From Lachnospiraceae bacterium (GTDB taxonomy: Bacteria; Bacillota; Clostridia; Lachnospirales; Lachnospiraceae): a stretch of DNA of 33,174 nucleotides. Shown here piece after piece: positions 1-33,174 of this stretch (the stretch's first letter is position 1; each line of letters starts with the position of its first letter). The notes under the pieces were generated by a model, which was not told the origin of the DNA, ran no database searches, and saw nothing but the letters and a program-made list of their open reading frames with translations. Both the position numbers and the translations under genes were made by a program. The stretch is taken from assembly GCA_021770245.1 (NCBI GenBank), contig JAETRI010000038.1, positions 1 to 33,174 of the forward strand, in the 5' to 3' direction.

Positions 1-327
1 AGGCTGCAGGCGGGAGAGCGCCCGAGGTCTTAAGTTGACCACATTGGGCACTTAGCGAGCGCGCCCCTTGCGAGCTTAGTACCGCTGCGTTTTTGGCTGA
101 GCGAAAGCGGGTCCCCGATGGATCATCACACGCCTCGGGGACGGGCAGGGATGGCGCAGGGGCCACAAGGCCATTCACGCGTTTGTCCTGCCGGAAACCC
201 GCTGCCGGTATTAGGCCGGGACGCCTTCGGTGTGCAGGGATTTTAGTGGGGCAATTTGTCTTTTTCCCCATATAATAGTAGAACAGGAAAACGGGCGCGA
301 AAAGCGCCGTCAGAAAGGAGCGCGTCC
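1..327. other. Leader region upstream of the DUF305 gene
   Basis: No convincing gene lies here. The first ~35 bases could be the 3' end of a plus-strand gene cut by the window edge: two frames close with stop codons by base 36, but no family can be recognised. The stretch holds a 14-base word (32-45) that recurs at 22904-22917, a family A repeat at 141-206, and a TATAAT hexamer at 271-276 that is well placed to be the -10 box of the DUF305 gene, although its -35 box is weak. Confidence 0.4.
141..206 (+). repeat. Dispersed palindromic repeat family A, copy 1 (with module B)
   Basis: This copy holds the family A core: GGGCAGGG, then GGCGCAGGGGCC, then GGCCATTCACGCGTTTGTCC (167-186 approximately). 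It aligns with copy 4 (17809-17871) over about 46 bases with few differences. It runs directly into a 16-base segment, TGCCGGAAACCCGCTG (189-204), that recurs at 13980-13995 downstream of a family C repeat, so the families share modules. It is entirely intergenic. Confidence 0.75.
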
Positions 328-897
328 ATGAATATGCCATGCCAGCTCAGTAATGTAACCAGAAAATATCTGGCCAGATATGATTGTATCCTCAATGAAA
401 TGATAAAAGGGATGACGGAAGCCCGGCTGACGGAATCCATTTCCCATAATTTCATCGTCCAGATGATCCCTCACCATCGGGCCGCCATAGCAATGTCGGA
501 AAACATCCTCCAATATACCACCGATATCCCTTTACAGGAAATAGCTCTGTCCATCATATCGGAACAGACCAAAAGCATTGAAAACATGCAGGATATCCTG
601 TGTACCTGTGAAAACCAAATCAACTGTCCCCAGCCCCTGTGCACATATGGGCATCGGGTTGACCAGATTCTGGAAACCATGTTCACGCAGATGCGGGAAG
701 CCTGTTATGACAACCAAATCAATGCCAATTTTATACGCGAAATGATCCCCCACCACCGGGGAGCCGTACGGATGAGCAGAAACGCCCTGCTCTACGAGAT
801 CTGTCCCTGTCTGCGCCCTATCCTGGAAGCCATTATTTCTTCCCAGGAAAAAGGAATCGCACAGATGGAGGCCCTGCTTTGCCATGTGAGCCGCTGA
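328..897 (+). CDS. DUF305 family protein, duplicated domain
   Basis: A 189-residue protein made of two DUF305-like halves. Each half carries the family signature: IPHHRAAIAMS near residue 45 and IPHHRGAVRMS near residue 142, each followed by a helical stretch ending in a Met- and Glu-containing segment. DUF305 proteins are four-helix, ferritin-like proteins, and some bind copper through His and Met. This one has no signal peptide or membrane segment, so it is probably cytoplasmic. It is rich in Cys, with a cluster between the halves (LCTCENQINCPQPLC), which suggests metal binding. The start at 328 is chosen because AAAGGAG lies 7-8 bases upstream; the reading frame is open further upstream but has no ribosome binding site there. 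It stands alone, ending at a bidirectional terminator. The metal and physiological role are inferred. Confidence 0.8.
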   Translation: MNMPCQLSNVTRKYLARYDCILNEMIKGMTEARLTESISHNFIVQMIPHHRAAIAMSENILQYTTDIPLQEIALSIISEQTKSIENMQDILCTCENQINCPQPLCTYGHRVDQILETMFTQMREACYDNQINANFIREMIPHHRGAVRMSRNALLYEICPCLRPILEAIISSQEKGIAQMEALLCHVSR

Positions 898-985
898 GGG
901 ATGCCGCATGGGTACGGAGGGATGCAGGTACATTTATGCGTCCGCCGTACCCGCCTGCCGGCAGGCCCTCCCATTCTCGTATATG

Positions 986-1034
986 AAAAGAGCCTCGCAG
1001 CCTGTATTTCCACACAGGGCTGCGGGGCTCTTCT
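986..1034. terminator. Bidirectional terminator between convergent genes
   Basis: A GC-rich stem (GAGCCTCGCAGCC at 990-1002 against the complementary run at 1017-1030) with a 14-base loop. On the minus strand the stem is followed by CTTTTCAT and on the plus strand by CTTCTTAC. It lies between the converging DUF305 and rubrerythrin genes and can serve both. Confidence 0.75.
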
Positions 1035-1039
1035 TACAT

Positions 1040-1576
1040 TCAATAATTCTCGGCGCTGATCTCAAAATAGCTTCTGGGATGATTGCAGGTAGGGCAGACC
1101 TCCGGAGCCTGCGTGCCCACTATGATATGGCCGCAGTTACGGCACTCCCATACCTTTACCTCACTTTTGGCAAAGACCTCCGCCGTCTCCACGTTCTTCA
1201 AAAGCGCGCGGTACCTTTCCTCATGATGCTTTTCGATGGCGCCCACCAGACGGAATTTTGCCGCAAGCTCGGGGAAACCCTCTTCCTGCGCGGTTTTGGC
1301 GAAATTCTCATACATGTCCGTCCACTCATAATTCTCGCCGTCCGCAGCATGAGCCAGGTTTTCCTTGGTATCGCCTATCCCGTTCAGCTCCTTAAACCAC
1401 ATCTTGGCATGCTCTTTCTCATTATCCGCGGTTTTTAAAAACAGAGAAGCAATCTGCTCATATCCCTCTTTCTTCGCAACGGACGCGAAATATGTATACT
1501 TATTCCTCGCCTGTGATTCCCCTGCGAAAGCCGCCTCCAGATTCTTTTCCGTCTGTGTTCCCTCGTACTTACCCAT
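1040..1576 (-). CDS. Rubrerythrin
   Basis: A 178-residue rubrerythrin, the di-iron peroxidase that reduces hydrogen peroxide in anaerobes using electrons from rubredoxin or NAD(P)H oxidoreductases. Residues ~1-140 are the ferritin-like four-helix domain with Glu and Glu-x-x-His ligands ([30 protein letters not shown]). The C-terminal ~35 residues are a rubredoxin-like FeS4 domain with CRNCGH and CPTC. The start at 1576 is preceded by AAAGGAGAGG, and a good promoter lies at 1661-1689. A longer reading frame upstream exists but has no ribosome binding site. It is monocistronic, bounded by its own promoter and the terminator at 986-1034. Identification is firm. Confidence 0.95.
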
Positions 1577-1660
1577 TCTTTTCCTCTCCTTTATATTACT
1601 TACTGAGGCTATGCACAAAACCATCCCTTCCGGTCCGTTTTCTGCCATTTTCCGTATTTC

Positions 1661-1689
1661 ATTTTAATTTTTCTACCCACATTTGTCAA
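1661..1689 (-). promoter_or_regulatory. Sigma-A promoter of rubrerythrin
   Basis: On the minus strand TTGACA (1684-1689), a 17-base spacer and TAAAAT (1661-1666). Transcription would start about 75 bases upstream of the rubrerythrin start codon. No PerR-like operator was recognised. Confidence 0.7.
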
Positions 1690-1730
1690 TCTCTTTCACG
1701 GTTTCCGCCGCGACAAACATATCAGTTCAG

Positions 1731-1777
1731 CCACCCCGCAGGCTCCCGGACGCTGGGACGCACAGGAAAGGATCCCG
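1731..1777 (+). repeat. Dispersed repeat family C, copy 1 (degenerate)
   Basis: Shares the family C core starting CCACCCCGCAGGCTCCCGGA with the copy at 13935-13985, with about four substitutions over the 41-base core. It lies between the rubrerythrin promoter and the 3' end of the ytaF-like gene. Confidence 0.75.
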
Positions 1778-1799
1778 TCTTCCGCCCGCCGATGCCCTT

Positions 1800-2420
1800 T
1801 TACAGTCTTCCGAAGGCCAGAAGCAGAAAAAACACGCCGCCGACCCAGGAAACGTCCCGGCGCATTTTCCGGGCAAGCCTGCGTCCAATCCATTCCCCTG
1901 CCGCCATGGCCGTACATCCAAACGCAAAGACGGCCAAAAGGGTAAATCCCACAGGGATTTCCAGAAAAGCGGCAAAGGTCCCTGCCGCCAGGCTGTCGAT
2001 GGACATGGCCAGCCCGAGACACGCGGCCTCTCTAACGGAAAGGCTCCTGTTTTTATCGCTGTCCGCGGCCACCGGATCCCCGTAGATGCTCAGGATAAAC
2101 CGCAGCCCGGAAAAGGAGAAGCGGATATCTTTATGTAATTCACAGTGACGGTTGATATAGTTCTTGACCAGGGAATCGGACAGACGGACCAGCCCCAGAA
2201 GGAACATGCTGGCAAAGCAGATCCCGTCTGCCAGTTCTTCCGGCATCAGGCCGTATACCGCCGCCCCAAAACACAGGGCGGCTCCCAGGCAGAGGCACCC
2301 GATCCCGTTCATGATTCCCGCTCTTTTCCAGTCAATATGAATACCTCCCGCCCCATAACAGATACTCGCAACAAAGGTATCCGTACATAGGGCAAGACAG
2401 AGTAAGATGATCTGCCACAT
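1800..2420 (-). CDS. ytaF: YtaF/MntP-family membrane protein
   Basis: A 206-residue integral membrane protein of the MntP/YtaF superfamily. It has about six hydrophobic segments arranged as two homologous halves, each with the Asp-containing signature of the family: CTDTFVASICYG at residues ~12-23 and AMSIDSLAAGTFAAF at ~137-151. MntP exports Mn2+; the YtaF branch is found in spore-formers, is expressed in sporulation in Bacillus and has no settled substrate. A ~45-residue polar loop (around residues 85-130) and the total length fit YtaF better than MntP. The ribosome binding site is weak (AAAGAG, about 8 bases before ATG), with no strong promoter seen. The substrate is not determined by sequence. 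Confidence 0.8.
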   Translation of the reverse strand: MWQIILLCLALCTDTFVASICYGAGGIHIDWKRAGIMNGIGCLCLGAALCFGAAVYGLMPEELADGICFASMFLLGLVRLSDSLVKNYINRHCELHKDIRFSFSGLRFILSIYGDPVAADSDKNRSLSVREAACLGLAMSIDSLAAGTFAAFLEIPVGFTLLAVFAFGCTAMAAGEWIGRRLARKMRRDVSWVGGVFFLLLAFGRL

Positions 2421-2551
2421 GTTTTTACTCTTTTTCTTTTAAGATATTCATATTCCGGTCAAATGGCGCATATAATCTCCGCTCTCGGGAGGCGCGAAGC
2501 AAAAAGACGAGCCGCCGGGCCCTTCGTACGCGCGGCATGGGGCCGGCAGGA

Positions 2552-5500
2552 TTATCCTTCCTCCACCGCCGCTTTCATCCTGCTTCCCTTCTTTTTATCG
2601 ATCAGAAGATAAATAGTAGGCATGAGAAGCAGGGTCAGCATGGTGGACGCCACCAGACCGCCGATGATGACCAGAGCCATGCCCTGCATGATTTCCGCAT
2701 TGTCTCCGATCCCCAGGCCCATGGGAAGCATGGATAGGATCGTGGTGAGCGTGGTCATCAGGATGGGGCGCAGACGGATGCAGCCGGCCTCCACCAACGC
2801 TTCCTCCAAAAGGGTTTCTTCCCGAAGTTGATTTACCGTATCCACGTACAGGATCCCGTTATTTACCACGATACCTACCAGCATCAAAAAGCCCATGAGA
2901 GACACCATGCTGATGGTGAAATCCGTAAGGAACAGAAGGAAGACGGAGCCCACCAGGCTGAAGGGAATGCACATCATCACCATGAAGGAAAATCGGGGGG
3001 ATTCAAACTGCATGGCCATTACCAGAAACACCAGAAATACCGCCGTGAGAATTGCCTGGGCAATGGCCGCAAATTCCTCGTTCATGATTTCCGTCATCAT
3101 ATCCTCCGCCAGCTCCACGCCCTCCGGCAGGTCCAGAGACGACAGGGCTTCCAGGATATCCCCCTGGGCGGTAAACTGTGCCTCCTGGGTGGTGGCTGCG
3201 GTCAGGCTGACCTGATATCTTCCGTCGCTTTTTGTGATCGTCTGGGGGGCATCCGTATACACGACCCGGACGATTTCCCGCAGGGGTACCTGAATCCCCT
3301 GGCTGTTGGTCAGGGTGGCCTCCATCAGGCTGTTCATGTCGTCGTACAGCCCCTTGGGATATTCCAGCTTTACTTCATATTCCGTGCCGTCCTTCGTCAC
3401 CGTCAGCACATCCATGCCGCTTAAAATATTGTTCACGCCGCCCGCCACCTGAACGGGGGTCATCCCGTAATGCATGGTCATCAGAGGATCGATCCGAAGC
3501 CTGGCTGCGGTGCTGGTATCGCTGGTGGAAGAGGTGACCTTGATCACCCCGTCCACCTGCTCCATAAGGGCCTGGGCCTGGGCAGCCGTCCGCTTAAGGA
3601 TCTCCATATCACGACCCTTAAGATCGATCTCCACGGTAGAGGTGGTCATCATCCCGCTTCCCATGCTGCTGCCGCCCGAGGAGATATCCAGTTCCATATC
3701 CGTATAGTCCCTGGTTGCCCGATTCCATTTTTCCACCACATCCGCCGTGGACAGCTCCCGGTCGCTTTTCAGGTAAGCGCTCATGCTGGCGGTAGAATCG
3801 CTGTTAATGGTCACGCTGTAAGCCCGCACGTCGGCCTCCCCTTCCGCCAGGGCCTCCAGCTTCTCCATCCCCGCCTCCTTCGCCTCCAGGGTGGTTCCCG
3901 GCCGGAAGGTGACGGAAACGGCCACGATTCCCTCATCCGCTGCAGGCATCAGCTCCGTATTCAGCTGCCGGAACATCCATACGGAAGCTGCGGTCAAAAG
4001 CAGCGTCACCGCGATAACCAGGCCCTTCCGGTGCAATGCCTTTCCCAGGAGGCGACGGTATCCCCGGTTGAACCATTCCAGGAAACGGTTGACGAAAAGC
4101 TCCTTCTTTTCCCTGGGTTTAAACAGGGCATAGAAAAGCGGCACCAGCGTCATAGCGGAAAGCAGGGAGGACAGCATGGCGAATACGATGGTAAATCCCA
4201 GCTGGCCGAAAAGCTGTCCTGCCAGATCGTCCATGGTAGCTAACGGCAGATAGACCACGATGGTGGTAATAGTAGAGGCAATGATGGACATGGTGACCGC
4301 CCTCGTCCCCATAAGCGCCGCCTCTTTGATGTTTTTCTGCGAGTCCGAAGCCCTGAAGCAGCTTTCGATTACCACGATGGAATTGTCCACGATCATCCCG
4401 ATGGCGATGACCAGAGAGCCCAGGGTCACGATGTTCATAGAGTATCCCATCATACTCATGATCACCAGGGTAGCCAGCAGGGAAATGGGCATGGAGCTTC
4501 CCACGATCAGGCTGGCCTTGAAATCGCCGAAGAACAAAAACAGTACAGCCATGGATATCACAATTCCGGCGATCAGGGTTTTTCCCACGGACCACAGGGA
4601 GGAGGTGATGATATCCGCTGAATTGTATTCCACAGCCACATGGATCTGGGGATTTTTTTCCATGTATTCTTCTATCGTCTTTTCCACCTTGTCCGCGATC
4701 TGTACCACGCTGGCGCTCTGGTTCTTTTGAACGGAAATGCTGATATTCTCCTGACCGTTGCTTCTGCTGACGGTGTCCGCCTCTTCCTTGGCTATGGAGA
4801 TCTCTGCCAGATCGGACAGATGTACCACGCTGCCCATGGCGGTGATCACGGGCACCTGCTCCAGGCGCTGCACCGTATTGTATTCCATGGATGCGCTTAC
4901 CGCCACATCCTGACTCCCCTGCACCACGCTTCCCGCCGGAATGGTGAAATCCACAGCCGCCAGGTAGTTGGATACGGCTGCCATATTCAGCCCGTACTGC
5001 TTAAGCATATCCTCCCGCAGGAGAATACGGATATAGTCCTTCGTCCCGCCGGAGACCTCTACCTGGGCCACGTCCGTAATGGACTCCAGTTCCGGCACCA
5101 GTCCGTCTTCCAGGGTTTTGCGCAAATCCATGTCCCCCTCCGCCGTGGCGGACAGGGTCATGTCCGCCGCCTGGTTCATATTCAGTTCCAGCACCACCGG
5201 CGTCGTGGCGGAGTCCGGCATCTGAAGGCTGGCGGTATCCAGGGCGGTTCTCAAGTCGGAATAACACTCGTCGATGTCCACGCCATATTCATACCGAAAC
5301 ATGACCATGGATACGTTCTCGGAGGACTGGGAGGTGACGGAGTCCACGCCGCTTAGAGCGGATCCCGCGTCCTCCACCACGTCCGTGACCAATTCCTGCA
5401 CGCTTTCCGGGTCGGCCCCGGGATAAGTGGTCACCACGATCAACATGGGCATATCCATATCCGGCGTCAGCTGCATTTTAAAGCCCGGAATGGCCGAAAG

Positions 5501-5575
5501 GCCGAAAACCGCCAGAGCCAGGATAATCAAAATCATCGATACCGGACGCCTTAGTGCCAATTTGGTTAAATTCAT
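2552..5575 (-). CDS. RND-family efflux permease (HAE1-like)
   Basis: A 1007-residue RND transporter of the AcrB/HAE1 type: TM1 at residues ~12-30, a large extracytoplasmic loop, TM2-6, a second loop and TM8-12. TM4 carries IGMIVDNSIVVIE, where the usual Asp-Asp proton-relay pair is Asp-Asn; this is common in Gram-positive homologues. It would be driven by proton motive force and, with no outer membrane, would export drugs, lipids or peptides with the adaptor encoded just upstream. The start at 5575 (MNLTKLALRRP) matches the family N-terminus and follows GGGGATAAGA; an in-frame start at 5647 would add 24 charged residues without a ribosome binding site. It is the second gene of the operon, starting shortly after the adaptor stop. 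Substrate unknown. Confidence 0.93.
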   Translation of the reverse strand: MNLTKLALRRPVSMILIILALAVFGLSAIPGFKMQLTPDMDMPMLIVVTTYPGADPESVQELVTDVVEDAGSALSGVDSVTSQSSENVSMVMFRYEYGVDIDECYSDLRTALDTASLQMPDSATTPVVLELNMNQAADMTLSATAEGDMDLRKTLEDGLVPELESITDVAQVEVSGGTKDYIRILLREDMLKQYGLNMAAVSNYLAAVDFTIPAGSVVQGSQDVAVSASMEYNTVQRLEQVPVITAMGSVVHLSDLAEISIAKEEADTVSRSNGQENISISVQKNQSASVVQIADKVEKTIEEYMEKNPQIHVAVEYNSADIITSSLWSVGKTLIAGIVISMAVLFLFFGDFKASLIVGSSMPISLLATLVIMSMMGYSMNIVTLGSLVIAIGMIVDNSIVVIESCFRASDSQKNIKEAALMGTRAVTMSIIASTITTIVVYLPLATMDDLAGQLFGQLGFTIVFAMLSSLLSAMTLVPLFYALFKPREKKELFVNRFLEWFNRGYRRLLGKALHRKGLVIAVTLLLTAASVWMFRQLNTELMPAADEGIVAVSVTFRPGTTLEAKEAGMEKLEALAEGEADVRAYSVTINSDSTASMSAYLKSDRELSTADVVEKWNRATRDYTDMELDISSGGSSMGSGMMTTSTVEIDLKGRDMEILKRTAAQAQALMEQVDGVIKVTSSTSDTSTAARLRIDPLMTMHYGMTPVQVAGGVNNILSGMDVLTVTKDGTEYEVKLEYPKGLYDDMNSLMEATLTNSQGIQVPLREIVRVVYTDAPQTITKSDGRYQVSLTAATTQEAQFTAQGDILEALSSLDLPEGVELAEDMMTEIMNEEFAAIAQAILTAVFLVFLVMAMQFESPRFSFMVMMCIPFSLVGSVFLLFLTDFTISMVSLMGFLMLVGIVVNNGILYVDTVNQLREETLLEEALVEAGCIRLRPILMTTLTTILSMLPMGLGIGDNAEIMQGMALVIIGGLVASTMLTLLLMPTIYLLIDKKKGSRMKAAVEEG

Positions 5576-5666
5576 TCTTATCCCCATCTGCGCGCTTAGC
5601 GCACCTGCAAATCGAGGCCGTCGAAACACGGCTTCGAACTTCCTCATATTCTGCCGGTTCCCGGTC

Positions 5667-8006
5667 CTAATCCGTACCTTCCTCCACCATACGCACCTTT
5701 ATCCCGTCCGCCAGCTGAGAAGACCAGGTATGTACCACCACGCTGTCCTTCGATAAACCTCCGGTAATTGCAATGGTATCTTCGTCATAGAGCCCCGTTT
5801 CCACCGGAGTTTTCACCAGGATGCCGTCTTCCACACAATAGACATAGGCCGTCTCCCCTTGGTAGTACACCGCATCATAGGGGATCAGCAGCGCATCCGG
5901 TTCCTTTGCCGTATCCGCGTAGATCTTCACCGTAACGCCGTTGGCCAGATCGCTTCCTTCCACCATGGCTTTGATCTCGAAAAGGCCGGTCCTGGCATCC
6001 ACCGACTGGCCCGTCTGAGTCACCGCGGCCGTCCAGGTCTGCCCGCCTCTCTCCAACGTCACCGTCTCGCCCGGAACCAGCTGGTTTCTCACCGCTTCAC
6101 TTACGTAAAAGGTCACCGTCATCGTATCCTTATTGGAAATCACATAAACCGGATTGCCGGCGCTCACCATGCCGTATTCGTCCACATTCTTCTGTTCGAT
6201 CTGCCCGGAAATGGGGGCCGTGAGCACATAATTCTCCAGCTGCATTCTTGCGCTGGCGATCCCCACATCCGTAGAGGCAATCTGGTTTGCCAGGGCCGCC
6301 GCCGTGTCCTGATATGCCTGGCCGTTTTGGATGCCGTACTGGATTTGGGCATTCTTCAGGTTATCCTCATAAAAGTCGATGCTGTCCGCCGTGGTAGACC
6401 GGGAGGTCTCCGCGGAACTGATATTGCTGTCCATGCTTTTCACATTACTCTCCAGCGTGGACGCCTGGGATTTCAAAGAGGAGATCTGCGCGGCATAATT
6501 TGCCACACTGCTGTCCATCCGGCCTTCTCCGATGTCGGCCGGGGAATAACCGGCCGCTTTCAGTTTGTCCACCGCCTCGCTGGTCGCTTTATAGGTGGCA
6601 TCAAATATGGCCTTATCCCGCACATATTCCGCATAGGGTTTCTTATCGTCCGGATCCGTATCGGGAGTTCCTCCCACCTCCGAAACCCGGAGGAATTCAT
6701 ATCCTCCGGCCATCCGCAGCGGCTGTGCGGCACCATCCTCCCAGGGTTTTGTGTGGCATCGGATCTCCTCCATACTCAGGACGGTTGTCTCTCTTTTCCC
6801 GGATGCGGCAAGCCGCTCCACCGTCCTGCTCCCCTTTGCGGAAGGCTCCGCCCCTTCCGTTTCCCCGATCTGGCCGAAACCGGCTCCGGTGGAGCCGGGA
6901 CGGTCCTTCAGGGCATCGGAAGACGTTGAAGGGTTCCGATCCGTCGGGTCGGGCGAGGGCTGCGCAGAAGTATTTCCTTCGGAAACGCCGTCCGTCCGGT
7001 CGGACGAGCTTCCGTCCGGAGAACCTCCCGTACCTCCGGACACATTTCCGGCACCGCCGCTTCCCGCAGAGCCTCCCGTGCTTCCGGCCCCATTGCTTCC
7101 GCTCCCGGCAGAATCCCCGGTATTTCCGGCGCCGCCGCTCCCCGCAGAGCCTCCCGCTCCTTCCGGGCTGCCGCTTTCCGTCATGTCTATCGTTCCTCCG
7201 GACATGGTGTCGTCCATCGTCCCGTCATCCGGTTTTCTGCCGGCAGGATCTCCTGAGGTGTCCGGATCGGCCGGGCCCGTTCCTCCCCCGCCGCCCGGCA
7301 GCACGCCGGTCGGAGTGGTATGATATTCCTCTTCCCAGTTCGGTTCCTCCGGCAGCGCCCATTCCCAGATACCCGTCCTTTCATTCTGACGCACCAGATT
7401 CTTAGCTGAAGCGGCCATCTTTTTCATACCGTTATAGCCGTCCTCCATCTTATCGATGCTTTCGTTGATTTTATTCAGAGCGTCCTGCATATCCTCCTTT
7501 GCCTCATAGGCATCCGCTACGGAATCCCCCGCCGCATCGTACTGCTTTTTCGCCATGTCGATCTGATACTGGATACTGTTGATATTGCTTTCCATGGAAA
7601 GATTGCTCATCACCTGAGCGGAACCCAGCGTTCTCTGGGCGGACAGCTCCGCGCCTTCCTTGGATAACTGCGCCGACTCCAGTTGAAGTCTGGCCGCCTC
7701 GTCGTCGATCCGAACCAGCACGCTCCCGGCTTCCACGTAATCTCCCACCTCAAAATTCACTTCCGTCACTTCCCCGGATACAAGAGGGATGATACTTACC
7801 TGTTCCTGGGGACTGACCGTTCCGATAAAAGTACCGGAAACCGTCAGAGTCCCCACCCGGGGCGTCCCCGCGGCTACCGCCACAGAGATTTCCTCCTCCT
7901 GCGTTGAAACCTCCGCCTCTTTTTCGCCGCAGCCCGCCAGCCCCGTCACGAGGGCCACACAGACCGCCATGCCGATCAAGCTCTTTCTTCCCTTTTTCTT
8001 ACCCAT
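5667..8006 (-). CDS. RND efflux adaptor lipoprotein (HlyD/MFP family) with low-complexity insert
   Basis: A 779-residue membrane-fusion protein. It has a lipoprotein signal with lipobox LAGC (Cys26), a first half-lipoyl domain (SGEVTEVNFEVGDYVEAGS, residues ~77-95), a long helical hairpin, a second half-lipoyl domain (APISGQIEQKNVDEYGMVS), a beta-barrel and a membrane-proximal domain. The hairpin is interrupted at about residues 232-405 by a Gly/Ser/Asp/Pro-rich stretch with near-repeats of GSAGSGGAGN, roughly doubling the usual 350-450 residue length. GGAGG lies 6 bases before the ATG at 8006; a frame extending to 8075 lacks a binding site and would hide the lipobox. It is the first gene of the operon with the permease, behind the promoter at 8114-8142. 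The insert may act as a wall-spanning spacer, which is inferred. Confidence 0.9.
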   Translation of the reverse strand: MGKKKGRKSLIGMAVCVALVTGLAGCGEKEAEVSTQEEEISVAVAAGTPRVGTLTVSGTFIGTVSPQEQVSIIPLVSGEVTEVNFEVGDYVEAGSVLVRIDDEAARLQLESAQLSKEGAELSAQRTLGSAQVMSNLSMESNINSIQYQIDMAKKQYDAAGDSVADAYEAKEDMQDALNKINESIDKMEDGYNGMKKMAASAKNLVRQNERTGIWEWALPEEPNWEEEYHTTPTGVLPGGGGGTGPADPDTSGDPAGRKPDDGTMDDTMSGGTIDMTESGSPEGAGGSAGSGGAGNTGDSAGSGSNGAGSTGGSAGSGGAGNVSGGTGGSPDGSSSDRTDGVSEGNTSAQPSPDPTDRNPSTSSDALKDRPGSTGAGFGQIGETEGAEPSAKGSRTVERLAASGKRETTVLSMEEIRCHTKPWEDGAAQPLRMAGGYEFLRVSEVGGTPDTDPDDKKPYAEYVRDKAIFDATYKATSEAVDKLKAAGYSPADIGEGRMDSSVANYAAQISSLKSQASTLESNVKSMDSNISSAETSRSTTADSIDFYEDNLKNAQIQYGIQNGQAYQDTAAALANQIASTDVGIASARMQLENYVLTAPISGQIEQKNVDEYGMVSAGNPVYVISNKDTMTVTFYVSEAVRNQLVPGETVTLERGGQTWTAAVTQTGQSVDARTGLFEIKAMVEGSDLANGVTVKIYADTAKEPDALLIPYDAVYYQGETAYVYCVEDGILVKTPVETGLYDEDTIAITGGLSKDSVVVHTWSSQLADGIKVRMVEEGTD

Positions 8007-8087
8007 ATCCATCCTCCGGACACCGCAATCCCAGACGCCGTCTTCTGCCGCAATATGTGCCGCAGGGGACGACAATTTTCCCGTTAT

Positions 8088-8100
8088 TTAGCACTGCTAA
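8088..8100. promoter_or_regulatory. Probable operator of the RND efflux operon
   Basis: TTAGCACTGCTAA is a perfect inverted repeat with 6-base arms and one central base. It starts a few bases downstream of the expected transcription start of the promoter at 8114-8142, a standard place for a repressor of an efflux operon. The regulator is not encoded in this window. One half looks like half of a CIRCE element, but the 9-base spacer and second full half of CIRCE are absent. Confidence 0.5.
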
Positions 8101-8113
8101 CAAATTCGTTTTT

Positions 8114-8142
8114 ATTCTATACAGATTTCTTCGATAAGTCAA
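8114..8142 (-). promoter_or_regulatory. Sigma-A promoter of the RND efflux operon
   Basis: On the minus strand TTGACT (8137-8142), a 17-base spacer and TAGAAT (8114-8119), in an AT-rich stretch that contrasts with the surrounding GC-rich DNA. The inverted repeat at 8088-8100 lies just downstream. Confidence 0.75.
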
Positions 8143-8165
8143 TTAAAAAAGTATAAACTTCCAGG

Positions 8166-8200
8166 ACAAAAACAAAAGAGGCAGCCTTTTCGACCGCCTC
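8166..8200 (-). terminator. Terminator of the MFS gene and its operon
   Basis: On the minus strand a GAGGC/GCCTC stem (8178-8200) is followed by TTTTGTTTTTG. It lies between the MFS stop codon and the efflux-operon promoter. Confidence 0.65.
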
Positions 8201-8256
8201 CAAACTTCATGTACATCACGGCCAACCGATAGGCCGTAAGCGCTGTATGTGCCGTG

Positions 8257-9447
8257 TTATCCATCTCTCCTTCTAAGCGCCGCCAGGCTGATCAGCAAAG
8301 CCACAGCCGGAAACAACACCAGGATGCCGTTAAGCGTACGGTATCCGTACGCATTCGCCACAATCCCGCCCGCAAAAGAACCGACACAGTAACCTAAATC
8401 CTGCGCGCACTGAAACGTGGCGGAGGCGGCTCCCCGTCTTTTCAAAGATGCCCTGGACAGGGACAGGGCTCTCACCAAAGCCGTAGTGGCTCCCAGGCCG
8501 ACTCCGTATACGACACCGGCCAGCAGAAGCAGCCCCAGTCCATGTGCCAGGAAAAGAAGCAGCGGGAAACCGCAGTAAATCAGAAGGGAAGGCACCAGCA
8601 ATACCTCCGGATTGTCTAGCCGATGCATCAGGTTTCCCACCGCAAGGGTTGTGATAAACATGGTTGCGGCCTGGAATGCATAGAACAGACCGATATCCCT
8701 CACTCCCATCTGGGCGGCATAGGTGGGCAGGAAAACGATGGTGCCCGCATCCGCAACCATCAGGATCATCCAGATCAGACTGGGAAGGGCCGCGCTCTTC
8801 TCAAAATAATTCCAGAACCCCTTCTCCTGCGTCCTTTCCTTCGGATCCGGCGGCTCCGGTGCCTTCGCTCCCCGTCTTTCGGCGGGCAGCGCCCATACCA
8901 GAAGCATTGCCGCTAAGAACATACCGGCGCCGGTCATCCAGGAGGGCAGATAATTTTTACCGAAAATCAAGGCAAGCCCCAGAGACGGCCCCAGGGCCGC
9001 CGCCACTGTATTTCCGATGCCGAAGTAGGAAAGGCCTTCCTCCACCCTTTCTCCCGGCAGCGTGTCCGCCGCAATGGCCACCTGGGCCGTGGTGGCCGCG
9101 GATATGCCGAATCCCTGCAGAAAACGGATGGCAAGGATGGCCGCCGCAAAGGGAAGGGCAGAAAACCCCATCATCCCCAGAGACATTACCGAAAGGCCCA
9201 GTCCCATGACCAGGCGCTTGCTCTTCTTATCCGCTATCCTGCCCGCAACAGGCCTGGCAGCCATGGCAGCCAGGGCGGATATGGATGTGGCCGTCCCCAG
9301 AACCGAAGCCGCGCACCCGATTTCGTCCATAAAAAGCGGCAAAACCGCCATAATCATCTGATTCCCTGCCAACAGCAGAACAGAGGCTGTGAATATTTTA
9401 ATAAAATTCCGATTCCAAATTTTATTCTTCATTATTTTATCTTGCAT
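8257..9447 (-). CDS. Major facilitator superfamily transporter
   Basis: A 396-residue MFS permease with about twelve hydrophobic segments and the motif A-like loop between TM2 and TM3 ([15 protein letters not shown], residues ~64-78). The N-terminal half resembles drug/metabolite exporters (DHA1-like). It is the last gene of a probable operon. The start is uncertain: ATG at 9447 overlaps mtnA by 16 bases, while a second in-frame ATG at 9432 overlaps the mtnA stop as TAATG, a classic translational-coupling junction. Either form keeps TM1. Its place after mtnA could mean transport of a methylthioribose- or nucleoside-related compound, but that is inference and the substrate is open. Confidence 0.85.
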
Positions 9448-10541
9448 TGAAGGTTCCCGTCCGCCGCCTCTTTTTTACGGAAAATTTCCTCAAACGCCTC
9501 TCCGTAAGGAGCCCTCGCGACCCCGTACTCGGTTACGATCCCCGAAATCAGGCTGTGGTCCGTCACGTCAAAGGCCGGATTGTACACTTTGATGCCTTCC
9601 GGAGCCATCCGTTCCTTATACCACATCTGCGTCACTTCCTCTTCCGGCCGCTGCTCGATACGGATATCCGCCCCTGAGGGTGTGGACAGGTCGATGGTGG
9701 ATGTGGGGGCGCACACATAGAAGGGGATATGGTAATGGCCGGCCAGGACTGCCACGCCGGAGGTCCCGATCTTGTTGGCAGCATCCCCGTTGGCCGCAAC
9801 CCGGTCGCAGCCCACGAATACCGCGTTAATCCACCCGTTTTTCATCACCATGGAAGCCATATTGTCGCAGATCAGCGTCACGTCCACCCCTGCGGAGTGC
9901 AGTTCATAGGCCGTCAGCCTGGCTCCCTGCAGAAGGGGACGCGTCTCGTCGGCGAAAACGCGGAACCCATATCCTCTCTCCTGCCCCAGATAAATGGGGG
10001 CCGTCGCCGTTCCGTACCGGCTTGTGGCCAGCTGTCCCGCATTGCAATGGGTTAAGATCCCGTCCCCCGGTTTTAACAGGCCCAGTCCGTATTCCCCGAT
10101 GCTTTGGCAGACGCGGGTGTCCTCCTCCTTGATGGCCAGGGCCTCCTTCCGTAAAAGGCACAGGATTTCTCCCACCGTCTCTTCCGGATGAGAGACCGCC
10201 ACCCTTTCCATACGGTTCAGCGCCCAGGACAGATTCACCGCCGTGGGACGGGCGGAATCCAGGTATGCCTTCAGCTTTCTGAATTCTGCCAGAAAGGCGT
10301 CGTAGTCCTCCGTCCCGATCTGCCTGGCCAGCACGTAGATTCCGAAAGCTGCCGCCACGCCGATCGCAGGGGCCCCGCGTACTTTCAGAAGATAGATGGC
10401 ATCCCAGATTTCCTGTGCGCTCCTTAAGCGGATCAGCTGTGTCCTCCCCGGCAGCTTTGTCTGGTCAATGATGACCACTGCCGGCTCTTCTTCATCCAGC
10501 GCTACCGTTTCCAGGGCCAGGATCCCTTTTTGTCCGTTCAT
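9432..10541 (-). CDS. mtnA: S-methyl-5-thioribose-1-phosphate isomerase
   Basis: A 369-residue aldose-ketose isomerase converting 5-methylthioribose-1-phosphate to 5-methylthioribulose-1-phosphate, used in methionine salvage or in 5'-deoxyribose/DHAP shunts. It is related to eIF2B subunits. The family hallmarks are present: [13 protein letters not shown] (residues ~56-68), the catalytic Cys in [16 protein letters not shown] (~165) and the catalytic Asp in [17 protein letters not shown] (~245). The start at 10541 follows AGGAGGAGGAAGG and overlaps the stop codon of a 46-residue micro-ORF (ATGA). An in-frame GTG further upstream would add 49 unrelated residues. No other methionine-salvage enzyme is in the window. 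Identification is firm; the wider pathway is not visible. Confidence 0.93.
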
Positions 10542-10678
10542 TCCGCCTTCCTCCTCCTGGCCGCCAGTTCCCTGACCGCGGCCGCCGCAATGATCCCGCC
10601 GTATAGTAAAACCACCAGGAAGTTCACTTTTCCCGTGATCTGCTTTTCCAAGCTTTTTTTCTTCTTTTTCCCGCGCAT
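10538..10678 (-). CDS. Small single-pass membrane protein (micro-ORF) upstream of mtnA
   Basis: A 46-codon frame with a Lys-rich start ([13 protein letters not shown]), one predicted membrane helix ([18 protein letters not shown], residues ~19-36) and a positively charged tail (ARRRKAE). Its TGA overlaps the mtnA ATG in ATGA, and the mtnA ribosome binding site lies inside its 3' end, so translation would be coupled. GGAGGAG lies about 11 bases upstream of its ATG, with AAGAAG nearer. I do not recognise a family. Charge on both sides of the helix leaves the topology unclear. It could be a real small protein or a leader peptide for mtnA. Confidence 0.45.
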
Positions 10679-10821
10679 TCTTCTTCACACTCCTCCGCCG
10701 GACGCCGCTGCCGCAGGCAGGCCATGCGCCCGGTACCCTTCGATACCGGCGGACGGTTCCAGCATTGCCCGCCGTACCGGACCGCAGACAGCTCCTGCGC
10801 CCGAAGCCCCGGCAGCTGTCT

Positions 10822-11304
10822 CTATCCGGTCACATCCGCGAATTCCGCTCCGGATGCCTGCCGCAGGTGCTCCGGCTCCAGCTCGATCTGGGAACCGATG
10901 CGCCCGCCGCTGACGATTATAGACGGCTGCCGCCGCGCCGATTCGTCGATCACGGTCCGATACTGTTTCTTCATCCCCAGAGCCGTGCATCCGCCCCGGA
11001 TATAACCCGTCACCTGATTGATATCCTTCACCGGGATCATCGCCACCGACTTGGCCCCCACGGCCCGGGCCGCCTTTTTCAGATCCAGTTCGGCCTCTAT
11101 GGGGAGCACAAACACATAATAGTTTCCGTCGTTTCCCCGGGTGACCAGTGTTTTATACACCTTTTCATGGGGAAGCCCCAGCAGATCCGCCACCTGGATC
11201 CCGTCCACAAAGGTCTCACACTCATAGGTGTAATGGGAATAAGGCAGCTTCAGGCCGTCCAGAATGCGCATGGCATTCGTCTTAATCTCCTTTTTCTTCG
11301 ACAA
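10822..11304 (-). CDS. ybaK: Cys-tRNA(Pro)/Cys-tRNA(Cys) deacylase, YbaK family
   Basis: A 160-residue YbaK/EbsC-type trans-editing enzyme that hydrolyses mischarged Cys-tRNA(Pro). The characteristic features are the N-terminal [14 protein letters not shown], the [17 protein letters not shown] segment, the conserved Lys in [12 protein letters not shown] and the glycine-rich [16 protein letters not shown] region. The likely start is TTG at 11304, preceded by GGAGGG with a 7-base gap; it gives the usual length of about 160 residues. The frame stays open upstream into the DegV gene without a sensible N-terminus. It starts 23 bases after the DegV stop codon, so it is probably cotranscribed with it. 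After its stop, ~140 bases with no recognised gene separate it from the micro-ORF before mtnA. Confidence 0.92.
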
Positions 11305-11327
11305 ATCCGTTTCCCTCCGACGACCCC

Positions 11328-12215
11328 CTACGCTTCTCTCTTTTTTCCCCAGAAAAACAGAGCCACCGTTCCCGGCCCCGTATGGCTGCCGATGGTCGTC
11401 CCCACGTAATTGATTTCCACCTTCCCGGAAAGCCGCGGAAACCTCTCTTCCACCAGACGAGCCACTTCCTTCGCGTCTTCCATGCAGGCGGACTGGGAAA
11501 TATAGCATTTCCCGGAATATTCCAGTCCGTCCCGTGCGTTTTCTTCCATCTTATCCACGATGGCCGCGATCACCTTCCGCTTAGTGCGGATCTTCATCCT
11601 GGGGATCAGCCTGCCTTCGTCGTCCATGTTCAAAAGCGGACATATTCCCAGCATTCCGCCCACAAAGCCCGCCGTTTTGGAGATCCTGCCGCCTTTAATA
11701 TAGAATTTCAGATCCGTGGAAAAGAACCAATGATGCAGCTCCAGTTTGTGCTCCTGCGCCCAGGCATACAGCGCATCGAGCTCCATTCCCTCATCCCGCA
11801 GATCCGCCAGCTTATCCATGAACAGACCATAGCCGGAGGAAGCTCCCAGGGAATCCACGATATATATTCTGCGTTCCGGATATTTTTCTTCCAGATCCGC
11901 TTTCGCCACCATAGCAGAATTCACCACTCCGGAAATTCCCGAAGAAAGGCAGACGTGCAGGATATCCCGTCCTTCCTTCAGGAACGGTTCGAAATAGGAC
12001 GTAAATTCTTCCGCATTCACCTGGGAAGTCTTTGTCTGTGCCCCGTTGTCCATGCGTCGGTAGAATTCCTCAAAATCCATGGATTTCCCGCAGTCGTCCG
12101 GGTATTCCTTTCCGTCCAGTTCATAGTGAAAACAAATATAGGAAAGGTTTCTTTCCCGAAAATGCTCCGCAGTCAGATCCGCGGTGGAACAACAGCTGAT
12201 AACATACTCCGCCAT
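11328..12215 (-). CDS. DegV family fatty-acid-binding protein
   Basis: A 295-residue DegV protein. The family binds a fatty acid between its two domains; in Gram-positives some members act as FakB, presenting fatty acids to the FakA kinase. Visible features are CCSTADLT near residue 8, the conserved TSQVNAEEF, the CLSSGISGVVNSA loop, the GGRISK segment and the C-terminal GSHTGPGTVALFF. Members starting with STADLT in place of DSTADLT, as here, are common in Clostridia. The start at 12215 follows GGGAGGGAG. It is the first gene behind the promoter at 12253-12281, followed closely by ybaK. A second, divergent DegV gene lies at 21765. No fakA is in the window. Confidence 0.9.
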   Translation of the reverse strand: MAEYVISCCSTADLTAEHFRERNLSYICFHYELDGKEYPDDCGKSMDFEEFYRRMDNGAQTKTSQVNAEEFTSYFEPFLKEGRDILHVCLSSGISGVVNSAMVAKADLEEKYPERRIYIVDSLGASSGYGLFMDKLADLRDEGMELDALYAWAQEHKLELHHWFFSTDLKFYIKGGRISKTAGFVGGMLGICPLLNMDDEGRLIPRMKIRTKRKVIAAIVDKMEENARDGLEYSGKCYISQSACMEDAKEVARLVEERFPRLSGKVEINYVGTTIGSHTGPGTVALFFWGKKREA

Positions 12216-12252
12216 CTTCTCCCTCCTTATTATCCTGTTTTGGCCTGCCTCC

Positions 12253-12281
12253 AGTATAACCAATTTCGGCGCAGGCCGCAA
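12253..12281 (-). promoter_or_regulatory. Promoter of the DegV-ybaK-mtnA gene group
   Basis: On the minus strand TTGCGG (12276-12281), 17 bases, TATACT (12253-12258). It is the only good promoter seen upstream of this same-strand run of genes, which reaches the terminator at 8166-8200. Confidence 0.6.
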
Positions 12282-12317
12282 CCAAAAACGCTGATAAACC
12301 GCGGCAAACACAGGAAC

Positions 12318-12359
12318 GGGCAGGGGTGCCGCAGATACCGCAGGCCCGTTCATGCGTTT
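12318..12359 (+). repeat. Dispersed repeat family A, copy 2
   Basis: Core GGGCAGGGGTG, a variable middle, then CCCGTTCATGCGTTTA. The minus-strand TAA stop codon of the MATE gene (12358-12360) is formed by the last bases of this repeat, so the repeat directly abuts the coding region. Confidence 0.65.
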
Positions 12360-13749
12360 ACTGTGTCTGTGCGCCCGTACTGATTTTCTGAATCCATTTC
12401 CCGCTTCGCAGCCGCAGCAGGCACCAGACGGTCTTGGCGATCTGGTCAAATTTCAGGCAGATATAGATCCAGAATGCCGGAAGCCCCAGAACGAACCCGG
12501 CCAAAATACCCAAAGGGATGGACAGAAGCCACAGGAAAATATTGTCGGCCAGCATCAGCATCCGGGTATCCCCACCTCCCCGCAGCACGCCCTTGGTCAT
12601 GATGCTGTTCGTGGACTGGAACAGGATAATCAGACTGATCGCCCTCATGAGCTGCTCCGCAGTGGCGGCGGTTTCGGCCGAAACGTTATAGGCCCCTATG
12701 ATGGGTCCGCTCACTGCCAGGATGAACAGGGCGGACAGGGCGCCCAGGCCGATTCCCAGACCGAAGAACGCATAACCCTGGCTCCAGGCCTTATCCCGTT
12801 CCCCCTCTCCCAGAGTCTGTCCCGTCACGATGGCCCCTGCCTGGGAAATACCCTGGATAAGGACCGTGCTCATCTGCTGCGTCACGCTGGTGATGGCATT
12901 CGCCGCCACGAACATCACGCCCAGCCTTCCGATGACCATAGCCACCGTATTATTCCCTATAGCCAGTATCCCGTCGCTGACCAGCACGGGAATGCTGATC
13001 CGGATGTATTCTCCCAGCAGATCCCCCGTTTTCCTCCCCATATCCTTCAGCCGGAATCCGATCTGCGTATCCTTCCAGAACAGATAACCGCAGATAATCC
13101 CCGTCTCAAAAATCCGGGCCGCCAGGGTTCCTAACGCCGCGCCCACTACTCCCATGGCCGGCAGGCCGAGTTTACCGAAGATGAACGCATAGTTCGCCCC
13201 CAGATTGATGAAAAAAGCGCCTATCGAAACGAACAACGGCATCCTCACCTGTCCCACGCTGCGCAGCACGATCGTGCATACCAGAGACAGCCCCAGAAAG
13301 AAATAGCTGATCACGGAATACTCCAGATAATCCGTCCCCAGGGAGATGATCCCGGCCTCTTCGGTGTACATGCCCATCACCGTTTGAGGTATGAAAAAAG
13401 TGACCAGCGCGAACACCAAAGCCAGTCCCAACGTAAGCCGCAGCATGATACAGATGGTCTTTTTCAGCGCCTCCATCGCCTGGCCGGGTTCCTGTTCCCG
13501 CATCCCCCAGTACCGGGATACCAGGACGGAGGCCCCCATACCGAGCCCCATGCAGAATATATGGTAAATATTGATAAACTGATTCGCCAGGGAGACCGCC
13601 GACAGCTCCATTTCCCCAAGGCTTCCCACCATAATCGTATCCAGCATATTGACCCCGATGGTAATCAGGCTCTGCAGGGCAATGGGCGTTGCCAGCTTCA
13701 ATACCCTCTGATAAAACATTTTATCCTTCGTATATAATTTCCCCGTCAT
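12358..13749 (-). CDS. MATE family efflux transporter
   Basis: A 463-residue multidrug and toxin extrusion protein with about twelve membrane segments in two homologous bundles. Typical features are the N-terminal LATPIALQSLITIGVNMLDTIMVGSLGE, with the conserved 'Asp-Thr-Met-Val-Gly' of TM1-2, and the second-bundle entry FQSTNSIMTKGVLRGGGDTR. MATE pumps couple Na+ or H+ influx to export of cationic compounds. The start at 13749 has GGGGACGG upstream; an in-frame ATG at codon 11 (after AAGGA) is an alternative. It has its own promoter at 13795-13823 and its stop codon lies inside a repeat. The substrate is unknown. Confidence 0.93.
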   Translation of the reverse strand: MTGKLYTKDKMFYQRVLKLATPIALQSLITIGVNMLDTIMVGSLGEMELSAVSLANQFINIYHIFCMGLGMGASVLVSRYWGMREQEPGQAMEALKKTICIMLRLTLGLALVFALVTFFIPQTVMGMYTEEAGIISLGTDYLEYSVISYFFLGLSLVCTIVLRSVGQVRMPLFVSIGAFFINLGANYAFIFGKLGLPAMGVVGAALGTLAARIFETGIICGYLFWKDTQIGFRLKDMGRKTGDLLGEYIRISIPVLVSDGILAIGNNTVAMVIGRLGVMFVAANAITSVTQQMSTVLIQGISQAGAIVTGQTLGEGERDKAWSQGYAFFGLGIGLGALSALFILAVSGPIIGAYNVSAETAATAEQLMRAISLIILFQSTNSIMTKGVLRGGGDTRMLMLADNIFLWLLSIPLGILAGFVLGLPAFWIYICLKFDQIAKTVWCLLRLRSGKWIQKISTGAQTQ

Positions 13750-13794
13750 TGTCCGTCCCCATATCCGTTTTTTCGGAAAAATCCGCCTGTTCCC

Positions 13795-13823
13795 ATTTTA
13801 GACCTTCCCGAAACCAAATACAA
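13795..13823 (-). promoter_or_regulatory. Promoter of the MATE gene
   Basis: On the minus strand TTGTAT (13818-13823), 17 bases, TAAAAT (13795-13800), about 45 bases before the MATE start codon. Confidence 0.55.
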
Positions 13824-13903
13824 GCATAGTTTCGAAACGGGTAAGCCGGAAGGCCCGCGGACGCTCTCCCTATTGTGCCCGAATCATGCCGTCTCCGGTT
13901 CAG

Positions 13904-13995
13904 GCCAAACGCATGAGTGGCCGTAACAGTTCCGCCACCCCGCAGGCTCCCGGACGCCGGGGCGCACAGGGAAGGATCCTGCCGGAAACCCGCTG
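13904..13995. repeat. Composite repeat: family A copy 3, family C copy 2 and module B
   Basis: AAACGCATGAGTGGCC (13907-13922) is family A in the minus orientation. It is followed by the family C core (13935-13985), whose segment 13942-13982 is identical over 41 bases to the reverse complement of 27742-27782. It ends with TGCCGGAAACCCGCTG (13980-13995), also present after family A copy 1. This is the only place where all three modules are joined. Confidence 0.8.
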
Positions 13996-14046
13996 TCGCT
14001 TTGGGCTGCCTCCGGTTACTTAAAACGTGCAAAATTTCCTCCGCTG

Positions 14047-14055
14047 TGTTACAAT
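14047..14055 (+). promoter_or_regulatory. Extended -10 promoter of the DUF5721-araC pair
   Basis: TGTTACAAT: a TGn extension followed by TACAAT, with no good -35 box, 38 bases before the start codon at 14094. Confidence 0.45.
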
Positions 14056-14093
14056 GAACCAAACGAAAACAGATCCGAGAAAGGGAAATTTCC

Positions 14094-14597
14094 ATGCTGG
14101 CGCTTCAAATCAAAGATGTAAAACATTTTATGGGCAGGCTTCTGGCCACGGACGCCTTCGATTCCTTCCTCTTAGAGGAGGCGGTGATCCAGACGTACAA
14201 TACCTTTACCATCGACGGACGCATGAACCGGGATTTCTTTTCCAGCGAGGAATGGGAAGATCCTTCCATCCGTCCCTGCGAATTTTCCACCTGGAAATCC
14301 ATCCGCCCCGTCCTGTTCGATCTGATCAAGGGCCGGAAGACCCCTGTAAGTTTTAAATTCATCCTTCATCTCATGCCCCGGTATGTCCCCGGTATTCTCA
14401 CGCCGGCCGAGACCTCCGTCACGCCGGAGCAGGTGAAGGCCCTGGTGCTCACCTGCCGGTATGAGAACGGCGTCCTTTCCCTCATTACCGGAACCTCCTT
14501 TCACACCTTTCTGGCGGATAAGACCGCCGATGTGCTGTGGGACAAGGCCATGAAACGTTTTCTGGATAAAAAGGAAATTGATTATGAACAACTCTGA
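14094..14597 (+). CDS. DUF5721-like conserved hypothetical protein
   Basis: A 167-residue soluble protein that I believe matches the DUF5721 family of Lachnospiraceae, which has no known function. The visible pattern is ALQIKDVKHFMGRLL at the N-terminus, a DAFDSFLLEEA segment, an ITTFTIDGR-like beta strand (here TYNTFTIDGRMN), SIRPVLFDLIKGRKTP and a C-terminal DVLWDKAMKRFL helix. There is no signal peptide or membrane helix. The start follows AAAGGGAAATTTCC. Its last 14 bases overlap the downstream AraC regulator gene, implying cotranscription and coupled translation. Members often lie near tRNA or cell-housekeeping genes, so the AraC link may be incidental. Confidence 0.7.
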   Translation: MLALQIKDVKHFMGRLLATDAFDSFLLEEAVIQTYNTFTIDGRMNRDFFSSEEWEDPSIRPCEFSTWKSIRPVLFDLIKGRKTPVSFKFILHLMPRYVPGILTPAETSVTPEQVKALVLTCRYENGVLSLITGTSFHTFLADKTADVLWDKAMKRFLDKKEIDYEQL

Positions 14598-15525
14598 CCC
14601 TTCCCGTATCCCCAGGCTGACCCTGGATTCCGAAAGCCTCCTGCGCGCCCCCGGTTTTCAGCACCAATTCAGCGTCCGGGAGACCTATCCGCTGCACACC
14701 CATACCTTTTACGAATTTTTCCTCATCAATAAGGGGAAAGGGATCCACCGGATCAACGGCAGTTCCACCCTGCTCTCGGAGGGTTCCTTCGCCCTGATCC
14801 GTCCCTCTGACGTGCACGGATACGGCTTTTTGAACCAATATGACCTGGAATTGATCAACGTCCCCTTCCTCCCTTCCCATTTCGACCAAATCTGCCGGCT
14901 GATGGACTGTCCCCGCTCCCTTTTTACCCGGCCCAGTCTGTGCCCGCAGCTGGAATTAAAGGAGCCTCTTCTTTCCGATATCCGGGAAAAAATGCTGCGT
15001 GTCGGAGAAGCGGAAAGCATACAGGAAACCTCCGGTCCTCTTTCCCGGGCAGCGTCCCGCCAAAAAAGGCAGTACCTGTTGTCCGTACTGCCCTGGTTTC
15101 TCTATCAATTTGTCTCTTCCATGGAAAAGGGGGAAGCCCTCCCTCCGGAGAGCCTCCCCCTGCCCGCCTGGCTGTCCCTGCTTCTGCGCCAGATGGAAAA
15201 GCCGGAAAACTTCATCGCCGGCCTGCCCCGGCTGATCGGCCTCGCCAATCTGTCCCAGGAATACGTGAACCGTTCCTTCCGCCGTTACCTGCATATGTCC
15301 CCCACGGAGTTCATCAACACGCGCCGGATGGAATATGCCGCCTCCCTTCTTCTGGAGGGCCGGATGGAAATCATCGATATCTGCCAGGAATGCGGATTTC
15401 GCAATCTGAGCTATTTTTACCGGGTCTTTCAGCGCCAGTACGGCTGTCCCCCCGGGAAGTTTGAGTCTATCTACTCTTCCCCGCCGCCATTCGGGCAGGA
15501 TAAAAGCGCTGGAACCAGATTGTAA
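14584..15525 (+). CDS. AraC family transcriptional regulator
   Basis: A 313-residue regulator. Residues ~20-80 form a cupin-like sensor (YPLHTHTFYEFFLINKGKG, then an SEGSFALIRPSDVHGY strand), typical of sugar-sensing AraC proteins in gut Clostridia. Residues ~205-305 form the double helix-turn-helix: NLSQEYVNRSFRRYLHMSP, then the IIDICQECGFRNLSYFYRVFQ signature. The start at 14584 has AAGGA 8 bases upstream and lies inside the end of the preceding gene. The 3' end overlaps the converging flavoprotein gene by 59 bases. No carbohydrate operon lies next to it, although beta-mannosidase is about 3.4 kb away. Target genes are not known. Confidence 0.9.
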   Translation: MNNSDPSRIPRLTLDSESLLRAPGFQHQFSVRETYPLHTHTFYEFFLINKGKGIHRINGSSTLLSEGSFALIRPSDVHGYGFLNQYDLELINVPFLPSHFDQICRLMDCPRSLFTRPSLCPQLELKEPLLSDIREKMLRVGEAESIQETSGPLSRAASRQKRQYLLSVLPWFLYQFVSSMEKGEALPPESLPLPAWLSLLLRQMEKPENFIAGLPRLIGLANLSQEYVNRSFRRYLHMSPTEFINTRRMEYAASLLLEGRMEIIDICQECGFRNLSYFYRVFQRQYGCPPGKFESIYSSPPPFGQDKSAGTRL

Positions 15526-17143
15526 AAACGCCCATGAGCGCAGGGGCCACACTGTTTATCAGCCCTATGCCCCATCCGAGCCCGCCTCTTATCAGAAAGA
15601 AGGTCCACAGTCCCGTGAACAGATACAGCACGCCCCATGCGGCCGTCAGGATCCGGTTCGTAGATAGAAAGAGCGGATTGTGCAGGGCCTGCCTGCCTCC
15701 GTATTCATACATGGAATAGCTGGCGCTTAAGGGGATTTTCCCCAGGCAGGACAAAAGCCACATGAGGCCGAACAGCAGATAGGATGTGACGACGGCCCCG
15801 CGATAGGGTATCCCGCATAAAATGCCCAGGCTCAAACCGGCCACCCCGATTCCCGTCAGCAGGTCATAAATTGTCCTGCGGCGGCGAAAGAACAGCAGGG
15901 AAGAGAAAAGACAGGCCGCGATGCCTGCCACGCCGCCCTCCGTCGGCCAGGCCGGCACGGCTGCCCAGAAAACGATCCAGGGAATCAGGAAACTGGTCAT
16001 CACGGGTTTTTGGTCCGGCGCCTGGACCCCGGTCAGAATGCCTTCGCTTCCCCGCGCCGTTTCCTCCTTCCCGGAATCCTCCCGTCCCGTTTTACCTCCA
16101 AAGAAATCGTCCCATTTCATCATCAGGCCGAGATCGCCCTTCACGCGGTATCTATGCTCCGCCAGGGCCTGCGCTCCCTCCACCTTTCCCTCCGCGATCT
16201 CCTTCCATAGGGTATAGGGCGTTTCAATACGGGTGGTTGCCTTTAAGGAACCGTCCGTACAGATCCTGCTGCCCTCCTTTCCCAGAAGGATCTGATAGGT
16301 TTTATCCAAATCCGTATAATACATTTCCAGAACCCGGTCTTTCCCGTCCCAGGCGTCTGTTCGATATAATGCAGCCATCTGTTTGGTGAATATCAGGGAT
16401 TCTTCCTGCCTTTCGCCGCTCTCTTGGTCGATTCCCCAGCTGGCATCCGCCATCGCCTCAAACGTTTCCTTCGCAAATAACAGTTCCTCCAGCCTTTCTT
16501 TCGTCTCCTCCCGGATCCCTCCGGCCATGAATTCCCCTCCGGCCCGTTTCACCCAAGCCAGATATTCCTCCGTCCGTGAAGACAGCTCCGGCACGGCAAA
16601 CAATTCTCCCTGGCCGCAGAAGATTGTCTCATACGCCCCCTTTCCGCAGATATGGTCAAACATGCCGCATACGCTGTCATAGTTGTCTCTGGCGGAGTAG
16701 AAACCGCAGGTGGAGATCAGCACCGTCCGCTTCCCCGTCATGTCATATCGGGAGGGATGGCTGCCGCTCCCCACACCGTCCTCCCTTTCCTTCATGAAGG
16801 GCAGAACCATGGGCAGCTGGCGGTCGATCAGGTTTTTTAATGGACCCGGTACATTATAATAATACAGAGGGAAGCTCCATATGGTGAGATCGGCCCATAG
16901 CCGCAGCTTTAGGACCCTTTCCATATCGTCCTTTTGGCAGCATTGTCCCGGCGTATTCTTCCAGCAGGAAAAACAGCCCAGGCAGGAATCGATTTTCAAA
17001 TCTTTTACGCAAAGCTCCGTTACCCGGGTTTCCCTTCCCCTTTTCTCCGCTTCCTCCCTCAGTCCTTCCAGGAACGCCCCTGTCAGCCTGTAGGAATTGC
17101 TCCTCTTCCCCCGAGGGCTTGCATTAATCACCAATATGTTCAT
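15467..17143 (-). CDS. Flavodoxin-like reductase fused to SCP2-like and membrane domains
   Basis: A 558-residue protein with three parts. Residues ~1-195 are an NAD(P)H-dependent FMN reductase-like domain (NILVINASPRGKRSNSY phosphate-binding loop, the Cys-rich CLGCFSCW and GQCCQKDDM, FPLYYYNVPGPLKNLIDR). Residues ~268-352 resemble an SCP2 sterol-carrier domain (YYTDLDKTYQILLG, then IETPYTLWKEIAEGKVEG, typical of the 'W..i..G...' pattern). Residues ~380-555 hold about six hydrophobic segments. This suggests a membrane-bound flavoenzyme handling a lipid-like or quinone-like substrate, which is inference. It is the second gene after padR, overlapping it by 20 bases, and is probably repressed by that PadR protein. 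GGAAGCGGATGA precedes the start. It converges with, and overlaps, the AraC gene by 59 bases. Confidence 0.8.
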   Translation of the reverse strand: MNILVINASPRGKRSNSYRLTGAFLEGLREEAEKRGRETRVTELCVKDLKIDSCLGCFSCWKNTPGQCCQKDDMERVLKLRLWADLTIWSFPLYYYNVPGPLKNLIDRQLPMVLPFMKEREDGVGSGSHPSRYDMTGKRTVLISTCGFYSARDNYDSVCGMFDHICGKGAYETIFCGQGELFAVPELSSRTEEYLAWVKRAGGEFMAGGIREETKERLEELLFAKETFEAMADASWGIDQESGERQEESLIFTKQMAALYRTDAWDGKDRVLEMYYTDLDKTYQILLGKEGSRICTDGSLKATTRIETPYTLWKEIAEGKVEGAQALAEHRYRVKGDLGLMMKWDDFFGGKTGREDSGKEETARGSEGILTGVQAPDQKPVMTSFLIPWIVFWAAVPAWPTEGGVAGIAACLFSSLLFFRRRRTIYDLLTGIGVAGLSLGILCGIPYRGAVVTSYLLFGLMWLLSCLGKIPLSASYSMYEYGGRQALHNPLFLSTNRILTAAWGVLYLFTGLWTFFLIRGGLGWGIGLINSVAPALMGVFTIWFQRFYPARMAAGKSR

Positions 17144-17681
17144 CCGCTTCCTCCAGTTTTCTCACACATTCCTCGCACCAGTCCGATATCATCTCCATAT
17201 ATCTGCGCCCGAAATCCACGGTCATTTCCCAGTACAGCGCCTTATATTCGCTTTCCAAAGCCTCGGCATATTCCCTTACATACCCCTCGGCAGATATCAG
17301 GTTCCGTCCGAATTCCCGGCATTCCTTCTGCAGGGCGCGAAAATAGTCCCGGTTTTCAGCCGGCTCTGTCTCTCCCCGGAAAAACACCCGCATAAGGATC
17401 TCGCTCCTGGGCTGAAATCCCGTCTCTTCCTCCCTTAGCCAGCGCTTCAATTCCTCCCTTCCGACAGGGGTGATGGAAAAAATCCTTTTATCCGGTTTTC
17501 CGGTCTGTTCCACCAGCCGGTCTTCCACGAAGCCCCTCTCGCGCAGAACCTGCAGCTCCCGATAGATCTGGCTCGTCTGCGCCTTCCAGAAAAAATTCAG
17601 GGAATCCCGGAAGGTTCCCATAATCTCGTATCCCGTCATCTCCCCGTAGTTCAATAGTCCCAGAATCCCGTGCTTTAACAT
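17124..17681 (-). CDS. PadR family transcriptional regulator
   Basis: A 185-residue PadR repressor. Residues ~1-80 are the winged helix (GILGLLNYGEMTGYEI, then SQIYRELQVLRERGFVE and the wing KPDKRIFSITPVGREEL). Residues ~85-180 are the C-terminal helical dimerisation domain of the Vir_act_alpha_C type. GGGAGG lies 6 bases before the ATG. The promoter at 17766-17794 contains a perfect inverted repeat, so autoregulation with the overlapping flavoprotein gene is likely. PadR proteins usually sense phenolic or drug-like compounds and often control a neighbouring detoxification gene; here that gene is the reductase fusion. The ligand is unknown. Confidence 0.92.
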   Translation of the reverse strand: MLKHGILGLLNYGEMTGYEIMGTFRDSLNFFWKAQTSQIYRELQVLRERGFVEDRLVEQTGKPDKRIFSITPVGREELKRWLREEETGFQPRSEILMRVFFRGETEPAENRDYFRALQKECREFGRNLISAEGYVREYAEALESEYKALYWEMTVDFGRRYMEMISDWCEECVRKLEEADEHIGD

Positions 17682-17765
17682 ATCCGCCTCCCATCCGTCC
17701 GGCTCTTTTGGGTCCGTTTCGTCCGCCGCAGATCAAAACCTCCCTATATTATGTTCCTGCAATCA

Positions 17766-17794
17766 ATTATATTCCACAAATGGAATATAGTCAA
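17766..17794 (-). promoter_or_regulatory. Promoter of the padR-flavoprotein operon
   Basis: On the minus strand TTGACT (17789-17794), exactly 17 bases, TATAAT (17766-17771). It is near consensus and lies 85 bases before the padR start. Confidence 0.8.
17768..17789. promoter_or_regulatory. Probable PadR operator
   Basis: TATATTCCA-CAAA-TGGAATATA is a perfect inverted repeat with 9-base arms. It fills the spacer and overlaps the -10 box and the end of the -35 box of the padR promoter, so a bound repressor would block RNA polymerase. It differs from the ATGT-N8-ACAT site of the classical PadR. Confidence 0.6.
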
Positions 17795-17808
17795 GGAAAA
17801 CAATTCTG

Positions 17809-17871
17809 CCGGGCAGGGGTGGCGCAGGGGCCGCAGGGCCATTCATTCGTTTGTCCTGTCCGGCAGGATCC
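17809..17871 (+). repeat. Dispersed repeat family A, copy 4
   Basis: GGGCAGGGGTGGCGCAGGGG, then GGGCCATTCATTCGTTTGTCC, then CTGTCCGGCAGGATCCGG. It is the copy most like copy 1. It lies between the padR promoter and the terminator of the L,D-transpeptidase gene. Confidence 0.75.
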
Positions 17872-17872
17872 G

Positions 17873-17907
17873 GGCATTAAAAAAGGGAACCTGCCCGTTC
17901 CCTTTTC
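17873..17907 (-). terminator. Terminator of the L,D-transpeptidase gene
   Basis: On the minus strand AAAAGGGAAC, a six-base loop, GTTCCCTTTTTT: a clean stem followed by a T run. It lies 49 bases beyond the stop codon. Confidence 0.8.
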
Positions 17908-17955
17908 CACGCATATTTTTCTATTCCCGGGCAAAGCCGTTTTGGCCGCTGTCCG

Positions 17956-18828
17956 TCACTGCACAGGTATCGTAAAATCCCCCTCCGGCGACAGGCCGTT
18001 GTTGGCCCCATAGGAATCATAGATCAAGGGAAACGTCCCCCTCGGCGCCTGGGCAATATAGCACGCCCCGTCCCCGTAAGCTCCGTACAGGCGCATGATC
18101 GCTATCATATCTTCTTTGGGGATTTCCACGCAGCCCGCAGAACCCGTCCGCTTCTTTCTCTGGCAGTGAAGGAACAGGGCGGATCCTTTTTTCTCGACGG
18201 CATTTTTGTTATATCCGGCATTCAGGACATATTCGTAATATCCCGCATAACCCTTCGTGCCTACCCGCTCGCCGTCTTCCGTGCTGGACGCTTCCAGCCG
18301 GTTCGTCTTCGTCACCCAGACATAGCTTTTCGTCACCTGTATATAATTCTCGGGGAATCCTTCCAAGGGTTTTCCCTGTCCGAAGGGCGTATCCATCTGG
18401 AACACACCGATAGGCGTGGTCAAATCCCCTTCCGTCCGGTGATTGCTCATGCCGCCACGCCCCAGCCTTCCGGCGGTGCACAGCCGCAAAATCCATGTTT
18501 CATCCCCGGCCTCCGGCCGCTCGTACGCATACACCTGACAGGCGCTTCCGCCCGTGCCCTCCACTACCACGAGCACCCTCGCGCCCTCCGGCAGTACAAA
18601 GCGGTCCACAAGAAAGTCCTGCCCGTCCGGCTGCAGGTCCGGCACCGCTCCTTTGGCGTCGATGCTTTCCTTTCCCGCGGCATCCGGGGCGGCCCCGGCT
18701 TCTATCGTTCCTTCTGCTGCCGGCGCCGTTTCCGATGCCCTTCCGGTTACCGCCGCCGATAAACTCAACAGTGCGGCAAGGAGCGCCGATGCGCCCCTTA
18801 CTGCCATTTTTCTTCGCGTACTTCTCAT
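17956..18828 (-). CDS. L,D-transpeptidase (YkuD domain), secreted
   Basis: A 290-residue envelope protein. The N-terminus is a signal peptide (RSTRRKMAVRG, then a hydrophobic Ala/Leu run to about residue 35), followed by an Ala/Glu-rich linker to ~80. The C-terminal ~200 residues are a YkuD-like domain: TPIGVFQM near residue 145 and the catalytic motif LFLHC...SAGCVEI, with the nucleophilic Cys near residue 232 and the His upstream. Such enzymes make 3-3 cross-links in peptidoglycan or attach proteins to it. GGGAG lies 7 bases before the start at 18828; the frame is open upstream but without a signal-like N-terminus. It is followed by its own terminator, with hairpins separating it from the upstream mannosidase gene. 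Confidence 0.9.
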   Translation of the reverse strand: MRSTRRKMAVRGASALLAALLSLSAAVTGRASETAPAAEGTIEAGAAPDAAGKESIDAKGAVPDLQPDGQDFLVDRFVLPEGARVLVVVEGTGGSACQVYAYERPEAGDETWILRLCTAGRLGRGGMSNHRTEGDLTTPIGVFQMDTPFGQGKPLEGFPENYIQVTKSYVWVTKTNRLEASSTEDGERVGTKGYAGYYEYVLNAGYNKNAVEKKGSALFLHCQRKKRTGSAGCVEIPKEDMIAIMRLYGAYGDGACYIAQAPRGTFPLIYDSYGANNGLSPEGDFTIPVQ

Positions 18829-18842
18829 TTTTTGGCTCCCAT

Positions 18843-18906
18843 ACGCCCGCTTCGGCGGGCATTTCAATCAGGGAGCTTGAAAGCATCCTTCTTTCAAGCT
18901 TGCTCC
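18843..18906 (-). terminator. Paired hairpins after the mannosidase gene
   Basis: Two stem-loops follow the mannosidase stop codon: GGGAGC...CTTGAAAG against CTTTCAAG...GCTCCC (18871-18906), then GCCCGC-TTC-GCGGGC (18843-18858). Neither has a strong T run, so this may be an mRNA 3' stabiliser or a weak terminator, or may permit readthrough into the L,D-transpeptidase gene. Confidence 0.45.
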
Positions 18907-18916
18907 CGTCTGCCCG

Positions 18917-21424
18917 CTAACGGATGTTGTACACGCTCCGGATCTTCAGTCCCTCCGGCACACCCTTCAAGATCTTCACCCGTCTCGTACCCGCGTTCAT
19001 ATCGAAATAGTTATCCGACAGAAGCATATCGTCCGCCCCGTTGATAATCTCCACGCCCCGGGCATAGGCCTTGGCCGTTACCACCAGCTCGTCCCCGTCC
19101 GTTTCCACCGTAAGCTGCGGATCCGCGAAACGGTACTGCTTGGGTGCGCAGAAAATCACGCAGCCGCCGGATATGCTCTCCGTCTCTTTGTCCGAATAGC
19201 AGTCATAACTGACATAATCATTGTACAGATCGGCATCCATGCAGTCAACCTTTTCCAGCCATACGGAAGAAAGAGCGGGAACGGTGACGGTTTCCTCTCC
19301 GCCGCGGATCACTTCCGATTCCCGGTTGCGCAGCGTCCATGCCACCCTGACCTTTCTGTCCTCCATACTCTCGTTTGCCACGTTGAGATGGATGGATTTC
19401 TTCACCTCATAGGGCTGGGCGTTGGGGTTTGTGTCCTGGGTTAGGATTCCTTCCTCCGCACAGGAAAGCATCACGGGTGCAAAGAAGCGTTTCGCATAAT
19501 AATGCAGCGCTTTCCATCTCCCACAGTAGTCGATGGATGCCCAGCTGGCAACCGGCCAGCAGTCATTGAGCTGCCAGATGACGGTTCCCATACATCTGCC
19601 CCTGTTCCTTCTGAAATGCTCCACGCCGTAACGAATGGCCTCTGCCTGCAGAAGCTGGGAAGCATACAGGGTGGTGTCGAAATCCGTAGGATACAGGAAT
19701 GTCTGCTCCATATAGTTCATGATCTTGCCGTTGGCGGATGCGTTTCTCTGGTGTTTTTCCATCACATAGGAGAAAATATTCCGGTCCTCCGGCTCGGTAA
19801 AGGTCTCCACCGTTTTCAGGGAAGGGAAGGACTGGAAGCCAAACTCGGATACATAGCGGAAATAGAATTTCCGGTATTCGGTAATCGGCTTGTTTCCATG
19901 CCACACATCCCAGTAATGGACGTCGCCCCGGTTCTCGTCGTTGGGCTCGTCGAACGCTCCGCCTGAGGACGGGCTCGCAGGCCAGTAAAAGGTGTTGGGA
20001 TCGTATTCCTTCAGGATCTTCGGAATAACGTACTCATACATTTTCACATAGTCGCTCCTCTCCTGAGGACGGGTTACCCATTCCCCGACGGCCACAAACT
20101 GCTCCATCTCGTTGTTGCCGCACCACAGGCCCAGGGAGGCATGGTGGCGAATCCGTTTGATATTATCGATGAACTCCGCACTGATATTTTTTTCGAACTC
20201 ATCCGACAGCTCGTAGACCGCGCAGGCGAACATAAAGTCTTCCCATACGACCAGGCCCAGTTCGTCACAGGCATCCCAGAATCCGTCATAGGGATAATTA
20301 CCGCCGCCCCAGACACGGACACAGTTGAAGTTGGCATTTTTTGCCTGGAGCAGAAGGTCATAGGTACGCTCCGGCGTCACCCTGGGAAGGATATTGTCCT
20401 CCGGGATATAGTCGCCGCCCATGGCAAAGATCCGTACGCCGTTTACCTCATGGGCAAAGGACTCGCCATACTCGTCCTTCTCGATATGTACGGTCATGGT
20501 CCTCAGGCCGATGCGTCCCTTCCAGGAATCCACCGCCGTCTCCCCGGCTGCGAGCTCCACCTCCACCTGATAGAGGGGCTGGCTGCCATATCCGTTGGGC
20601 CACCACAACCTGGGATTCTCGATCCGGATTTCCTGTGCCGAGCCGTCGCAGGCATAGCTTCCGGTTATTTTCTTTCCGTCCGGATCCGTCACGGTCACCC
20701 GGTAAGAATATCCGGAGAGTTTTCCGTCGTCCTTTCCGAACGCCAGTGTCCTTTCATAACCCGTCTTTTCCACATCCACACGCATTTGAAGCGTCACCAG
20801 GCCGGGTTCGTGCTTCTGGGTGATATAGACCCCGTCAAGCCTCGCATCGTCAAAGGCGATCAGCTTCACCGCACGCCAGATCCCGGCGTCAGGAAGACGC
20901 GGGCCCCAGTCCCAGCCGAACATGCAGTGCGCTTTTCTCAAATAGGGAAACCCCCGCATAGCATCGGAGCTTCCTTCAATGGGGCGCTCCCGATAAGCCT
21001 CCTCCACATATTTGGTGGGAGAACGGAAGGTCACCTTCAGCTCGTTGGCCCCGTTCCTGATCAATTCCTTCACGGGAAATTCCCAGGTGCGGTGCATATT
21101 GTTCACATATGCCACATGGCTTCCGTTCAGCCAAATATCCGCCAGCGTATCGAGCCCGTCAAAATGCAACAGCACGTTTTCCCGGCTGCAGAGCTCCTCC
21201 GCGGCGTCAAACTGTGTCACATAGGTGAAATCATCGTCCATCACCTTCAGCGCTTTCAGCTCATTGTCCCTGTAATAGGGGTCCTCCATCTTCCCGTTGT
21301 CCAGCAGATCCTGATAGACGCTGCCGGGAACCGTGGCGGGAACATATTCCTCCGTGCCCTCTACGCACATACGCCAGCTGCAGACCGCGCTCCCCAGATC
21401 CTGTTCCGTCTTCGCAATTACCAT
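18917..21424 (-). CDS. Beta-mannosidase, glycoside hydrolase family 2
   Basis: An 835-residue GH2 enzyme that releases beta-linked mannose from the non-reducing ends of manno-oligosaccharides or N-glycan cores. Residues ~25-190 form the N-terminal jelly-roll (DGLDTLADIWLNG), followed by the Ig-like sandwich and the TIM barrel. Typical of beta-mannosidases are FGWDWGPRLPDAGIWR (~residue 170) and RVWGGGNYP. The acid/base Glu is in LWCGNNEMEQ (~437) and the nucleophile Glu in SEFGFQSFP (~526). There is no signal peptide, so it works in the cytoplasm on imported oligosaccharides. GGAGGAG lies 9 bases before the ATG at 21424; an ATG three codons earlier is too close to it. Its 240-base leader holds several hairpins. 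No mannan transporter is nearby. Confidence 0.95.
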   Translation of the reverse strand: MVIAKTEQDLGSAVCSWRMCVEGTEEYVPATVPGSVYQDLLDNGKMEDPYYRDNELKALKVMDDDFTYVTQFDAAEELCSRENVLLHFDGLDTLADIWLNGSHVAYVNNMHRTWEFPVKELIRNGANELKVTFRSPTKYVEEAYRERPIEGSSDAMRGFPYLRKAHCMFGWDWGPRLPDAGIWRAVKLIAFDDARLDGVYITQKHEPGLVTLQMRVDVEKTGYERTLAFGKDDGKLSGYSYRVTVTDPDGKKITGSYACDGSAQEIRIENPRLWWPNGYGSQPLYQVEVELAAGETAVDSWKGRIGLRTMTVHIEKDEYGESFAHEVNGVRIFAMGGDYIPEDNILPRVTPERTYDLLLQAKNANFNCVRVWGGGNYPYDGFWDACDELGLVVWEDFMFACAVYELSDEFEKNISAEFIDNIKRIRHHASLGLWCGNNEMEQFVAVGEWVTRPQERSDYVKMYEYVIPKILKEYDPNTFYWPASPSSGGAFDEPNDENRGDVHYWDVWHGNKPITEYRKFYFRYVSEFGFQSFPSLKTVETFTEPEDRNIFSYVMEKHQRNASANGKIMNYMEQTFLYPTDFDTTLYASQLLQAEAIRYGVEHFRRNRGRCMGTVIWQLNDCWPVASWASIDYCGRWKALHYYAKRFFAPVMLSCAEEGILTQDTNPNAQPYEVKKSIHLNVANESMEDRKVRVAWTLRNRESEVIRGGEETVTVPALSSVWLEKVDCMDADLYNDYVSYDCYSDKETESISGGCVIFCAPKQYRFADPQLTVETDGDELVVTAKAYARGVEIINGADDMLLSDNYFDMNAGTRRVKILKGVPEGLKIRSVYNIR

Positions 21425-21443
21425 ACCCTGCATCTCCTCCTGT

Positions 21444-21459
21444 ACCGCATCGATGCGGT
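21444..21459. promoter_or_regulatory. 16-base perfect palindrome before the mannosidase ribosome binding site
   Basis: ACCGCATCGATGCGGT, with no spacer, ends five bases before the AGGAGGAG ribosome binding site of the mannosidase gene. It could be an operator or a short hairpin affecting translation. Confidence 0.4.
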
Positions 21460-21505
21460 GTCTTTCCAATCTGTTCCTTCCATGCCGCGTCCTTTGCGGC
21501 TACGC

Positions 21506-21607
21506 GATGAGAAGTCGCGAATGCGATTTCTCATCTGCGATTCCATTTGGGCCGCCTACGGCACAAATGGGGATTGAAAAATAAGCCATCAGGCTCATTT
21601 TTCAATC
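21506..21607 (-). promoter_or_regulatory. Multi-hairpin leader of the mannosidase mRNA
   Basis: Three successive stem-loops: GATGAGAA/TTCTCATC (21506-21535), CCATTTG/CAAATGG (21543-21570) and GATTGAAAAAT/ATTTTTCAATC (21572-21607), the last with an inner AGCC/GGCT stem. The third recurs in the leader of the DegV gene at 22706-22741. A TATAAT (-10) lies upstream at 21668-21673 with a poor -35 box. Confidence 0.5.
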
Positions 21608-21710
21608 TATTCCTACAGATAAAATAGCATTTCCGGGAGGATTTTTCTTCTGTTTATTTGACTGATTATTATACTATTTTGACCAGGCCCGGGCACCTGC
21701 AGCATATTTA

Positions 21711-21742
21711 GGCAGGAGAGGGCCGTTCACGCGTTTGTCCCG
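21711..21742 (+). repeat. Dispersed repeat family A, copy 5 (short)
   Basis: GGCAGGAGAGGGCCGTTCAC, then GCGTTTGTCCCG. It keeps both ends of the family A core but lacks the middle segment. It lies between the mannosidase promoter region and the 3' end of the second DegV gene. Confidence 0.6.
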
Positions 21743-21764
21743 ATGTTAAGGCCGGCCGTCAGGG

Positions 21765-22610
21765 CTATTCTTTCAGGAATACCGCCACCGCATTGGCTCC
21801 CGGCCCCACATGCACCCCGATCACACAGCCTACCGCCACGGTACTGACGCAGGGCGCGCACAGGCGGCTCGCGGCGAACCTTTCAAATCCGTTCAGGCAT
21901 TCCCGTTTCCCGGTATAGCCCAGAAGGTATCCCCTCTCCTCGTCCATGCCGCCGTCCTTTTCCAAAAGTTTCATCACCTTTTCCCAGGCTCCCTTCATCC
22001 CACGCGCCAGGCCGGCCACTTGGACCTTCCCCTCCCGCACGGCCAGCACGGGGCGCAGATTCAGCGCGTTTCCGGCCACCATCCCCGTTAGCGACAGCCG
22101 TCCGCCTTTCTGCAGATAGAGAAGCGTATCCACCATGAGATAAATGCATACCCGATTTTTTTCCTGCTCCAGAATTTCCACGATCCGTACCGCCTCTTCT
22201 CCCCGGCCGGCGAGCGCAAGCGCACGGCTTAAAAGGAGCTGGGCGCCCAGGGATGCCTGGCCGCTGTCAATGATATGGATCCGGTCATACTCCACGATAT
22301 CCTTGGCGATCAGCGCGCTCTGGCAGGTTCCGCTGAGAGATCCGGCCAACAGGATACAGATCAGATCGTCCCCCGCCTCCTTTACTTCCCGGAAAACCGG
22401 AAGGAAGGCCTCCGGAGACGGCTGGCTGGTCTTGGGCAGTTCCCGGGATACGGAGAGCCTGTCAAAGAATTCCTCCGGCTGCATGTCAATCCGGTCATAG
22501 TACTCTTCCTCCCCGAACAGTACTTTCAGGGGGATGATGGCAACTCCCGCTTCCGCCGCCTGTGCGGAAGTCAGATCACATGTGGAATCACATAGAAAAC
22601 GTATGCTCAT
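21765..22610 (-). CDS. DegV family fatty-acid-binding protein (second copy)
   Basis: A 281-residue DegV protein, only distantly similar to the one at 11328. Visible features are RFLCDSTCDLT at the N-terminus, KTSQPSPEAF (~residue 62), the fatty-acid-contacting LLAGSLSGTCQSA loop, LQKGGRLS and the C-terminal GVHVGPGANAVAVF. DegV/FakB proteins bind fatty acids for phosphorylation by FakA. The start is chosen at 22610 because MSIRFLCDSTCDL matches the family N-terminus; an ATG at 22622 is equally placed after a GGCGG. It has its own strong promoter at 22815-22843 and a leader of nearly 200 bases. It ends close to the mannosidase leader, with no terminator seen. Confidence 0.9.
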   Translation of the reverse strand: MSIRFLCDSTCDLTSAQAAEAGVAIIPLKVLFGEEEYYDRIDMQPEEFFDRLSVSRELPKTSQPSPEAFLPVFREVKEAGDDLICILLAGSLSGTCQSALIAKDIVEYDRIHIIDSGQASLGAQLLLSRALALAGRGEEAVRIVEILEQEKNRVCIYLMVDTLLYLQKGGRLSLTGMVAGNALNLRPVLAVREGKVQVAGLARGMKGAWEKVMKLLEKDGGMDEERGYLLGYTGKRECLNGFERFAASRLCAPCVSTVAVGCVIGVHVGPGANAVAVFLKE

Positions 22611-22659
22611 TTTAACCGCCATTCTGCCGCCGTAGGGCGGCTCTCAATTCATAAAGGGA

Positions 22660-22706
22660 CTTTTGTGCATAAGGCAGCTCCTTCGTGTTACCTGGCACAG
22701 ATTGCG
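22660..22706. repeat. CATAAGG-type intergenic repeat, copy 1
   Basis: About 45 bases around CATAAGG...CTCC...TGTTA...GGC, roughly 70% identical by eye to 24995-25040. It lies inside the leader of the second DegV gene, next to the shared hairpin. Confidence 0.5.
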
Positions 22707-22741
22707 ATTGAAAAATAAACCATCCGTATTATTTTTCAATC
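22706..22741 (-). promoter_or_regulatory. Leader stem-loop shared with the mannosidase gene
   Basis: The 11-base arms GATTGAAAAAT/ATTTTTCAATC are identical to those at 21572-21607, with a 14-base loop that differs except for GATGG (minus strand). Flanks also match: GATAGATTG- before and a TGTGCC after (minus strand). Both lie 60-75 bases downstream of a -10 box. Confidence 0.55.
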
Positions 22742-22814
22742 TATCCTTTCATGCCACGCCCGAAGGCCTGCATCTCTCGTTGTTCTAATATTTTGAATAT
22801 CAAATCTTTTGAGT

Positions 22815-22843
22815 ATAATACCATATGGGCGAGTGCCTGTCAA
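22815..22843 (-). promoter_or_regulatory. Promoter of the second DegV gene
   Basis: On the minus strand TTGACA (22838-22843), 17 bases, TATTAT (22815-22820). It leaves a leader of nearly 200 bases before the DegV start codon. Confidence 0.75.
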
Positions 22844-23021
22844 TAAAAAGATGGGCGCAGGCACGAAAAATGCGGGAACCGGGTGCAGTACGGCCACAGC
22901 CTGAAGTTGACCACATTAAGGACCGGATGGGGCAAACACATGAGCGCCCTGCCCCCTTGCTGCGGCCCTGCCGGGCTCGGACCCCGGCCTGCGTTCGCCC
23001 TGGCAGCACGGGAACCGCCGC
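22844..23021. other. Intergenic region without recognised genes
   Basis: It holds the second copy of a 14-base word (22904-22917, also 32-45) and a GC-rich stretch with overlapping short inverted repeats. No gene or clear terminator for the neighbouring unknown gene was seen. Confidence 0.4.
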
Positions 23022-23492
23022 TTAGAACCCGGGCCAGAGCCGCACCGTTCCCCTTGGACGCCTTCTTTCCCTTTTCCAGCCGGCATACAGATCGCAAGCC
23101 GTATTTTTCTTCAGATATAATCTTCCGGCCTGCGTAATGCACTCCTTCTCCAGATACCAGGTATGTCCGTCACTTAAGGGAAAATATCCTCCAAATCCGC
23201 AGTCCGTATAGGAAAACAGCCTTCCGATGCTGCACCCGTCCCTTTCCCAGGCTTTTTCCCTTCCCAGGCAGCGTACCTCATATATCAGATCCTCTCCCGT
23301 GGGATAATTGGAATGGTAGCGGACAGTCACGCTCCAAAAGGGTTCCTCCTTTCCCCGTCCCGCGGCCTTCCCCTCCTTCTCCATAAAAACCGTGAAAAAA
23401 AACAGTCCCAGAACCACTGTGCAAAACATCAGGATCGCCAGCGCCGCGCGGCAATTGTCTTTTCTATCCCGTCTCAATATCCAGTCCCCCAC
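23022..23492 (-). CDS. Hypothetical membrane-anchored protein
   Basis: A 156-residue frame with one membrane helix near the N-terminus (AALAILMFCTVVLGLFFFTVF, residues ~17-37) and an extracytoplasmic part with four or five Cys residues, aromatic segments (FSYTDCGFGGYFPL, GHTWYLEKECI) and a basic C-terminus. I do not recognise a family. The start is uncertain: GTG at 23492 (AAGGG four bases before) or TTG at 23477 (GGGGG eight bases before). The frame is open further upstream, but only through the family A palindrome, so coding there is unlikely. It may be a single-pass membrane protein of the envelope; it lies next to the M23 peptidase gene on the same strand. Confidence 0.5.
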   Translation of the reverse strand: MGDWILRRDRKDNCRAALAILMFCTVVLGLFFFTVFMEKEGKAAGRGKEEPFWSVTVRYHSNYPTGEDLIYEVRCLGREKAWERDGCSIGRLFSYTDCGFGGYFPLSDGHTWYLEKECITQAGRLYLKKNTACDLYAGWKRERRRPRGTVRLWPGF

Positions 23493-23496
23493 AAGG

Positions 23497-23574
23497 CCCT
23501 TTGAACACGGCAAACGCATGAATGGTGCCGCGGGGGCCGCAGGGCCATTCATGCGTTTGCCGCACCCTTTGAAC
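23497..23574. repeat. Family A palindrome, copy 6, with 10-base flanking direct repeats
   Basis: A hairpin with 18-base perfect arms (23508-23525 and 23545-23562) built from two opposing CATTCATGCGTTTG units around a 19-base GC-rich centre. The direct repeat CCCTTTGAAC flanks it at 23497-23506 and 23565-23574. This looks like a non-coding mobile element with a target-site duplication. Confidence 0.75.
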
Positions 23575-23708
23575 GGTAAAGCAGACTTTTTCGTTCAGTG
23601 CATGTATAATGGATGGAAGATACTGGGAGGCCGAAAAATGCCGGTTTTAGCCGGTCTTGGCCTTCCGCGGATAAATTGTCGGGCACCTTTTATGATGAAC
23701 GTTATTTC

Positions 23709-24797
23709 CTACTTTTTCCACAACACTTCAGTTGTTTTTTCTTCCAGATATCTCTCCACTGCCGGATCCTCCATTCCGTATACGCGTTCCCATTCCTTCG
23801 TCCCCTCCACCTTCCGGGTTTCGCACTGGTTTTTATAAAGGAATTTGGAGATCTGATAGCAGTCAATCCAGATTTCGTTGTCCGATTCTTTCTGAGACTC
23901 GTCAAAGATCAATTCCAGCCCCCAATGGAGGTGTACCGTCTTGATATTGTTGACGTTTTCCGTGGCCGAGTACCCCGTATGTCCCATATACCCGATCACG
24001 TCGCCGGCCGTCACCGCATCCCCCTCCGCAAGTCCTTCCGCATAGGGAAAATCCTGGCGAAGATGGGCATAGTAATAATAGCGCCTCCCGTCAAAGCTTC
24101 GGATTCCGATCCTCCAGCCTCCGTATTGATTCCATCCCAGCACTTCCACATAGCCTGACTCCACGGCCACCACCGGCGTGCCGATTTGACCCATCATGTC
24201 ATGTCCCAAATGGGGACGTTTATATCCATAGCTTCTGGACGAACCGAAATCATCGAAATCCGAATAGGGAAAGCCTTTGGCAATGGGAGAAAACGCCTTC
24301 AGCCCGTACTTCCTCCTCCATACCACTTCCCCGTTTTCATCCTTTTCCTGGAGAAGGAATTCTCCCACCATGCCGCCCAGGGCCGCATCATAGGCCTCCT
24401 CGTAATAGGAATAGCTTTCCAGGCCGGCCGTCTCTTCTTCCCAGACGGTTTCTCCCGTTCTTACCCGTTCCGCGGCCGCTTCCATTGCCTTCATGCCCTG
24501 TTTTCCGAATTCTCCGCCGCTTTTTGCCGCACCATAAGCCAGCAGGCAGACCCAGTCGATATGATAATCCGTTCCGTAGGTTTCCACGTCGATGCCGTAG
24601 GCCAGGGTGAGTGCATCGCAGGATGCCTGAAAATCCACCCAACGGATAAAATCCCCGTCCGTCGTCTCTTCCTCTGCCAGCAGCGCCGTGGAGTTTGCCT
24701 GCTCGGCCTGTTTTCTGCCCTCCGTGACGGCCGCCAATAGAAGGATGATCATCACTTCGGTCAAGATCAAGATTTTCAGCTTCCGGCAATATCTCAT
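23709..24797 (-). CDS. M23 family metallopeptidase, membrane-anchored
   Basis: A 362-residue zinc endopeptidase that cuts peptide cross-links in peptidoglycan, or a non-cutting relative such as SpoIIQ. It has an N-terminal anchor (LKILILTEVMIILLLAAVTEG, residues ~7-27) and an Asp/Glu-rich N-domain to ~170. The LytM domain has Zn ligands in LGHDMMGQIGTPVVAVESG (~196-214) and HLHWGLE (~289-295). The complete HxxxD and HxH ligand set suggests an active enzyme. The start at 24797 follows TAGGAG; a longer frame upstream lacks a binding site. It lies next to the unknown membrane gene and is not in an obvious operon. A role in growth or sporulation cannot be decided from sequence. Confidence 0.9.
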   Translation of the reverse strand: MRYCRKLKILILTEVMIILLLAAVTEGRKQAEQANSTALLAEEETTDGDFIRWVDFQASCDALTLAYGIDVETYGTDYHIDWVCLLAYGAAKSGGEFGKQGMKAMEAAAERVRTGETVWEEETAGLESYSYYEEAYDAALGGMVGEFLLQEKDENGEVVWRRKYGLKAFSPIAKGFPYSDFDDFGSSRSYGYKRPHLGHDMMGQIGTPVVAVESGYVEVLGWNQYGGWRIGIRSFDGRRYYYYAHLRQDFPYAEGLAEGDAVTAGDVIGYMGHTGYSATENVNNIKTVHLHWGLELIFDESQKESDNEIWIDCYQISKFLYKNQCETRKVEGTKEWERVYGMEDPAVERYLEEKTTEVLWKK

Positions 24798-24994
24798 AGC
24801 GGCTCCTAAACTGCTTTCCTTCCCAATATATGCCCGCTCCAATATCCATATGCGTTCGGAGAGGAATGAAAATTGACGTTTGAACCACTATTTTTCCGAT
24901 ATAAAGCGAACCCCGGTGAATTGCTTCACTCTGCAGGAGCCGGATTGGGCCGTTGTCCGGGCACGGGACTCTTTATGCGCCTGCCCAGAGGAAG

Positions 24995-25040
24995 CCTTCG
25001 CACATAAGGTAACTCCCCCTTGTTATCCGGCGTAATTTCA
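24995..25040. repeat. CATAAGG-type intergenic repeat, copy 2
   Basis: Aligns with 22660-22706 over about 45 bases. GGTAAC...GTTATCC within it can form a short stem. Confidence 0.5.
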
Positions 25041-25086
25041 GGAAGAAAATAGAAGCGGTCTGCGCATTTGCCGCACAGACCGCTTC
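25041..25086 (-). terminator. Terminator of hpf
   Basis: An 11-base stem, GAAGCGGTCTG/CAGACCGCTTC (25052-25086), followed on the minus strand by TATTTTCTTCC. It lies 19 bases after the hpf stop codon. Confidence 0.8.
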
Positions 25087-25104
25087 CGTCACTCCGCCGT
25101 TATC

Positions 25105-25632
25105 TTAATATTCCGGTTCGATGAGCCCGTAGGTATTCCCTTTCCTCTTATAGACCACATTCACCTGCTCCGTCTCCGCATTGAAGAATACGTAGAAGTT
25201 ATGGCCGAGCAGTTCCATCTGAATGCAGGCATCCTCCGGATACATGGGTTTGATATCGAATTTCTTGGTACGGACAATCTTAACTTCCTCTTCTTCCGGA
25301 TATTCCTTCTCCAGGAACTCCTGCTGGAAATTCCCGCCCGCCTGCTGCTTGTCCGTAATTTTATTCTTATATTTCTTAAGCTGTCTTTCGATCACTTCCT
25401 CTACCAGGTCGATGGAGACATACATATCGCTGCTTGTCTGTTCCGACCTGATGATTCCGCCTTTTACCGGGATTGTCACCTCTATTTTCTGTCTGTCCTT
25501 CTCCACACTCAGCGTCACATGCACTTCTGTGTCCTGCGTGAAGTACCTTTCCAGCTTCCCGATCTTCGACTCCACCGCATTGCGGAGCCCCTGAGTCATT
25601 TCGATGTTTTTTCCGCTGATAATGAATTTCAT
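25105..25632 (-). CDS. hpf: Ribosome hibernation promoting factor, long form
   Basis: A 175-residue long HPF that dimerises 70S ribosomes into inactive 100S particles under stress or stationary phase. Residues ~1-95 are the ribosome-binding domain (MKFIISGKNIEMTQGLRNAVESK and GKLERYF). Residues ~115-175 are the dimerisation domain (VRTKKFDIKPMYPEDACIQMELLGHNFYVFFNAETEQVNVVYKRK). The length fits the long form of Firmicutes. The start at 25632 lies 9 bases after AAGGG; an ATG three codons upstream is too close to it. A promoter lies at 25683-25712 and a clear terminator follows. Monocistronic. Confidence 0.96.
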   Translation of the reverse strand: MKFIISGKNIEMTQGLRNAVESKIGKLERYFTQDTEVHVTLSVEKDRQKIEVTIPVKGGIIRSEQTSSDMYVSIDLVEEVIERQLKKYKNKITDKQQAGGNFQQEFLEKEYPEEEEVKIVRTKKFDIKPMYPEDACIQMELLGHNFYVFFNAETEQVNVVYKRKGNTYGLIEPEY

Positions 25633-25682
25633 GCTGATCATCCCTTCTTTTCATAATTAGGAAACAATTTTTCCTTGGTGCA

Positions 25683-25712
25683 ATTATACCATATTTCTCC
25701 TGCCGCTGGCAA
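25683..25712 (-). promoter_or_regulatory. Promoter of hpf
   Basis: On the minus strand TTGCCA (25707-25712), 18 bases, TATAAT (25683-25688). Clostridial hpf genes are often stress-induced, but no sigma-B/H motif was recognised here. Confidence 0.6.
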
Positions 25713-26078
25713 TGGCTTCATGAAAATCTGACAATATCATATGAGAATCCGGGTGCGGGAAACCGAAGCTTTCACGCTGCCGCCGTTTTTTATCTGTTTT
25801 CGTGGAACTTACCAAAACATCTGTTTTTCTATGCGCCGCATCGGTCAATTCCGGATTCTTTTTCTTTCTGTGGATAATGTGGATAACTCCGTGTATAACT
25901 GAACCTATCCTGTTTTCCGTATACCGTATTTGTGGATAAGTCTTTTTGCTCCCTCTTCCGTGTGGTTCGGGAAACGACAAAATTTGTGCATTTTCCACAA
26001 AAGGGCCGGAGGCCCACGGGTCTGTCCGAGCGGGAAGTCCTTACGGATACATGAGAACACCCGGGCGGTCTTTCCCGA
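25713..26078. other. Intergenic region upstream of hpf, with DnaA boxes
   Basis: Without a supported gene. Between the hpf promoter and the NlpC/P60 terminator it holds the DnaA-box cluster at 25869-25939. The rest shows no clear feature. Confidence 0.5.
25869..25939 (-). promoter_or_regulatory. Cluster of DnaA boxes
   Basis: Three perfect TTATCCACA boxes in the minus orientation (25869-25877, 25878-25886, 25931-25939), the first two in contact, plus a near match TTATACACG (25890-25898). A weaker opposite-facing TTTTCCACA lies at 25991-25999. There is no dnaA/dnaN or AT-rich unwinding region nearby, so it is more likely a DnaA-binding regulatory cluster than the origin. Confidence 0.7.
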
Positions 26079-26117
26079 AATAAAAGAAGCGGCGCCGCAA
26101 AGTACGGTGCCGCCTTC
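26079..26117 (-). terminator. Terminator of the NlpC/P60 gene
   Basis: A stem AAGGCGGC-CC/GG-GCCGCTT followed on the minus strand by TTTTATTT. It starts ~10 bases after the stop codon. Confidence 0.7.
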
Positions 26118-26125
26118 TATGTCCT

Positions 26126-27535
26126 TTAATTAATAACCCGTCTCACTGTAATCGGAGTCTTATAGTCCGCCTCGGAAACCTTGATTCCCGTACTTTCCGT
26201 ACTCGCATGGACAATCTTATTATCTCCGATGTAGATTCCCACATGGCCGCTGTAGCAGACGATATCTCCCGGCTGTGCGTTCGCCAGACCGCCTCCCACC
26301 TCAGTGCCGACCTGTCTGTCGCCGGAAGAAGAATGGGGAAGGGATACTCCGAAATTTTTGTATACGCTCATTACGAAACCGGAGCAGTCCGTCCCGTTCG
26401 TCAGGCTCGACCCGCCATAGGAGTAAGGGTTTCCCACAAACTGAAGCGCATAATCAACAACCGCATTTCCGGCGCCGGTAGAAGCAGGTACCGCCTCCGT
26501 CTCGCCATTTTCCGGGCTTGCTTCCGCCTCGGATTCGGATGCAGGCGTTTCTGCGGCTTCTTCCGCGGCAGGAGTCTCCGTTTCTTCAGGAGTTTCCGGC
26601 TCCTGTTCAACGGGTTCCTCCGTTGTCGCATTCTCCGATTCTGCAGGTTTGGATTCCGATTCCTGTGTTTTCGATCCGCTCTCCTTTTCTGCGTCCGTTT
26701 CCTCCTCTGCGGGAGTATCCGTTTCTGCAGGGAGCTGATCATCCTTCACGCCATCCGGATCCTTTGATTGATGATCCTCTTCGGTTTCCTTTTCCGATTC
26801 GGATTCCTTCTCTTCTTTATCTTTGCTTTCTTTGTCTTCCTTCTCCTCTTTGCTCTCGTTCTCTTCCTTTTTCTCTTCCTTATTCTCTTTTTCTTCCGTT
26901 CCGCCGGATTCTTCCTTCTTCTTATCCGCAGATTCCGCGGTTTCTTCCTGCCTGCTTTCTACGGGAAGCGCTGTTTCGCCCCGGTCCTCATCCCGATCGG
27001 AAACATCCGCTTCTTCTCCGGAATCCTGCGATTCTTTCAGATCCACCGGCTCCACGATCATTCTGTCCACCGAGGACGCTACGATAACCGTACCGCCTTC
27101 TTCATTATAAACCACCAGGCTGCCCGCATCTTCCGCCGCTGGGACCGGGGCTTCTTCCTGCTCTTTAACAGGGCTGAGAATACTTGCCACGCCTATGCCG
27201 TTATTAATCGCATTCTCCATCTGCTGCTCCTGCACATGGGTTACCACCTTCTCGTCTATCGTGGACTCTCCCACACCGGTCACCCCGGATTCAATGTCCG
27301 CAGATGTTACCGCCTGTGTTTCCTGCACCTCCCGGACCGTCTCTGCAGCCTTCTCGCTTTGGGCGGCTTCCTCCTGCACACTGGCAAGAGAAGGGCCTTC
27401 CTCCAAAGCGAGTCCCACGCCTGCTGCGGGAAGATCGTATACCGTTTCCGTCGCATGTATCTGGACCGCCGAACCATACAACATCACTGATGCGGTCAAA
27501 ACACAGGCTGCCACCTTCACCCGTGTATATCTCAT
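26126..27535 (-). CDS. Secreted NlpC/P60 family cell-wall hydrolase
   Basis: A 469-residue secreted endopeptidase of the NlpC/P60 family, which cuts D-gamma-glutamyl-diaminopimelate bonds in peptidoglycan. It has a signal peptide at residues 1-~29, a spacer to ~190, and then a very acidic Glu/Lys/Ser-rich stretch to ~365 (KEEKEDKESKDKEEKESESE-type). The C-terminal domain from ~370 holds catalytic Cys in GTDCSGFVMSVY (~383), His in GHVGIYIGD (~430) and HAS (~444). No SH3b or LysM domain was recognised; the spacer may place the catalytic domain out in the wall. GGAG precedes the start at 27535. A sequence like a WalR box lies at its promoter, in line with control of wall hydrolases by WalKR. 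Confidence 0.9.
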   Translation of the reverse strand: MRYTRVKVAACVLTASVMLYGSAVQIHATETVYDLPAAGVGLALEEGPSLASVQEEAAQSEKAAETVREVQETQAVTSADIESGVTGVGESTIDEKVVTHVQEQQMENAINNGIGVASILSPVKEQEEAPVPAAEDAGSLVVYNEEGGTVIVASSVDRMIVEPVDLKESQDSGEEADVSDRDEDRGETALPVESRQEETAESADKKKEESGGTEEKENKEEKKEENESKEEKEDKESKDKEEKESESEKETEEDHQSKDPDGVKDDQLPAETDTPAEEETDAEKESGSKTQESESKPAESENATTEEPVEQEPETPEETETPAAEEAAETPASESEAEASPENGETEAVPASTGAGNAVVDYALQFVGNPYSYGGSSLTNGTDCSGFVMSVYKNFGVSLPHSSSGDRQVGTEVGGGLANAQPGDIVCYSGHVGIYIGDNKIVHASTESTGIKVSEADYKTPITVRRVIN

Positions 27536-27639
27536 TCGTACTCCATCTCTACCTTCACCGGCTTTGCTCAGATCTCGTGTTCCCTTATTCCGAAAAGTGT
27601 GTATTCTTTTTTTCGGATATTTATTAACTGTTACAGATT

Positions 27640-27656
27640 ATTACAAATTTGTTACA
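27640..27656 (-). promoter_or_regulatory. WalR (YycF)-like box
   Basis: On the minus strand TGTAAC-AAATT-TGTAAT, a direct repeat fitting the WalR consensus TGTWAH-N5-TGTWAH; a third TGTAAC follows four bases on. It lies just after the expected transcription start, which is the place for repression unless another promoter is used. The regulator gene is not in the window. Confidence 0.5.
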
Positions 27657-27666
27657 TCCAGGTATA

Positions 27667-27695
27667 ACTATACCATGCCGCATGCCGTTTGTCAA
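27667..27695 (-). promoter_or_regulatory. Promoter of the NlpC/P60 gene
   Basis: On the minus strand TTGACA (27690-27695), 17 bases, TATAGT (27667-27672). It gives a ~125-base leader. Confidence 0.8.
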
Positions 27696-27724
27696 CCTTC
27701 GCCCGGCCTTTCCATAAAAAAACG

Positions 27725-27799
27725 GTAACAGCTGCCACCCCGCAGGATCCTTCCCTGTGCGCCCCGGCGTCCGGGAGCCTGCGGGGCAGCTGAATAGTT
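27725..27799. repeat. Dispersed repeat family C, copy 3 (complete palindrome)
   Basis: An almost complete palindrome: GTAACAGCTGCC-A-CCCCGCAGG on the left and CCTGCGGGGCAGCT...GTTAC on the right, with a ~31-base centre. Bases 27742-27782 are identical to the reverse complement of 13942-13982. Confidence 0.85.
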
Positions 27800-27839
27800 A
27801 CAAAAAACGCCGCAGGGCATTCCCCACGACGTTTTTTGT
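27800..27839. terminator. Terminator of the acetyltransferase gene
   Basis: ACAAAAAACG/CGTTTTTTGT arms, directly after the stop codon of the acetyltransferase gene. The A/T arms allow it to work in both directions. Confidence 0.7.
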
Positions 27840-27840
27840 T

Positions 27841-28476
27841 TTATTCTCCGGCCAAACCCATCTTCTTCACATTTTCCCAGGCTTCCTCGTCAAACTGCCT
27901 GTCCTTATAATAGAACTTGCGGTCAGCCTCCGTGATCTGCCTCACCACTTTGCAGGGGTTCCCGCAGGCCACCACCCAGTCCGGGATATCCTTGGTCACC
28001 ACGCTTCCTGCGCCGATCACCGTATTGCTCCCGATATGGACCCCGGGCAGGATCACCGTGTTTCCGCCGATCCATACATTGTCTCCGATCGTCACGCCGA
28101 TGCCATATTCATAGGCGGAATTGCGGGAATCCGGATGCACGGGATGTCCTGCGGTATAAATGGCCACGTTGGGAGCCATCTGACAATAATCCCCGATCTT
28201 CACCTTCGCCACATCGATAATGGTGCAGTTATAGTTGGCGAAGAAATTTTTCCCTACTTCGATATGGGAACCGTAGTCGCAGTAAAAAGGCGGGTTGATA
28301 AAAGCCCCCTCTGATTTCCCCAGAAGTTCCTTCACAATCTTCCCGATTTCCTCAAAATCGGAAACATCCGCTTTGTTCAGCCTGTTCAGGATCTTCCTGG
28401 TCACACACTGTTCCTTGAATACCTCTTCGTCCGAAATGTAGACCATTTCCCTGTCTCTGCGCTCGATATTATTCAT
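27841..28476 (-). CDS. Maltose O-acetyltransferase-type hexapeptide acetyltransferase
   Basis: A 211-residue hexapeptide-repeat transferase of the maltose/galactoside acetyltransferase group, using acetyl-CoA to acetylate sugars. The pattern includes GSHIEVGKNFFANYNCTIID, the catalytic-type His in YTAGHPVHPD (~residue 117) and left-handed helix repeats (GDNVWIGGNTVILPGVHIGSN, SVVTKDIPDW). The N-terminal maltose acetyltransferase cap is present. AAGGAGG precedes the start at 28476; a longer frame upstream lacks a site. It is a single gene, convergent with none, and its promoter region contains an inverted repeat at 28569-28590. The natural substrate is not known. Confidence 0.88.
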   Translation of the reverse strand: MNNIERRDREMVYISDEEVFKEQCVTRKILNRLNKADVSDFEEIGKIVKELLGKSEGAFINPPFYCDYGSHIEVGKNFFANYNCTIIDVAKVKIGDYCQMAPNVAIYTAGHPVHPDSRNSAYEYGIGVTIGDNVWIGGNTVILPGVHIGSNTVIGAGSVVTKDIPDWVVACGNPCKVVRQITEADRKFYYKDRQFDEEAWENVKKMGLAGE

Positions 28477-28660
28477 TGCCGGCCTCCTTGATGTATTTTC
28501 CCGTTTCACTGCCCGGTTTTACGCAGCATTCCGTCTTTGCAAAAGGCTGCCGCCGGGATAACCTGAATGATTTCATCATAATATGAAATCCGCTATTTTT
28601 CTAACACTATTATCCGCAATTCTAATACAATCGTATCCTTTTTCCCCGTTCCTTCCCGTG
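28477..28660. other. Leader and upstream region of the acetyltransferase gene
   Basis: About 180 bases. It has a -10-like TATTAT (28578-28583, minus strand) inside the inverted repeat at 28569-28590 and no clear -35 box. Confidence 0.45.
28569..28590. promoter_or_regulatory. Possible operator at the acetyltransferase promoter
   Basis: GATTTCAT-N6-ATGAAATC: 8-base perfect arms around the TATTAT -10-like hexamer of the minus strand. The regulator is unknown. Confidence 0.4.
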
Positions 28661-28714
28661 AAAAAAAGACAGGGCAAAACGACCTCCATACGGCCGTTTT
28701 GCCCTGTCTCTTTT
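28661..28714 (-). terminator. Terminator of the alpha ribosomal operon
   Basis: A long stem AGACAGGGCAAAACG/CGTTTTGCCCTGTCT, followed on the minus strand by TTTTTTT. It lies ~120 bases after the rplQ stop codon. Confidence 0.9.
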
Positions 28715-28833
28715 CCTTCCTATCCTTCTTTGCCTATAAGACGGTTTCAAGCTTATACCCCCGAATATCACTGGCAGAGCCTGAGATACTGCCTCCGATA
28801 AAGGGGTTGAAACTGCGCTTCGGATTGTTTCCC

Positions 28834-29370
28834 TTATACGAGCTCCAGAACGACTTCCATTGCCCCGTCGCCCTTTCTCTGGCCGATCTTGATGATACGG
28901 GTATAACCGCCCTTACGGCTGGCATACTTAGGCGCGATTTCGTCAAAGATTTTGGCAGGCAGATCCACCTTCTTGGTGTTGCGCTTCCGGCCGGCATGCT
29001 CGGCAGGAACCTCCGTAACAGGGTAAAGGACTCTCAGCATCTGCCTTCTGGCATGCAGCCTGCTGGGCAGATCCTTTTTGATCTCCTTTTCCACCTCGTC
29101 GTATACGGTCACCTTCCTGCCGTCCACGACTTCCTTCACACGCTTGCCGTCCTTGTCTTTTCTGGCAACCTTGGCGGTCACCTTGACCGTCTCGAAATTA
29201 TCCTTCTCCCTTACGCCCATGGCGATGATGCCTTCTGCGATCTTACGCACTTCCTTGGCTCTCGCCTCGGTGGTAACAATCTTGCCGTGATAGAGCAGAT
29301 TGGTTACCTGATTCCTGAGCAGGGCTTTTCTCTGGCTCGACGTTCTTCCTAATTTTCTGTACTTTGCCAT
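28834..29370 (-). CDS. rplQ: 50S ribosomal protein L17
   Basis: A 178-residue L17, a core large-subunit protein near the exit tunnel. It starts with the invariant AKYRKLGRTSSQRKALLRN. It is longer than the ~120 residues of E. coli because of an insert (~residues 55-105), usual in Lachnospiraceae. It is the last gene of the alpha operon, 142 bases after rpoA; a ribosome binding site of AGAAGATAG type lies before the start. Confidence 0.97.
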   Translation of the reverse strand: MAKYRKLGRTSSQRKALLRNQVTNLLYHGKIVTTEARAKEVRKIAEGIIAMGVREKDNFETVKVTAKVARKDKDGKRVKEVVDGRKVTVYDEVEKEIKKDLPSRLHARRQMLRVLYPVTEVPAEHAGRKRNTKKVDLPAKIFDEIAPKYASRKGGYTRIIKIGQRKGDGAMEVVLELV

Positions 29371-29512
29371 TTTCTATCTTCTCACTTTCCTTGATGGTAC
29401 ATCCGGCCACGCTCATCGGACTTACTCGCCGAATGTCTCTTTCCACAGGTTTCTCCGGCATTCCCGCGCTCTTCGGCCTTACCGGGAACACCGCCGGGGC
29501 CGGCCCGCGCTT

Positions 29513-30481
29513 TTACGCGTTTACCTCATCGCTGGGATTCAGCTGAAGGCCAAGCTCCTTTAGCTTCTGAAGGACTTCCTCCAGGGATTTCCGGCCCAGG
29601 TTGCGGACCTTCATCATGTCTTCGGAAGTCTTATTCGTCAGCTCCTCCACCGTATTGATACCGGCGCGCTTTAAACAGTTATAGGAACGGACCGAAAGTT
29701 CAAGCTCGTCGATGCTCATCTCCAGCACCTTTTCCTTCTCGTCGTCCTCTTTCTCCACCATGACTTCCGCAGTCCTGGCGTTTTCGGACAGGTCGATGAA
29801 AAGGCTCAAATGCTCACTGAGCACCTTCGCGGCAAGGCTGACCGCCTCGTCAGGGGCCAGCGTCCCATTGGTATATACATCCAGAGTCAGCTTGTCAAAA
29901 TCTGTCACCTGGCCCACACGGGTATTGGTCACAGACATGTTCACTCTTTCCACCGGCGTATAAATGGAATCGATGGCGATCACGCCGATGGGCAGATCTT
30001 CGCTCTTGTTCTTTTCCGCACTGACATATCCGCGTCCTTTGGTAATGGTAAGCTCCATATACAGCTTGCTTTCCTTACCGCCGCTCAATGTCGCGATCAC
30101 AAGGTCGGGGTTTAAGATCTCAATATCCTGGTCCGCCTGAATGTCTGAAGCCCTTACGACACCTTCGCCCTCGAATTCAATATAGGCCGTCTTCGGTTCA
30201 CCGGTCTCGCTGTTATTCCTGATCGCCAGGCTCTTAATGTTCATAATGATTTCCGTTACATCCTCTTTCACGCCGGGGATGGAACTGAACTCATGCAGCA
30301 CACCTTCGATCTTGACCTGGCTGACGGCGGCACCCGGCAGAGAAGAAAGCATAATCCTTCTCAGCGAATTGCCCAGGGTAATGCCGTAGCCTCTTTCCAG
30401 CGGTTCCACAACGAATTTGCCGTATTTCTTATCCTCAGAGATTTCGGAAACCTCGATATTGGGCCTTTCAAAATCAAACAC
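29513..30481 (-). CDS. rpoA: DNA-directed RNA polymerase alpha subunit
   Basis: A 322-residue alpha subunit. Residues ~1-230 are the assembly domain ([25 protein letters not shown]). Residues ~250-310 are the C-terminal domain that contacts UP elements and activators ([32 protein letters not shown]). The start codon is GTG (30479-30481), with AAAGGAGGG 8 bases before it. It follows rpsD by 63 bases. Confidence 0.98.
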
Positions 30482-30544
30482 TGCAAATACCCTCCTTTAT
30501 GAACGAAAATCAGTTACTGAAACGTTCTCTCAAGCTACCGGAAA

Positions 30545-31138
30545 TTATTTGGAGTACAACTCGACGATGAGCATTTCGTCCACGGGTACATCGATCATTT
30601 CCCTGGCAGGGAGTTCCTTGATCGTTCCCTTGAAGTTTTCCTGATCCACATCCATCCACTCCGGAACGAGCCTTCCTGCGGTAACCTCGAGGATATCTTT
30701 GTATCTCTGCATTCCCTTTGCCTTTTCCGTGACCTCGATCACATCCCCGGCCTTGATCAGGTAAGAAGGAATATTCACCTTTTTGCCGTTTACGAGAATG
30801 TGCTTATGGCCGACGATCTGCCTCGCTTCCCTTCTCGTTCTCGCAAATCCCATACGGAACACCACGTTATCCAGCCTGCTCTCCAGAAGGATCATCAGGT
30901 TCGTACCTGTCATACCTTTCATGCGGTCGGCTTTTTCGTAGTAATTCCTGAAGGGCTTCTCCAGCACGCCGTAAATGAATTTGGCTTTCTGCTTTTCGCG
31001 CAGCTGCAGTCCGTATTCACTTACTTTCTTGCCTGCCCTCGCATTCGTCCGGTTGGACTTCTTGTCATATCCCAGGTACATCGGCTCCAGGCCGAGCGCT
31101 CTGCATCTCTTTAAAACAGGAGTTCTGTTGACTGCCAT
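30545..31138 (-). CDS. rpsD: 30S ribosomal protein S4
   Basis: A 197-residue S4, a primary 16S rRNA binder and, in many bacteria, the translational repressor of its own operon. The N-terminus [16 protein letters not shown] lacks the Cys pair of Zn-binding S4, as in other Clostridia. The S4 RNA-binding domain ([33 protein letters not shown]) is at ~residues 93-125. AAAGGAG precedes the start at 31138. Its position between rpsK and rpoA is like that in E. coli and unlike Bacillus, where rpsD is alone. Confidence 0.97.
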
Positions 31139-31329
31139 ATCTGGCTCCTTTCTCAAAAAGAGGGTCGCGGCCTCCGCCTCCCGAAGGATCATGCGGAGAA
31201 ACCGTTTCCTCTAAAATATTGTTTACAGTGCCGGCCGTCTGCGGCCGTACACTTTCATCCAACGTTTTTTTCAATTGTTTCCCCCTCCCGGGCGCTCCGG
31301 CAGGGGGCCGTAGCACCGATACGGCCGGG
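31139..31329 (-). other. rpsK-rpsD intergenic leader
   Basis: 191 bases with two hairpins: GGCCGTA-N7-TACGGCC (31306-31326), just after the rpsK stop codon, and a second based on GGCCG/CGGCC around 31237-31258. No gene or promoter was recognised. It may be an S4- or S11-related regulatory or processing region. Confidence 0.4.
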
Positions 31330-31725
31330 TTATACCCTGCGGCGCTTGGGCGGACGGCATCCGTTATGGGGAACCGGGGTCACATCCTTGATGCTGGTCA
31401 CTTCCAGGCCGCAGGCCGAAAGGGCACGGATCGCAGCTTCGCGTCCGGAACCGGGGCCTTTCACGAATACGTCAACCGTCTTCAGCCCGTGGGGCAGAGC
31501 CGCCTTCGTCGCTGTTTCCGCAGCCATCTGCGCTGCATAAGGAGTAGATTTCCTTGAACCTCTAAAGCCCAGACCGCCGGCGCTCGCCCAGCTTATGGCA
31601 TTGCCTTCAGTATCCGTCAGGGTAACGATGGTGTTATTGAAGGAAGACTGAATGTGTGCCTGTCCGCGTTCAACGTTTTTTCTGACACGCTTCTTTGTTA
31701 CTTTTTTCGCAACTTTCTTAGCCAT
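31330..31725 (-). CDS. rpsK: 30S ribosomal protein S11
   Basis: A 131-residue S11, part of the platform near the mRNA exit. It has the Lys/Arg-rich N-terminus ([20 protein letters not shown]), the conserved [15 protein letters not shown] and the C-terminal [21 protein letters not shown]. It starts 33 bases after rpsM, within the alpha operon. Confidence 0.98.
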
Positions 31726-31758
31726 TTAAACTAACCTACTTTCCTTTTTCAATTGAAA

Positions 31759-32127
31759 TTATTTCTTCTTATTTGCAACCGTTCTCTTCGGGCCTTTCCT
31801 CGTCCTTGCGTTGTTCTTGGTATTCTGTCCGCGGACCGGCAGGCCTCTCCTGTGGCGGATGCCCCTGTAGCATCCGATTTCCTGCAGTCTCTTGATGTTA
31901 AGGGCAACCTCTCTTCTCAGATCGCCTTCCACCATCATGGTATCGTCGATCACCGCGCTGAGTCTCCTGACCTCGTCATCCGTCAGTTCCCTCACTCGGG
32001 TATCCGGATTCACATCCGCCTGGGCACAGATCTTTGTCGCGCTGGATCTGCCGATCCCATAGATATAGGTGAGTCCGATTTCGATACGTTTCTCTCTGGG
32101 TAAGTCAACACCTGCAATACGAGCCAT
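31759..32127 (-). CDS. rpsM: 30S ribosomal protein S13
   Basis: A 122-residue S13 in the head of the small subunit, contacting tRNA. It has [26 protein letters not shown], the [17 protein letters not shown] motif and the Lys-rich tail. The start has GGAGGAAACGTAA upstream. In E. coli this is the S4-controlled first gene of the alpha operon; here it is preceded by an unusual 674-base gap. Confidence 0.98.
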
Positions 32128-32801
32128 TTACGTTTCCTCCGTTCTTTGCGTGCACTGGTGCACTTCGCATCTGCCCGGCGGGTATTTCCGGGCTTCGCTT
32201 TGTCTGCGCGGGCCGAAAACGGGAATCCTTTTTCGTGCCGTTTTGCGGAAGCGGCGGTCTTTTAAGAAGTGTATGGCAAAAACGCTTCCCAAATGCGCAA
32301 TGAGCACAGGCAGACTCCACCCCGGCGCTTCCACGCCTCCTGGTGTATCACACGCTGTGCATACCAAAACAGTTACTAATTGACTGGGACTTCCCGGCAT
32401 CCGCCTGCGAAAGTCCAGCCGGACATTCATCCGGCCTTTCCGATACTTCGGTGCCGCGCTTTCCGTCCGAAGACACCCGATAAGGGGCATCCTGCGGCCC
32501 GGTTCCCTGGGCACTGAGGATATGGGATATCCTAATTTTCGGTATCAAAAAGTAATCTCCCGTAAATCTGCTCCAGTCCCGTATTGCCTCCGATCTTTGC
32601 CTGTCCGTTTTCCGCAGGCCTACGATCGTGATTTGACCCACCCTGCAGGGCGGATCCCGAAAACACAAGAGCCGGACGCATGCTCCGTCCCCGGCGGACA
32701 CAAAAAAGAAGCCTCCGGTTACGAAACGGTCTTACGTTCAATTATCTACAAGCACCGTTTCCTTAAACGGTGCCGATGCCGCCTGAATGAAACGGCAGAG
32801 A
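32128..32801 (-). other. Long gap within the ribosomal operon (rpmJ-rpsM)
   Basis: 674 bases without a supported gene; the frames present have no family features and no ribosome binding sites. Hairpins seen are GTGCAC-TG-GTGCAC (32143-32156), just before the rpsM binding site, GGATAT-GGG-ATATCC (32518-32532), and CACCGTTT-N4-AAACGGTG (32754-32773), near the rpmJ end. A good internal promoter was not found. It may hold an S4-responsive leader, remnants of a lost gene or a repeat insertion. Confidence 0.5.
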
Positions 32802-32915
32802 TCAGCCCTGCCTCTGTTTGTGCTTGGGATTCTCGCAGATGATGCGGACGCTTCCCTTTCTCTTGATCACTTTGCATTTCTCGCAGATCGGTTTTACTGA
32901 TGATCTAACCTTCAT
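32802..32915 (-). CDS. rpmJ: 50S ribosomal protein L36
   Basis: A 37-residue Zn-binding L36: [20 protein letters not shown], then [12 protein letters not shown], with the CxxC and C-x4-H ligands of the Zn (C+) form. AAAGGAGG lies 7 bases before the ATG. It has its own promoter at 32947-32975, so transcription need not start in the upstream spc operon; infA is not next to it within the window. Confidence 0.95.
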
Positions 32916-32946
32916 GTGAAACCTCCTTTCAAAAAGACCGTTTTAT

Positions 32947-32975
32947 ATTATAGCATAGTAAAATCAGAGATGCAA
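32947..32975 (-). promoter_or_regulatory. Promoter of rpmJ and the alpha operon
   Basis: On the minus strand TTGCAT (32970-32975), 17 bases, TGC-TATAAT with an extended -10 (TATAAT at 32947-32952), 31 bases before the rpmJ start codon. Confidence 0.75.
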
Positions 32976-32988
32976 GCCAATTTTCCCA

Positions 32989-33036
32989 GGTTTTCGGGAC
33001 ATTTCCGCAGGTTTTCGGGACATGGTTTTCGGGACA
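32989..33036 (+). repeat. Three copies of a 13-base word upstream of the rpmJ promoter
   Basis: GGTTTTCGGGACA at 32989-33001, 33010-33022 and 33024-33036. The last copy runs directly into family A copy 7. Confidence 0.8.
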
Positions 33037-33064
33037 AACGCATGAATGGCCTTGCGGCCCTCAC
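33032..33064 (-). repeat. Dispersed repeat family A, copy 7
   Basis: GGACAAACGCATGAATGGCC, then TTGCGGCCCTCAC, in the minus orientation. It is fused to the triplicated word upstream. Confidence 0.75.
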
Positions 33065-33103
33065 TTTTACAGTTTTAACCAGAAAACCAAAATGATAGAT
33101 CGT

Positions 33104-33141
33104 TAAAATCCCAGGAAATTCAATTTTTCTGGGATTTTTTG
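33104..33141. terminator. Terminator at the right edge
   Basis: AAAATCCCAG and CTGGGATTTTTT arms with a 14-base AT-rich loop. The T run is on the plus strand, but the opposite strand also ends in TTTT. It probably ends transcription from a gene beyond the window and separates it from rpmJ. Confidence 0.7.
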
Positions 33142-33174
33142 TCGATTTCTATTTACGTTATGCTCTGTTTATGC

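Follow-up and report, generated by a model that had tools for sequence, protein, structure and literature searches.

What is the short hairpin that lies between two genes at 23507-23564 of this 33,174-nucleotide stretch of Lachnospiraceae DNA (the window, which is contig C41 of draft genome G000; 4.28 Mb, 237 contigs), and how did it come to be there? The first-pass annotation of the window had described a perfect hairpin with the same 10-base word on both sides, situated at the 5' edge of an unknown gene, and had proposed a very short, non-coding, MITE/REP-like mobile element with a target-site duplication. We followed this proposal through the window, the rest of the draft genome and related genomes, and what began as a guess from raw sequence becomes a documented insertion, with an empty site in a relative and a likely parent transposon.

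The hairpin and its empty site

The structure is as it had been described. The two 18-bp arms are exact reverse complements, and they form part of a longer, imperfect stem (26-nt arms, 88% complementarity, 3-nt gap). When folded as RNA, the minus strand of 23490-23580 reached -48.8 kcal/mol (z = -6.06), a value that 0 of 200 shuffles equalled. The flanking word, CCCTTTGAAC, occurs only twice in the 33-kb window, flush with the palindrome on each side, and its reverse complement does not occur there at all. Coordinates of these and the other features are collected in Table 1.

The comparison came from G011, a genome of the same genus, which matched the window with 82% DNA identity over 23065-23506 and 87% over 23565-24692, the two matches overlapping by exactly ten bases in G011. 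At the orthologous site (L151) G011 reads AAGGCCCTTTGAACGGTAAAGC: the palindrome is absent and CCCTTTGAAC is present once, not twice, which is the outcome that the annotation had predicted for a relative lacking the palindrome. Since this site is empty and holds a single CCCTTTGAAC, the segment 23507-23564 is an insertion with a target-site duplication of 10 (or 9) bp. The second figure reflects an alternative placement of the borders (23506-23564, 59 bp, with a 9-bp duplication), which also fits when the element is taken to include the preceding C; in the family consensus this C is an element base, and the G011 site is compatible with 58+10 bp and 59+9 bp alike. The outer bases of the window copy are CACGGC/TGCGGC, as against CAGGAC in the consensus. 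A named contig, L061, gave the same reading as L151 over this stretch with equal alignment figures, and the two are therefore counted as one relative; the search of relatives' genomes returned no other that aligns across the site.

Table 1. Features of the window around the insertion, and further family copies and ends
Feature	Position	Strand	Remarks
Left target-site duplication copy CCCTTTGAAC	23497..23506	.	single copy in the G011 empty site
Inserted element, very probably an ISAs1-type MITE, 58 bp	23507..23564	.	not at the orthologous site of G011
Left terminal inverted repeat CGGCAAACGCATGAATGG	23508..23525	+	2 mismatches to family word GGACAAACGCATGAATGG
Inner stem and loop, partly paired	23526..23544	.	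inverted-repeat and RNA fold analysis
Right terminal inverted repeat	23545..23562	-	2 mismatches to family word GGACAAACGCATGAATGG
Right target-site duplication copy CCCTTTGAAC	23565..23574	.	
Neighbouring open frame, 176 aa as listed	23022..23552	-	first ATG inside element; membrane-anchored by eye
Upstream neighbour, M23 peptidase, 377-aa frame	23709..24842	-	PF01551 4.7e-15
Second paired family copy	12306..12359 (core coordinates)	.	no flanking repeat recognised
Single family end	171..188	-	1 mismatch
Single family end	13903..13920	+	2 mismatches; adjoins CCACCCCGCAGGCTCCCGG repeat
Single family end	17839..17856	-	1 mismatch
Single family end	21723..21740	-	2 mismatches
Single family end	33032..33049	+	0 mismatches

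Three further query stretches, holding four paired copies of which three were aligned, yielded no second clean empty site in G011. For the copy at L208:429 the palindrome is absent from G011 but the left flank has diverged, the intergenic stretch of G011 that corresponds to the L225 copy holds another element, with the same ends, and the L185 alignment was uninformative. About 200 bases from the latter copy, L185:1627-1728 drew 39 of the 41 G011 matches, pointing to a related high-copy short repeat in that genome.

The element sits between the M23 peptidase gene and the gene at 23022-~23492, both on the minus strand. The peptidase protein matched best an uncultured Lachnospiraceae MAG (92%), followed by Eisenbergiella porci (73%) and E. 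tayi (70%), and G000 is accordingly taken as Eisenbergiella-like. As for the gene at whose 5' edge the element had been placed, a Pfam and NCBIfam scan of the listed frame gave no match, so that it keeps its description as an unknown gene. Its native start probably lies at 23477-23492. Where G011 has ATG TTG AGA CGG, a possible start, the window has ATA TTG AGA CGG; further upstream, the in-frame ATG codons that the listed frame offers are inside the element. The downstream gene may owe an in-frame ATG to the insertion, which we put no more strongly because GTG and TTG codons at 23477-23492 could also serve as starts.

A dispersed family with flanking repeats

Searching the whole of G000 for the arm word AAACGCATGAATGG with at most one mismatch returned 226 matches (104 + 122), whereas a reversed-word control returned 1 (0 + 1), revealing many dispersed copies. 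With up to two mismatches, 144 ends were found in the window plus a sample of 1.22 Mb (8 for the control), forming 34 inward pairs shorter than 450 bp and leaving 76 ends outside any such pair; the sample is unfit for estimates of density because its contigs were chosen for known copies. These ends avoid genes, 31 of the 144 falling in open frames compared with 118.5 expected under crude gene models (frames of at least 150 aa). From suitable loci of G000 we gathered 43 distinct paired copies, window copy included, and removed three doubtful pairs before counting arm changes. The remaining 40 measure 56-399 bp (median 88), the longer ones combining extended palindromic arms with a distinct core. 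G010 has one related copy, and the matches listed for G011 include two paired copies and a single end; these have the same or nearly the same ends and quite different interiors.

The flanks of these copies bear the mark of insertion. Direct repeats of 8-10 bp were recognised at 18 of the 43 paired copies (11 perfect, 7 with one or two mismatches), as against 0.38 copies expected from shuffled flank pairings, and were not recognisable at the other 25. The annotation had tied its reading to this point, which would have failed had all other full-length sites lacked such repeats; the 18 include the window copy, where the duplication is accompanied by the single word of the empty site. In 200 shuffles of left and right flanks among copies, the score of a perfect 10-bp repeat was never reached. 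When the ends were set at six bases beyond the core, there were five perfect repeats of 9 bp, two of 10 bp and none of 6-8 or 11-13 bp.

Several contigs of G000 (e.g., C39, C51, C91, C158, C208, C217 and C219) end 100-170 bases past a family end; longer, near-identical copies may therefore interrupt the assembly and be the cause of some of its contig breaks. Among plasmids and phages, a 265-base stretch with a longer copy gave no match at E 0.001. Viral contigs contained three exact matches to the 17-base end, which we took as chance; they had one shared sequence context and no second arm within 130 bases.

ISAs1 ends and the likely parent

A profile search of G000 for DDE_Tnp_1 (PF01609) gave six matches, and only the one on contig C6 has a family end. 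The C6 transposase, an open frame of 374 residues, scored 328.9 bits against NF033564 (2.9e-98; cut-off 70), which identifies it as an ISAs1 transposase, and it also matches PF13808 and PF01609. Some 60 bases past the frame start, the IS terminates in exactly CAGGACAAACGCATGAATG (19 bases), and at its other end the first base of the contig falls within that word. The family thus has its ends in common with an autonomous element, the ISAs1 of C6, although the contig start cuts the left end of this copy, which may therefore be incomplete, and hides any target duplication there. This ISAs1-family IS is the likely parent of the MITE family. Inside the 19-bp ends we saw, by eye, no similarity between the window element and the G000 IS. 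The start letters of ISAs1 are CAGGA in G000 and mostly CAGGA or CACGA elsewhere, as against the CAGGG (four of five letters in common) at which, according to the accessible part of PMC11946415, ISAs1 ends begin; transposition is there described as making a 10-bp repeat.

Other candidates for the parent were set aside. Long inward end pairs (450-4,500 bp) in the sample provided 14 candidates, none of which was accepted; among them, the C207-type pair in L207 consists of two separate short elements joined, and the C87 pair (L298) has a longest open frame of 257 aa and no PF01609 match on C87.

The association of these ends with ISAs1 recurs elsewhere in the Lachnospiraceae. A transposase gene bracketed by near or exact copies of the 19-mer CAGGACAAACGCATGAATG (0-2 mismatches) is present in G350, G408, G402 and G192; that of G408 has one stop. 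The copies of G408, G402 and G192 are flanked by the duplications ATCCCGTCGG, GGAAATGAA and AGCAATTCT, respectively, and that of G350 starts at a contig end. Ends of 19 bp with duplications of 9-10 bp agree with what defines the ISAs1 family (terminal repeats of 14-22 bp, duplication of ~10 bp). In G015, an ISAs1 copy flanked by a 10-bp repeat ends in sequences related to this 19-mer, with 3 and 4 mismatches. Short copies occur as well: a 184-bp copy in G028:C220, devoid of a long frame, has AAAAGAAAT on both sides as a perfect 9-bp repeat, and a 246-bp copy in G277:C16 has no recognised flanking repeat.

Of 397 genomes of this bacterial family (assumed to be the same in both searches), 30 contain the end word and 19 a close ISAs1 transposase (E at most 1e-60); 13 contain both, compared with 1.4 expected, an overlap that is partly made up of the IS's own ends. 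Six of the 19 are without the end word, and 17 of the 30 without a close transposase. Within the genus (13 genomes) the whole ISAs1 gene is found in G000 only; it is split in two in G005, fragmentary in G011 and G004, represented by two weak pieces in G002 and missing from eight genomes, G010 having one family copy and no ISAs1 match.

We hold it very probable that the element is a MITE with ISAs1-family terminal inverted repeats, moved in trans by ISAs1 transposase. According to this mechanism, the transposase would bind CAGGACAAACGCATGAATG-like ends in trans and move the element, which would be joined to a staggered cut of 9-10 bp, and repair would leave the direct repeats. The C6 transposase, or a close relative since lost, presumably did the mobilising. 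Like ISAs1-family insertion sequences (NF033564; PF13808 and PF01609), the family has terminal CA(G/C)GACAAACGCATGAATG and a 9-10 bp target duplication; unlike them, the window element has no transposase gene and, by eye, an interior of its own. Prokaryotic MITEs are described, in the portion of PMC10969869 available to us, as short, non-coding and mostly intergenic, with terminal inverted repeats, duplications and the ends of a resident IS, all of which the present family displays. The window copy differs in being very short, only 58 bp including its perfect 18-bp arms, and largely palindromic, with arms that across the family often carry the same variants. The family itself is new but ordinary in kind: ISAs1-type MITEs in high copy number. 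Its small non-coding passengers with ISAs1 ends probably number more than 100 in G000. The literature on ISAs1 and MITEs that we examined, as far as its accessible text goes, names no ISAs1-derived MITE, and an ISfinder registration is possible.

Three other explanations deserve weighing. A REP/BIME-type element moved by a RAYT (Y1 HUH) transposase would account for a family that is short, palindromic, mostly intergenic and abundant, and arranged in inverted pairs, as REP/BIME palindromes are. Yet Y1_Tnp (PF01797) had no match in draft G000, in a search that was positive in 5 of 14 control genomes, and the family departs from such palindromes in its 8-10 bp duplications and in ends that match ISAs1. 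Single-strand HUH transposition is not known to make target duplications. We regard this origin as extremely improbable; of the double label MITE/REP-like, MITE stands, and REP is unfit because the ends are those of an ISAs1 IS and no Y1/RAYT transposase was found in the draft. Repeats that resemble REPs in a Lachnospiraceae genome would then be ISAs1 passengers.

A structured RNA or regulatory hairpin conserved in place, with the 10-mers as part of the structure, could be argued from the great stability of the fold (z = -6.06) and its position just upstream of a gene, but the hairpin is missing from the orthologous site of G011, its arms are dispersed over unrelated sites, no Rfam family is found at the element (gathering threshold) and, by eye, no U-run follows it, leaving this explanation very unlikely. 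Mobilisation of the MITE by another DDE transposase of G000 must reckon with five further PF01609 matches, our transposase searches of this genome having covered PF01609, PF01797 and NF033564 only. The flanks of these five (up to ~1.5 kb, less at contig ends), however, hold no match with fewer than six mismatches to the 18-base family word, whereas the ISAs1 gene has a match with one mismatch, exact over the 19 bases of CAGGACAAACGCATGAATG; there is very little chance, in our estimate, that another DDE enzyme was responsible.

Matched arms and neighbouring repeats

Within the ISAs1-type family, the two arms of a copy tend to vary together. Over the 14-base core of the 40 paired copies, deviations numbered 35 in left arms and 30 in right arms, and in 22 cases the two arms of a copy shared the change, position for position, as against 3.0 expected (maximum 10 in 5,000 shuffles). 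These matched changes comprise twelve different combinations in 17 of the 40 copies, and some copies have, by eye, an indel common to both arms. Among 11 longer copies, 8 left arms were most like the right arm of their own copy; for the remaining three, that arm ranked 5th to 8th of 11.

Part of this matching is explained by subfamilies that descend from a matched founder, but each founder itself needed a coupled change. Template switching between arms has been described for microbes (PMC8794818, in the part accessible to us). Such switching during replication would be the simplest mechanism for the matching seen here, and would renew the close match of the arms. It is conceivable, if rather doubtful, that these MITEs are self-renewing palindromes: template switching would recopy one arm onto the other, keeping variants and indels matched within a copy, and interiors would be created anew, with conservation between species confined to the 19-bp ends that the transposase binds. 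If so, dozens of loci would preserve a natural record of quasipalindrome correction. In any case the matched arm variants offer a set of copies on which template switching in bacterial genomes can be tested.

Several other repeats and signals were observed alongside the family. Repeat CCACCCCGCAGGCTCCCGGACGC is present at 1720-1775, 13924-13979 and 27728-27801 (minus strand) of the window, 85-91% alike; it lies beside or inside ISAs1-like ends at 13903-13920 and C6:1238-1363, and is therefore probably the interior of a sister MITE class. At L218 125-511 (G000:C22), a longer copy contains a nested foldback with ends CAATGTGGTCAACTTAAGG and the 11-bp CGCTAAGTGCC on both sides; this foldback is a second MITE family, whose ends we take to be IS231/IS4-like. 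An AT-rich, 58-base palindromic repeat, GATTGAAAAATAA...TTATTTTTCAATC, occurs at 21560-21617 and 22694-22751 of the window (81% alike), and the latter copy had many short matches at 82-89% in the same-genus genomes G003-G009, indicating another, genus-wide repeat family. Just before the family end at 33032, a 21-base unit is repeated twice head-to-tail (32980-33021, 90% alike). The segment 28662-28714 has 23-base inverted arms, a 7-base loop and A/T tails on both sides, resembling a two-way terminator, and the window's one Rfam match at the gathering threshold is an S4-Clostridia ribosomal protein leader at 32379-32440 on the minus strand (43.2 bits).
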